This document shows positions 1 to 48,338 of a DNA stretch of 48,338 nt, piece by piece (the first letter of the stretch is position 1; each line of letters starts with the position of its first letter). This DNA comes from a virus: positions 1 through 48,338 of the IMG/VR virus record IMGVR_UViG_3300030328_000346, one strand, 5' to 3'. A program made the position numbers and the translations under genes. Below the pieces are notes generated by a model. The model was not told where the DNA came from. It saw nothing but the letters and a program-made list of their open reading frames with translations, and did no database searches.

Positions 1-388
1 AACGATAGCCACCTGCACCACCGCCACCTCCGCCAACTCCACTTGCACCATATCCACCGCCACCGCCACCTGCGATAACGAGCCATTCAACTTTAGCATC
101 ATTACCACTTGCACCGCTAGCTACATTATCAACAGTAAATGTTCCAGAAGATGTAAATGTGTGAATTCTGTAATTACCAGATGTAGTAATTGAATTACCG
201 CCACTTCCTGATATATATGTTACAGCACTTGCACCATACCATTCATTAAATGACATAGTTGCACCAGAAGATTTGTCTATTAAATCTCTAATGTCACTAT
301 CGTTTATACTACAGTTTGAACCAGAGCTACCCCCTGCTTCAACATGAAAGTCGTTTAAACTAATAGCTCCACTACTTGCTACTGGCAC
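1..388 (-). CDS. Glycine-rich tail fibre/adhesin-like protein (partial, 3' end missing)
   Basis: An open frame runs from a GTG at 388 off the left window edge (129 full codons). The GTG shares one base with the TAG stop of the fibre gene upstream (TAGTG), so translational coupling is likely. The N-terminus reads VPVASSGAISLNDFHVEAGG, then a motif with SFNEWYG, then YRIHTFTSSGTFTV, and from about residue 105 a glycine tract (VEWLVIAGGGGGGYGASG). This order (short head, beta-strand module, 'HTFTSSGTFTV', Gly-rich domain) is one I associate with tail-fibre or adhesin proteins of marine phages. It lies directly downstream of the main tail fibre, which fits a receptor-binding accessory. The family assignment is from memory; the reading frame is seen directly. 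Confidence 0.75.
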   Translation of the reverse strand, partial: MPVASSGAISLNDFHVEAGGSSGSNCSINDSDIRDLIDKSSGATMSFNEWYGASAVTYISGSGGNSITTSGNYRIHTFTSSGTFTVDNVASGASGNDAKVEWLVIAGGGGGGYGASGVGGGGGGAGGYR

Positions 389-3300
389 TAATTATTCTCC
401 AATTCTTTTACTCTTGCTGATAATTCTTTTACAGCTTCGATTAACACTGCTGTTATTCTTCCGTAATCTACCGACTTAGTTCCCATCATATCGTCTGCCG
501 TAAGGACTATATCAGGCAAAACCTTTTCAACTTCCTGTGCTATTACCCCAATGTTGTCTCTCTCGTCCCTTGTGTAAGTCACACCTCGTAGCTTTTCTAC
601 CTTTTCTAAGCCATTTTCTATTGTTTCAATATTAGACTTTAATCTTTCGTCTGAGTAGGCAGTTACGTTATTGTTAAATGTTGCTGCTCCTGCTGAAGAC
701 ATATCAAGTGTAAGAGCAGTTACAGTTGACCCACCATCATTGCCGTTAAAAACTATATCTTTATCTGAGACATCTGATTGAAACGTCAAATCTGAACTTA
801 CATTTCTTATTCGTCCTATTTGTGTACCACCGTCCTTAAATATTATTTCTGCGCCATCAGCATCAAGAATGATGTCTCCAGTTGCGTCTATGGTCAGATC
901 CCCAGCATTTTGTACGCCAGAGTGTGTATCAACCACAAATTCCACTAGTGAGTTTGTGCCATTTGTAAATGCTAAAGTTCCTGCGTCTGCACCATTAGAA
1001 GCAGTAGTTCCAATGTTTAGTCTGCCTCTATTCGCTGTTCCAATAATACCCACATACGTTCTTGCGGCAGTGCCGTCACTTGTAACGTCACCATCAGCAA
1101 CACCTATACCAACAGAGCCTTTTTGATTAATTATCATACGCTCCGTCGGAATATCAGCGCCATCAGCTGTTGTAGCAAACACTAAGCGCCCCGGCATATC
1201 ATTGTTACCGGGAGTTCCGTCTACAGCAGCGGTGATGCTTGCTCCACTGGCAAAGTCAGTTCCGTCAGATCCAAAAAATACTAACCTGCCTAGTGTGTCG
1301 CCATCGTTTACAATAGTATGCGAACTAATTGTACCATTACGGCTATGGCCTAAAGATAGCGTAGCTCCATCTGAACCATTTCGGTAAGTCGCAAATGAAG
1401 CGACACTAAAGTTTGTATCATTTACTTGTAACTCGTGAGATTCACCAAAGAAACTTTGAGTAGTTCCGCCACCTATAAGGACTACATCATTACCACCATC
1501 TACATTCAGCATATTAGCGTTGTTGTTTGACTCAACGCGGAAGTTCATATCCACGCCACCGTTGTTAAATACAACATCGTCAGCACTTAAATAAAGAGCA
1601 TCTACACCACCATCAACTGTAAAATTCATTGCTTCAGAACCAGATGTAGTATTGTAGGTAATCATACCATCATCTACATCACCTGAATGTCCAAAGTTAA
1701 TTGCAAGTAAGGAAGAACCACCACCTAAAAGACTTAGCTCAGTATTATCATCGTCTTCTATAATTAAAACTGAACCTGCTGTTGCTGTTCCTCCACTTGA
1801 TGCTTTTACAAAAGATCCTGTAATTGCAGCAAACGTACCATCAATATCTACATTATCTAGGTTAGCGGTTCCATCAACGTCTATATCGCCTGAGATGTCC
1901 AGAGAACCTGCATCTAGCTCACCAGTAATCGTAAAGTTGCGAATGCCTGTGTAGTCTTTATTAGAATCAAGTATAACAGCCTTAGAAGCTATTGCAGTAC
2001 CTACTGCTGTACTACCAAGGTCTAGTGCGTTAAGTTCGCCTACAACGGCTGTAATGCCATCTAGGACGTTTAGTTCTTCAGGAGTAGAAGTAATAGCTGT
2101 AGTAGACACTGCTGCTAATACAGGTAATGTACCACTTTGATTAGGAAGATTAATTGTTCTATCAGCAGTAGGATCTACAATCGTAAGAGTAGTTTCGTAT
2201 GCATCAGCAGTAGCGCCTTCAAACAATACAGCATTCTGTGCATTCATGGTTACTGTATCTACAACAGTAGTAGTGCCGCCTACAGATAAGTTACCTGTAA
2301 TAGAAAGATTTCTAATCCCTGTGTAATCTTTATCAGAGTCCAATACTACTGCTTTAGAAGCAATAGCTGTACCTACAGCAGTGCTACCTAAGTCTAGAGC
2401 ATTAAGCTCACCAACTACTGCGGTAATACCATCAAGAGTATTTAACTCTGCTGTTGTGGATGTAACTCCGTCTAGGATATTCAGTTCAGCAGCGGTAGAC
2501 GTAACTCCATCAAGGATGTTCAGTTCTGCCGCTGTGGACGTTACGCCATCCAGTATGTTAAGTTCAGCAGTAGTAGACGTTACACCATCTAAGATATTTA
2601 GTTCAGCGGCTGTGCTTGTAACGCCATCAAGTATGTTGAGTTCCGCTGCCGTAGCCGTAACCGCTGTGCCATTAATAGACAGTGCGTCAGTTTCCAACGT
2701 ACCGTCAATGTCAGCGTCGCCTGAAATGTCAAGAGATCCCGCATCTAGTTCTCCAGTAAGTGTAATGTTACGGAAGCTGGCTACATCTTTGTTTGCATCT
2801 ACTGTTACAACTTTACTAGCTACTACTGTGCCTACGGAAGACCCAGTGTCGCTGTAGTTTAACTCAGCAGCAGTAGCTGTTACACCGTCCATAATATTAA
2901 GTTCTGCGGCAGTAGCTGATATAGCAGTGCCATTAAAGTTAATAGCGTCTACATAAGCTACACCATCAACATATAAATCTTTCCACTGTTGTGAAGAACT
3001 TCCTAAGTCGTAAGTATCGTCATCGTCAGGTATAATATTAGAATCTACATTTGCACCAAAGACTACGTTATCTGAATCCGCATCACCTAAAGTAAGTGTT
3101 CCACCATTAAATGTGGTAGTTCCTGTTACTACTAAGTTACCGCCTACATCTAAGTTACCAGATATGTCTACTGCGCCATTAATATCAATAGCAGTAGCAT
3201 TAAGTTCAATCTCGTCAGTAGCGTTAATGTCTAGTACAGTAGCAGAAGGAGCATTAATGTACTGAGAAGCATCATTAAACTGTAAAGCCATTGTGCTATT

Positions 3301-4080
3301 TAAAAGAAGACCAGTATCAGCTACGTGCGTTAGCGTTACATCTGTGTCTGCGCCAAAGCCCAATACTGCTGCATCTGAATCTAAGGTAAGATCATCGCCT
3401 ACAAGTAAATCACCATCAATGTCTACATTACCTGAGAAGTCACCTGTAGCAGCGTCTAGTTCACCTGTAAGAGTTACATTTCTAAAACTAGATACATCTT
3501 TATTAGCGTCTACTGTGACTACTTTACTAGCAACTACTGTACCTACAGCAGAGCCAGTATCATTGTAATTAAGTTCTGTTGTGGTAGCTGTTACGCCATC
3601 TAAAAGATTAATCTCTGCTGCGGTAGATGTTACACCATCCATAATGTTAAGTTCAGCAGCAGTCGCTGTAATAGCAGTACCATTAAAGTTTATGGCATCT
3701 GCATAAAGTGTACCGTCAAAATAACCATCTTTAAATTCTAAGGAGCTAGTACCCAGATCAATATCATTATCTGTAACTGGTACAACAGCACCATCTTGAA
3801 CACGAATTTGTTCAACTGCACTACTAGATACCTCTACGAAAAAGCCTACTCTATTATTAGTTCCGTCTACTACAACTTTATTAAGAAAGTCTAAATCACC
3901 AATTTGAGGCACGTTACCACCTTGACCAGCAGTACCGTCATGTCTGTGACCAGTAGAAGATGCACTAGATGATGAATATGCAAAAGCATTTACTAATTGG
4001 TTATATTCATTGTTAAATAGTGCCGCTGTGATAGTATCCCCATCAGCCATAGAACTCTGTCTAGTATAATTCTGAGCCAT
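388..4080 (-). CDS. Tail fibre with tandem repeats and C-terminal S74 autoprocessing chaperone
   Basis: A 1230-residue virion fibre. The N-terminus (MAQNYTRQSSMADGDTITAA) is of the type that joins fibres to the tail in T7-like marine phages. Residues ~130-760 hold repeated modules built on 'TAAELNILDGVT' plus larger copies of 'GTVVASKVVTVDANKD..FRN.TLTGELDA'. The last ~95 residues are an intramolecular chaperone of the peptidase S74 type: SDERLKSNIET begins near residue 1142, followed by GVIAQEVEKVLP and a terminal coiled coil (AVLIEAVKELSARVKELE). In this family the Ser of SDERLK is the self-cleavage site and the domain drives trimerisation. The ATG at 4080 has AGGAG about 7 bases upstream. 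The gene ends in TAG overlapping the next GTG. Receptor binding is inferred. Confidence 0.9.
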   Translation of the reverse strand: MAQNYTRQSSMADGDTITAALFNNEYNQLVNAFAYSSSSASSTGHRHDGTAGQGGNVPQIGDLDFLNKVVVDGTNNRVGFFVEVSSSAVEQIRVQDGAVVPVTDNDIDLGTSSLEFKDGYFDGTLYADAINFNGTAITATAAELNIMDGVTSTAAEINLLDGVTATTTELNYNDTGSAVGTVVASKVVTVDANKDVSSFRNVTLTGELDAATGDFSGNVDIDGDLLVGDDLTLDSDAAVLGFGADTDVTLTHVADTGLLLNSTMALQFNDASQYINAPSATVLDINATDEIELNATAIDINGAVDISGNLDVGGNLVVTGTTTFNGGTLTLGDADSDNVVFGANVDSNIIPDDDDTYDLGSSSQQWKDLYVDGVAYVDAINFNGTAISATAAELNIMDGVTATAAELNYSDTGSSVGTVVASKVVTVDANKDVASFRNITLTGELDAGSLDISGDADIDGTLETDALSINGTAVTATAAELNILDGVTSTAAELNILDGVTSTTAELNILDGVTSTAAELNILDGVTSTAAELNILDGVTSTTAELNTLDGITAVVGELNALDLGSTAVGTAIASKAVVLDSDKDYTGIRNLSITGNLSVGGTTTVVDTVTMNAQNAVLFEGATADAYETTLTIVDPTADRTINLPNQSGTLPVLAAVSTTAITSTPEELNVLDGITAVVGELNALDLGSTAVGTAIASKAVILDSNKDYTGIRNFTITGELDAGSLDISGDIDVDGTANLDNVDIDGTFAAITGSFVKASSGGTATAGSVLIIEDDDNTELSLLGGGSSLLAINFGHSGDVDDGMITYNTTSGSEAMNFTVDGGVDALYLSADDVVFNNGGVDMNFRVESNNNANMLNVDGGNDVVLIGGGTTQSFFGESHELQVNDTNFSVASFATYRNGSDGATLSLGHSRNGTISSHTIVNDGDTLGRLVFFGSDGTDFASGASITAAVDGTPGNNDMPGRLVFATTADGADIPTERMIINQKGSVGIGVADGDVTSDGTAARTYVGIIGTANRGRLNIGTTASNGADAGTLAFTNGTNSLVEFVVDTHSGVQNAGDLTIDATGDIILDADGAEIIFKDGGTQIGRIRNVSSDLTFQSDVSDKDIVFNGNDGGSTVTALTLDMSSAGAATFNNNVTAYSDERLKSNIETIENGLEKVEKLRGVTYTRDERDNIGVIAQEVEKVLPDIVLTADDMMGTKSVDYGRITAVLIEAVKELSARVKELENN
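2442..2660 (-). repeat. Tandem 39-bp (13-residue) repeats in the tail fibre gene
   Basis: About five and a half consecutive copies encode AAELNILDGVTST with almost no amino-acid change (only A/T and I/T swaps). Codons differ from copy to copy, for example the Asp, Val and Thr codons. The same motif also occurs singly near 2060, 2880, 3590 and 3640. Confidence 0.9.
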
Positions 4081-4083
4081 TTA

Positions 4084-5679
4084 TTATCTCCTACCTGATG
4101 GCATGTAATCTATATAAAGACCATTTATAGCGTATGCTGACTTTTGATCTTCACTTGTAATTCTAAAACTGCAAGTATTTCCAGAGCCTTCTAGTGTAAT
4201 CCTTTCCATAGGATCAGTAGTTGCTCCAAATGTAACTGCATTAAAAGTTGCTGTACCTAAAATTGCTGGAAGAGCAATGGTAGTGACTGCAAAAGGTTCT
4301 GGTTGTGGTATGTTAGGATCTTCGTAATCATACCTAACTCTAAAACTAGGCTCTACTGCTCCTTCAGGACTAAAAGAAACTCTTGCATATTTAAGAGTCT
4401 TTCTAGTACCTACATCACCAAAGTCAAAGTCTGGTGTTTGATAAACAGCATCTATATCTTTTGCTGCTCCTCCAGTATAAAAAGAATTTCCTGAAAGATG
4501 ATTATAAATATACCCATCTTTATCACCGTGATATACTTGTTCTACACCGTCTTTATCTAAACCTGACACAAAGCCTAGTGCTTGAATACCTAATGTTTCT
4601 GACCACGCAAAACCATTAGATGTTAAAGTACCTATAATTCCTCTAGCAATAGTAGGACTTTCAGTGGTCTTAGTATAAAATAAACGATATTGCGATTTAC
4701 TTCTTAATACAGCACTTGTTATTATAAATCCTGAATCTGCTGCAATATCAGAAATAAGACTTTGTATTTGCCTACTAACAGATCCTAACTCTACGTCGCC
4801 AATCCTTGCTGTACCTGCAACTGTTCGTACTCCATCAGGAGAAAGAAATAAAAGATCACCTCCTATTTCTTGAATACTTCCACCAGACACACAGCCTACG
4901 TTTGTAGTAATAGGTACAACTGCTACATTACTAGAGTCGTTAATGTTAACAAGTTTATGTATACTGTTTTTACAGAAAATAATTAAGTCGCTACGAAAGC
5001 TTGCTAGTCCTACTACAGCGTCTTCAATTACAATGCTTCCTGATCCAGTACTAGTAAAGTCATCAATGTCATTAGTACCACTATAGTAAATAGTATTTTT
5101 AGCTGTAGATGCTCCAGCAACTACTAAGTGCTTATCGTGTATTACACCAATAGCAGGGCCTGTAGTGCCACTTACTGTTATCTCTTTTGCAAAAAATGTT
5201 CTATCTGCTAATGCTCCTGTTCCTGTCATCTGAAATAAGAAAGGCTCATTTACACCATCACAAATAATTATTTCACCATAGTCTGATGTGCCTTCATATA
5301 AAGCAAAAGTGCATCGTCCTTGAGAAGTACGTGCAGCTACTGAACGTCCTGTAAATGTAGAGTAATTATCTCCAGATCCAGATACGCTTGCTCTATTTAG
5401 TTGAAGCCAAGTAGTTTCACCATCTTGACTAAAAAATATTCCTGTTCCTGAACAAACAATTACACCATCTGCATATACTGCCATACCAAGAATAGTTTCA
5501 CTACTATTAGGTCTAGTGTCTCCAAACTCTGTAAAGCCATCTACGCGCCTGTAACCGCCATCAGGATCTACCTCAAAGTTTCTTAGGCGTGTAGCAAAAC
5601 CAGGCTGAGAAAGCATTTCTAGCTGGTTTAAGTTGACATTTAAGCCACCTTTGCATGAAAATCCCCAAGGTTGAGACAC
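4084..5679 (-). CDS. Tail tubular protein B-like (T7 gp12-type) structural protein
   Basis: A 531-residue beta-rich protein without Walker or other catalytic motifs. The N-terminus (MSQPWGFSCKGGLNVNLNQL) leads into 'GFATRLRNFEVDPDGGYRRV', typical of podoviral nozzle or tail tubular B proteins that start with a strand capturing the gp11 ring. Repeating strands such as GMAVYADGVIVCSGTGIFFS suggest a beta-propeller. T7 gp12 is longer (794 residues), so this is a compact version. It lies between the gp11-like gene and the fibre gene, the T7 position. The start is GTG, overlapping the TAG of the upstream gene by one base (TAGTG). The family call rests on context plus N-terminal character. Confidence 0.7.
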   Translation of the reverse strand: MSQPWGFSCKGGLNVNLNQLEMLSQPGFATRLRNFEVDPDGGYRRVDGFTEFGDTRPNSSETILGMAVYADGVIVCSGTGIFFSQDGETTWLQLNRASVSGSGDNYSTFTGRSVAARTSQGRCTFALYEGTSDYGEIIICDGVNEPFLFQMTGTGALADRTFFAKEITVSGTTGPAIGVIHDKHLVVAGASTAKNTIYYSGTNDIDDFTSTGSGSIVIEDAVVGLASFRSDLIIFCKNSIHKLVNINDSSNVAVVPITTNVGCVSGGSIQEIGGDLLFLSPDGVRTVAGTARIGDVELGSVSRQIQSLISDIAADSGFIITSAVLRSKSQYRLFYTKTTESPTIARGIIGTLTSNGFAWSETLGIQALGFVSGLDKDGVEQVYHGDKDGYIYNHLSGNSFYTGGAAKDIDAVYQTPDFDFGDVGTRKTLKYARVSFSPEGAVEPSFRVRYDYEDPNIPQPEPFAVTTIALPAILGTATFNAVTFGATTDPMERITLEGSGNTCSFRITSEDQKSAYAINGLYIDYMPSGRR

Positions 5680-6446
5680 TACACAAACCTCACACGATCA
5701 TCTTTAAAATATCCAGGAGTAGGTTCCATCAAATGTAGTTTCATTAAACGTAATCCACGTTTGTAGTCTTCAAGAGCAAAAGAAGCTGCTTGTGGATCTT
5801 CTTTAAACTGATGCACATAGTATCTAGCCCTAGCTAGTAGTACTGTTTTGTAAACATCTGGAAATACTGTTTCATCTCCATAAGCATCTAAAGCTGTAGG
5901 TAAATTAAAAGCAAAGTACCATATACGATATACTTTATCTGGTATAGGGCTTACTCCAAACTTACGACCGTCAGGACTTTTAATTACACGACGAGGCACA
6001 GCATACTGTTGAGTATCAGCATCATCTAAGTTTTCACCTAAACGATAAAAATCTTTCCACTCTTCAGTAGTTACAAAACGAAGATTACGTGCTTCATATG
6101 GAGCAGACTCTCCGCTTACACCTACTGTAGTAAGATAAAAGTTATCCCAATCAATGTAGCCATAGTCGCTTGTTAGTGAAGAACTAGCTGGTTTTAATTC
6201 GTACCAGCGTGTTCCTGCTACAGTTTCAATATATACATTACCATACATAGGATCAGTAGCACCACTTTCTGCTGTAGCTAAAAAAGGCCACTGAGGTTCT
6301 TCATTAACTATGTCAAAGTATGCTCTATTAATTACATCTTTAACGTGCTGCTGTATACCAATAGCATTTCCAAAAGTTGAAGAAGTCAATGCGACTTCAT
6401 TCATCTCTCGCAATATTTCGTTAGTTAATGAAAGATAAGTAGCCAT
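5679..6446 (-). CDS. Tail tubular protein A-like (T7 gp11-type) adaptor
   Basis: A 255-residue protein starting MATYLSLTNEILREMNEVAL and continuing through 'IQQHVKDVINRAYFDIVNEEPQWPFL', a pattern I recognise as the helical start of podoviral gp11-type head-tail adaptors. The later part includes KSPDGRKFGVSPIPDKVYRI and ends with a helical hairpin (ARARYYVHQFKEDPQAASFA). The start ATG shares bases with the TAA of the 48-residue gene upstream (TAATG). It forms a dodecameric ring under the portal in T7. The role is inferred from family and from its place directly before the gp12-like gene. Confidence 0.75.
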   Translation of the reverse strand: MATYLSLTNEILREMNEVALTSSTFGNAIGIQQHVKDVINRAYFDIVNEEPQWPFLATAESGATDPMYGNVYIETVAGTRWYELKPASSSLTSDYGYIDWDNFYLTTVGVSGESAPYEARNLRFVTTEEWKDFYRLGENLDDADTQQYAVPRRVIKSPDGRKFGVSPIPDKVYRIWYFAFNLPTALDAYGDETVFPDVYKTVLLARARYYVHQFKEDPQAASFALEDYKRGLRLMKLHLMEPTPGYFKDDRVRFV

Positions 6447-6592
6447 TATTTTTTATGTACCTTCTGTATATCAAAATTAGCAGTAAGTGAAGCACCTTTA
6501 TGAGGTTTAAACTTACCTTCATGCTTCATAAGTTTGTAGCCACCTTTGGATTGTTTCATCCAGTGATAGCCTTTAGGAGCAGAAACTTTCAT
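6446..6592 (-). CDS. Small basic hypothetical protein (48 aa)
   Basis: A complete 49-codon frame beginning MKVSAPKGYHWMKQSKGGYK and ending in VHKK. It is rich in Lys, Gly and His. Its ATG overlaps the TGA of the preceding gene (ATGA) and its TAA overlaps the ATG of the gp11-like gene (TAATG), so it sits exactly between two genes with no free base. That fit supports it as real. It resembles short 'GYHWMK..GGYKLMKH' proteins in tail regions of marine podoviruses. Function unknown. Confidence 0.75.
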   Translation of the reverse strand: MKVSAPKGYHWMKQSKGGYKLMKHEGKFKPHKGASLTANFDIQKVHKK

Positions 6593-6813
6593 CGTCCTTT
6601 AGGTAGGCTTTTGTTGTAGCCAGCCATTTTATTGCAAGCAGTTTCCATTGCATAAATGTCAGACTTAGCTTTACCGCCATGTCCGTACATTTTTCGTCCA
6701 CCACCCATCATACCACTACGCATTTGCGTTTTCATTTTATTATCCATTTCTTCATCCATATCTGAGTAACCCATAGCGGCCTTTTTGCGTTCCATCATTT
6801 TTCTTTTATACAT
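6589..6813 (-). CDS. Methionine-rich small hypothetical protein (74 aa)
   Basis: A 74-residue protein with an unusually high Met content, a run of basic residues at the N-terminus (MYKRKMMERKKAAMGYSDMD) and a MMGGGRKMYGHGGKAK segment. The end has a single Cys in AMETACNKMAGYNKSLPKGR. Its start overlaps the stop of the 69-residue gene by one base. Located between capsid and tail genes, it is probably a minor virion or assembly protein, but no known family can be asserted. Confidence 0.7.
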   Translation of the reverse strand: MYKRKMMERKKAAMGYSDMDEEMDNKMKTQMRSGMMGGGRKMYGHGGKAKSDIYAMETACNKMAGYNKSLPKGR

Positions 6814-7022
6814 TAATCTTGTTCCATAGAAAATGTTTTACTTTTGTCTCTAGCAGCTTCAAATTCTGTGCTATATTCTGTTGTATTTTCACTTTTATTG
6901 AAAATGCGATCATAGTTGTCTTTATACTGAGAAAGATTCATTCCTTTACGAAACCTACTTCCTTTTCCTACGATAGCTTTTCTAAATGTAACAGGCTTTT
7001 CTTCTGAGCCAATCTGAGGCAT
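6813..7022 (-). CDS. Hypothetical protein (69 aa) downstream of capsid
   Basis: A 69-residue protein starting MPQIGSEEKPVTFRKAIVGK with a basic first half and an acidic second half. It is the first gene after the capsid terminator, with GGAGAATTTAA as ribosome binding site and spacer before the ATG. It overlaps the next start by one base (TAATG). No recognisable domain. Its position suggests a head-tail completion or tail-assembly role, which is inference only. Confidence 0.65.
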   Translation of the reverse strand: MPQIGSEEKPVTFRKAIVGKGSRFRKGMNLSQYKDNYDRIFNKSENTTEYSTEFEAARDKSKTFSMEQD

Positions 7023-7034
7023 TTAAATTCTCCA

Positions 7035-7066
7035 ATAAAAAGGAAAGGGGCCACCTAAGCAGCCCC
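7035..7066 (-). terminator. Rho-independent-type terminator after the capsid gene
   Basis: On the minus strand, GGGGC (7066-7062), a 10-base loop and GCCCC (7051-7047) are followed by TTTCCTTTTTATT. It lies 12 bases past the capsid stop. It probably attenuates late transcription so that capsid is made in excess over tail genes, as in T7. Confidence 0.7.
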
Positions 7067-7078
7067 ATCCTAAAAGGT

Positions 7079-8068
7079 CTAGTCGATGCCGTAGAAAGCA
7101 GACACAAGAGCTTCAGAGCGAAGTACCTGTGCGCCGTATACGTGCAGACCACGAACAATGTCACCAAAGCTATCAGGATCACGAAGAACCTCAGTATTAG
7201 TGATTGTTTGTGCAGTAGCCGTAGAAGACATATGACCAGCCAAACATTTACCAGCAGCGTTAGACGTTGAGGCAATGTTGTTTGACTTGTACATATCAAA
7301 TCCACGAAGCTTGCCAGAGCTTACCAATCCATTACGGATTGAGCCTTGACCTGCGTTGTAGTCAACTGACAAGAGCTTGGAAGAACTTTGAACAAGTACT
7401 TCGTAGAACTCTGGATTAGCGAGGAACCATCGGCCTTCTTCAGGTACGTTTTGCTCATCAAGCAAACGAGCCATATGAGAAAGAACGTCGATAGGGTCAT
7501 GCTCACTACCACCAAAACCAATGTCCAAGTTACCAGTACCGTCAAAGGTGCCAGCAGCAAGGTCAGTAGCGTTGTCAGAACCAAGAATGTGGTTAGGGCT
7601 AGAAGCCGATACACCAGCAAACATCTCAGCAATAACACCTTCATCAAAAGCATCACGCAATGCGTAAGCTGCTGAAGAGGTTGCTACGTCACGGAAGTTA
7701 ACGTGAGACATATTGGTTTCAATATCATCAACGATGAATTTGAAAGCGTTAGCTACGTCAACAACCAAGGTTAGTTCTTGGTCAGTAAGTTTAGTAGCAG
7801 TCACATCAGCGCCACGCTCATACTGATAAACAGTAATTTCAGGCTCTTTGATGATTCGTACACTATCACCAAAAGCTGAGATTTCACCAGCATAGTCAGT
7901 GTTAGTAATTGCTTCTGCTACAGAAGACTTACGGAAAAAGTTTAATACCTGCTTGGAATAAACTTTAGGTAGGAAAAACGAATTCGTTTGTCCTGATACA
8001 GAGTTACCAAAGTTAGCATTGGTATCTGTACTTGGTTCAAAAAATTGATCTGATTGATTATAAGCCAT
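7079..8068 (-). CDS. Major capsid protein
   Basis: A 329-residue protein of the size expected for podoviral coat proteins. The N-terminus is polar and flexible (MAYNQSDQFFEPSTDTNANF), followed by helix and strand segments such as SKQVLNFFRKSSVAEAITN, RIIKEPEITVYQYERGADV and ANAFKFIVDDIETNMSHVNF. These fit an HK97-fold coat protein with N-arm, E-loop and spine helix order. It follows the scaffold gene immediately, and a hairpin terminator follows it. Codon choice is visibly more GC-ending than in neighbouring genes, as expected for a very highly expressed product. The start has TAGGAG nine bases upstream. Confidence 0.88.
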   Translation of the reverse strand: MAYNQSDQFFEPSTDTNANFGNSVSGQTNSFFLPKVYSKQVLNFFRKSSVAEAITNTDYAGEISAFGDSVRIIKEPEITVYQYERGADVTATKLTDQELTLVVDVANAFKFIVDDIETNMSHVNFRDVATSSAAYALRDAFDEGVIAEMFAGVSASSPNHILGSDNATDLAAGTFDGTGNLDIGFGGSEHDPIDVLSHMARLLDEQNVPEEGRWFLANPEFYEVLVQSSSKLLSVDYNAGQGSIRNGLVSSGKLRGFDMYKSNNIASTSNAAGKCLAGHMSSTATAQTITNTEVLRDPDSFGDIVRGLHVYGAQVLRSEALVSAFYGID

Positions 8069-8099
8069 GTTAATATACTCCTAATAACACAAATTAAAT

Positions 8100-8945
8100 T
8101 TATGCTACTACTCTTCCCTCCACCATAGCTTGTTTGATTTCATCTTCATATTTATCAAACTGGTCAAGGGACATAGCAGCTATTTCCCGTTCAGTCCAAA
8201 CTTTAGGCTGTTTAGCGTCTACAGAAGTAGTTTTAGTTGATACCATATCAGCCGCACTACCTTGTGGTTGCCTACGTTGTTTGGGCTGTGATTTTGTTTG
8301 AGCTACGCCAGTTTCTAACTTGTAAAGATCTATAGCTTTAGATGCTAAAGTTACATTATCTGGATTATTATAAATCCAATCCTGTATTTGTTCTGGCTGT
8401 TCTTTTGCCCATGCATGAAAGTTATCATCACCTCTGAGGTCTTCAAAGTCTGGATGCCTTTCTTTTAACGTAGTTTCAGCTTCTCTACGCAATACTTCAG
8501 ACTCACGTTGCCGCATAGACTGTAGTTGTGCTTCAAGATCTGCTACTTGACGTTGACTTTGCATATGTGCAACAGTTTCAACCGTATTGTACAAATCAGG
8601 ATACTCCTGTTTAAAAGACTCCAACTCTTCTTCAGACTTAGGAGGCGAATAAGCAGGTTGCGCTGACTGAGCCATAGCACGAAGTTCATCTTCTTTTTGC
8701 CTAAACTCATTCAGTTTATTATCATAATGTTTTTTTAGATCATCATATCGCTTTTTATAGTTAGTTCGTTTACGAGGTTGAGCTTCTTCTTCATCAGGGG
8801 CCAAATCTTGTTGGGTAGCCTGTTGTTGCTCTGGATAAAATAAACCATCTGCATCACCTCTACGAGGCTCATCTGGCGTATGCCAAGACTTACGTGCATT
8901 ATATGGATTACTTACTTCTTCCTCTTCGTATTGTGGTTCTGACAT
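8100..8945 (-). CDS. Capsid assembly scaffolding protein
   Basis: A 281-residue, charged, low-complexity protein. The N-terminal ~60 residues are acidic with a Q-rich stretch. Residues ~65-150 form strongly predicted coiled coil (YKKRYDDLKKHYDNKLNEFR; QVADLEAQLQSMRQRESEVL). A basic PKQRR linker and an amphipathic C-terminal helix (MSLDQFDKYEDEIKQAMVEG) follow, the region that contacts coat protein in T7 gp9 and similar scaffolds. It sits directly upstream of the capsid gene. AAGGAG precedes the ATG. Assignment rests on composition and position. Confidence 0.82.
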   Translation of the reverse strand: MSEPQYEEEEVSNPYNARKSWHTPDEPRRGDADGLFYPEQQQATQQDLAPDEEEAQPRKRTNYKKRYDDLKKHYDNKLNEFRQKEDELRAMAQSAQPAYSPPKSEEELESFKQEYPDLYNTVETVAHMQSQRQVADLEAQLQSMRQRESEVLRREAETTLKERHPDFEDLRGDDNFHAWAKEQPEQIQDWIYNNPDNVTLASKAIDLYKLETGVAQTKSQPKQRRQPQGSAADMVSTKTTSVDAKQPKVWTEREIAAMSLDQFDKYEDEIKQAMVEGRVVA

Positions 8946-8962
8946 TTCTCAATCTCCTTCAC

Positions 8963-9034
8963 GGGGCTTGTGTCTTGCAAGGTAGCCATTATTAACTCCG
9001 TCGAGTAAATGGGGCTTGTCTTACCAAGGTAGCC
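8963..9034. repeat. Duplicated 24-25 nt element before the scaffold gene
   Basis: Copy 1 (8963-8987) and copy 2 (9011-9034) share ggggcttgt, a variable middle and aaggtagcc, 48 nt apart. Each copy has a small palindrome at its centre (cttgcaag; taccaaggta) and ends that can pair (GGCT/AGCC). They occupy the 95-nt gap between the 458-aa gene and the scaffold gene on the minus strand. Confidence 0.8.
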
Positions 9035-9040
9035 GTAAAA

Positions 9041-10417
9041 TTATTGAAGACTAGGCATTCTGTTGGCACCCATCATAAGCTTCTCAATTTCTTCTTGAGT
9101 TTGACTCATAGGGTCTTTATCTTCCATCATTCCACCTTCAGCCTTCATTTGATAACCGCCATCATAAGCACGTTCAGCATCATCCATCATTACTTGGAGA
9201 TTATCTGCACCTAGTTGGTCGGTTGCTTTTCTGGTAAATACAAACTCACCGTCGCTCAAACGAGCAGGTATAGAGTCTGATACACCAGTTCCAGGGCCTT
9301 CGACTTCTCCAGCACCTGAAAACTCTGAAGCAGTTACCATTACTTTATCTAAGATACCTTCTAATCTTGGATCTTTTTGTAATGCATCTGCTAAATATTC
9401 TTGTTCTGAATCATCAAGTGATTCGTCTAAAATATAATCTATATAACTTTCTTCCATTTCATCATCTGGAAGTTGTGAAGCTAGTGCCTCATCCATCTCA
9501 TCTGGAGGGATGTTATCGTAGGTATCTACTGGCATTCCTTCTGCTGGCATCATTAATGAGCCACCTTCATTAAAAGGTATAGGATCATCTGGTAACTCTA
9601 ATTTAGGCTGATAAAATAATTGTTCTTTTTTTTCTATAATTTCATCAGTTTTAGAAAATAAATATTCTAATTGTTGTTTGCTTAAATCTCCATATGTTTT
9701 ATCTTTAAATTTACCTTTAAATTTAGATTGTAATTCAATAACTTCTTCAGGTTGTAAAAAAACAGAAGACATTACTTCATCCAGTTCTTTATCTGATATA
9801 TTTTCTATATTATCAAATAAAGCTTTTTTTTCTTCTTCTGTTTTTTTATTAAATCTAGATTTTCCAGACAATAAATTTTTAGCAAGTTTAGTTACTTTAG
9901 AGCCTACACCATATTGTTCTCTAGGAATCATTAATGAGCCTTCTGCTTTTTCTTTTCTTTCTGGCTTATCTATAATTCCTGCATCTCTAGCTTTATCACC
10001 TAAATAAATTATAGAATCTACTACAGATTTAGGTATGTCTCCTACAGATTTAGTCATTTTATCTATAGTAGACTGAGGTACTCCTAACAAAGATAATCCT
10101 TGAAACATACCAGACTCAGGAATGTATTTAGGATTTTCTTTAGAAGGCCCACCTTCTGCTTTAGGGATACGATCTTCAGGCTTAGACATTTTATTAAAAG
10201 CTTCTCGACCCTTTTGTTCTGCTTCTTGTAAAGCTCTTATAGCTTCCATTTCTTCTTCTTCTTCAGCAGTAAAAACTTCCATACGATACAAATCTTGACC
10301 CAGCAAAGATTCCATTTTTTTCATGTATGCTTCTTCTGCTTTTTTATTAGCATCAGCAATACGTTTACTTTCTACAGGATTACCTGTACTTGGATCTAGA
10401 TTCATAACTTCAGCCAT
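9041..10417 (-). CDS. Acidic putative virion structural protein with DSIPARLSDGEFV motif
   Basis: A 458-residue, mostly acidic protein between portal and scaffold. The N-terminal ~90 residues are coiled-coil-like with a Glu run (FTAEEEEEMEAIRALQEAEQ). The C-terminal third has GPGTGVSDSIPARLSDGEFV, a motif I recall in several structural proteins of marine phages. A central AT-rich, Lys/Glu-rich segment is flanked by near-identical EGSLMIP and EGGSLMMP motifs and looks inserted. The start overlaps the preceding gene by 8 bases. Possibly a head or ejection protein; no enzyme motif is visible. Confidence 0.65.
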   Translation of the reverse strand: MAEVMNLDPSTGNPVESKRIADANKKAEEAYMKKMESLLGQDLYRMEVFTAEEEEEMEAIRALQEAEQKGREAFNKMSKPEDRIPKAEGGPSKENPKYIPESGMFQGLSLLGVPQSTIDKMTKSVGDIPKSVVDSIIYLGDKARDAGIIDKPERKEKAEGSLMIPREQYGVGSKVTKLAKNLLSGKSRFNKKTEEEKKALFDNIENISDKELDEVMSSVFLQPEEVIELQSKFKGKFKDKTYGDLSKQQLEYLFSKTDEIIEKKEQLFYQPKLELPDDPIPFNEGGSLMMPAEGMPVDTYDNIPPDEMDEALASQLPDDEMEESYIDYILDESLDDSEQEYLADALQKDPRLEGILDKVMVTASEFSGAGEVEGPGTGVSDSIPARLSDGEFVFTRKATDQLGADNLQVMMDDAERAYDGGYQMKAEGGMMEDKDPMSQTQEEIEKLMMGANRMPSLQ

Positions 10418-10646
10418 TATCTTCTTTCCTTTCTAAAACTTCATTTACTACCTGTGGTAGCTCTAATAATCTACCCAGCAAATTCATCTTCCCCTGGCTG
10501 CGGTACATTTCCAACTCCGATGTTGCCCCCACCAGTACCTGTAGCTCCAAGTTCTTGAGGCTGTTCAGGTACTCCTCCAGCGGCTGCCATTCCTGCTTGT
10601 TCTTGACCAGTGGGGCCAGCTTCCGCGCCAGTTGCTTGTCCAGCAT
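10410..10646 (-). CDS. Small helical protein overlapping the portal 3' end out of frame (78 aa)
   Basis: A 78-residue protein starting MLDKQLARKLAPLVKNKQEW. Its first 176 bases lie inside the portal coding region in another frame, and its end overlaps the next gene by 8 bases. AGGA lies about 8 bases before its ATG. The pattern 'LV.N..EW.PLEEYL' followed by 'SELEMYRSQGKMNLLGRLL' matches a type of short helical protein often found beside portal genes in podoviruses. The overlapped portal end is Gly/Ala/Pro/Gln-rich and tolerant, so both frames can be functional. Function unknown. Confidence 0.75.
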   Translation of the reverse strand: MLDKQLARKLAPLVKNKQEWQPLEEYLNSLKNLELQVLVGATSELEMYRSQGKMNLLGRLLELPQVVNEVLERKEDNG

Positions 10647-12642
10647 TTTGCATTCCTATGATCTGAGCCATTAATGCTGCTTCTTCTGGATCATTCAGAA
10701 GTTCATCTGGATCAAGATCCAAACTAAAAGCAAGTTCACTAATAAGCTTGTTAATTTTAATGAAAGGAGCTACAGCAGGATTAGAAGCTGTTTGCAAGAA
10801 AGTAGTAAGCCTTTGGCTTCGTACTTCTTTTTGCATTAAGCTATTTGTTCCTGTTGCTTTAACTTCTAGATCACCTTCAACATTTAATTCACTTTCTAAG
10901 AATTGCATATTCCATTGGAAATAAGCTTCTCCAAGAGGCTTTAAAAGAAAGTCATCTAGATTTTTAATTACTGTTTTAATATTAAGTGAAGCAGCACCAA
11001 GTAACATGGACATACCAGAGGCAGTCCTAGTCATGCTCTGAACACCTGTTTGTCCGTGAGAATAACTAGGAATACCTGTTTGTTCATCTGCTAATTGCCT
11101 AAACTTATCAAACATCATCATATTTTCTTGCGAAGTGTTAGGGAACTTTAAACCATTAATAGCTGTTCCTGGAACACCTGCTTGGCGACGAAACACTTTG
11201 CCAGGATATATTTCCATGCTTTGACCACCTACAAGGGCAGTCTCGTCCACATCAAATACTAAAGATCCTGACAATGCAAGATTATCAATAGCCATGCGAG
11301 CATGACCGTTCATAATCTTTTGTGAATCGTCCATGTTTTCTGCTACGCCAATCCCGAAAAAGCTATAGGGATTACGCTCATAAGTGAAAGCATGGTAAGG
11401 AACTCTAAACGGCGTGAATGGGTTAACCACTGCCCTGAGCATTTTACCATTACAAATCCATGCATTAATTTGGACTTCATCTAAATCATCAACTCCTTCA
11501 TCAAGCTCCATACCAACTTGACGACAGTATTCAGCATCCATGATGCCCCAATACTCTAAGACTTCAAACTGACTAGCACCATAGTCATCACTACGGCTAT
11601 CGTCTTTAAGTTCTTGTTCGTAGTCTTCTTCTATATAGTTAGGCCCCATTTGTAGACATTCGCGTATTGCGTCTTTGTCAAAGTATGGAACATTTCTAAG
11701 ATCACGAAGCTGTGTTCTATTCATTCTATGTCTATGAAAACAGTACTCAGCTTCAGCCATATTTGTAGCATTAGGATCTGGAAAGAAATCCCAAATACTC
11801 ACAAATTCTATACGAGGTACACGCACATAAATAGGCGAGTATTCTCTAGTTTTATTTTCTGATTCAGTCCATCTATTAAGAGTTTTATTAAAATTAAAAG
11901 GCCCCTTAACTACACCTGTACCAAATAAAGCTGCTTCAAATAAAGAGTTTCTAATTTCACTAGCTCCATTAGATTCTTCAATTTGATCGTGTATCAGCTT
12001 TTCCATACGCCTTGCTGCTTTCTGAGCAGGGCTAACTTCTATTACTTCAGGACTTGGCAGTGTTCCTTCTTTCAAAATACCTTGCTGTTCAGCTTGTACT
12101 TCTAAAGGAGTATTTTCAAACTTACCATTGCCTATAGTAGCGCCAGCTTTTAGAACACGACCATCCCCTTCAAATCCAACATCATAGGGATTTTCTGGTG
12201 TACCTTCTTCGTTAGTATCATCAGGAGAGGTCGTTTCTAAACCAGGAACGGGGTTTTGTGTATCTAAATGTGCATACTTAGATACCCCCTCTGGAACTTT
12301 AGTTTCTGTAATTCCAATAGGAAATTTATTAGCACCAAATACAACATCAACAAGTTGACCAAATGCTGCAAGCACTTTAGTTTTTGTTACTTTAACAAAT
12401 ACTCTAGACTTTTCAGATTCACGGAATCTTACATTTTTACCATATAATCCACGATAATTATGGTATGCTGTAAGCCAACGTGACTCATCTAAGTCTCTAG
12501 CATTTTTAGCAGAAAGAAATCTATCTTGAATTAAACCTACAATATTATTTTGCAGGTTTTCTTCAAGAGTAAGAGCTATCCCTTGTTCATTCTCTACTTC
12601 TTCAAAGTAAAGCTCATTTGATGTTAATGTATTTTCAGCCAT
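10471..12642 (-). CDS. Portal (head-tail connector) protein
   Basis: A 723-residue protein, longer than T7 gp8 (536) and close to the P22-type portal length (725). Supporting features are an N-terminal helical part with 'DLDESRWLTAYHNYRGLYG', a wing and stem segment around 'IEFVSIWDFFPDPNATNMAE' and 'YHAFTYERNPYSFFGIGVAE', and a stem-helix region 'GQTGVQSMTRTASGMSMLLG'. 'WDFFPDP' and 'RTASG' patterns are common in podoviral portals. The C-terminus is a flexible Gly/Gln/Pro tail (GATGTGGGNIGVGNVPQPGE). It lies between the large terminase and scaffold. Forms the dodecameric DNA gate of the head. Confidence 0.85.
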   Translation of the reverse strand: MAENTLTSNELYFEEVENEQGIALTLEENLQNNIVGLIQDRFLSAKNARDLDESRWLTAYHNYRGLYGKNVRFRESEKSRVFVKVTKTKVLAAFGQLVDVVFGANKFPIGITETKVPEGVSKYAHLDTQNPVPGLETTSPDDTNEEGTPENPYDVGFEGDGRVLKAGATIGNGKFENTPLEVQAEQQGILKEGTLPSPEVIEVSPAQKAARRMEKLIHDQIEESNGASEIRNSLFEAALFGTGVVKGPFNFNKTLNRWTESENKTREYSPIYVRVPRIEFVSIWDFFPDPNATNMAEAEYCFHRHRMNRTQLRDLRNVPYFDKDAIRECLQMGPNYIEEDYEQELKDDSRSDDYGASQFEVLEYWGIMDAEYCRQVGMELDEGVDDLDEVQINAWICNGKMLRAVVNPFTPFRVPYHAFTYERNPYSFFGIGVAENMDDSQKIMNGHARMAIDNLALSGSLVFDVDETALVGGQSMEIYPGKVFRRQAGVPGTAINGLKFPNTSQENMMMFDKFRQLADEQTGIPSYSHGQTGVQSMTRTASGMSMLLGAASLNIKTVIKNLDDFLLKPLGEAYFQWNMQFLESELNVEGDLEVKATGTNSLMQKEVRSQRLTTFLQTASNPAVAPFIKINKLISELAFSLDLDPDELLNDPEEAALMAQIIGMQNAGQATGAEAGPTGQEQAGMAAAGGVPEQPQELGATGTGGGNIGVGNVPQPGEDEFAG

Positions 12643-12648
12643 AATTTA

Positions 12649-13218
12649 TTAGTCTGGAGTTACGCCAAGATGTTGGAATTCAATAATGAATGTAGCTGTA
12701 GTTGCCGCTGTAGCCAAATCATTTGCAAGAGGCTTCAAGCGTATGTACAGTGTACGTGCAGCAGAGCTATACAATGAGGCTGAAAGCGTCATAGCTTCTG
12801 AAGTAGCTGGGCCACCACTCATCGTAGAAAAAGCATTAGCTGCGGCTGGTATACCATTAGCAACAATATAAAGAGGGGTGTTAGCTGTAATAGTAACAGC
12901 ACTCCCACCATCGTCCGCAATCGCTTTTTCATTAATAATTTGTCCACCACCTGCTGCTGTTCCTAAATCAAAATCAATATCATCACCTGATGCACCAGCA
13001 GTGACCAAGTTACCATTAGCAATCATAATAAGATTTTTAATTGAAGTGTCAGCAGGTTGAGTAAAGCTAACGTCATAAGTAGCGTCGGCTGTTACCGCAA
13101 TAGTCCCTGTAGTAGCAGAGGTAGCTGAAGTAATGACGTTATCTGAAAGAGAGCGCACATCGCCTGTCCTTGCAGAGTTTCGTCCTGTATCCCTAATATC
13201 AATCACTTGATTTGACAT
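12649..13218 (-). CDS. Putative head decoration/structural protein (189 aa)
   Basis: A 189-residue Ala/Thr/Ser-rich, beta-rich protein without Cys. It begins MSNQVIDIRDTGRNSARTGD, then alternates strands and loops (TSATTGTIAVTADATYDVSF; NTPLYIVANGIPAAANAF) and ends FIIEFQHLGVTPD. It sits between terL and portal with 6- and 12-base gaps and a ribosome binding site (AAAGGAGAAGATAA). Composition fits a head fibre or decoration protein; this is inference and no family is recognised. Confidence 0.6.
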   Translation of the reverse strand: MSNQVIDIRDTGRNSARTGDVRSLSDNVITSATSATTGTIAVTADATYDVSFTQPADTSIKNLIMIANGNLVTAGASGDDIDFDLGTAAGGGQIINEKAIADDGGSAVTITANTPLYIVANGIPAAANAFSTMSGGPATSEAMTLSASLYSSAARTLYIRLKPLANDLATAATTATFIIEFQHLGVTPD

Positions 13219-13230
13219 TTATCTTCTCCT

Positions 13231-14925
13231 TTAATATCCAAATTCTGAGTCAACTGGCGTATAAGCCTGTTCCATTCTCATGTGTCTAAATTGATTAAAT
13301 ATATCATTGACCTTGGGTCTTGACATAATTAAGTACCTTAACGCATCGTAAGCGTGATCAGGTGCATGTGTATCAACATCTTCAGGATTAGACTTGTCCA
13401 ACGGTATACTCTGTAGTTCTCTTATCAAGTTAGGACAGCTACTAAATATTTGTATCTTTGGTCTGCCACTTGGTTGCACTCGTAAGTATTCATGTATTTG
13501 AATCTTACCCTGAATTCTATTCTTATCTGCTCTTCGCAGTTTATGCCCTGCTCGTTGTAATGTTTCTCCAACTGTAGGGCCTGTAGTTCCTGTTCTATTC
13601 CATGCTGCTGTATCTAATACACCTTGAACAGAAAAAGGATCTTCTAATTCCATGTTAGTAATAACTTGAGCTAAATCTTCACCTGTAAGTCCTTTACGGT
13701 ATAATTCTCTATAAATTATAAGGGTGCCATCAGAAGGATCAACACAACCCCAAATACAAGAACTTTCAGAAGCATACCCATAGTCAATACCTTTTACCCT
13801 TTCCCATCCTATTGGGATTTCAAAAGGAGGAATAACATGCACTCCTACATCAAATTCTGTAAAAGCAGCACCTTCTGTTATATCCCAATTACCTTCAAGT
13901 AACTGTCTACGCTGTACTTCAGGTAATGCTTTTAACATTTGCTCATATCTACCATCAACTGATAAATAAGGATTATCATCTAATCTTGCAGGAATAAACT
14001 TTCTACTTAAACCATCTTTTCCTACAAAGCTTTCATTGGGTATACAAGGATCTATATATCGCTTTTTTACCCATGTAGAGCCAACACCACCAGGATTAGC
14101 TGTACAACGTAAGTAAGGGACAATCTCTGGATCAGTAGTACGCAGACGAGATGCTAAGTAATTCCACCCAAATTCAGTAGGCAGGTGGGTAATCTCGTCA
14201 AAACCAATCCAAGAGTAAGCTTGCCCCTGGTATCTGTAAACATCTGCATCTCTTTCTAAGAAACCAAATTCTATTTTAGCTCCGCTTGGAAAGTTCCACA
14301 GCTTTTCAACTTCTCTAAATTTACATCCAGCAAATGCTTTAGGATATAATTCTCTAGACTTATCAATAAGTTCTCTTAATTCTGGCATAGAACGTCTTAA
14401 TATTAACGCTCTATGTGCTGCTTTGTGAGCATACCTTAAAGGATCTACTAACATAGCATAAGATTTACCACCTCCTGCTGCTCCACCATAAAGAACATCT
14501 AGTTCTCCAGCAGCCAAGAAGTCTGTTTGAGGCCCTTCATTTGCCTTAAATACTATATCTTGGTCAGTGACATCTAAGTGCTCACGAACAGACTTTGGTA
14601 ATTCTTCTAGAGTTTCCTCTTCGATAATCTTATTATCACTAAGATTATCTAGCTTTTTAAAAACTTCTTCTTTAGTTTTTAATCTGTGCTTCTTGCTATC
14701 TATTTTTTGTTTAAGATTCTTTATTTCTTTTTTATCTTTAGCTACAGCCCTTCTAGCCTGTATCTTAGCTTTTTGTTCACTGTGATAATTATATTGAGAT
14801 GTAGTACCTTTACGTCTCCCTGCTTTCTTTTTAGGCGTACCATCTACCTTTAAAACAAAAGAACCATCTTCATTTTTTGAGTAATTATCAGGATTAAGCT
14901 CCCAATCTTTCTGCTCTTCTGCCAT
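13231..14925 (-). CDS. terL: Terminase large subunit
   Basis: A 564-residue DNA-packaging motor. The ATPase domain shows Walker A GGAAGGGKS (~147-155), the arm motif ALILRRSMPELRELIDKSRE, Walker B YSWIGFDEIT and coupling motif RCTANPGG. The RNase H-like nuclease shows VKGIDYGYA (~375), VLDTAAWN (~436) and HAPDHAYDALRYL (~525), supplying the metal-binding acids. The first ~130 residues are an unusual basic extension with TPKKKAGRRKG (AT-hook-like) followed by a Lys-rich coiled coil. The gene overlaps the 90-aa gene upstream by 32 bases. Confidence 0.95.
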   Translation of the reverse strand: MAEEQKDWELNPDNYSKNEDGSFVLKVDGTPKKKAGRRKGTTSQYNYHSEQKAKIQARRAVAKDKKEIKNLKQKIDSKKHRLKTKEEVFKKLDNLSDNKIIEEETLEELPKSVREHLDVTDQDIVFKANEGPQTDFLAAGELDVLYGGAAGGGKSYAMLVDPLRYAHKAAHRALILRRSMPELRELIDKSRELYPKAFAGCKFREVEKLWNFPSGAKIEFGFLERDADVYRYQGQAYSWIGFDEITHLPTEFGWNYLASRLRTTDPEIVPYLRCTANPGGVGSTWVKKRYIDPCIPNESFVGKDGLSRKFIPARLDDNPYLSVDGRYEQMLKALPEVQRRQLLEGNWDITEGAAFTEFDVGVHVIPPFEIPIGWERVKGIDYGYASESSCIWGCVDPSDGTLIIYRELYRKGLTGEDLAQVITNMELEDPFSVQGVLDTAAWNRTGTTGPTVGETLQRAGHKLRRADKNRIQGKIQIHEYLRVQPSGRPKIQIFSSCPNLIRELQSIPLDKSNPEDVDTHAPDHAYDALRYLIMSRPKVNDIFNQFRHMRMEQAYTPVDSEFGY

Positions 14926-15166
14926 ATTTATTATCTATATGTTTTTGTAAACCGCGAGCCGTTATTCGCCTTCCCGTTTTATATTCTAACCACTCTGCCC
15001 CCATACGAAGGCTAAGTTCTTCTTTAACTATCATATTAGCTATTAAACTTAATGAGTTTATTTGATCTTCAATAGGCTGTAACCACCCTTGAATATCAGA
15101 AAGCTCATATCCAAAAGGAATAGTAGATGTAATTCTACGAATGTATCCTTCAGGTATTTCACTCAT
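14894..15166 (-). CDS. Small HTH-like protein between terminase subunits (90 aa)
   Basis: A 90-residue protein starting MSEIPEGYIRRITSTIPFGY. The C-terminal half 'SLRMGAEWLEYKTGRRITAR' then GLQKHIDNKYGRRAE looks like a helix-turn-helix of the kind seen in small proteins next to marine phage terminases. It lies between the two terminase genes, overlapping terL by 32 bases and following terS by one base. A role in DNA recognition for packaging is possible, but this is inferred from location and HTH-like appearance. Confidence 0.65.
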   Translation of the reverse strand: MSEIPEGYIRRITSTIPFGYELSDIQGWLQPIEDQINSLSLIANMIVKEELSLRMGAEWLEYKTGRRITARGLQKHIDNKYGRRAERLGA

Positions 15167-15167
15167 T

Positions 15168-15575
15168 TTATACTTCTTCCATATCTATTACTACTGCATC
15201 TTTAGTAGGCAGTATAAATAAACCTCCTTGAACATTATGATCTACAGTCATCTTTTCAGTTTTAGTAACACCAACACGATCTAAGATCTGTTGTGCTGCT
15301 TGTAATCTAATATTAGCTTGAGGTATCGGACGATCAGAGTCTAATACTTCTACCATTTTCATAGCTGCTCTAGGCGCATGGTGAGCCAATAGGTCTTGGG
15401 CTAAATCCACTAGTTCATTTTTAACGCTATTTATAACTTGATAGTGATTTCCCTTATAACCTGCTAACTCAGCAGCTAATTTTAGATCACCCCCTACTTC
15501 AACTACTTTGTCAAGAAAAGTTTGTTGTTTTTCAGTAAGTTCTTTTTTCCTATTTTTCTGAGATAAATAGTTCAT
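15168..15575 (-). CDS. terS: Terminase small subunit (leaderless start chosen)
   Basis: A 135-residue protein from the ATG at 15575. The frame is open farther up to a TTG at 15611, but that TTG is the first base of a consensus -35 box and the intervening DNA is the promoter, so the longer start is rejected. Residues ~10-50 (LTEKQQTFLDKVVEVGGDLK, then AAELAGYKG) form the HTH typical of small terminases. A helical middle (ANIRLQAAQQILDRVGV) and a strand-rich tail follow. It recognises packaging DNA and regulates TerL. The ATG lies where transcription should begin, so the mRNA appears leaderless. Confidence 0.82.
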   Translation of the reverse strand: MNYLSQKNRKKELTEKQQTFLDKVVEVGGDLKLAAELAGYKGNHYQVINSVKNELVDLAQDLLAHHAPRAAMKMVEVLDSDRPIPQANIRLQAAQQILDRVGVTKTEKMTVDHNVQGGLFILPTKDAVVIDMEEV

Positions 15576-15582
15576 GTTGCTA

Positions 15583-15611
15583 AGTATAGGAGCCTTATTT
15601 AGTTTTGTCAA
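15583..15611 (-). promoter_or_regulatory. Sigma70 promoter for the leftward late unit
   Basis: TTGACA (15611-15606), a 17-bp spacer and TATACT (15588-15583) on the minus strand. The predicted start is about 15576-15575, at the terS ATG. The -35 matches consensus in 6 of 6 positions and the -10 in 5 of 6. Confidence 0.88.
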
Positions 15612-15614
15612 GTA

Positions 15615-15629
15615 ATATTTAAAAAATAT
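15615..15629. promoter_or_regulatory. AT-rich inverted repeat centred between divergent promoters
   Basis: ATATTT-aaa-AAATAT, a perfect 6-bp inverted repeat in the 19 bp separating the two -35 boxes. It could be a shared operator or a double UP element (AT tracts contacting alpha C-terminal domains). Confidence 0.7.
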
Positions 15630-15630
15630 C

Positions 15631-15659
15631 TTGACAAATGCTATTTTGGACTCTATACT
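15631..15659 (+). promoter_or_regulatory. Sigma70 promoter for the rightward early unit
   Basis: TTGACA (15631-15636), a 17-bp spacer and TATACT (15654-15659). It has the same boxes and spacing as the divergent minus-strand promoter. The predicted start is near 15666. The first gene begins 440 nt downstream. Confidence 0.88.
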
Positions 15660-15662
15660 GGA

Positions 15663-15683
15663 GCAATCCCTAGCCAGGGTTGC
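15663..15683 (+). promoter_or_regulatory. 5'-end hairpin of the early transcript
   Basis: GCAATCCCT / AGGGTTGC pair over 8 bp with one bulged T and an AGCC loop, right at the predicted transcript start. It may stabilise the mRNA 5' end or act as an operator. Confidence 0.6.
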
Positions 15684-15708
15684 ATATAGTAATCCAGCAT
15701 ACTATAAA
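15680..15708 (+). promoter_or_regulatory. Possible second tandem promoter
   Basis: TTGCAT (15680-15685), 17 bp, TATAAA (15703-15708). It is weaker than the upstream promoter (4/6 and 5/6). The -10 box lies within the perfect inverted repeat 15702-15718, so it could be regulated. Confidence 0.45.
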
Positions 15709-16032
15709 GTTTTTATAGCCCGCCTAGCTGGTACACACTCTAAAGTCTTTCAAAATGTTTATAATTCCTATCTATATACTGGTGGGGGGTATGGCATCCT
15801 GCCTAGCCCTAGCTAGTAGATAGATATAGACACTAGATAGTCTAGAAAAGCCTCTTTAGTCTATGACCAAGACTAGCTCTTACTAGTACACAGAGCCTGT
15901 CAAGACTTTCTAGCATTATCATGCTTGCAATAAACAAACTAGAAAACCTAAGAAACTCAATGGCCTAGTAGATTATATCATTTGTTGTCATTAATTCCAC
16001 AAACAACATCATTCTAACGACTAAACGGTAAT

Positions 16033-16066
16033 TTTTTTCCCCCTCCTGCTGCGCAGAAGGAAAAAA
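16033..16066 (+). promoter_or_regulatory. Hairpin at the end of the leader
   Basis: TTTTTTCC pairs with GGAAAAAA, enclosing a smaller CTGC-tgc-GCAG stem. It lies ~30 nt before the ribosome binding site of the first early gene. No U-run follows on the plus strand, so it is more likely an RNA-stability or processing element than a terminator. Confidence 0.55.
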
Positions 16067-16108
16067 CCTACTGTATCTTTAAACTTGTCTAATGTAAAAG
16101 GAAACAAC

Positions 16109-16546
16109 ATGACAACAAATGAAAAAATCTCTAGCAGCAATCCTACTAACGAAGCTACCGGGCCTTCAGAAGCTTTACTTACGGCCATTGGTCTTAGGTT
16201 TTGTTCTAGCTTGACCTTCACAGCTATTAGCAAACAGGATATGCAAACCAAGAACTTGCAAGCAGATAATGCCACGATGGATTGTCTCAAGAAAGTCTTG
16301 ACAGTCATTGGAGCTACCAAGGCTGATTGCTGGCAGCTAATGAATAACCCTAACATCAGCGCACTGCCTGAAGAGCTAGTCGATGCTGTTAAGGTGCAAG
16401 CACAGCGTGATAGCATTGAGTTACCCACGACTGAAGAGGCTTTTCAGAAGAAAGCTAGATTATCCCCTGCTGAACAGCAAAAGGTAGATCAGCAGTCGTT
16501 GTTAACTAGCCTATCTAGCAAGTTAGCCGCTTTCACAGCTAAGTAA
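16109..16546 (+). CDS. First early gene, hypothetical protein (145 aa)
   Basis: A 145-residue protein. The ATG at 16109 is chosen because AAAAGGAAA lies 5-10 bases upstream; an in-frame TTG at 16085 has no such site. The sequence starts MTTNEKISSSNPTNEATGPS, has a helical middle (MDCLKKVLTVIGATKADCWQ) and ends with Ala/Lys/Gln-rich helices (SLLTSLSSKLAAFTAK). Codon use is more GC-ending than the following small genes, which suggests high expression. As the first gene behind the strongest promoter and a long leader it may be a host-takeover or abundant DNA-binding protein; no family is recognised. Confidence 0.7.
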   Translation: MTTNEKISSSNPTNEATGPSEALLTAIGLRFCSSLTFTAISKQDMQTKNLQADNATMDCLKKVLTVIGATKADCWQLMNNPNISALPEELVDAVKVQAQRDSIELPTTEEAFQKKARLSPAEQQKVDQQSLLTSLSSKLAAFTAK

Positions 16547-16556
16547 TCCCCTCCGT

Positions 16557-16592
16557 CCTGGGTATGACGTTAAACTACCCATCATCTTTTTT
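16557..16592 (+). terminator. Hairpin with U-run after the first early gene
   Basis: TGGGTA and TACCCA form a 6-bp stem with an 11-nt loop, followed within 6 nt by TTTTTTT. Likely a partial terminator separating the first gene from the rest. A perfect palindrome TTATTCGAATAA follows at 16592-16603. Confidence 0.6.
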
Positions 16593-16631
16593 TATTCGAA
16601 TAACTAGTTCAGTATTGTAGGAGATACGCAA

Positions 16632-16952
16632 ATGAAAGAACTATTAATAAAATTTAATATTTTAATGGCTCAAAGCGATCATGCTGAGTGTGGTATTGAT
16701 GCAGACAAACTTTTGTTACAGTCTTTAGAGACTTTGCTAGAGTTATGTGAAAGTAACATTGAAGAACATAAAGACCATGACAAAACAGTTATGACATTTA
16801 TGTTACTTAAAGAAAAGTGTCTTAACACTATTCTTGATCGTAATTCTCAGTTACAAGCAAGTATTAATAATCACATTGAGATACTTAAAAAAGCAGAAAA
16901 AGTTAAGTTAAAGTTAGATTCTGTTCAACAACAACAAGAGGTGGTACATTGA
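16632..16952 (+). CDS. Hypothetical helical protein (106 aa)
   Basis: A 106-residue, largely alpha-helical protein starting MKELLIKFNILMAQSDHAEC. The C-terminal half is coiled-coil-like (LQASINNHIEILKKAEKVKL) with a Gln run near the end. TAGGAG lies 7 bases before the ATG. The TGA overlaps the TTG start of the next gene. No family is recognised. Confidence 0.65.
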   Translation: MKELLIKFNILMAQSDHAECGIDADKLLLQSLETLLELCESNIEEHKDHDKTVMTFMLLKEKCLNTILDRNSQLQASINNHIEILKKAEKVKLKLDSVQQQQEVVH

Positions 16953-17158
16953 GTAATTATTATAGCTATCGTGCTTTGATAAACTATTTAGCATCGCACA
17001 ACAAAGAAGATACTTTAGCTAATGATATTATCATATCATTCAAAGGTCAGTATGATTATACTTATCCTTTAAAAGTTTATGGTATTGAAGAAGATCTTAA
17101 TGGAAAGTTAACATTGTTAGCTCATCTTGACGAGGATTATCCTCATGGAGAAAGTTAA
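16949..17158 (+). CDS. Hypothetical protein (69 aa, TTG start)
   Basis: A 69-residue protein starting (TTG)SNYYSYRALINYLASHNK. The TTG is preceded by AAGAGGTGG at good spacing and overlaps the upstream TGA (TTGA), so coupled translation is likely. Acidic, Tyr-rich, with a strand-like end (KLTLLAHLDEDYPHGES). It overlaps the zinc-ribbon gene by 14 bases. Function unknown. Confidence 0.6.
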   Translation: MSNYYSYRALINYLASHNKEDTLANDIIISFKGQYDYTYPLKVYGIEEDLNGKLTLLAHLDEDYPHGES

Positions 17159-17315
17159 TGCAAGAACTAAAAAGGTTAACACAAGCCTTTACAAATGTCC
17201 AACTATTAACTGTGATGATTGTAAGCGTGAGATTCCTAAGTCATCCAGCTTTATATCTAATACTTTTCTTGTTTGTTGCAAGTGTGCAGTAAGAAGAATA
17301 ACATTTGCTAAATAG
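17145..17315 (+). CDS. Zinc-ribbon miniprotein 1 (56 aa)
   Basis: A 56-residue basic protein from the ATG at 17145 (CGAGGA upstream) starting MEKVNARTKKVNTSLYKC. Two Cys pairs (INCDDCKREI and FLVCCKCAVRRI, plus one extra Cys before each) fit a treble-clef or zinc-ribbon knuckle. The layout CxxCK...CxxCAxxR closely matches the protein at 20980-21129, suggesting paralogy. Small zinc ribbons are often nucleic-acid-binding or inhibit host proteins; the role here is unknown. Confidence 0.65.
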   Translation: MEKVNARTKKVNTSLYKCPTINCDDCKREIPKSSSFISNTFLVCCKCAVRRITFAK

Positions 17316-17326
17316 TTAATTGGTTG

Positions 17327-17346
17327 TTAAACTCTATAAAGTTTAA
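17327..17346. promoter_or_regulatory. Inverted repeat around a TATAAA motif
   Basis: TTAAACT-ctataa-AGTTTAA, a perfect 7-bp inverted repeat with a -10-like TATAAA at 17335-17340. No good -35 lies upstream. It abuts the strong terminator. Confidence 0.5.
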
Positions 17347-17401
17347 AGCATCTTATGTACGCTAAACTGCTATTAATTGCTATGTACATAAGATGTTTTT
17401 T
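17345..17401 (+). terminator. Strong intrinsic terminator
   Basis: CATCTTATGTAC (17349-17360) pairs perfectly with GTACATAAGATG (17384-17395) and can extend to ~16 bp. The loop is 23 nt and TTTTTT follows. It ends the first early block (16109-17315). Confidence 0.8.
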
Positions 17402-17426
17402 ATTGTAAGAAAAGAAGGAGATGATA

Positions 17427-17684
17427 ATGCAAAGTTCAAATAAATATTTAACCTATGAAGATAAGATTACTTATTTACGTTCAAGGGTCAAAGCTAATAA
17501 AGTCCATAACGACCAGGGATGGAAAGCTGTTTCAGAGTTGTTGGGACTTGGTGGACATTGCGTACTAAAACAAAGAATAGTTAATAAGCAATACAAGAAA
17601 GAATGGGATCTTGCAGCAGACTCATTAATAAATAGTTTGCATAATGCAGATCAGTTATCTAAATTTACACATGAGGTTAAGTAG
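17427..17684 (+). CDS. Hypothetical basic protein (85 aa)
   Basis: An 85-residue protein starting MQSSNKYLTYEDKITYLRSR. The second of two close ATGs (17427) is chosen because GAAGGAG ends directly at the first (17421). The middle (WKAVSELLGLGGHCVLKQRI) looks like a small helical or HTH-type fold: AVSELLGL-GG-HCVLKQRIVN. Located between a terminator and a GC-rich hairpin, it may be separately expressed. Function unknown; a DNA-binding role is a guess. Confidence 0.6.
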   Translation: MQSSNKYLTYEDKITYLRSRVKANKVHNDQGWKAVSELLGLGGHCVLKQRIVNKQYKKEWDLAADSLINSLHNADQLSKFTHEVK

Positions 17685-17699
17685 TAATTCTCTCTCGTC

Positions 17700-17720
17700 G
17701 TTCCCGTCCTGCGAGGGAAC
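17700..17720 (+). promoter_or_regulatory. GC-rich hairpin before the DUF932 gene
   Basis: GTTCCC / GGGAAC (6 bp) with a 9-nt loop, standing out in AT-rich DNA. No U-run follows. Likely an mRNA processing or stability element. A TTTTATAAAA palindrome (17740-17749) follows before the ribosome binding site. Confidence 0.5.
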
Positions 17721-17761
17721 TCCTCAATCCAATAATTTATTTTATAAAAGGAAATAATAGA

Positions 17762-18769
17762 ATGCTATATTCTATAGACAATGAGCATAATAAGCGTACC
17801 CAAGTCATTGAGAATCTGGGTCAAATGGGTGAAGATGTAACATTCAAGACTGATATGTTAGATATGACTTATGAAGTTCCTAACCGACAGCCTAGTGATG
17901 GACAAATTTCTAAAATGGTTGAAGGCAGAAAGCTTTTGATTAATGCTAATACAGGCCAGCAGCTATCTGTTGTAGGAGAGAAGTATAATAATCCCTACAG
18001 CCATGCAGAGCAGTTCCAAGCTATTGAGAAAAGAATCATTAGTTCTAAGCTGGATCTTACAGACATGAAAAGAGAAGTATCCGTATCACATGACGGTGCT
18101 AGAGCTTATGCTCGTTACAGTTTCCCAGCACATACTATTGAAGTAGGCAACACAGGCCCAGTATCTTTGGACATACTGTGTCGTAATAGCTTTGATGGTA
18201 GTTGGCCTACTATCTTTGAAGGTGGTGCAGAGCGTTGGGCATGTCTTAATAAGTGTGTGTTTGGTACTGCCTTTGCAGTATCTAAACAGAGACATACAAA
18301 GAATATTAACTATGAGAAAGGCGCTGTTCAAGTAATGAATTGTCTTGAAGCTTTTATGAAAGAGTCAGACAAGTGGAATGAATGGATCAATACACCTGTT
18401 AAGGATGAGCAAGCCTTTGAAGTAATTGCTTTGTTATCTCGTAATCAGTATGCTATTGGTCACATTGATATGGTTAACAATAGCACAACTAATATGTATG
18501 AAGTTCTACGTGATGCTACAAAGAATAAGAATGGTGATGAGCGTAAGCACAGCCCATTAGCAACTTTGTGGACTCTATGGAAGACAGAGTACAAGCCTTC
18601 TCTTGGTGGCAATCTATGGTCATTGTACAATGTCCTAACAGATTGGAGTACTAAGTGCCAGGCACCATCATCTAGCAGTCCAGCTACTGTTACCTCTCTA
18701 CAGACTGAAGCACTAGGAAGAGTTAGAAAAGTTATTACAACTAATAACGTATTCAGACTAGCTGCATAA
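17762..18769 (+). CDS. DUF932-family protein (335 aa)
   Basis: A 335-residue protein. 'LLINANTGQQLSVVGEKYNN' followed by a helical segment with 'AHTIEVGNTGPVSLDILCRN' and 'KCVFGTAFAVSKQRHTKNIN' is the pattern of the DUF932 (phage/plasmid-like TIGR03299) family, common in phage and plasmid early regions. The molecular role of this family is not established to my knowledge. AAAGGAAATAATAGA precedes the ATG. Codon use is GC-richer than its neighbours, hinting at high expression. The gene stands alone between two intergenic gaps with inverted repeats. Confidence 0.75.
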   Translation: MLYSIDNEHNKRTQVIENLGQMGEDVTFKTDMLDMTYEVPNRQPSDGQISKMVEGRKLLINANTGQQLSVVGEKYNNPYSHAEQFQAIEKRIISSKLDLTDMKREVSVSHDGARAYARYSFPAHTIEVGNTGPVSLDILCRNSFDGSWPTIFEGGAERWACLNKCVFGTAFAVSKQRHTKNINYEKGAVQVMNCLEAFMKESDKWNEWINTPVKDEQAFEVIALLSRNQYAIGHIDMVNNSTTNMYEVLRDATKNKNGDERKHSPLATLWTLWKTEYKPSLGGNLWSLYNVLTDWSTKCQAPSSSSPATVTSLQTEALGRVRKVITTNNVFRLAA

Positions 18770-18785
18770 AGTTTTCCCCAGCACC

Positions 18786-18808
18786 TAAGCATGTGTATAA
18801 ACTGCTTA
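18786..18808. promoter_or_regulatory. Inverted repeat around a TATAAA motif before the methyltransferase-like gene
   Basis: TAAGCA-tgtgtataaac-TGCTTA, a perfect 6-bp inverted repeat with TATAAACT at 18796-18803. It could be a -10 element under an operator or an RNA hairpin. No clear -35 box. Confidence 0.5.
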
Positions 18809-18843
18809 CTTTAATCTAATTAATTTTTGAGGATATGCTACGC

Positions 18844-19428
18844 ATGAAGGTTTTAATAGCTTGTGAGTCTAGCGGAACAGTCCGTGAAGCTTTTAGAAAA
18901 TTAGATCATGAAGCATGGTCTTGTGATTTATTGCCTCCAGATGATGATAGTAAATATCATTTACAGTTTGATTGTATTGAAGCATTAACGTGGGAAGAGT
19001 GGGACTTAATTATTATGCATCCTCCTTGTACAGCATTAGCTGTATCAGGAAATGCTTGGTATGGTAAAGGAATGCCTAAACATAATAAAAGAATAGAATC
19101 TATTGAATGGACTACAAAACTTTGGAAGTTTGCTACAGATATGTGCAATAAAGTTTGTATGGAAAACCCAGTAGGTGTGCTTCCTTTTAAACCTACACAG
19201 TATATACAGCCTTGGATGTTTGGGCATCCTGAGTCTAAAAAGACAGGATTATGGTTGTATGGTTTACCTAAACTAAAGGAGACTAATAACGTAAAAGAAA
19301 AATATGATACTTTACCAAGAAAAGAACAAATGAGATTACATTATTTACCTCCATCAAAAGATAGATGGAAAATTAGAAGCAAAACTTTTCAAGGTATTGC
19401 AGATGCAATGGCTAAACAATGGAGTTAA
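18844..19428 (+). CDS. DNA cytosine methyltransferase-like protein (194 aa)
   Basis: A 194-residue protein from the second ATG (18844), which has GAGGAT ten bases upstream; the ATG at 18835 is too close to that site. MKVLIACESSGTVREAFRKL is a Rossmann SAM-binding start, followed by acidic strand end CDLLPPDDDSK, WDLIIMHPPCTALAVSG (PPC as in cytosine-C5 motif IV) and VCMENPVGVL (ENP as in motif VI). It lacks the C-terminal target recognition domain and later motifs of full C5 methyltransferases, so it is a mini-version, common in phages and of uncertain activity. It could protect phage DNA or modify nucleotides; inferred. Confidence 0.65.
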   Translation: MKVLIACESSGTVREAFRKLDHEAWSCDLLPPDDDSKYHLQFDCIEALTWEEWDLIIMHPPCTALAVSGNAWYGKGMPKHNKRIESIEWTTKLWKFATDMCNKVCMENPVGVLPFKPTQYIQPWMFGHPESKKTGLWLYGLPKLKETNNVKEKYDTLPRKEQMRLHYLPPSKDRWKIRSKTFQGIADAMAKQWS

Positions 19429-19430
19429 AT

Positions 19431-19592
19431 ATGCCAGAATTTAAAGTAACAATTATAACAGGCCATAAAAAAATATACTATGTTAAAGCAGAAGATTGGG
19501 AAAAAGCTGAAGATATAGCATCGAAAGGTTTAATTGAACCTGATGAAGAAGAATTTTTAAGAGAAGAAATTGACAGCGAGGAATGGGACTAA
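19431..19592 (+). CDS. Acidic miniprotein (53 aa)
   Basis: A 53-residue protein starting MPEFKVTIITGHKKIYYVKA and ending EIDSEEWD. A beta-hairpin-like start is followed by an acidic helix (EDWEKAEDIASKGLIEPDEE). GGAG lies seven bases before the ATG. Its TAA overlaps the next ATG. The pattern resembles small 'FKV.....Y.V.AED..EAE..A' proteins found in phages. Function unknown. Confidence 0.65.
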   Translation: MPEFKVTIITGHKKIYYVKAEDWEKAEDIASKGLIEPDEEEFLREEIDSEEWD

Positions 19593-19807
19593 TGCTTAAA
19601 GTAGTTTTAGATGAGGAATGGGTTTTAGCTTATTCAGAACTTGCAGTTATATTAGCTGAAGAGTATGGAGATGGCCCTCTTGAAGTAGTAACTGATGATG
19701 AAGGTAATGAAGAATATACTGAAAAATCTTTAGAGCGTTTGCTGCCTTACTATGAAGAAGCTGAAGATATTTTATATAGAATTGGTCTTACAAGGGAAGA
19801 AGTTTAA
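19592..19807 (+). CDS. Acidic miniprotein (71 aa)
   Basis: A 71-residue strongly acidic protein starting MLKVVLDEEWVLAYSELAVI. The ATG at 19592 (TAATG overlap) is chosen because GAGG lies 10 bases upstream; the ATG at 19583 is only one base from it. It ends EDILYRIGLTREEV and overlaps the next gene by one base. No known family. Part of an eight-gene run of tiny, tightly coupled genes. Confidence 0.6.
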   Translation: MLKVVLDEEWVLAYSELAVILAEEYGDGPLEVVTDDEGNEEYTEKSLERLLPYYEEAEDILYRIGLTREEV

Positions 19808-20136
19808 TGGATGTTGAGTTTTTTAAAATATACGAAAAGTTTGGCCTTACTGAAGAAGAGTACAATAAACTTAGATATGGATTTTTACCACAGTTTGTTT
19901 TACATACTGATGAAAATTCATCCTCAGCTTTATACTTTGATGGTGATGATGGAGTTAGTTTATTTGAAAATCCTTCTGAAGTATTTGATGATTTAGGATT
20001 TAGCATTAAACTTATTGATTGTGATTACTGTGATATGTCTATGACAGACATGTTGGAGATAGCACATACCTTAGATGATGAAAAGTGGCGTGAATGGGTT
20101 AATAAACCTGTTAAGTTTAAAGGAAATAGGAGATAA
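19807..20136 (+). CDS. Acidic hypothetical protein (109 aa)
   Basis: A 109-residue acidic protein starting MDVEFFKIYEKFGLTEEEYN. It has a mixed alpha/beta look (LPQFVLHTDENSSSALYFDG) and a Cys-x2-Cys-like stretch IDCDYCDMSM. It ends with a basic patch (NKPVKFKGNRR). ATG overlaps the previous TAA (TAATG). Unknown family; acidic early proteins of this kind are sometimes DNA mimics, which is only a possibility here. Confidence 0.6.
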   Translation: MDVEFFKIYEKFGLTEEEYNKLRYGFLPQFVLHTDENSSSALYFDGDDGVSLFENPSEVFDDLGFSIKLIDCDYCDMSMTDMLEIAHTLDDEKWREWVNKPVKFKGNRR

Positions 20137-20138
20137 AA

Positions 20139-20345
20139 GTGGATAAAGAAATTATAATTGATGAGTGGCATGATAATCAAGACTGTGACTTTATTAGTGA
20201 ATGTATCCAATCAGAATTAATTGATAGAGGATACCATGTTGAAAGTTTTTCTTGGAATGTAAACGTAACTATTTTTATAGAGGATGAAGCAATCTTAAAG
20301 CAGACAGAACAATATGATAAAGACAGAGCAATACTGGAGGCATAA
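20139..20345 (+). CDS. Acidic miniprotein (68 aa, GTG start)
   Basis: A 68-residue protein starting (GTG)DKEIIIDEWHDNQDCDFIS. TAGGAG lies at good spacing before the GTG. The middle reads RGYHVESFSWNVNVTIFIED, an alternating strand pattern, followed by an acidic helix. Its stop overlaps the next ATG (TAATG). Function unknown. Confidence 0.58.
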   Translation: MDKEIIIDEWHDNQDCDFISECIQSELIDRGYHVESFSWNVNVTIFIEDEAILKQTEQYDKDRAILEA

Positions 20346-20530
20346 TGAAGTACAAACAAATCATGGTTAAAGTAAATCTTTTAGTTGATGAGTCAGTAGA
20401 TGCTGAAGATGTAGTCCTTTGTTGTGAATATAAGTTTACTGATTATGAAGACAGAATAAAGGCAACTTATCTTACAGGCTATACTGTAACTAAAGACGGT
20501 AAAGTTTTAGAGGAAGTAGAAGCATTATGA
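20345..20530 (+). CDS. Hypothetical miniprotein (61 aa)
   Basis: A 61-residue protein starting MKYKQIMVKVNLLVDESVDA, with AEDVVLCCEYKFTDYEDRIK and GYTVTKDGKVLEEVE. It looks like a small beta-sheet protein with a C-terminal hairpin. GGAGGC ends next to the ATG. It overlaps the next gene by 4 bases (ATGA). Function unknown. Confidence 0.6.
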   Translation: MKYKQIMVKVNLLVDESVDAEDVVLCCEYKFTDYEDRIKATYLTGYTVTKDGKVLEEVEAL

Positions 20531-20757
20531 AAACTAAAATCCATGTTAATCAGCACTGCATAAAAGCAAATGATAAAGGTGGTGACTGGCCTGTAATAAC
20601 AGTAAAAGATTACAAACAGAATCGTAGAGTTAATCATGCAGCAATAGTTGATGCTGATGGTAAAACTTTAGTAAAAGTAATTTATTCACCAAACAATCCT
20701 TTACCTTGCGGTGCAAAGGTTTGGATTGAAACAGAACTAGAGGTAGTAACGATATGA
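20527..20757 (+). CDS. Hypothetical beta-rich miniprotein (76 aa)
   Basis: A 76-residue protein starting MKTKIHVNQHCIKANDKGGD, with 'GDWPVITVKDYKQNRRVNHA' and 'PCGAKVWIETELEVV'. Strand-rich and mildly basic, unlike its acidic neighbours. ATGA overlaps on both sides. The pattern 'K.HVNQH.IK.N...G...PV.TVK' recalls small phage proteins of unknown role; I cannot assign a function. Confidence 0.62.
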   Translation: MKTKIHVNQHCIKANDKGGDWPVITVKDYKQNRRVNHAAIVDADGKTLVKVIYSPNNPLPCGAKVWIETELEVVTI

Positions 20758-20990
20758 GTAACGAGTACAAAGAAGCTCACGATGAACGTCTAGCAGAAAG
20801 TGTCTATGAAATTGTTAGTAGTCTTACTGAAGAAGCTAAAGATAGAATGCTTGAAGAAATGTTAATAGAGTCAGCTTTAGAAGATGAAAGCTTTGCCTGG
20901 ACTCTTATGCATCAAAAAAATGTAGTGATTAAAGATGCACTATACAAAGTTAATATTGTAAGACTAAAGATAAAAGACTATGCAGATTGA
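20754..20990 (+). CDS. Hypothetical acidic helical protein (78 aa)
   Basis: A 78-residue protein starting MSNEYKEAHDERLAESVYEI, entirely helical in appearance (SSLTEEAKDRMLEEMLIESA). It overlaps the zinc-ribbon gene by 11 bases at its 3' end and the previous gene by 4. Function unknown. Confidence 0.6.
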   Translation: MSNEYKEAHDERLAESVYEIVSSLTEEAKDRMLEEMLIESALEDESFAWTLMHQKNVVIKDALYKVNIVRLKIKDYAD

Positions 20991-21129
20991 AGAAGACAGT
21001 AAAGACTTAGTTAGATGTGCAGATTGTAAAAAGCTTGGACATCCATTAGCTATGGTTCATATTTGGATTAAAACAATATGCGGTAGTTGTGCAAATAAAA
21101 GACTAATGAACACAAGGGGGTATCGTTAA
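20980..21129 (+). CDS. Zinc-ribbon miniprotein 2 (49 aa)
   Basis: A 49-residue protein starting MQIEEDSKDLVRCADCKKLG. Two CxxC pairs (VRCADCKK and TICGSCANKRL), 18 residues apart, form a clear four-Cys zinc ribbon. The order CxxCK...CxxCA.(K)R matches the miniprotein at 17145-17315. It is the last gene of the miniprotein run, before a hairpin and the SSB promoter. The frame is complete and coupled to the previous gene. Role unknown; nucleic-acid or polymerase binding is possible. Confidence 0.7.
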   Translation: MQIEEDSKDLVRCADCKKLGHPLAMVHIWIKTICGSCANKRLMNTRGYR

Positions 21130-21139
21130 ACTATGATTA

Positions 21140-21164
21140 CCTACAACTAGACTGGTGTTGTAGG
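21140..21164 (+). terminator. Hairpin ending the miniprotein run
   Basis: CCTACAAC (21140-21147) pairs perfectly with GTTGTAGG (21157-21164) around a 9-nt loop. A short TTT follows. Likely a weak terminator or processing site just before the SSB promoter. Confidence 0.6.
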
Positions 21165-21183
21165 ATGTTTGCACATAAAAGTG

Positions 21184-21212
21184 TTGACATAGTTAATCAG
21201 TCTCTATAAACT
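21184..21212 (+). promoter_or_regulatory. Promoter for the SSB-replication block
   Basis: TTGACA at 21184-21189 followed by TATAAA after 15 bp or TAAACT after 17 bp. The -10 region is again TATAAACT and is flanked by ATAGTT/AACTAT. AAAGGAG precedes the ssb ATG at 21247. Confidence 0.7.
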
Positions 21213-21246
21213 ATACAGGTTTTTAACGCAAAGGAGTAATAAAAAC

Positions 21247-21681
21247 ATGTCTGTAATACAAGGTAAAGCTTATTGGGCTTCTATCACAACCCCAAACACA
21301 AAGTTTGAACCAGTGTTTTCTGTCAACTTACTTGTTGATGAAGACGTTGCACAAAGCTTTGCAAGTAAAGGGTATGGCATTAAACAGATGCAAGAAGGCC
21401 CTGCTCTTGTAATCAAACGAAAGGTAGCACAAAAGAATGGGAAGCTTAATAAAGTTCCTAAACTTATTGATGCAAACAATCAGCCACTAGATGTGCTTGT
21501 AGGAAATGGTTCTGAAGTTAAAGTTCAGTACCGTGAATGGGAAACATCTAATCACTATGGAAACTTTAAAGGTCTAGATCTTCAAGCAGTTCAAGTGCTA
21601 GACTTAGTTCCTTATGGTGGTGGTGGGGATGCAGCTGATGGTGCAGAGCTTGGCTACGAAGAAGAAGAAACGGAGTTTTAA
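21247..21681 (+). CDS. Single-stranded DNA-binding protein (T7 gp2.5-like)
   Basis: A 144-residue protein. The body 'MSVIQGKAYWASITTPNTKF' plus 'FEPVFSVNLLVDEDVAQSF' is the OB-fold start typical of T7-type SSB in marine podoviruses. The C-terminus is a Gly linker followed by an acidic tail ending in Phe (GYEEEETEF), the hallmark used by gp2.5 and other SSBs to contact polymerase and helicase. It is the first gene of the replication block and has its own promoter. Shorter than T7 gp2.5 (232 residues). Confidence 0.85.
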   Translation: MSVIQGKAYWASITTPNTKFEPVFSVNLLVDEDVAQSFASKGYGIKQMQEGPALVIKRKVAQKNGKLNKVPKLIDANNQPLDVLVGNGSEVKVQYREWETSNHYGNFKGLDLQAVQVLDLVPYGGGGDAADGAELGYEEEETEF

Positions 21682-21683
21682 AA

Positions 21684-21950
21684 ATGGCTGAACATTACAT
21701 CACAGATAGTGGTACTTATGATGTTTCTTTATTATCTGAAGAAGCCCAAAGCGTTTGGGTGCTGTTGAAAGAAGTAGCAATAAGACAAAACAATTTGCAA
21801 AAAGAGTTAGCTATTATCAGTGGGGCAGGTAAATCATTTACTGCAACATTAAATAGTATGTTAACTAAAGATGCATTAGTTGATATTGATACAGATGAAC
21901 CAGCACTTCCTGACACAGAAGTAGTTGAGGATACTTCAGAAGAAACTTAG
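21684..21950 (+). CDS. Hypothetical SSB-linked protein (88 aa)
   Basis: An 88-residue protein starting MAEHYITDSGTYDVSLLSEE. The central helices 'AQSVWVLLKEVAIRQNNLQK' are followed by an acidic tail ending SEET. Proteins of this pattern ('LLSEEAQ..W..L.....I..L...') are frequent next to SSB genes of marine phages. Its start is two bases after the ssb stop. A replication-accessory role is inferred from position only. Confidence 0.62.
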   Translation: MAEHYITDSGTYDVSLLSEEAQSVWVLLKEVAIRQNNLQKELAIISGAGKSFTATLNSMLTKDALVDIDTDEPALPDTEVVEDTSEET

Positions 21951-21960
21951 CCCTCCATTC

Positions 21961-21990
21961 GGGATCACCCTCCACTGCGGGGGGTGTCCC
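21961..21990 (+). terminator. GC-rich hairpin between SSB pair and primase-helicase
   Basis: GGGA-t-CACCC pairs with GGGTG-TCCC, 9 bp with one bulge, the strongest GC-rich stem of the early region. TCACTTCTTTT follows. A perfect TATAAT (22004-22009) lies just downstream. Probably lowers readthrough so SSB is made in excess. Confidence 0.6.
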
Positions 21991-22021
21991 TCACTTCTTT
22001 TAATATAATTTGGAGAAAGCA

Positions 22022-23698
22022 ATGGCTTTTGTTAAATTTCATGTTGCATGTAAGTCATGTGATAGTAGTGATGCTGTGAGTATAAATGATGACGGATCAG
22101 CAAAATGTTTTAGTTGTGGAACATTCTTTCCAGACTATGAAGAACCTGATACAGTTGTACAGAAACCTGTACATTTAAATGAAGTATATCGGAGAGAGAA
22201 TATTACTATGTCAAGCCCTGTTATATCACAAGATTCTTATACAGGTGTTTTTGGAGATCTAAGAGATAGAAGTATCTCTGAAGATACAGCAAAGCATTAT
22301 AATGTAAGAGTTACATATACCTCTGATGGAGAAATAGATAAACATTATTACCCTTATTATGCTAACAATGAATTAGTTGCTCATAAGATTCGTAAAGTAA
22401 AAACAAAAGGTTTTACTAGTCAAGGCAAGATTCAAGAAGCTGAGTTATTTGGACAGACTCTTTGTAATCCTGGTGCTAAGTATATTACGATTACAGAAGG
22501 TGAGTGTGATGCTATGGCAGCTTACGAGCTTACAGGTAGTAGATGGCCTGTTGTGTCCATTAAGAATGGCGCACAGTCAGCAGCAGCAGATGTTAAAAAG
22601 AACCTTGAGTTTCTTAGTTCGTTTGAAAATGTAATTATTTGTTTTGATTCAGACAAGGCAGGAAGAGATGCAGCAAAAACAGTTGCAGGATTATTCCCTC
22701 CTAATAAAGCAAAGATAATGACACTGCCAGCAGAGTATAAAGATGCTAATGATATGCTTAGAAAATCACAACATAAAAAGTTTGTTGATTGCTTTTGGCA
22801 AGCAAAGACTATTACACCTGCGGGTATTATTAGAGTATCAGAAAAATTTAGTTCTTGGAAAGATCGTACAGAAAAAGAAAGTATTCCTTATCCTTGGGGA
22901 GTACTCAATGAAAAGCTTCATGGCATTCGCAAGGGTGAACTAGTAACTGTATGTGGTGGTACAGGTCTTGGTAAGACTAGTGTAACAAGAGAGTTAGAAC
23001 ATTGGATTCTTAATAACAGTGAAGACAATATAGGTATTATTGCATTAGAAGAAGATTGGAGGCGTACAGTAGATGGTATTCTTGCAATTGATTGTAATGA
23101 AAAGATTCACTTAGAAGAAGTCAGAGCTAAGTATACAGAAGAAGAACTAGATAATCTTTATCAAAGAGTATTGTCTAATGATAAACTTTTTATTCATTCA
23201 CACTTTGGGATCAATACTGTAGAAGAAATCTTTGCAAAGATACGTTACTTAATTGTAGGTTGCGAATGTAAGTGGATAGTGCTTGATCACTTACACATGC
23301 TTGTATCAGCTTTAGAAGGTGGCGATGAAAGAAGGTTGATAGATAATATAATGACACAGCTTCGTAGTCTTGTAGAAGAAACAGGAGCAGGACTTATACT
23401 TGTATCTCACTTGCGTAAGATAGAAGGTAATGCAGGACATGAGAATGGTGCAGAAGTAAACATTAGCCATCTTCGTGGTAGTGGTGCCATTGCACAACTA
23501 TCAGATTGTGTGATAGCCTTAGAAAGAAATCAACAAGCTGAAGATAAAACTGAAGCAAACACAACCAGGATTAGAATCTTAAAGTCTAGGCATACAGGTG
23601 AAGTCGGTTTAGCAGGTAATCTTTTGTATGATTCTATATCAGGAAGATTAGTAGAAACTGAATTTACAAGTACACTTATAGATGACATACCTTTTTAA
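22022..23698 (+). CDS. Primase-helicase (T7 gp4-like)
   Basis: A 558-residue bifunctional replication protein (T7 gp4A is 566). The N-terminal zinc ribbon has C10, C13, C29, C32 (CKSCDSSDA; KCFSCGTFF). TOPRIM primase motifs are TITEGECDAMAAYE (~157) and IICFDSDKAGRDAA (~207). The RecA-type helicase has Walker A CGGTGLGKTS (~311), an 'IIALEEDWRRT' segment, and WIVLDHLHMLVS as Walker B with downstream 'LILVSHLRK' and 'HLRGSGAIAQLSD'. The ATG at 22022 is chosen for TTTGGAGAAAG upstream over a TTG at 22010. It unwinds DNA and primes lagging strands with the PolA and SSB encoded nearby. Confidence 0.95.
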   Translation: MAFVKFHVACKSCDSSDAVSINDDGSAKCFSCGTFFPDYEEPDTVVQKPVHLNEVYRRENITMSSPVISQDSYTGVFGDLRDRSISEDTAKHYNVRVTYTSDGEIDKHYYPYYANNELVAHKIRKVKTKGFTSQGKIQEAELFGQTLCNPGAKYITITEGECDAMAAYELTGSRWPVVSIKNGAQSAAADVKKNLEFLSSFENVIICFDSDKAGRDAAKTVAGLFPPNKAKIMTLPAEYKDANDMLRKSQHKKFVDCFWQAKTITPAGIIRVSEKFSSWKDRTEKESIPYPWGVLNEKLHGIRKGELVTVCGGTGLGKTSVTRELEHWILNNSEDNIGIIALEEDWRRTVDGILAIDCNEKIHLEEVRAKYTEEELDNLYQRVLSNDKLFIHSHFGINTVEEIFAKIRYLIVGCECKWIVLDHLHMLVSALEGGDERRLIDNIMTQLRSLVEETGAGLILVSHLRKIEGNAGHENGAEVNISHLRGSGAIAQLSDCVIALERNQQAEDKTEANTTRIRILKSRHTGEVGLAGNLLYDSISGRLVETEFTSTLIDDIPF

Positions 23699-23708
23699 TG
23701 GAGCAAAG

Positions 23709-23945
23709 ATGTTTTATACAGCAATTCAAAAGCAGCAAGCACATACAAAAAAAGAACAATGCTACTTTTTAATAGAAAGAGATGGTACTGTATTAAGAAA
23801 AAAACATAGACAATCTTTAGAGGAAGATGAAATTAAAAATATAATCGCTCTTACTAAAGAAGGAAAAGAAGTAAAAGTTATTTCTAAATTATTAGACTTA
23901 GCTGAATCTACAGTATACAGATATAGAAGAGAAGCAAACAAATGA
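23709..23945 (+). CDS. Small HTH protein between helicase and polymerase (78 aa)
   Basis: A 78-residue basic protein starting MFYTAIQKQQAHTKKEQCYF. The ATG at 23709 is chosen for GGAG seven bases upstream. The C-terminal 'NIIALTKEGKEVKVISKLLD' followed by LAESTVYRYRREA is a helix-turn-helix of the Hin/resolvase type: 'G.....IS+LL.+.ESTVYRY'. It overlaps the polymerase start by 4 bases. It may be a transcription regulator of the phage or an origin-binding protein; inferred from the fold only. Confidence 0.65.
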   Translation: MFYTAIQKQQAHTKKEQCYFLIERDGTVLRKKHRQSLEEDEIKNIIALTKEGKEVKVISKLLDLAESTVYRYRREANK

Positions 23946-25672
23946 ACTTAGTTTTTGATATAGAAACAGACGGCCTCAATGCATCAGTTATCTGGTGTAT
24001 TGTGGCTAAGGATATAGATACAAATCAAATTTATTCTTTTTCTCCTTCTAACATAGAAGAAGGAATTGAGTTGTTGGCGAGATCTAAAATATTAATAGGT
24101 CATAACATTTTAGGATTTGATATTCCTGTCTTAGAAAAACTTACTGACATATCTTTTAAGAATAAAAAGATAATAGATACGTTAGTTCTTTCTAGATTAG
24201 CAAACCCTGAAAGAGATGGTCACGGATTAAAAGCGTGGGGGTTTAAATTAAACTATCATAAAGGTCTTATGAAAGAAGAAGATTTTAATGAGTACACACC
24301 AGAAATGTTAGAGTACTGCATTAATGATGTAGAATTAAATGCATTAGTTTTCCAGGCACTGTTGACTGAGTTGACGGACTTTGGTGAAGAGTCTGTAAAG
24401 CTTGAACATCAAGTTGCTAAGATATTAAAAGATCAAGAAAATCATGGCTTTATGTTAGATGTAGAGAAAGCACATAAACTTTTAGCAACATTAAAACAAA
24501 CTAACCAAGAGATTGTTGAGGAAGTACATAAAGTTTTCTTGCCTAAAAAAGTTAAGTTAAAGACAGTAGTTCCTAAGTTTAAAAAAGATGGAACATTATC
24601 TAAACAAGGGTTGACAGAAGAAGAGTATGAATGTTATTCTAAAAAACATCCTACTCAAGTACTTGCATTTGACAGATATAAGATACAAGATTTTAATTTA
24701 AATTCAAGAAAACAAATTGGAGAATACTTACAGGACTTTGGTTGGAAGCCAAAGAAGTTTACTCCAACAGGACAACCTATTGTAGATGAGTCAACTTTAA
24801 ACACAATAGAAAATATACCTCAAGCCAAATTAATTAGTCAATTTTTATTACTAAACAAACGTGTTGCTTTAGTAGATTCTTGGTTTAAAAATTTAAAAGA
24901 CGATAGGGTTCATGGCTATGCTGTTCACAATGGCGCTGTTACAGGGCGTATGACGCATTTTAAGCCCAATATGGCACAGATACCAGCTACCTACAGCCCT
25001 TATGGAAAAGACTGTAGAGCTTGTTGGACGGTGCCTGAAGGCCATAAACTAATAGGCATAGATGCAAGTGGTTTAGAATTAAGAATGCTTGCACATTATA
25101 TGAATGATAGGAGCTATACAAATGAAATCCTTAACGGAGATATTCACACCGCTAATCAAAAACTTGCGGGACTTGAATCAAGAGATAAGAGTAAGACATT
25201 CATTTATGCATACTTATACGGCGCTGGAAATGAACGACTTGGCTCAGTGGTTGGAGGAAACAGAAAAGATGGTAAGAGACTTAGAGAATCTTTCCTTGCT
25301 AATTTACCAGCACTTGCAAATCTCAAAGATAGAGTTGAACGAGCGGCTAAAAGAGGTTTCTTAAAAGGATTAGATGGTCGTAAAGTTACTATAAGATCAG
25401 AACATGCTGCTTTGAATACATTATTACAAAGTGCAGGTGCTATAATTATGAAGAAAGCTTTAGTTTTATTTGTAGATTCTATTAAACATTTAAATGCTCA
25501 GTGTGTAGCTAATGTACATGACGAGTGGCAAGTAGAATGTTTAGAAAAAGATGCAGAAGAAGTAGGCCGTAGAGGAGTTCAAGCTATTAAAGATGCTGGA
25601 GTTCACTTTGACTTACGTTGCCCTTTAGATGGAGAATATAAAATAGGAGATAATTGGAGTGACACACACTAG
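23942..25672 (+). CDS. DNA polymerase I family, T7-type
   Basis: A 576-residue family A polymerase with 3'-5' exonuclease. Exo motifs are LVFDIETDGL, GHNILGFDIPVLE and YCINDVELNA. Polymerase motif A is GIDASGLELRMLAH (~372), motif B RDKSKTFIYAYLYGAG (~414-429) and motif C NVHDEWQVEC (~525). 'HNGAVTGRMTHFKPNMAQIP' and the end 'GEYKIGDNWSDTH' align readily with T7 gp5. The residue equal to E. coli F762 is Tyr, the form linked to virulent phages. It is about 128 residues shorter than T7 gp5; whether a thioredoxin-binding insert remains needs an alignment. ATGA overlap with the HTH gene. Confidence 0.95.
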   Translation: MNLVFDIETDGLNASVIWCIVAKDIDTNQIYSFSPSNIEEGIELLARSKILIGHNILGFDIPVLEKLTDISFKNKKIIDTLVLSRLANPERDGHGLKAWGFKLNYHKGLMKEEDFNEYTPEMLEYCINDVELNALVFQALLTELTDFGEESVKLEHQVAKILKDQENHGFMLDVEKAHKLLATLKQTNQEIVEEVHKVFLPKKVKLKTVVPKFKKDGTLSKQGLTEEEYECYSKKHPTQVLAFDRYKIQDFNLNSRKQIGEYLQDFGWKPKKFTPTGQPIVDESTLNTIENIPQAKLISQFLLLNKRVALVDSWFKNLKDDRVHGYAVHNGAVTGRMTHFKPNMAQIPATYSPYGKDCRACWTVPEGHKLIGIDASGLELRMLAHYMNDRSYTNEILNGDIHTANQKLAGLESRDKSKTFIYAYLYGAGNERLGSVVGGNRKDGKRLRESFLANLPALANLKDRVERAAKRGFLKGLDGRKVTIRSEHAALNTLLQSAGAIIMKKALVLFVDSIKHLNAQCVANVHDEWQVECLEKDAEEVGRRGVQAIKDAGVHFDLRCPLDGEYKIGDNWSDTH

Positions 25673-26153
25673 GATTAACCCAAAGACAAATAAACCTTAT
25701 TATTACAAAGATAATCCTGAAGCTGTTAAAGCTAGGGATGCTAAAAGAATGTATGTTAATGGTAAAGAAGTATCAAAGAAACATCCTTTGTATAGACCTG
25801 GAAGATATAAAGGATTTACAGATGCAGCTTTTAGTTCTTTAGAAAATTATGAATCTTCTAAGGAAGGGCAAGTATATGTTTTATGTAATCCTGCTTTTCC
25901 TAATTGGTGTAAAGTAGGCATGGCTGTAGATGCGCAAGATAGATTAAAACAGTTTCAGCTTTCTTCACCGTATAGAGATTTTAAACTTCTTAAAATATTT
26001 AATACTGATGATAGAAGAAAATCTGAAGCTGAAGCACATTCTTTTTTAGAGCAGTATTATTTACGAAGAGGTGAGTGGTTTGCTTCTTGTCCAGAACAAG
26101 CTGCTGAATTATTATCAAATTTATTTGAAGGAAAACAACTTGAGTTATTCTAG
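25659..26153 (+). CDS. GIY-YIG (T5orf172-type) nuclease
   Basis: A 164-residue protein with a GTG start overlapping the polymerase stop by 14 bases (GGAGATAATTGGA upstream). The N-terminal 'INPKTNKPYYYKDNPEAVKA' resembles a short DNA-interaction segment seen in free-standing phage nucleases. Residues ~70-150 carry 'GQVYVLCNPAFPNWCKVGMA' (GIY..YIG-type pair), DRLKQFQLSSPY with R95, a conserved SEAEAH Glu and 'YYLRRGEWFASCP' ending, as in the T5orf172/MUG113 group. It may be a homing-type endonuclease or a recombination or repair nuclease. It sits between polymerase and exonuclease genes. Confidence 0.75.
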   Translation: MTHTRINPKTNKPYYYKDNPEAVKARDAKRMYVNGKEVSKKHPLYRPGRYKGFTDAAFSSLENYESSKEGQVYVLCNPAFPNWCKVGMAVDAQDRLKQFQLSSPYRDFKLLKIFNTDDRRKSEAEAHSFLEQYYLRRGEWFASCPEQAAELLSNLFEGKQLELF

Positions 26154-26919
26154 CGACGGTACTCATTGGTATGATCAAGAAGGTAATCCTAAGTACACAA
26201 TTATTGGAGCTAATGGAGTAGAAAGAAACACCACCCTTAGAGATGCCAAGAAATATAATTATGTTCCTTCTGTTACGAGCATAATGAACATTATATCTAA
26301 ACCTTCATTAGAACATTGGAAGCTAACGCAAGCTCTTAAATCTTCTGTTATTATTCCAAGAAAAGAAGATGAATCTTTAGAGTCTTTTATTTATAGATGC
26401 ATACAAGATTCTAAAGATATAGGATTAAATGCTGCAAAAGAAGGCACTAAGATACATGACTTAATAGAAAAAGGGTTTACAGATAATGTTAAAAGCACTC
26501 CTTATGAAATTATAAGAGAATACTTAGATGATAATTACCCTAATCAAGAGTGGATTGCAGAGGGTTCTTTTTGTTCTGAGCTAGGTTATGGAGGGAAAAT
26601 AGATTTGCATTCAAAAGAGGGAATATTTATAGACTTTAAAACTAAAGACAATATACATAATAAAAAACCAGCTAAGTTAGCTTACGATGAATATGGTATG
26701 CAATTGTCTGCTTATGCGCAAGGGTGTGGCTTTGCAGAAAAAGCAGAAAGAATTTCAATATTTATTGATAGACAAGATACCAGTTGTGTTTCATATTATA
26801 AATGGGAAGAAGATACTCATAGCAAGCATAGAGATATGTTTAATAACATCCTTTCATATTGGCAACTAGTAAAAAATTATTCGCCTAAAAGTAAAGAAGA
26901 AGATAATGAACATAAGTAA
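26140..26919 (+). CDS. PD-(D/E)XK exonuclease (RecB/Cas4-like; T7 gp6 position)
   Basis: A 259-residue protein. The TTG at 26140 with AAGGAAAAC upstream is preferred to a GTG at 26071 buried in the previous gene. The nuclease core shows 'GLNAAKEGTKIHDLIEKG' (G-x-x-x-H, H106), 'SELGYGGKIDLHSKEGIFID' (D155, D165), FKTK (K167) and YGMQLSAYA (QxxxY motif). This is the phage RecB-like exonuclease architecture. In T7-like phages an exonuclease at this place removes primers and degrades host DNA. Overlaps its neighbours by 14 bases on each side. Confidence 0.85.
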   Translation: MSYSSDGTHWYDQEGNPKYTIIGANGVERNTTLRDAKKYNYVPSVTSIMNIISKPSLEHWKLTQALKSSVIIPRKEDESLESFIYRCIQDSKDIGLNAAKEGTKIHDLIEKGFTDNVKSTPYEIIREYLDDNYPNQEWIAEGSFCSELGYGGKIDLHSKEGIFIDFKTKDNIHNKKPAKLAYDEYGMQLSAYAQGCGFAEKAERISIFIDRQDTSCVSYYKWEEDTHSKHRDMFNNILSYWQLVKNYSPKSKEEDNEHK

Positions 26920-27178
26920 GAAACAGAAAATGAACAGCACAATAGCTCGTTTAGTTCAGGAATGGCTTTATTCTTTATTGCCAGAAGATCAAATAAAACT
27001 TTTAACTCCTGAAAAAATTCAACAATTAATGCCTCAAGAGCCTTATTTTTTTAGTCAAGGACAGATAAGAGTTAATGCGTATACACTTAAATGGTTTAGG
27101 AAAAAAATTAAAAAGGTTCTTAGAAAAACCAATAAAGATTTTAAAGAAATTTCATTAAATGAGATTATGAATGCGTAA
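26906..27178 (+). CDS. Hypothetical basic protein (90 aa)
   Basis: A 90-residue basic protein starting MNISKKQKMNSTIARLVQEW, with 'LLPEDQIKLLTPEKIQQLMP' and a Lys-rich 'LKWFRKKIKKVLRKTNKDF'. Helical throughout. It overlaps the exonuclease gene by 14 bases and endonuclease I by 8, so it is co-translated with recombination nucleases. Possibly a DNA-binding partner; unproven. Confidence 0.6.
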   Translation: MNISKKQKMNSTIARLVQEWLYSLLPEDQIKLLTPEKIQQLMPQEPYFFSQGQIRVNAYTLKWFRKKIKKVLRKTNKDFKEISLNEIMNA

Positions 27179-27593
27179 ACCTAGAGTTAAAAGACCAAAA
27201 GAAAAAAATGTACCTAAAGGATATGATTCTAAATGGGAGCATGAGTTACATAAAAAGCAATTAAAGACTTGGAGTTTACATAACAAAGCAGTCCCTTATA
27301 TAATAGAGCATATTTATTGGCCTGATTTTATTAAAGTAATAGATAATAAAACAATTCTTTTAGAATCTAAAGGAAGGTTTTGGGATTATCAAGAGTACAA
27401 TAAGTATATATGGGTTAAGAAAGCTTTGCCCGATGATTGTGAATTAGTATTTTTATTTGCTTCTCCGTATGCGCCCATGCCAGGAGCAAAGAAAAGAAAA
27501 GATGGTACTAAGTTTAGCCATTCTGAATGGGCAACAAAAAATAAATTTAGATGGTTTTCAGAAAAAACATTTCCAAAGGAGTGGATGGAATGA
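27171..27593 (+). CDS. Endonuclease I, Holliday-junction resolvase (T7 gp3-like)
   Basis: A 140-residue protein, close to T7 endonuclease I (149). Catalytic residues fall in the T7 pattern: KGYDSKWEHELHKKQL (Glu23), WPDFIKV (D52) and ILLESKGRFWD (E65, K67), matching T7 E20, D55, E65, K67. It ends 'FRWFSEKTFPKEWME', like the T7 'ADKLIPAEWI' tail. It resolves branched DNA before packaging and helps degrade host DNA. Confidence 0.92.
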   Translation: MRKPRVKRPKEKNVPKGYDSKWEHELHKKQLKTWSLHNKAVPYIIEHIYWPDFIKVIDNKTILLESKGRFWDYQEYNKYIWVKKALPDDCELVFLFASPYAPMPGAKKRKDGTKFSHSEWATKNKFRWFSEKTFPKEWME

Positions 27594-27949
27594 GTATTGA
27601 CGATGCAACACCAGAAGAGTGGAGTAATTTAAATAGAAGGGCTACACCTGTAGCTGATACTTGGAAGTCACTTGAAGATTGGGATGGGCCTAATGATCAT
27701 CCTTTATTTGGAGATACTGCTAGTGTTAATAATCCGCCTCATTATAATAATGGCAATATAGAATGTATTGAAGCTATTGAAGCAATGCTTACACCTGATG
27801 AGTTTGTAGGATACCTACGTGGTAACTCTTTAAAGTATCGCTGGAGATTTAGATATAAAAAGAAACCAATAGAAGATTTACGAAAAGCTCGTTGGTACGA
27901 AGATAAGCTTATGGCTTTTCTGATGGAGAATCAGGATGTCTTGGGATAG
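27590..27949 (+). CDS. DUF3310 protein (T7 gp1.7-like nucleotide kinase family)
   Basis: A 119-residue protein from the ATG at 27590 (ATGA overlap, GGAG upstream). The C-terminal ~65 residues 'VNNPPHYNNGNIECIEAIEA' through 'LRGNSLKYRWRFRYKKKPIE' and 'DLRKARWYEDKL' are the DUF3310 signature. T7 gp1.7 of this family phosphorylates dTMP/dGMP. Here it precedes the ribonucleotide reductase genes, consistent with nucleotide supply. Confidence 0.85.
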   Translation: MSIDDATPEEWSNLNRRATPVADTWKSLEDWDGPNDHPLFGDTASVNNPPHYNNGNIECIEAIEAMLTPDEFVGYLRGNSLKYRWRFRYKKKPIEDLRKARWYEDKLMAFLMENQDVLG

Positions 27950-28100
27950 GAAAGCAGAAAGAACTGAAAGGTTTAACAAAAGAAAAAAATCTAAAAATAA
28001 AGCGCGTACAAAAGGATACAGACAGTCGCAGCTAAGAGAAAAGGAAGACAGTAATGACATTGAAAATTGGGAAGATGAATTATTTAGGAATAGAAATTGA
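27936..28100 (+). CDS. Basic miniprotein before nrdA (54 aa)
   Basis: A complete 54-residue frame starting MSWDRKAERTERFNKRKKSK and ending in an acidic segment ENWEDELFRNRN. GGAG lies upstream of the ATG. It overlaps DUF3310 by 14 bases and nrdA by 47, bridging what would otherwise be a gap of ~100 bases. Small Arg/Lys-rich proteins just before phage nrdA are common. Function unknown. Confidence 0.65.
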   Translation: MSWDRKAERTERFNKRKKSKNKARTKGYRQSQLREKEDSNDIENWEDELFRNRN

Positions 28101-29937
28101 TTATGATAGAGAAAAGTTTTTAAATCAATTTTCTATTGAGACTTTAAAAGATCGTTATTTGTGGGGAGAAGAGACACATGCTCAAGAAGCTTTTGCAAGG
28201 GCTGCTGTATATAGTGCTACTTATCAAGAACACACTGATTTCAATCTTGCACAGCGATTATATAACTACGCAAGTTTTAATTGGTTCATGTTTAGCACTC
28301 CTATCCTTAGCAACGGAGGAACCAAACGTGGTCTTCCTATCTCTTGTTTTCTTAATTTTGTTCCTGACTCAAGGCGTGGTTTATCTGATCATTATGACGA
28401 GAACATATGGTTGGCAAGTGGCGGTGGAGGCATCGGTGGATATTGGGGTAGTGTTAGGAGTAATGGGGTATCTACTGCTAACGGCAGTCAGTCTACTGGT
28501 AGCATACCATTCATGCATGTTGTAGATAGTCAGATGCTTGCTTTTAATCAAGGAATTACAAGGAGAGGATCTTATGCTGCGTACATGGATATTAGCCATC
28601 CAGAAATTGAAGAGTTCGTTGCCATGCGAAAAACTACTGGTGGTGACCTTAATCGCAAATGTCTTAATCTTCATAATGGCGTTACTATCAATGATGAGTT
28701 CTTATATTCTGTCCAACATGACCTTCCTTGGAGGCTCATAGATCCTAAGTCAAAGCAAGCTATAAAGACAGTATCAGCAAGAGACTTGTGGTGGCAGCTA
28801 ATACACACTAGAGCAGAAACAGGTGAGCCTTATATTGTTAACCTGGACAGATGTAACGAGCTTCTGCCTGAAAAGCAAAAAGAACTAGGATTAAAAGTAA
28901 TACAAAGTAATTTATGTTCTGAAATAACACTACCTACAAGCGAGGAAAGAACAGCAGTATGCTGCTTATCTAGTGTTAACTTAGAATACTTTGATGATTG
29001 GAAAGACGATGAATTGTTCATCAGTGATTTAGTCACCATGTTGGATAACACACTAGAACATTTTATTGACAATGCTATACAAACAGTAGGCATACTAGAA
29101 CAGTGCGACACTTTAGAGGAGTTTAAGTACCATGTTGACTTGGATAAAAAAGGTTTTGCAAAAGCCGCTTATAGTGCATATAGAGAACGGGCGATTGGCC
29201 TTGGTGCGATGGGCTTTCATTCTTATCTTCAACGTAACGGACTCCCTTTTGAAGGAATGTACGCTTCCAGCTTCAACAACAGAGCCTTTAAACACATCAA
29301 GGAAAGAGCTACTGAAGCAAGCATACAACTTGCTGGATCTAGGGGCGAAGCTCCTGATATGGTCGGCGATGGTGTTCGCAACTCACATCTGCTTGCTATT
29401 GCTCCTAACGCCAGCAGTAGTATTATATGTGGTGGAACGAGTCCTAGTATTGAGCCTACGAGGGCTAACATTTTTACGCATAAGACTTTAACTGGCTCTT
29501 ATAAAGTTAAAAACAAATATTTAGAAAAGCTTTTAGAAGAGAAAGGAATTAATACTGAAAAGACTTGGAAGGATATTGCTGCGCATGAAGGATCTGTTGA
29601 ATTTTTAGATGTTCTTACTGAAGAAGAAAAAGAAGTATTTAAAACTGCTCCTGAACTTAACCAGATATGGATTATTGAACACGCATATCAACGACAGAAA
29701 TATGTATGCCAAGCTCAGTCAGTAAACTTATTCTTTATCCCACCACCAGCTACAGCAGAACAGGAGGTGCATGATGAGTATCTGGAGTATATTAATAGCG
29801 TACATTGGGCAGGAGCTAACAAACTCAAATCTATGTATTACTTACGCTCTAATGCAGCTAGAAATACAGAGAATGTTAACATCAAAATACCACGAATTAA
29901 CTTAGAAGAAGGGGAGTGCTTAAGCTGTGAAGGTTAA
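28054..29937 (+). CDS. nrdA: Ribonucleoside-diphosphate reductase large subunit, class I
   Basis: A 627-residue NrdA, shorter than E. coli (761) because the N-terminal ATP-cone is absent, so activity control by dATP is probably lost. The redox Cys lies in LPISCFLNFVPDS (C98), the radical site in VIQSNLCSEITLP (N, C, E triad near 288), the second redox Cys in AVCCLSSVNLEY, and the C-terminal CxxC shuttle is ECLSCEG. 'GGGGIGGYWGSVRSNG' and 'SIICGGTSPSIEPTRANIF' are further family signatures. The ATG at 28054 has AAGGAAG upstream; an in-frame ATG at 28072 is an alternative. It makes dNTPs with NrdB. Confidence 0.95.
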   Translation: MTLKIGKMNYLGIEIDYDREKFLNQFSIETLKDRYLWGEETHAQEAFARAAVYSATYQEHTDFNLAQRLYNYASFNWFMFSTPILSNGGTKRGLPISCFLNFVPDSRRGLSDHYDENIWLASGGGGIGGYWGSVRSNGVSTANGSQSTGSIPFMHVVDSQMLAFNQGITRRGSYAAYMDISHPEIEEFVAMRKTTGGDLNRKCLNLHNGVTINDEFLYSVQHDLPWRLIDPKSKQAIKTVSARDLWWQLIHTRAETGEPYIVNLDRCNELLPEKQKELGLKVIQSNLCSEITLPTSEERTAVCCLSSVNLEYFDDWKDDELFISDLVTMLDNTLEHFIDNAIQTVGILEQCDTLEEFKYHVDLDKKGFAKAAYSAYRERAIGLGAMGFHSYLQRNGLPFEGMYASSFNNRAFKHIKERATEASIQLAGSRGEAPDMVGDGVRNSHLLAIAPNASSSIICGGTSPSIEPTRANIFTHKTLTGSYKVKNKYLEKLLEEKGINTEKTWKDIAAHEGSVEFLDVLTEEEKEVFKTAPELNQIWIIEHAYQRQKYVCQAQSVNLFFIPPPATAEQEVHDEYLEYINSVHWAGANKLKSMYYLRSNAARNTENVNIKIPRINLEEGECLSCEG

Positions 29938-30112
29938 ATTATTTTTATTATTGTTATTATTACCTGCCTGTACTACTGATGGAACACAACGTAGCAAATG
30001 GGACTATTACAAACCTGAGAATGTCAAGTGCATAGATAAGCATATTAAAATGTGCAGACAGTATGGGCCTCACTTAATATGTCAATGCATAAAAAGGGAG
30101 GCGCATGTCTAA
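29927..30112 (+). CDS. Small Cys-rich lipoprotein (61 aa, GTG start)
   Basis: A 61-residue protein starting (GTG)KVKLFLLLLLLPACTTDG. A basic residue pair, a Leu-rich core and the lipobox LPAC at residues ~12-15 are a textbook type II signal peptide. The mature ~47 residues contain four further Cys (VKCIDKHIKMCRQYG; LICQCIKREAH), so two disulfides in the periplasm are plausible. It overlaps nrdA by 11 bases, with GGGGAG upstream. It could block superinfection at the outer membrane or serve as an outer-membrane spanin; the early location favours exclusion. No family recognised. Confidence 0.7.
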   Translation: MKVKLFLLLLLLPACTTDGTQRSKWDYYKPENVKCIDKHIKMCRQYGPHLICQCIKREAHV

Positions 30113-30347
30113 TCATCCAATAGAAGATTGCCAATATTATATTTGGGAAGAAGCTAGGTTTGCTTCTTATGAAGAGTTTAAAAGTTTTTATGATTCTAAA
30201 GATATAGAAGATACTTTATTCAAAAACTTTTGTATTCAAGAGTGGGCTGACTATGCAATGAAATATAATAAAGAAGATAAACTTAACTATGCAAGTTGGG
30301 TGGTTAAAAATAAAGAAAAACTATGGAATAAATATGGAAGACCATAA
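30105..30347 (+). CDS. Hypothetical protein (80 aa)
   Basis: An 80-residue protein starting MSNHPIEDCQYYIWEEARFA. Aromatic-rich and helical (FKNFCIQEWADYAMKYNKED). GGGAGG lies before the ATG. It overlaps the lipoprotein gene by 8 bases and the next gene by 14. Function unknown. Confidence 0.6.
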   Translation: MSNHPIEDCQYYIWEEARFASYEEFKSFYDSKDIEDTLFKNFCIQEWADYAMKYNKEDKLNYASWVVKNKEKLWNKYGRP

Positions 30348-30549
30348 GATAAAAGCACTAAAGAACATGTACAAAGCTCAGATTATGTGGGCTGGATCAG
30401 AGTTAAAAAACTATCTTGAGAATCCATCAGCCGTAGGAGAGCATACAATGCTTGAGACTATGGATGAGTTAGTAGGTAAGATAGCTGAAGCAGAAGATAA
30501 ATTAGTTGTATTAGAAACTTCTTTTTTGGAGAGTGCATTTAATGAATAA
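30334..30549 (+). CDS. Hypothetical helical protein (71 aa)
   Basis: A 71-residue protein from the ATG at 30334 starting MEDHKIKALKNMYKAQIMWA; a longer frame from 30289 lacks a ribosome binding site. Two long helices (LETMDELVGKIAEAEDKLVV) suggest a coiled-coil dimer. It overlaps the MazG-like gene by 8 bases. Function unknown. Confidence 0.58.
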   Translation: MEDHKIKALKNMYKAQIMWAGSELKNYLENPSAVGEHTMLETMDELVGKIAEAEDKLVVLETSFLESAFNE

Positions 30550-30883
30550 AACAATGGTAGATTTAGTAACCCTTTGGAGTTACGAAAAAGGTATTATTAA
30601 TAACTCAACACCTTTAGCACAGTTTGCTAAACTTGTGTCTGAGATTGGGGAGCTAGGAGACAACATAGCCAAAAAGCGTGATGTCTCTGATGATATAGGC
30701 GACTGTCTTGTTGTGTTAAATACATTAGCAGTTATGCACGACACAGACCTAGACCAGTGCTTACGTGTTGCTTACTTAGATATAAAAGATCGTAAAGGCC
30801 ACATGAACAGCAATGGTATTTTTATTAAAGAAGGGGATGTTCCAGATCCCGTAATAACAAATGAAAGGATTTCACAATTATGA
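30542..30883 (+). CDS. MazG-like nucleotide pyrophosphohydrolase
   Basis: A 113-residue protein from the ATG at 30542 (GGAG 10 bases upstream; a GTG at 30533 is too close to it). The all-alpha NTP-PPase core 'AKLVSEIGELGDNIAKKRDV' and SDDIGDCLVVLNTLA gives the ExxE...DxxD metal ligands (E34, E37, D51, D54). It hydrolyses NTPs or dNTPs to monophosphates; in phages it is proposed to tune nucleotide or ppGpp pools. Located just upstream of nrdB with ATGA overlap. Confidence 0.82.
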   Translation: MNKTMVDLVTLWSYEKGIINNSTPLAQFAKLVSEIGELGDNIAKKRDVSDDIGDCLVVLNTLAVMHDTDLDQCLRVAYLDIKDRKGHMNSNGIFIKEGDVPDPVITNERISQL

Positions 30884-31842
30884 GCCTATTAGACACAAGA
30901 GACTACTACAAGCCTTTTGATAACCCTTGGATGTTTGACTACTACTCACAGCAGAATCAGATGCACTGGTTCCCTGAAGATGTACCATTGCACAATGATG
31001 TAAAAGATTGGCAAGACCTTGGCGAAGCTGAAAAGAATTTACTTACTCAGATATTCCGACTGTTTACTCAGTCTGATGTTGATGTTAGTTCAGGTTATGT
31101 TGATAGGTATATGAAAATCTTTAAGAAGCCTGAAGCTCGTATGATGATGGGTGCCTTCAATAACATGGAGTCTATACACCAACACGCCTACAGTCTGCTC
31201 TTAGACACCGTAGGAATGCCAGAGGTGGAGTATAAGGCGTTTGCAGAGTATGAGGCTATGGCAGACAAGCATGAGTATGTAGACGCTGTACGGGTCACTA
31301 AGGGCGATAAACGCTCTATTGCAAAAGCATTAGCAATTTATTCTGCTTTTACAGAAGGACTACAGTTATTTTCTAGTTTTATTATTCTTCTTAATTTTCC
31401 AAGGTTTGGGAAAATGAAAGGCATGGGACAGATTATTACATACAGTATACGTGATGAGTCACTGCACGTTGAAGCAATGACTAAATTGTTTAGAGAGTTT
31501 ATCCAGGAAAATATTGAAATCTGGAATGATGACTTTAAGGCTGAGATCTATCAAGCTTGTCGTGAGATGGTTGACCTAGAGGATAGGTTCTTGGATCTTG
31601 TGTTTGAGCAGGGTGATATTGTAGGACTTACAAAGAAAGAGATGCGCAAATACATTAGGTATATTGCTGATAGACGATTGTTACAGCTAGGGTTAAAGCC
31701 TAATTATAATGTAAAAGATAATCCACTAGATTGGCTTGACGATGTGTTAGGCGTAGAGCATCAGAACTTTTTTGAAGGTCGTGCTACTACATATATGAAA
31801 GCAGGGCTACGTGGTAATGTAGAAAAAGTGAGGTTTGCATGA
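30880..31842 (+). CDS. nrdB: Ribonucleoside-diphosphate reductase small subunit, class Ia
   Basis: A 320-residue R2 subunit. Diiron ligands and the radical Tyr are visible: FTQSDVDVSSG (D66 or D68), NNMESIHQHAYSLLLD (E97, H100, Y104 equal to E. coli E115, H118, Y122), AFTEGLQLFSSFIILL (Glu) and YSIRDESLHVEAM (E...H). The presence of Y104 argues for a tyrosyl-radical class Ia enzyme rather than the Tyr-less class Ic. ATGA overlap with the MazG-like gene; separated from nrdA by four short genes. Confidence 0.95.
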   Translation: MSLLDTRDYYKPFDNPWMFDYYSQQNQMHWFPEDVPLHNDVKDWQDLGEAEKNLLTQIFRLFTQSDVDVSSGYVDRYMKIFKKPEARMMMGAFNNMESIHQHAYSLLLDTVGMPEVEYKAFAEYEAMADKHEYVDAVRVTKGDKRSIAKALAIYSAFTEGLQLFSSFIILLNFPRFGKMKGMGQIITYSIRDESLHVEAMTKLFREFIQENIEIWNDDFKAEIYQACREMVDLEDRFLDLVFEQGDIVGLTKKEMRKYIRYIADRRLLQLGLKPNYNVKDNPLDWLDDVLGVEHQNFFEGRATTYMKAGLRGNVEKVRFA

Positions 31843-32051
31843 ATGAAGAGGGGAACATTATATCCTTTAAAGTATTTATAGATAAAAAGGGAAAGTTAAT
31901 GACAGAGTACAGCTATCTTCCCAAAAAAGAGATTACAAAGTTTTTTGATGGTGAGGATAGTATTCTTTTGCATAAAGTTTTAAAAGAATTAGATCCTATG
32001 TTTACTAAGTTGCATACTAGATTAGAAAAAGAACTAGAAAGTTTTATTTAA
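31839..32051 (+). CDS. Hypothetical protein at the end of the early unit (70 aa)
   Basis: A 70-residue protein starting MNEEGNIISFKVFIDKKGKL, with a beta-hairpin start and a C-terminal helix (TKLHTRLEKELESFI). ATGA overlap with nrdB. Its last 8 bases overlap the last 8 of a minus-strand gene. Function unknown. Confidence 0.62.
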   Translation: MNEEGNIISFKVFIDKKGKLMTEYSYLPKKEITKFFDGEDSILLHKVLKELDPMFTKLHTRLEKELESFI

Positions 32052-32262
32052 TTTGAGTCAAGTGAAGCTTTTGTTTGCACAATATTTTGTTACTTGTAGT
32101 TAATACATAGTCAGAGTGTTTTTGTATTAAAGAAAAAATAGCTAGTTTAAGGTCAGCATCTTCAACTTCAACAAATGCTGTGCTAAGATGTGAGATTGCT
32201 TCAGTATTTAATCTTATAGTTCCTGCTTCTGGAGATTCAAAAAGTACTACTGAGTCTTCCAT
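32044..32262 (-). CDS. Hypothetical protein at the end of the late unit (72 aa)
   Basis: A 72-residue protein starting MEDSVVLFESPEAGTIRLNT, then a helical segment 'AFVEVEDADLKLAIFSLIQK'. It converges on the plus-strand gene ending at 32051, with an 8-base overlap. The frame begins two bases after the TM-protein stop, with GGAG upstream. Function unknown. Confidence 0.6.
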   Translation of the reverse strand: MEDSVVLFESPEAGTIRLNTEAISHLSTAFVEVEDADLKLAIFSLIQKHSDYVLTTSNKILCKQKLHLTQIK

Positions 32263-32264
32263 TT

Positions 32265-32564
32265 TTATTCTCCATCTTTAATTATTTTCTCTAGCTCTTG
32301 TATTTTATTTTCAATATAATTTAAACGCATATTTTGCTCTGCGTCATCTGGAAGACTGCCTATTTCTCCTCTAGGCCACTTAATACGGAACTCACTATTG
32401 AGATCAATAGCAATCTTATTTATTTGTTCGTTGTGTTCTAAGAAAGTTAAACGCTCTGTTATATTAAAATAACCCATAACTGCTATAGCTGTACCTCCTA
32501 GCAAAGCTATAAGATTTCTTACAGGTATAGTTACTTCTGAGTTTTCATTTATCTTTGCAGCCAT
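32265..32564 (-). CDS. Single-TM coiled-coil membrane protein (99 aa)
   Basis: A 99-residue protein from the ATG at 32564 (TAATG overlap); a GTG two codons upstream is less likely. A hydrophobic segment VRNLIALLGGTAIAVMGYF (~residues 15-33) is followed by an extramembrane coiled coil (ENKIQELEKIIKD). The order is like an inner-membrane spanin or a phage membrane anchor. Its place near the lysis genes supports an envelope role. Not assigned to a family. Confidence 0.62.
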   Translation of the reverse strand: MAAKINENSEVTIPVRNLIALLGGTAIAVMGYFNITERLTFLEHNEQINKIAIDLNSEFRIKWPRGEIGSLPDDAEQNMRLNYIENKIQELEKIIKDGE

Positions 32565-32845
32565 TACCACTTGACCTTATCAGCCCAGTAAGCTGCTGAC
32601 ATCTTTCCTTTCTTAATGTTCTTAGCGTGACGAGCTTTAAAAGACTTACGTTTAGCCTTCATCTTAGCTGACTCTCCTGCCTTTGGCTTACCTGCCGTAC
32701 TAGCACCTTGCTCACCAAACCTAATGGTCTTAATCTTGTCTCCGTCTTTAGCTACAACAACATGAGACTTCTTAGGATGCTTTGGAGTACGCTTAGGCTT
32801 GTTGTAACCTGATACTCCAGCCCTTTCTAATCTTGGGTCTTTCAT
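32564..32845 (-). CDS. Conserved highly basic phage protein (93 aa)
   Basis: A 93-residue Lys/Arg-rich protein starting MKDPRLERAGVSGYNKPKRT. 'HPKKSHVVVAKDGDKIKTIR' and 'KPKAGESAKMKAKRKSFKAR' followed by KGKMSAAYWADKVKW form a pattern I recognise from many marine myoviruses and podoviruses, of unknown function. The ATG at 32845 has GAGG upstream and is preferred over an upstream start inside the neighbouring gene. It is probably nucleic-acid binding, perhaps packaged with DNA. Confidence 0.78.
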   Translation of the reverse strand: MKDPRLERAGVSGYNKPKRTPKHPKKSHVVVAKDGDKIKTIRFGEQGASTAGKPKAGESAKMKAKRKSFKARHAKNIKKGKMSAAYWADKVKW

Positions 32846-32846
32846 A

Positions 32847-33098
32847 TTATTCCTCTTTCTTTTTATCAGGATCTCTAAATAGTATCTTAGTTCCAGCATC
32901 AGTTACGTTAATCTGACGAACCCTACAATAAGTTTTAAAATAATTATTGTTACCTAGCATAGCATTGTTATCTGCAACTGATTGACTGTTCAACGCAGCA
33001 GAATATTCTAAACAAGAAGTTAATTCTCTAAAATAAAACTCTTCTCCTGTAGGCTGTCCTCGCTCTAGTATAAGAAGGACAAATATCATCATAGTCAT
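32847..33098 (-). CDS. Small N-terminally anchored protein (83 aa)
   Basis: An 83-residue protein whose first ~11 residues (MTMMIFVLLILERGQ) are a short hydrophobic segment, either a signal anchor or an unprocessed signal. The rest is polar with two Cys (ELTSCLEYSAALN; YFKTYCRVRQIN) and a charged Lys-rich end. ATGA overlap with the gene upstream. It belongs to the lysis and membrane cluster; it could be a spanin component, but no lipobox is seen. Confidence 0.6.
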   Translation of the reverse strand: MTMMIFVLLILERGQPTGEEFYFRELTSCLEYSAALNSQSVADNNAMLGNNNYFKTYCRVRQINVTDAGTKILFRDPDKKKEE

Positions 33099-33325
33099 GC
33101 TTTAAGATCTACCGTATATTTATCTTGATTAAACACTTTTAAAATAGTTACCATTAACTGACCATTCTTGTACTCGTAGTAAAATTGTTCAAGATAAGTT
33201 ATAGCCTGTACAGCACCCTTAACTGCGTATGTTTTTTGCTTTATAGAATACATTTCTTTTACCTTGTCAGGTACTATAGATTCTTGTGCATTAACACTGT
33301 TAGGAAAAGGAGGAATAGCTTCCAC
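33095..33325 (-). CDS. Hypothetical protein (76 aa, GTG start)
   Basis: A 76-residue protein starting (GTG)EAIPPFPNSVNAQESIVPD, with a central Tyr/Gln-rich segment 'QAITYLEQFYYEYKNGQLMV'. The GTG overlaps the TAG of the upstream gene (TAGTG). No family recognised. It lies at the AT-rich side of a composition break at about 33400. Confidence 0.58.
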   Translation of the reverse strand: MEAIPPFPNSVNAQESIVPDKVKEMYSIKQKTYAVKGAVQAITYLEQFYYEYKNGQLMVTILKVFNQDKYTVDLKA

Positions 33326-33564
33326 TACAGCCTCCTTTTAGATTTAACAGCTTCTGTTTTCACAGCAGTAGGTGCCTGTAGTTCCCACGTTAACAGAAAT
33401 AACTTTGTGTCCCATGCAGTTCCAAGGACTCTGGGCGCTTGGTTCCGCACGTACACTGTCGCTCCGTACCCGCACTTTTGGTGGTTGTATTGCAGCCACA
33501 TCTTTGCAACTTTGTGTCGCTTTGCTGGTGGGTTGACGTACTGCAACATCCTATACTCTCGCAT
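33325..33564 (-). CDS. Hypothetical basic protein in a GC-rich island (79 aa)
   Basis: A 79-residue basic protein starting MREYRMLQYVNPPAKRHKVA, with 'KMWLQYNHQKCGYGATVYVR'. Codon third positions are markedly more G/C than in neighbouring genes. No ribosome binding site precedes the ATG. The frame stays open upstream through YDPEQPNLFCD to the stop of the next gene, so the true start may be upstream at a non-standard codon. A competing Cys-rich frame overlaps it (33390-33596). Function unknown. Confidence 0.5.
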   Translation of the reverse strand: MREYRMLQYVNPPAKRHKVAKMWLQYNHQKCGYGATVYVRNQAPRVLGTAWDTKLFLLTWELQAPTAVKTEAVKSKRRL

Positions 33565-33599
33565 GTCACAGAAGAGGTTTGGTTGTTCAGGGTCATATC

Positions 33600-33899
33600 C
33601 TATTTGGCTAGAAGAGCTTGAACCAATGCGGCTATTTGCTCGTTCGTTTTCTCCTGAATTTTTTCCTGTCGCTCCAAGCTGGAAACGATGGCCTCCACTT
33701 TGGCGCTCGTCACTGCTTGTGCTTGACCATTCGCTTGAGCCTTTTTTGCAGTCTCCTCCGCTATCTGAGCTATTCGCTCACGATCTTCTGCGGCAAATGC
33801 AGTATTGGCTTGTAGTACGCCCCAAGCTACTGCTAAACTTACAGCAGCAGCGCCTATAGGTAATCCCCACTGGGGTATTCTAATGCTTCCGTCACTCAT
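33600..33899 (-). CDS. Spanin/holin-like single-TM coiled-coil protein (99 aa)
   Basis: A 99-residue protein. Residues ~10-35 (QWGLPIGAAAVSLAVAWGVL) form one TM segment, followed by a long Ala/Glu/Gln coiled coil (AEDRERIAQIAEETAKKAQA; EAIVSSLERQEKIQEKTNEQ). One N-terminal TM plus a periplasmic coiled coil is the inner-membrane spanin plan. It lies next to the holin-like gene. The 3' two thirds are GC-rich compared with the rest of the genome. Spanin is a plausible but unproven call. Confidence 0.6.
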   Translation of the reverse strand: MSDGSIRIPQWGLPIGAAAVSLAVAWGVLQANTAFAAEDRERIAQIAEETAKKAQANGQAQAVTSAKVEAIVSSLERQEKIQEKTNEQIAALVQALLAK

Positions 33900-33901
33900 A
33901 A

Positions 33902-34267
33902 TTATTTCCTTTTATTCATTATTCCCATTACAGACCTAACGCCAAATGATGCAGCAATAATTACAGATAAACTGTACTGATACCAATCTGGCATTGCTTC
34001 TAATGCTTCAAACCCTTTCTGTACATATTCTACAGTCATAGGAAAAAAGCAAAGTATAAGAGGTACACTAAATAAAAGTGTAAGCCACTCATCTTTCCAG
34101 GACTGCTGTGACGCTCTTGCCATTGCAGTCTCCCAATCGGCAGCAGACTCAGCTTGCTTTACCATTACAGCAGCTTCAGCTTCTGCTTTCGCTTTAGTCC
34201 TCGCAGTCTTGCCTTCTAACCAAGTACCACCTAATTTTACAAGGCCATCAAGAACTGGAATTGCCAT
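33902..34267 (-). CDS. Holin-like protein (GTA 3-TM holin type)
   Basis: A 121-residue protein. The N-terminal half is an Ala/Lys/Glu coiled region (TARTKAKAEAEAAVMVKQAE). Then 'WKDEWLTLLFSVPLILCFFP' and 'DWYQYSLSVIIAASFGVRSV' are two TM segments. The WKDE...PLIL...F.P / W.....I...S+GVRS order matches the family named for the 3-TM holin of gene transfer agents. It would release the M15 endopeptidase encoded two genes upstream. The start overlaps the 58-aa gene by 20 bases. Confidence 0.72.
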   Translation of the reverse strand: MAIPVLDGLVKLGGTWLEGKTARTKAKAEAEAAVMVKQAESAADWETAMARASQQSWKDEWLTLLFSVPLILCFFPMTVEYVQKGFEALEAMPDWYQYSLSVIIAASFGVRSVMGIMNKRK

Positions 34268-34424
34268 CTATCTCTTCCTCTATTTGATCTAAAATAGTTT
34301 GTTGTTGTTCTTCAAATAAAACACGAAAGTCTTCATACTGCATAAAACCTAAATCATGTTTTGCTTGGTGTAGTTGATAAAGCCTGTAAACTTTACTAAG
34401 CATATCTTCACTATATAAAATCAT
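34248..34424 (-). CDS. Hypothetical acidic protein in the lysis cassette (58 aa)
   Basis: A 58-residue protein from the ATG at 34424 (TAATG overlap with the endolysin stop; GGAG 7 bases upstream). It starts MILYSEDMLSKVYRLYQLHQ and ends with an acidic Gln/Glu helix (FEEQQQTILDQIEEEIDGNS). An ATG at 34436 contains that ribosome binding site and is rejected. Function unknown; possibly a lysis regulator by position. Confidence 0.6.
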   Translation of the reverse strand: MILYSEDMLSKVYRLYQLHQAKHDLGFMQYEDFRVLFEEQQQTILDQIEEEIDGNSSS

Positions 34425-34792
34425 TAGTAACTCCATACATGAGGTCTTGGTCTACCTTCAGAATCTGGTAAATCATCTAAATGTATAAATCTTACTCCAC
34501 CCTTTTGACTTACACCTATTCCTGTAAAACCTGCTTTTAAAGCCCCTTGTAAGACCTTGTAAGCTTGTTCATGTGATACCGCTATATCTACAGCCCTACC
34601 TGATGCATGAGCGCCAGGAGCGTTTTTACGAGCTTCTATGGGATGATCAGGACAACGGTAGGCAGAAGTAATAGGAAAAGCAAAATCTAATTCACCTCTT
34701 AGCTTATCAACCTTTTGCATAAATGCAGGGTCAATGCCTTCTGCTTCACAATGCTTGCATTCTAGTTCTTTGTCTGTAAAATATTTGTACAT
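34424..34792 (-). CDS. Endolysin, peptidase M15 (L,D/D,D-endopeptidase)
   Basis: A 122-residue zinc peptidase. 'ITSAYRCPDHPIEARK', GAHASGRAVDIAVS (H62, D69) and VRFIHLDDLP (H104) are the M15-type motif set SxxYR, HxxxxxxD and HxD/HLD. It cuts the peptide cross-links of peptidoglycan. No signal peptide, so it needs the holin. First gene of the lysis cassette, after the 1996-residue gene. Two extra Cys near the N-terminus (ELECKHCEAEG) are of unclear use. Confidence 0.88.
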   Translation of the reverse strand: MYKYFTDKELECKHCEAEGIDPAFMQKVDKLRGELDFAFPITSAYRCPDHPIEARKNAPGAHASGRAVDIAVSHEQAYKVLQGALKAGFTGIGVSQKGGVRFIHLDDLPDSEGRPRPHVWSY

Positions 34793-34847
34793 ATGTATTC
34801 CTAATAAAACTAATAAAGGTATTAACGCAAAAAAAAATATCTGAACA

Positions 34848-37800
34848 TTACAACGTACCTTGCTCTTGTCTTCTAGCTAACTCATTGAGTTGATCATCAA
34901 TACGTTTTCTAGCTTCTTCACTTGCTCCTTTATAAGCAACAGTATTTCTAACATCTTCTGTAATTTGTGTTTTACGTGGAAACTTTTCAGGCGGTGCTAG
35001 TATAGAACGCTGTTTAGGTTGTTTTAATGAACGAGCTTTAGCAGCTATCTTGCGACGTTTTTTAGGTTTAAATGCAGACATATCTTTATCAGGAGAATAA
35101 TAAATAAAACTTCGATTATCTAAAGGATTAGATAATATAGGCTCAAAGCGTTTAGTATCTTTATCATATTCTACTAAAATGTCTCCACTAGGAGTACGCA
35201 TATACCTAACTCCCCCTTTACCACGTTTAATTTGATCTTGTTTAGGATCATAATCCTCTAAATCTTTACTTTCTCTATATCCTACTATACCTTCAGATTT
35301 GTCTGGTTCTATTTCTCTTGCTATATTCATTTGATTTCTTGTTTCAAATTTTTCAAATGCAGAAATTGTATAAGGTTGTTCTTCTGTAATTACAACTTTA
35401 TTAAGAAACTCTTGCGCTGCTTGTTTATTTTGTTCCTGATCAAGCAATGAAGGAGCCATACTAGCAAATGCTTTAGCATTAGGATGGCGTATATTATTAT
35501 TTATAGGATGATACAAAGCTTCAACAGGGTGTGTAGCTTCTCTACCTTGAATAAATGCAGCCATTTCTGAAGCAGTTAGAAGTCTTCCTGCTTCACCATT
35601 TAAGTATTTAGAACTTTGTCCTGGAATTACTTCAACTAAAAAATGTAAAGGTACAGGCACTTGACGGTTTGGAACAAGTAGACTAGCATCAAATTGTTTT
35701 TTAAAGTCTTCATAAAGTTTATTTTGAAAAGGGTCTTTTAAATTTAATTCAGATTTTAAAACTGCTAAACTTCTTTCAGTGGCCGGAATAGATGACATAG
35801 TTTTACTAGGATATGTATCAGGAATACCTAAACCTACACGATCTAATTTTTTAACATAGTTATCTTCTTGCTGATCTAAAACCCTTGAGTATTTATCTTT
35901 AGCATACTCACGACGTAAAATAAAATTTTCCCATTCCTCTCTAGTTTTAATAGCTTCTTCAGGCAAAGAACTTGTCCATGTTTTTTCTGTAAATTGTTGT
36001 TCCATAATAGCAGGATCAATGTATATAATTCCTTCTTGTTTATCTAAATAACTTACACCTGATTGTCCTTTAGGTAAAGAATCATATACAATAGAAAAAG
36101 CTTCTTCATACTCTTTTATTTCAGAAACAGGATCATTAATTTTAGGAATTAAAGCAGTTACCATATGAAAAGGGCCATTACTAATTTCTTGTGCTAAAGC
36201 TCTTGTAGAAGTATTAGGCCCTATTTTATTTTCATCAATAAACTTTTTACGAATTCCTTCGTTTAATTTATAATTAAAATCAACATATGCTTCATTTGAT
36301 AATACATGTGAAGTAGAATCTTCCATAAACATTGTATCATCTAAAAGAAACCAACTTTTATTTGGTTGTATTTCTGAGGCAAGTAAAGGTTGGTTGCGTC
36401 CTTCAAAACTATATGTTGTTACTGTAGAGTCTATTAAATCTGGTCTTTCAGGCGGCAATATATCTGTTGCTTCTATTTCTCTAACTCCACCTGCTAGTAA
36501 TTCTCTAGATCCTGGCATAGCTTTATCTGCTTCTTCTAGCAAAGTAGTTGCTGTAGCTCCTGTAGATTCAAAAGCAGTACGCACTGGAGGTACTTCTTGT
36601 TGTACTGTTTGCTCTGTAACGCTAACAGCTTCTTTTTCTAAATCTTTTGGTTGTTGTTGTTTAGGATTAAATTGAATAGAATCATAACCTGCTTTCTTTA
36701 AAAGTTCTGTTACTGATTTATCTAAAGTTCTAAACGCATTCCAAGCAATACTATCTAAAGGATCTGCATAAAAAATATCTGGAATATTTGTGGCAAGAAT
36801 ACGTTTTCTTTCTTTTCTTAATCTATCAAGTTGTTTTAATAACTGAGGATCTTTTAGCTTACTCATAAAGTTTTCATCTTCTAACAAATCGCTAGGATTA
36901 AACTCTTGATCTAATTCACCTTCATAAATAAAAGGATTTAAAGTTCTAATTGTTCCTTTTGAAGATCTTAAAATATCTTGAGGCGGTTGTGTCTGCGCTA
37001 CCATCCAACCTGTTTTATTTTTAACTAAATAAACATCATCTTTGACAGCAGATTCTTGGATGTTTAAACTTTTTAACAATTCTGCTTGCTTTCTGTCTTG
37101 GGTAGGTATAGACTCATAAGTTACAAAATCATCTAACTCAAACTTATTTTCCTGTGTAGGATCAATAAGTCTTGTATCAGGAGCATCACCTGTGCTACTG
37201 TACATTTCTCTTAAAGCCTTAACTAACCTTCCCTTAGAAAACTTAGTTCTATTATCAATTATATCTCCTGCCTGATCTTCATAAGGCATACCTGTCATAC
37301 GATCTATACGACTACTAGGATTTACAGAAGCTCTAGGAACATTACTAAATACTTCCCCGCCTTCTGCATAAGGTTTAACTTGCTCTAAATAATCTCGTCT
37401 TGGACGCTGTAAATAAGCTTGATAAGATTGTTCTCTTAATGGAGGTTTATATCCAATAGCTCTATCAAAAGACTTACCTATTTCTTTAACATCTTCTTTA
37501 AAAGAACCTTTTTCCATTACACTTGGCAATGCTCTATATAAACTATATCCTGGAGTATTAGTTGCTATAAACTCTCCTGGCCCTTTACGATACAAAATAG
37601 CATCAATAACATCACCTACTATTGGCCCTGTAACTGCTTTAGTTACTGAACCTAACGCGCCTCCACCTATCTCTGCATTTTCTCTAGCATTCTTAACATA
37701 CTCACCATAGCCAAATCCACCCCAACGAGACACAGCTTCAAATGCTATTTCTCCTGCGTCTTGTTCTTTACCTGATGAGTCTTTAAAGCTACCACCATTA

Positions 37801-40800
37801 CGAACCCAATTAGTACCTGCTGCTGCCATAGTCATCAACAAGCCTGTACCTAAAACTTTACCTCCCCCACGAATAGGATTTCTAGCTGCTTGGCCGTAAA
37901 AGTTTTTAAGAACAGTATTACTAAAAGCAGTCGGGTATCCCATAAACTGTAACAGCACAGTACCCATAGGTGTTTGTTGTACATGAGGTCTAATAGATGC
38001 TGCTTTAGAAGGATCTAGAATTACTTCATTAGTAAAACGTGCAGCGCCTCCCATAACATTAGTTTCGTAAAAATCATTCCATTGCCTTAAACCATTTACT
38101 ATATTATCAGTATATTTATTAGCTCCAGCTTTTTCCCACTGCAAACCTGTTTTAATGTCTACACCTAAATCTAATAACTCTTGAGTTAATCTAGAAAATT
38201 CTTTATTTTTAGATAATGCATCAGCGTTTCCGTTTTTGCTTATTTCAATATCTTTTAATTTATTCATCTTTCTAAGATACTGAGTAATTAAATCTTTACC
38301 CATTGTAAAAGATGCAAGCTGAACAGTACGTGTCCATTGCTCTAGTAAATTTAATCTAAAGAAACCTCTTTGCCATTTTTTAGCTGTAGCACTTTGAATA
38401 CCTTCTCCAGCCAAGCCATCAATACGTTGAGCTACTGCTTGATTAATTCCTAAAAATACTCTGTGCATTTCTGCAAGAGCATCTTCTTTACTTAAATTAA
38501 ATCTATCTTGAAGCTCTCTAACTGTACTTTGACTTTGTTTTTGTACGGAATACTTAACAGTTTGAGCTACACCTTTTGCCCATGTAGCTGTATTTACGCG
38601 AGTTAAAGGAATAAAAATTTCTGTTAAACTAGATAATGTAGCTAAAGGTAAGTGAGCTAATTGTTGTGTAATTTTGATAGTATCTGGAACAACACTTAAA
38701 CCATTCATTCCAAAGTTTTGATTATCTAAACCAGTAGTAAAATTATAAAGCCTTGCTAACTCTTCTTTATCATTATTAGTAAGAGTAATACCTTTTGTTT
38801 TAAGTTGTGACTCAATACCTCTAACATATTTTTCATTAAATTCATTTATATTTTTACCAAGAGTTTTACTTCGTGCATATAATCTAGAACTTTGCGTAAA
38901 GTAATCACGCATTAAACTGTCAAAGTCATGGTCTATAAACTTTTCAATTTCTAGATCATCAAGTAAAAATAATTTTCTAGGACTAAAAGATGATGGAGCT
39001 ACAGTACCTAAAGTTTCAATATCAAGTGTATTAACTTGATTTCTTTTACTAAGCATATCATCAATAATATTATTAGCTACTTCATATTTAGCTCTGCGTA
39101 AATCAGGAGTATCTGGTAAGGTTTTAGCAATTTCTTTTTTAGCTTTTTCGTTTATTGCAAAAATTCTTCCTAATTCAAAATTTATCGTTCTTGAATCTCT
39201 CATCAAGCCTTCAACAGAAATATCTTGATTATACTCTCTGTTTATTTTATCTATAAAATCAGTCACATCTTCAATGCGTTGATTTTGTAAATTATCTAGC
39301 ATTTCTTCAAATGTATCTGAAAGATTAGTTTTTCGTATATATGCTTCTTTTTCAGGGCCTTCAGGCAATAAACTAATAACTTTAACATCAGAAATAGAAA
39401 CAGCATCACTGTTTACCATAATGTCTGCAAGTTCTTTTCTATTTTCCTGAACTTCACTCCATTTCCAACGGCGAGTAAGCCAATCATTAGGCCCAGCATT
39501 TAAAGGCTGTCTAAAAATTCCTACTTGTTTACCATCCTTTAAAACATTTCTAGCTAATCCTTTTACTTTATTAGCTATCTTACGATGAGTTTCAGTTGCT
39601 TCAGGAACTTTTGTTGCCCATTCATTGCTTTTAACACGCATAAGTTTATCCATAATAAACTCATCTTCTTTATTCATTTTGCCTCTAATTAATAAAGGGC
39701 GTATTAAATCTTCATATTGTTGAAGATACTTTCCTTGATAGTTATTTAGTACTTCATTGTATGATTGATTTAATTGAGCAGCTCCAGGCCCTTTAAATTT
39801 AAAAGTATCGTAACGAACAGTAGTTAATAACTCTTGAAAAAGTTCTGAATTTTTTGCTAAAGTTAAAAATCTAGTCACAGGCTTACCAACTGTTTTAGAA
39901 ATAACAGTATCTTTTAGTTTAGAAGCTTTAAAACCTAAACTATTTTCATCAACAAATGTTTCATCTGAAAACTTAGTTAAATTTTGTCGTGCTTCTTGAG
40001 AAAATGCAGTAGATGCTTTGCTAAGTCCTGCACCTAATCCACCACCTAAAGCTGCACCAATTAATGTAGAACCTGCTAAATCGTATAAATTTAAACCATC
40101 TCGTATATCTATACCATCTATAGACTCTCTTTCTTGACGAAGATAGTCATCCATGCCTGTCCATATAGCACCTTCAGCAGCACCTAAAACAGCAGTATTT
40201 TTTACTTTATCTTTATAATACTGTCTAACTGCTTCTTGTCTTAGACGTTTGCCTTGAGACATAGTAGCTTTCCAATCTATTTGATTAGATGGGTCAAGTT
40301 TAGTAAGACGTTCCTTTTTAACTACACCAAGTAAAGGTTTTTCTTGTTTAAAAGTATTTCCTACTTTTTTCAATCCTAACTTAGCTGCTTGAGCTAAACC
40401 TTTATTAGCAAACAAACCCGCAGTACTTGCTCCAGCAGTAAATGGAGCAGCAATAAGTGCTGCAAGTGTCAAAGGATCTGTAGCTAAATCTACTGTAGCG
40501 TCTTTAGCAAAGTTTAAATATTGGCTAAACCCACCCATATCAGCATTGTCAAATCGTTGACGCAAATACTTATAATCTTTCTTTTGTTGATCTGTAAAAC
40601 TTGGAATATCTACAAAACTACGCTTTGCACTAGAACCTAAATTCCATTCTTCATCACGAAGATACTCATATACATCTTCTACTTGCTGATCGTTTTCACC
40701 TATACTAGATAAAAATCTTTCAGACACAGCAATATATTCTTCATCTTCTTCTAAAGAATCTAAAGTATCTTTTGCAAGACTTTTAATTTTAGGAGGAGTG

Positions 40801-40838
40801 TAAGCTACCCTAAAATTTTTACGTTCGTTATAACTCAT
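34848..40838 (-). CDS. Giant internal virion/DNA-ejection protein (1996 aa)
   Basis: The largest protein, comparable to T7 gp16 (1318) but longer. Residues ~110-175 contain a hydrophobic stretch (LAALIAAPFTAGASTAGLFA) that may insert in membrane, and ~255-275 another Gly-rich one. The middle has 'GTVLLQFMGYPTAFSNTVLK' and 'GKVLGTGLLMTMAAAGTNWV', a pattern shared by marine podoviral ejection proteins. From ~1150 on it changes character: 'LLKKAGYDSIQFNPKQQQP' (~1380) resembles ART-like or polyvalent-protein modules, and 'WENFILRREYAKDKYS' (~1639) looks like a decayed HExxH. The C-terminus is very basic (KPKKRRKIAAKARSLKQPKQ). No lytic transglycosylase motif is recognised. Confidence 0.75.
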   Translation of the reverse strand: MSYNERKNFRVAYTPPKIKSLAKDTLDSLEEDEEYIAVSERFLSSIGENDQQVEDVYEYLRDEEWNLGSSAKRSFVDIPSFTDQQKKDYKYLRQRFDNADMGGFSQYLNFAKDATVDLATDPLTLAALIAAPFTAGASTAGLFANKGLAQAAKLGLKKVGNTFKQEKPLLGVVKKERLTKLDPSNQIDWKATMSQGKRLRQEAVRQYYKDKVKNTAVLGAAEGAIWTGMDDYLRQERESIDGIDIRDGLNLYDLAGSTLIGAALGGGLGAGLSKASTAFSQEARQNLTKFSDETFVDENSLGFKASKLKDTVISKTVGKPVTRFLTLAKNSELFQELLTTVRYDTFKFKGPGAAQLNQSYNEVLNNYQGKYLQQYEDLIRPLLIRGKMNKEDEFIMDKLMRVKSNEWATKVPEATETHRKIANKVKGLARNVLKDGKQVGIFRQPLNAGPNDWLTRRWKWSEVQENRKELADIMVNSDAVSISDVKVISLLPEGPEKEAYIRKTNLSDTFEEMLDNLQNQRIEDVTDFIDKINREYNQDISVEGLMRDSRTINFELGRIFAINEKAKKEIAKTLPDTPDLRRAKYEVANNIIDDMLSKRNQVNTLDIETLGTVAPSSFSPRKLFLLDDLEIEKFIDHDFDSLMRDYFTQSSRLYARSKTLGKNINEFNEKYVRGIESQLKTKGITLTNNDKEELARLYNFTTGLDNQNFGMNGLSVVPDTIKITQQLAHLPLATLSSLTEIFIPLTRVNTATWAKGVAQTVKYSVQKQSQSTVRELQDRFNLSKEDALAEMHRVFLGINQAVAQRIDGLAGEGIQSATAKKWQRGFFRLNLLEQWTRTVQLASFTMGKDLITQYLRKMNKLKDIEISKNGNADALSKNKEFSRLTQELLDLGVDIKTGLQWEKAGANKYTDNIVNGLRQWNDFYETNVMGGAARFTNEVILDPSKAASIRPHVQQTPMGTVLLQFMGYPTAFSNTVLKNFYGQAARNPIRGGGKVLGTGLLMTMAAAGTNWVRNGGSFKDSSGKEQDAGEIAFEAVSRWGGFGYGEYVKNARENAEIGGGALGSVTKAVTGPIVGDVIDAILYRKGPGEFIATNTPGYSLYRALPSVMEKGSFKEDVKEIGKSFDRAIGYKPPLREQSYQAYLQRPRRDYLEQVKPYAEGGEVFSNVPRASVNPSSRIDRMTGMPYEDQAGDIIDNRTKFSKGRLVKALREMYSSTGDAPDTRLIDPTQENKFELDDFVTYESIPTQDRKQAELLKSLNIQESAVKDDVYLVKNKTGWMVAQTQPPQDILRSSKGTIRTLNPFIYEGELDQEFNPSDLLEDENFMSKLKDPQLLKQLDRLRKERKRILATNIPDIFYADPLDSIAWNAFRTLDKSVTELLKKAGYDSIQFNPKQQQPKDLEKEAVSVTEQTVQQEVPPVRTAFESTGATATTLLEEADKAMPGSRELLAGGVREIEATDILPPERPDLIDSTVTTYSFEGRNQPLLASEIQPNKSWFLLDDTMFMEDSTSHVLSNEAYVDFNYKLNEGIRKKFIDENKIGPNTSTRALAQEISNGPFHMVTALIPKINDPVSEIKEYEEAFSIVYDSLPKGQSGVSYLDKQEGIIYIDPAIMEQQFTEKTWTSSLPEEAIKTREEWENFILRREYAKDKYSRVLDQQEDNYVKKLDRVGLGIPDTYPSKTMSSIPATERSLAVLKSELNLKDPFQNKLYEDFKKQFDASLLVPNRQVPVPLHFLVEVIPGQSSKYLNGEAGRLLTASEMAAFIQGREATHPVEALYHPINNNIRHPNAKAFASMAPSLLDQEQNKQAAQEFLNKVVITEEQPYTISAFEKFETRNQMNIAREIEPDKSEGIVGYRESKDLEDYDPKQDQIKRGKGGVRYMRTPSGDILVEYDKDTKRFEPILSNPLDNRSFIYYSPDKDMSAFKPKKRRKIAAKARSLKQPKQRSILAPPEKFPRKTQITEDVRNTVAYKGASEEARKRIDDQLNELARRQEQGTL

Positions 40839-40855
40839 TAATTACTCAATATACC

Positions 40856-43800
40856 TTATAGTTGAGATAGAAAAGATGTAGGTTGAGAAGGAGCAGATAA
40901 TCCTACAGCCAATCTGCGATAAAGAGCAGTTTGCTTGTCGTAGCTATCATCCTCAACAAACTCCATATACCCATAGTACTGTCTAACTTTATCGTTAACA
41001 GTTATATTTTCTTCAGGTTTAAGAGAAATATCTCTATCGTTTTGTTCTCCAAAAATAGATTGAAGCTTCAAAAACTCTATTGCATTCTCTATTTCATCTT
41101 CTTCAGTTAAAACAGGCAATGCTCTTGCTTTTCTCATTTGCCTCTGGAACTCTTGTTCTTTTTGAGCTTTAGTCATATCAGACACAATATTTTTATATTG
41201 TTCTACTTCATCCATTCTAGAATCTATTTTATTTTTAATAGATGAAATACTTTCTTTTGTCCTTTCACTTGCATCAGCCATTTGAGTCAATCTATCTGGA
41301 GAATACCTTCCGTCAGCCTTCATGCTATATAAAACGGAATGGTACAATGGGTCTAATTTATAAGTACTACTTTTTCTACCTTCATTATGTTTTTTAATAG
41401 CGTCGTGGTAAGCAAAAATACCTTCAATAAATGTTAAAGCTTGTGGATCACTCCTCTGTCTTCTAAACCTATCTTGTAAAAAACTTACTGGGTCTGCTGT
41501 GTCTACCTCAACAGTTTTGTCGCCTACAGAAACTTTTATGGTTCCTTTATTTGCAAAAAGATCTTGTTCTCTTTCTCTTTGTCTATCTACATACCTAGAA
41601 ACAGAAGTGCCTGATAGTAAGCTCTCTGATTCTTCTTCTTGAACAGGAGAAGCTTCTGCTGAAGGTACTAAAGTATTAATTAGTGTATCTAATCCACTTG
41701 TTTCTGTAGTTTCTTGAGGGCTTGTAGGCTCAGGGGTTACTTTTTTTTTAACTCTATCTTCTTCCATAGTATTTGTAACTTCAGGTTGTTTACTAGTTAC
41801 AAAATCTATAAAACCTTGTTTAACTATTTTAAGCTCTGTTGGATCTTCTATAATTGCATTGTCTACTATTTCTTTTCCTTTGTTTCGATCTTCAGAGTTT
41901 CCTCTTTGTTGAAGATCTCTAGTAAATGTTTTTGCTTGTTCTGAAGTTAATCTATTATAAAAAGGCCCTTTATTTATATCTACTTCACCATATAAAATTT
42001 CAGGATTTTGTTTTGCGTATTTACTGTAATAAAAGTTTTTAACTTCTTGAAAAGTAATTTCAGAAGGGTCTACTATAAATTTATCTCCTACTCTTGTTAT
42101 AGCATTTGAATAAATTAAAAGTTCAGGTAAATTATTTTCAAATAATGAACGAGGAGGAAGATAACCACGAAATACTCCTGGCAACTCTCCTAAAAGATTT
42201 TCACGAGTTGCTTCATATAAATGGTTGCTTATATGTGCTGCTTTAATAATTCCTGTACTATTACGTGATAAAGAAACACTTCCTTTATCTATTCCAGGAG
42301 CAAGACCTAAAGAAGTTAAAAGCGCACTAGAATCTTCTTCTGTTAACTTAGCTTGTTGTACAGCATCTAAAGCAAAAAAACTTTTATCATCTATTGCTAT
42401 TGTTAAACTTGAAGAAAATCTACTAACATAGTCTTGACCTTCAGGACTAGAAGATGTGGGGGCAGCTTTTAAAGGAGAAGCAAATCCTACTAAAGCTCTA
42501 CTTCTAACATCCTCTTCAGGCACATCCATTAAAATATTAAAATAAGTACGATTATCTGAATATTGAACACTTCCTGGAACATTTGGATCAGGATTATAAT
42601 TTCTTGGATCAGCTATATATGCCGCTTTTATAAATGAAGCTTCTGCTTTAACACTATCAAACTCCATTTCTTGTAATGCTTTTTCTTTTAACCTATCAGT
42701 AAACTCATTATTAGGCATATCTGCATATTGCAAAGTAACTGTAGCTATTTCATTTTGATCTAAAACTCTTTGATATTCTTCCCGATCTTCTTCATTTCCA
42801 AACTGTCCGTTTGGGCCTCTTTTAGCATTTAATTCTTTAAGTCTTTCTTTACTACTTGTTTGAACTTCTTTAGCACGAACTATACTTTGTATTTGTGTTT
42901 CATCAGCTAAAGGATGTTCTAAAATTATGTCTAAAGCATTTGAATGTCTTAGTTCTTCTGTATCAATTAACTTTTGTTTTTTTTCATCTGAAAGATTACT
43001 TTGATTAATCCTATTTAATTTTCTTAATTTACTAAGACCTAATTCTATTGTAGTTTGGTTAGGATTAAGATCTCCAAAAGTTAAAAGATTAAAATGACTT
43101 TGTACTTCTTTGGCTGTTGCATCTGGACTATCTGCAAAAAATTGTTCCATGCCTTGACGCATTTTTTCTTTAGTTTGAGGATCAAATACAGCAGTAAACT
43201 CTAATTGTTCAGGAGTTATAAAAGCACCATAGCCTAAATCTGCCATTGTTAAATTAACTTTTAAATCATCTTTAGTACGCGAATCTCTCCAAACACTAAG
43301 AGCTTTATCCATAGCATCAGCAGGTTTAGTCATATAAGTAGATCTAAAAGTATCAATAGCTCCATCACGCATTGTAATTTTGCGTCTAAGTCTTCCATCT
43401 AGTTTAGCAAGTAAACCATAGTCAGCAGCATCAAAATCAATATCCATTGCTTTTAAAGATTCTGCGGCAGCTTGAAATTTATCATAGTTAAAAGATTGAC
43501 CTGTTGCTACATAGTTTGCTTGATCTTTAATTGCTGCCCTATAAAAACTTTCTATATTTTTTTTAGCTTCAGGCTGCAAACCTACATATTTACTTTGTAA
43601 ATTTTTAAAATCATCATAAGAAGTTAGTAACTCTTGCGGAATAGTTTTAAAATTTTCTGTAGTTTCTCTCCAAGCTTGATCCCCAAAAACACGTTGAGCA
43701 ATAGCATAATTGCTATCAGATATTGTATCTGCATTAATTTCAGAGTTATCAAAATTAAAACCTTTACTAGCTAAGTCCCTATATTGCCCTGATGTTTCTT

Positions 43801-44056
43801 TGTACATTTTTGCTTTTTTAGCAGCACCCATATTAAGTTTTGCAAGCTCTAAAGTATTTTCAAAATTAGTTTGATCTATTTCATCTTGAAGTTTTTCAGT
43901 TTGATATTGGTCATAAATACCTACTACACCTTTAATAAGGTTAGGAGCTAATCTTTTTAAATAGCTAGGGTCTTTTCTACTCCCTCGTTTAGCGGCAGCA
44001 AAACTTTTAAGTAAACTATCAACATCAAAATCTCTTATGTCAGGACGAGTAGCCAT
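40856..44056 (-). CDS. Large internal virion protein (1066 aa)
   Basis: A 1066-residue, mostly helical, charged protein starting MATRPDIRDFDVDSLLKSFA. No TM segment or enzyme motif is clear. A low-complexity hinge near residues 760-815 (KKKVTPEPTSPQETTETSGL; NTLVPSAEASPVQEEESESL) separates two halves. The C-terminal half has long coiled-coil helices (SSIKNKIDSRMDEVEQYKNI). By size, order and helical content it occupies the T7 gp15 position next to the gp16-like gene and is probably ejected with DNA. Inference from context. Confidence 0.68.
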   Translation of the reverse strand: MATRPDIRDFDVDSLLKSFAAAKRGSRKDPSYLKRLAPNLIKGVVGIYDQYQTEKLQDEIDQTNFENTLELAKLNMGAAKKAKMYKETSGQYRDLASKGFNFDNSEINADTISDSNYAIAQRVFGDQAWRETTENFKTIPQELLTSYDDFKNLQSKYVGLQPEAKKNIESFYRAAIKDQANYVATGQSFNYDKFQAAAESLKAMDIDFDAADYGLLAKLDGRLRRKITMRDGAIDTFRSTYMTKPADAMDKALSVWRDSRTKDDLKVNLTMADLGYGAFITPEQLEFTAVFDPQTKEKMRQGMEQFFADSPDATAKEVQSHFNLLTFGDLNPNQTTIELGLSKLRKLNRINQSNLSDEKKQKLIDTEELRHSNALDIILEHPLADETQIQSIVRAKEVQTSSKERLKELNAKRGPNGQFGNEEDREEYQRVLDQNEIATVTLQYADMPNNEFTDRLKEKALQEMEFDSVKAEASFIKAAYIADPRNYNPDPNVPGSVQYSDNRTYFNILMDVPEEDVRSRALVGFASPLKAAPTSSSPEGQDYVSRFSSSLTIAIDDKSFFALDAVQQAKLTEEDSSALLTSLGLAPGIDKGSVSLSRNSTGIIKAAHISNHLYEATRENLLGELPGVFRGYLPPRSLFENNLPELLIYSNAITRVGDKFIVDPSEITFQEVKNFYYSKYAKQNPEILYGEVDINKGPFYNRLTSEQAKTFTRDLQQRGNSEDRNKGKEIVDNAIIEDPTELKIVKQGFIDFVTSKQPEVTNTMEEDRVKKKVTPEPTSPQETTETSGLDTLINTLVPSAEASPVQEEESESLLSGTSVSRYVDRQREREQDLFANKGTIKVSVGDKTVEVDTADPVSFLQDRFRRQRSDPQALTFIEGIFAYHDAIKKHNEGRKSSTYKLDPLYHSVLYSMKADGRYSPDRLTQMADASERTKESISSIKNKIDSRMDEVEQYKNIVSDMTKAQKEQEFQRQMRKARALPVLTEEDEIENAIEFLKLQSIFGEQNDRDISLKPEENITVNDKVRQYYGYMEFVEDDSYDKQTALYRRLAVGLSAPSQPTSFLSQL

Positions 44057-44632
44057 TTATCTTTCTCCTAATAAACTAGGCTGTTGTTCTTTTACTTCAG
44101 GTAAAGGAGCCTCTTCTATTTCTTCTAATATTTCTTTAGGAACACTACGAACATCTATGCCGCCTTGTTTTCTTAAACCTCTAAAGTTTACTTCTTCTTT
44201 AAAAGAATTTATAACTTCATTAGTTATTTCTCTTTGTTCTTCTTCATCTAACTCAGAGTTTTCACCTTGATAGATTTCATAGTCTCCAATACCTGCACGT
44301 TCAGCAATAGCCATTAAAATAACCATAGTAGGTTCTGCTAAAAGCAACATCAAATCAGGATTCCATTTGCCCTGTCTGAAACCACTTTCTAATAATATTT
44401 GAGCCATACTTGCAATAGGATATGCTTTACTGTCTAAAACTTCTAATACAGCAGTTAATCTTTGAGAATCACCTATAATACTTTTAAATATGTATTCAAT
44501 AGCTTCATTAACTTTTACAAACTGAGGAGGCCCTTCCCACGGATAAGGTGTGTCCACAGGATTAGTTAAAGATTGTCCTGGAATTGGTTTATTAAAAGGA
44601 TCAACCAGTTGTGTTACTTCTGTATTTATCAT
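44057..44632 (-). CDS. Putative virion protein with PIPGQSLT motif (191 aa)
   Basis: A 191-residue acidic protein. 'DPFNKPIPGQSLTNPVDTPY' followed by PWEGPPQFVKVNEA is a motif I recall from structural proteins of marine myo- and podoviruses. The middle has helices with 'SKAYPIASMAQILLESGFRQ' and 'LMLLLAEPTMVILMAIAERA' (hydrophobic, possibly buried). It stops one base before the 1066-residue gene. Likely a minor virion component. Confidence 0.65.
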   Translation of the reverse strand: MINTEVTQLVDPFNKPIPGQSLTNPVDTPYPWEGPPQFVKVNEAIEYIFKSIIGDSQRLTAVLEVLDSKAYPIASMAQILLESGFRQGKWNPDLMLLLAEPTMVILMAIAERAGIGDYEIYQGENSELDEEEQREITNEVINSFKEEVNFRGLRKQGGIDVRSVPKEILEEIEEAPLPEVKEQQPSLLGER

Positions 44633-44640
44633 ATAAGTTC

Positions 44641-45870
44641 CTAAGATGACATGCTGAAGTAAGGCCCATATACTTGAGAGTATCCTGCATTACTTCTAAT
44701 ACTGTTTAGTGTTTGCATGGGGTTAGATCCAGCAGCTATACTGTTATTAAGTTGTACTGTTTGTGACATTGTAGGTGCAGAAGCTAAACTTTCTGCTGTA
44801 TCTAATTGAGAAGAAGCTATAGAACCTGCATAGATATTAGGTCGACTAGGTGGTTCAGGTGGTTCTTCAGAAGGAGTTAACAAAGAAGCTGTTGTAGCTG
44901 TTGTTCTAGCTACATTAGAAGTTCCTCCAAAACCTGTATACTGTCCTCCTGTTACAGATGTAATATCAGCCTCTAAACCATATTGAATAACATTTCCGGT
45001 TGTATCAAAAAATCCTTCACCTTTATTTATAGCATCTTGTAAAGATACAAATTCTTGTCTAGCATAAGCATTAGAAGGTTGTAAATCATATTTTTTAGCA
45101 AACACATCATATGCTTCACGATTTTCTGTATTTGCTAAATAATCTGCAAAATCTTTACTTCTTTGTTTAGATCTTACAAACATATCTATATCTGAAGAAG
45201 TTACATCTTTGGTTTTACCATAAGTTTCTAATAATTGATTACCATAGATTTCATATCCTGGAAGATCTTTTGCTGTGGAAGTATCTCTATAAAATTCTAA
45301 ACCTTTAGTAGTTGCTTCAGAAACAGTAGGAGACATTACATCTACTTTTCCTGTAGCTGCTGCATCTTGTAATTGTTGTTGCATATTCATGCCAATTCTA
45401 TCTACATCTGCAAGAGTATTAATTTCTGTGCTAATAGTTTTAGGGCCAGCTTCTAAAGCAGCTTGAGTTACAGTATCTGTTACAGCTTCAGTTGTTACTC
45501 CTTTTAAAGCTTCACTTTCTACACTTGTACCTGAAAGTAAAGAAGAAACAGAAGCTGTTTGTTCTGTTGTTCCTAAAGCTTGTGCTGTTGTACTTGCTAC
45601 TTTACCTGCTGCTGCACTACCTGCCGCTGTTGCACCGCTTGCTCCTCCTGCTGCACTACCTGCTGCTGCGGCTTCTCCTCCAGTTGAAACTACTTGTGCT
45701 ACTTTAGGAGCAGTATTTAGTCCTGGTGCTAAAACTTGAAAAAGGCCAAACATTCCAGCAGCCATACTTAGCGTACCAATAACTCTACCAACTTTAGAGT
45801 TAAATACTTTACCAATAGCCTTACCTATATTACTAAGACCTTTACCTATTTTTTTAAACAATGACTTCAT
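44641..45870 (-). CDS. Virion protein with amphipathic, membrane-active-like N-terminus (409 aa)
   Basis: A 409-residue protein. The first ~50 residues (MKSLFKKIGKGLSNIGKAIG, KVFNSKVGRVIGTLSMAAG, then a hydrophobic stretch) are a cationic amphipathic helix plus TM-like segment, similar in style to pore-forming peptides. Residues ~65-105 are Ala/Gly/Ser repeats. The rest is polar with no enzyme motif. A protein like this in the ejection block could open the host membrane for DNA entry, as T7 gp14 does; this is inferred. Confidence 0.62.
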   Translation of the reverse strand: MKSLFKKIGKGLSNIGKAIGKVFNSKVGRVIGTLSMAAGMFGLFQVLAPGLNTAPKVAQVVSTGGEAAAAGSAAGGASGATAAGSAAAGKVASTTAQALGTTEQTASVSSLLSGTSVESEALKGVTTEAVTDTVTQAALEAGPKTISTEINTLADVDRIGMNMQQQLQDAAATGKVDVMSPTVSEATTKGLEFYRDTSTAKDLPGYEIYGNQLLETYGKTKDVTSSDIDMFVRSKQRSKDFADYLANTENREAYDVFAKKYDLQPSNAYARQEFVSLQDAINKGEGFFDTTGNVIQYGLEADITSVTGGQYTGFGGTSNVARTTATTASLLTPSEEPPEPPSRPNIYAGSIASSQLDTAESLASAPTMSQTVQLNNSIAAGSNPMQTLNSIRSNAGYSQVYGPYFSMSS

Positions 45871-45880
45871 AATATTTCCT

Positions 45881-48338
45881 TTATATAGAGCCTAATCCTT
45901 GTTCTATTGCCTCACCTAATTTTTCAATCCATTTACTTTCATCATATGCATCACTATCTTGACCCAGTGCAGCAACAACAATAGCTGCTCGTCTAGCTTG
46001 GTCACCTTCATATGCTTTAAAATCAAAGTCAGCTTGATCACGCATTTCTTGCCATAAGAAAGCATTTGCTTGTGTACTCATATTAAAAGCATTCATACTG
46101 TTTTGCATATTAATTGCATTTTCAGTTGTAGTGTCTAATTCATTAGCTCTACGCCTCCAAGCAACATTAGATGCTTCTACTGCTGCTGAATTTTGAGCAT
46201 TCCAAGTATCACGTTGAAGCTGTGTAGTTTCATTAAACTTATTAATATCTGTTTCTAAACCAGCATTAAATTTAGCTACATCTGCTGATCTATCTGCATT
46301 TTTAGCTTTTTGCATATTTTCTTGATTAGCATTAAACTGTGACATTGCATTAGTCTGTGAAGCATTAAATTGTTTTTGAGCAGCAGCTAAATTAGCAGCA
46401 AATTGGTTTACTTCATTTCTAGATTTAGCATTGAATTGTTCAGCACTATTTGCTGCGGCAGCATCTGATAACATTCTTTGCTGCTCTAATTGTTGATCTA
46501 AAACTACAGCTTGTTGTTCATTACTTAAATTAGCCATGTCCATTTGTAAAAAGTTTTGAGCATTTGTAATTGCTAATTTAGTTCTTTGATCTACAGTAGC
46601 CATATCTAAATTAGCTAAGGCTGTTGCATTTTGCATAGCTGCTTGTTGTTCATTACTAAAATCTTGAACTGTTACAGATTGCATAAATTTAGAATTAGCT
46701 AGTGCCATCTGTTGATCTGCATTAAACTTAGTAATATCTATATTAGCTTCTGTTTGTGCATTAAACATTGCAGCTTGTTGCTCGTTGCTTAAATTAGCTA
46801 ATCCCATTTGTTGAGCTAATTGAGCATTTACTTGAGCAGCTTGCATTTTCTTTTCAAATTTTTGTAAGTCAGCTACATTTTTAGCATTCATGCTTTCTGA
46901 ATCAGCTTGATTCTTTGCAGCAAGATTAGCTAATTCTACTTTTTCAGTTGCACTTAATTCTGCAAGTTCTGCACGTTGCCTAAGCTCAGTATTTTGAGAC
47001 ATAACACTTGTAAGTGTAGTAAGTCTTTGTAACTCAAATTGATTATCTGCTGAAAAATTAGCACTATCTGCTGCTGCTTTTTCAGATAAAAGAGCTAAAC
47101 GCATTTGTTGATCTGCATTTAAGTTAGCTAAATCCATTTGCTGTGCTAAATTTGCATTAGTCTTTTTAAAGTCTACAAGCGCATTAAGATTAGTTAAACG
47201 CTCTTGATTATCAGCAGTCATTGTATCTTTAGCTGCTGCATTTTGATTTGTTAGATTAGTAAGCTCTACTTGTAAATCTGTAGAAAGATTAGCTTTCTCC
47301 ATATCTTGTTGGAGTTCAGCTTGTCGCATAGTTCTATTAACTTTTGCATTATAGTCTGCAAGTCTTACTTGTTGCTCTGCTGTAAGATTTTCAGAACCTG
47401 CTGCATTTAAAGCTTGTAAGTTTGCTAAATCTAAACGACTACCTGAATCTAAATTAGCTAATGCAACTTGTTGACGTTGACTAGATTCTTGAGAAGCTTG
47501 TTGTTGAGCAGCTTGAAAGTTAGATTGTTCTGTCTGTTGTCTTTGTTGTGCAGAAGTCATAACAGCTTCTTGTTTAAACTGACCTTGCTGTACTTTAATT
47601 TGTTGTGCCATTTGAGCAGTTTGAGATGCTGCTGTTTGTGTATTAGCAAGATTCTGCATACGGACTTGCATAGTATTTTGAGCAGTAGCTAAATTTGCTT
47701 GCTGCTCATTACTTAGGTTCTGCTGTGCGCGTTGCTGAAGAGCCTGTGCGTTGCTCTGAGCGATTGGTAAAGCACTCTGTATGATTGCATTAAATAAAGC
47801 ATCACGGCCCACTGTGGACACTTCTAAGCCTCTCTGAGCCATCTGTTGTTCTATAGCTGCAACTGCTGGTCTAGCCCATGTAGGAGTCTCTCCTGAATCC
47901 ATACCAGCTAATAGTTGTTCCATCTGAACAGATACTAAAGCTTCTTGAGGTAAAGCTGCTACTGCTCCTACTACTTTAGGATCTGCACCTGTATCTATTT
48001 GTGCAGTTAATACAGCAGGATCTTCAGCTACTGCTGCTGTAATTTGTGGAGGAAGATCTGCAACAACAGAAGCCATATCTGCTGCTGCTGTAGTACGTGC
48101 TGTGCCTGTAACAGCTTGTCTTTCTGAAGCAGCTAAAGTAGGTACACCACCAATTTGTGCTGCATCTCCTTGAGACACACTACCTGTAATAGCTTCACGA
48201 CCTTTTAAATCTACAGAAGGTTGTCCTTCTAATTGAGAAGCTATTTTACTAGCAGCTTCTTGTGTTTGTGCTTTGCGAACAGATACTTTTTTATAAGTAG
48301 GTAAAGTTGTCACATCTGTTTGTTGCTCAGTTATAATA
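45881..48338 (-). CDS. Long helical repeat virion protein (partial, start outside window)
   Basis: At least 818 residues. The frame stays open to the right edge (upstream codons read IITEQQTDV), so a GTG at 48313, which lacks a ribosome binding site, is not accepted as the start. Residues ~190-740 consist of Gln/Ala/Asn-rich helical repeats built on 'LANLSNEQQAAM' and 'ANLNADQQMRLALLSEKAAA'. The last ~90 residues are non-repetitive with DFKAYEGDQARRAAIVVAAL. No TM or catalytic motif. Probably a filamentous or internal virion protein; first of the ejection block. Confidence 0.72.
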   Translation of the reverse strand, partial: IITEQQTDVTTLPTYKKVSVRKAQTQEAASKIASQLEGQPSVDLKGREAITGSVSQGDAAQIGGVPTLAASERQAVTGTARTTAAADMASVVADLPPQITAAVAEDPAVLTAQIDTGADPKVVGAVAALPQEALVSVQMEQLLAGMDSGETPTWARPAVAAIEQQMAQRGLEVSTVGRDALFNAIIQSALPIAQSNAQALQQRAQQNLSNEQQANLATAQNTMQVRMQNLANTQTAASQTAQMAQQIKVQQGQFKQEAVMTSAQQRQQTEQSNFQAAQQQASQESSQRQQVALANLDSGSRLDLANLQALNAAGSENLTAEQQVRLADYNAKVNRTMRQAELQQDMEKANLSTDLQVELTNLTNQNAAAKDTMTADNQERLTNLNALVDFKKTNANLAQQMDLANLNADQQMRLALLSEKAAADSANFSADNQFELQRLTTLTSVMSQNTELRQRAELAELSATEKVELANLAAKNQADSESMNAKNVADLQKFEKKMQAAQVNAQLAQQMGLANLSNEQQAAMFNAQTEANIDITKFNADQQMALANSKFMQSVTVQDFSNEQQAAMQNATALANLDMATVDQRTKLAITNAQNFLQMDMANLSNEQQAVVLDQQLEQQRMLSDAAAANSAEQFNAKSRNEVNQFAANLAAAQKQFNASQTNAMSQFNANQENMQKAKNADRSADVAKFNAGLETDINKFNETTQLQRDTWNAQNSAAVEASNVAWRRRANELDTTTENAINMQNSMNAFNMSTQANAFLWQEMRDQADFDFKAYEGDQARRAAIVVAALGQDSDAYDESKWIEKLGEAIEQGLGSI
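46300..47740 (-). repeat. Imperfect Asn/Gln-rich helical repeats
   Basis: More than twenty imperfect units of about 20-25 residues share 'LANLS.EQQ..' or 'KFNA.QQ.ALAN'. Both the protein and DNA (gctaaattagc / tgttgttc words) show the repetition. Confidence 0.8.

Follow-up and report, generated by a model that had tools for sequence, protein, structure and literature searches.

The intergenic region into which the predicted early promoter of an HMO-2011-type podophage reads contains a conserved element, present in a single copy, for which we tentatively propose, at somewhat under an even chance, the function of a cis-acting origin of replication joined to a divergent early/late promoter region. 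The excess of CTAG tetramers by which an earlier note, made from the letters alone, had singled out this region is best read as the form taken in one lineage by the palindromic, TpA-rich filler around the conserved core; the leader is important, and CTAG is not its key.

The window (the whole stretch analyzed, 48,338 nucleotides of the virus record IMGVR_UViG_3300030328_000346) encodes a large terminase, portal, primase-helicase, PolA-type polymerase and ribonucleotide reductase, as expected of an HMO-2011-type podophage. The best isolate matches were Pelagibacter phages HTVC115P, HTVC103P and HTVC104P (about 66% TerL identity), and the TerL of HMO-2011 was 49% identical. The CTAG region adjoins back-to-back sigma-70 promoters, rightward at 15631-15659 and leftward at 15611-15583, and the first gene of the rightward transcript begins at 16109, past the CTAG stretch. 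The features of the locus are as follows.

15583..15611, minus strand: predicted leftward sigma-70 promoter TTGACA-17-TATACT, driving terS; 11/12 consensus matches.
15631..15659, plus strand: predicted rightward sigma-70 promoter TTGACA-17-TATACT, directed into the CTAG stretch; equivalent in 70/75 relatives.
15663..15683, plus strand: 5′-terminal transcript hairpin GCAATCCCTAGCCAGGGTTGC, conserved with compensatory changes.
15670..15968, no strand: stretch occupied by the 12 CTAG tetramers, a palindromic filler specific to the lineage.
15725..15811, plus strand: conserved single-copy core (matched once in the window by model R1, E = 9.7e-18).
15728..15737, plus strand: middle box CTGGTACACA.
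15752..15779, plus strand: core AT stretch AAAATGTTTATAATTCCTATCTATATAC.
15784..15789, plus strand: GC tract, G here and C in about one third of relatives.
15792..15803, plus strand: TGGC..GCC motif TGGCATCCTGCC.
15883..15892, plus strand: right box CTAGTACACA.

A rightward promoter TTGACA-N16..18-TATAnT was found upstream of the core in 70 of the 75 leaders, the window included, in support of the proposed transcript start before the CTAG stretch. The leader of about 440 nt described for this phage was confirmed, but its length varies widely among relatives. The claim that it holds no gene stood, since the sole listed reading frame (61 amino acids, TTG start, 15631-15816) starts at the −35 box and is implausible; a short open reading frame from a conserved AUG in the core was likewise rejected, its frame being unconserved among the relatives read. 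On the leftward side the terS ATG, at 15575, lies 7 nt past the −10 box, and the terS mRNA is probably leaderless. The same ATG to −10 spacing is visible in relatives L003-L006.

The 5′-terminal hairpin noted previously is real and kept in relatives, where it is typically ACCCACCGGGGU, lengthened by compensatory pairs, and its mismatches are RNA-like (17 G-U vs 7 A-C). The two TAGTCT copies proposed to compete for one AGACTA are in sequence that already varies from one sister lineage to the next, and so do not constitute a conserved switch. Intrinsic terminators ending the leader are rare (3/72 on the plus strand, 8 on the minus strand), and therefore a stand-alone small RNA ended by a terminator was ruled out as a general explanation.

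Direct counting gave 12 CTAG tetramers in 15661-15975, located at 15670-15968, which bears out the saturation originally described: the zero-order composition of these 315 nt predicts 1.1, the window-wide rate (177 in 48,338) predicts 1.14, and the richest other 315-nt stretch of the whole 48-kb window, found by the genome-wide count that had been proposed as a check, holds 5. CTAG is mildly avoided window-wide, with 177 observed vs 241 by dinucleotide expectation. The contrast becomes smaller with the region's own dinucleotides, from which the expectation in 315 nt climbs to 4.3, and the region's own trinucleotides predict 8.3, an estimate which is circular.

Five sister lineages were compared (the window, L003, L005, L093 and L095), with identities mostly of 64–73% (85% for L003 vs L093). 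They carry 12, 8, 13, 11 and 10 CTAG, respectively, at 29 aligned positions; a single position is common to all five, and roughly half occur in one lineage only. The CTAG count is maintained while the sites move among sister lineages, and CTAG does not behave as a shared conserved word. The remaining 70 leaders have a mean of 2.9 CTAG per 440 nt and are rich in other palindromes (CTTTAAAG, CTCTAGAG, AGATCT, TATATATA and similar). Group-wide, the observed/expected ratio of CTAG is 2.33 in the element vs 1.11 in the rest of the same loci, and TATA reaches about 2.3 times expectation in the element vs 0.67 in the rest. The earlier note had named an unconserved leader lacking CTAG enrichment in relatives as a finding that would speak against it; the outcome was split, the leader core being conserved in relatives but strong CTAG enrichment being absent in most.

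The CTAG excess could also be a by-product of local composition drift in noncoding sequence, of a restriction or methylation effect, or of template-switch mutations that create palindromes, CTAG itself not being under selection. This explanation, which is compatible with any account of the whole element, we consider somewhat doubtful: the limitation of the strong excess, HTVC033P and a few other exceptions apart, to the clade of the window, and the roughly 8 CTAG given by trinucleotide content alone, agree with it, whereas the counts hold at 8–13 despite high turnover at about 65% identity, and TpA-centred palindromes are enriched throughout the group. The window's own methyltransferase gene (18835-19428) was ruled out as the cause, because it is absent from the loci of the sister phages. 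This small methyltransferase-like gene (PHROG 757) has relatives, among the fetched loci, only in L159 and L022.

Relatives were fetched via TerL, the first early gene, a DUF932 protein, the 5′ hairpin and a core pattern, and the final set comprised 155 loci with one core each, among them 75 non-redundant full leaders. A profile of 13 close leaders matched the homologous region, in the same position upstream of terS, in nearly all the more distant relatives, with E-values of 1e-18 to 1e-5. The layout of the core is AAAATGTATA..ATTTAGTATATATA (the AT stretch), then the GC tract, then TGGCCnCCTGCCCACCC. Of 27 phage records searched with a sequence-only core model, 26 gave exactly one match, among them the isolates HMO-2011 and CRP-1 and three pelagiphages, and the core is kept in isolates whose TerL is only about 45–49% identical. 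HTVC115P was outside the training of this model, and HMO-2011, CRP-1, HTVC033P and HTVC103P were inside it, so that for these four the single copy number is the sole new information from the search. In CRP-3 the core model detected no core. BLAST of the window or of the relatives' leaders against GenBank phages returned nothing meaningful, since the conservation is too patchy for this method, and the one exact-pattern match in bacterial genomes was judged to be due to chance, since the box and the GGC motif are missing from it. The downstream genes are unrelated between relatives while the element persists.

Several relatives differ in what surrounds the core. In L099, L106, L107 and L108 a further hairpin block, about 80 nt long (GAAGATTGCC...GGCAATCTTC), is found between the core and the first gene; it is absent from the window, L101 and L105 and resembles an insertable hairpin unit. 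In L022, GGAGACCCTTT occurs in tandem copies within the leader, and in HMO-2011 and CRP-1 (L110, 13213-13400, and L119, reverse complement, 1-360) palindromes resembling CACTTAAGTG recur on that side of the core where the leftward promoter lies.

The box CTRGTNNACA is strongly directional, with 79 copies on the transcript strand vs 2 on the other, and its density is 1.83 per kb in the element vs 0.08 outside (23-fold). The middle box precedes the GGC motif by 63–66 nt, right copies are common, and in several phages a left copy is found between the −35 and −10 of the leftward promoter, upstream of the rightward promoter. The CTAG-binding repressor suggested at first found no support, since the word is peculiar to a lineage and the sequences flanking the 12 sites have no longer consensus in common; by its sequence pattern, the box is the better candidate for a protein site. 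A phage or host regulator acting on an array of such boxes, the left, middle and right copies of which lie about 130–200 bp apart and might loop the DNA, could switch between leftward (packaging/structural) and rightward (early) transcription. The density of the boxes, the fixed distance of the middle box from the core and, in several phages other than the window, the left box inside the leftward promoter spacer are consistent with such a switch. However, dimeric operators do not usually keep so strictly to one strand, the left box is missing from the window clade, no candidate regulator conserved across the group was found, and the AT/GC core and the TGGC..GCC motif would be left unexplained; we hold this to be decidedly unlikely.

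Two proteins encoded in the replication module were noted. An 87-amino-acid protein with a resolvase-type HTH (Pfam HTH_7, E = 1.4e-5) is encoded at 23682-23945, between the primase-helicase and the polymerase, and is the sole HTH protein near the replication genes; it had no match among GenBank phages and was by this test ruled out as a group-wide box-binding initiator. A T5orf172/MUG113-domain (GIY-YIG-like) protein is inserted in the module at 25659-26153.

By its pattern of change the element appears, provisionally, to act mainly at the DNA level, since the tract flips, G-U pairs are not in excess, TpA is enriched, and the core of HMO-2011 lacks the rightward promoter. Of the 75 leaders, 50 have G and 24 have C in the tract that follows the AT stretch, with palindromic GTACCCC intermediates, and therefore it is the GC tract and not its strand which is conserved. 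Inverted repeats are 2–3 times denser in the element than in dinucleotide shuffles, with symmetrical mismatches (for example, 45 G-U vs 55 A-C); the E. coli rRNA used as positive control gave few stems (3–8 G-U vs 0–4 A-C) and is too small to calibrate this test. The observed/expected ratio of TpA is 1.17 vs 0.95 (p = 1.6e-13). Since UpA steps are labile in RNA, this enrichment fits DNA flexibility better. At the core of HMO-2011 and CRP-1 no rightward promoter was recognizable, and the leftward promoter of HMO-2011 is yet perfect.

The covariance analysis of the leader across relatives which the earlier note had proposed gave little sign of RNA structure in the core, with 89.5% paired vs 89.1% in shuffles. 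The stem AUGUAUA/UAUAUAU and the GGC/GCC hairpin of the core were consequently rejected as conserved, and whole-leader consensus folding of 13 close relatives showed no coherent fold. Searches of Rfam 15 (4227 models) at the gathering threshold, and for the leader also at a permissive threshold, did not match any RNA family, whether at the element, elsewhere in the window, in the leader or at the loci of 13 relatives; one match in the relatives' search was a tRNA elsewhere in L055. Compensatory, G-U-tolerant pairing was thus confined to the 5′ hairpin, and of the structured regulatory RNA suggested from the sequence this hairpin stands, while the rest is DNA-like in its mismatches, tract swap, TpA content and weak core covariation.

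An abundant early noncoding or leader RNA, with the 5′ hairpin followed by an array of hairpins, might nevertheless be the product under selection; examples of its role would be put-like antitermination on RNA polymerase, titration of a host protein or control of early mRNA. The exact consensus spacing of the promoter in those 70 leaders, the compensatory changes and G-U over A-C excess of the 5′ hairpin, and the near confinement of the box to the transcribed strand speak for this possibility, as does the folding energy relative to shuffles, slightly better on the transcribed strand (−19.1 vs −16.1, 3 kcal/mol, p = 2e-4). In HTVC033P (L112, 200-1750) an extra leftward gene, gp84, with a strong terminator is located on the early side of the element, and the predicted rightward transcript lies tail-to-tail with gp84; because it would run into the terminator of this opposing gene it is not an mRNA leader in that phage, and it has no mRNA to lead, which suits a noncoding RNA and an origin alike. 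The inverted repeats lacking a G-U excess, the G tract swapped for a C tract that has no pairing partner, the weak covariation of the core, the TpA enrichment and the lack of any Rfam match point the other way, as do the left box copy, found within the leftward promoter's spacer and ahead of the rightward promoter, and the core kept in HMO-2011 and CRP-1 in the absence of a rightward promoter. On balance, we regard such an RNA as rather unlikely.

The position of the element in the genome bears on replication. In the window all long genes point away from it, and the GC skew changes sign at the element and again at about 32 kb. In 6/6 genomes the genes diverge from the core and the GC-skew minimum lies 0.5–1.3 kb from it, within 1.4 kb in every case, a measure confounded with gene orientation, since every gene runs in the direction of the presumed forks. 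The core stays at the gene divergence point in HMO-2011 and CRP-1 too, where the terminase genes lie elsewhere. This last arrangement also bears on the possibility of a packaging (pac/cos) site recognized by the terminase small subunit, whose gene starts beside the element. Such a site would suit the location of the element, which in the window and in most relatives is immediately upstream of terS, and directional repeats could set the direction of packaging; but the core is about 8 kb (HMO-2011) and about 5 kb (CRP-1) from terS, with other genes between, and the expected terS linkage is thereby lost, which makes a packaging site very improbable.

Single copy number, directionality, coupling to a promoter and a place at both the divergence point and the skew minimum are what one would expect of an origin from which a phage replicates in both directions, and of the three readings given in the earlier note this is the best supported, by the skew minimum, the single copy and the gene divergence, which bear on it indirectly. 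Host RNA polymerase would start at the strong rightward promoter at 15631-15659, make an RNA capped by the 5′ hairpin and pass through the core, that is, the box, the AT stretch, the GC tract and the TGGC..GCC motif. The duplex would be opened there, probably as an R-loop or by a protein bound to the box. The primase-helicase and the PolA-type polymerase of the phage would load at the opened core, and forks would depart both ways, each in the direction of the genes on its side. Palindromes and TpA-rich words around the core (CTAG here, CTTTAAAG or CTCTAGAG elsewhere) may serve as sequence-flexible filler aiding unwinding or hairpin extrusion. Against an origin stand the short AT run of the core (about 28 bp), the absence of the core from CRP-3, the RNA-like 5′ hairpin with the slightly better folding of the transcribed strand, and the orientation of the element, always the same relative to the promoter wherever a promoter exists, as would be that of an RNA. 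Mean AT is 68% in the core bin and 48–53% just after, and is not extreme around the core. No initiator protein was identified for the element. It is conceivable, if unlikely, that the element represents a new type of origin, in which a short conserved core (directional box, AT stretch, orientation-indifferent GC tract and TGGC..GCC motif) is surrounded by filler selected for its palindromic, TpA-rich character, the word itself (CTAG, CTTTAAAG, CTCTAGAG) being free.

By analogy, the nearest well-studied model for the element would be oriF/oriG of T4, which consist of a promoter and a downstream unwinding element and are primed by an R-loop (PMC3016281). In both cases a promoter sends a transcript into a nearby, easily opened segment which is noncoding and cis-acting, and the phage has its own polymerase and primase-helicase. 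Unlike in T4, the promoter here is of the plain host sigma-70 type and not MotA-dependent, the core is conserved in sequence, with directional boxes and a flippable GC tract, and the R-loop is only inferred. The primary origin of T7 consists of tandem early promoters followed by an AT-rich stretch. The element shares this order, and the phage has a T7-like primase-helicase and PolA polymerase, but no T7-type RNA polymerase was recognized among the larger proteins searched in the window phage, genes diverge on both sides, and a conserved box and GGC motif are present. HK022 put and lambda nut, which are leader RNAs, resemble the element in being promoter-proximal and transcribed at the start of an early transcription unit, with a hairpin near the 5′ end; they differ in that the core here is not RNA-like in its mutations, is several times longer, and is present without the rightward promoter in HMO-2011 and CRP-1. 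Large phage RNAs of the GOLLD/ROOL type and other Rfam families are similarly long, conserved noncoding stretches in phages, but the element matches none of the Rfam models.

In the sea, HMO-2011-type phages are reported to form a dominant group with a wide distribution (PMC9038755). That same paper, the main comparative study of these phages, makes no mention of intergenic elements, noncoding RNA or promoters, and a pelagiphage transcriptome paper (PMC12753301) none of intergenic or noncoding RNA; in the open-access papers searched no prior description of an origin, promoter map or noncoding element was found for the group. As far as this literature and Rfam show, the element is undescribed. 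It provides a defined sequence for testing where replication starts, how early transcription begins and where packaging occurs in HMO-2011-type phages, and it may be used as a nucleotide marker for these phages in metagenomes. The palindromic character that is kept while the word changes is a property worth testing in other systems.
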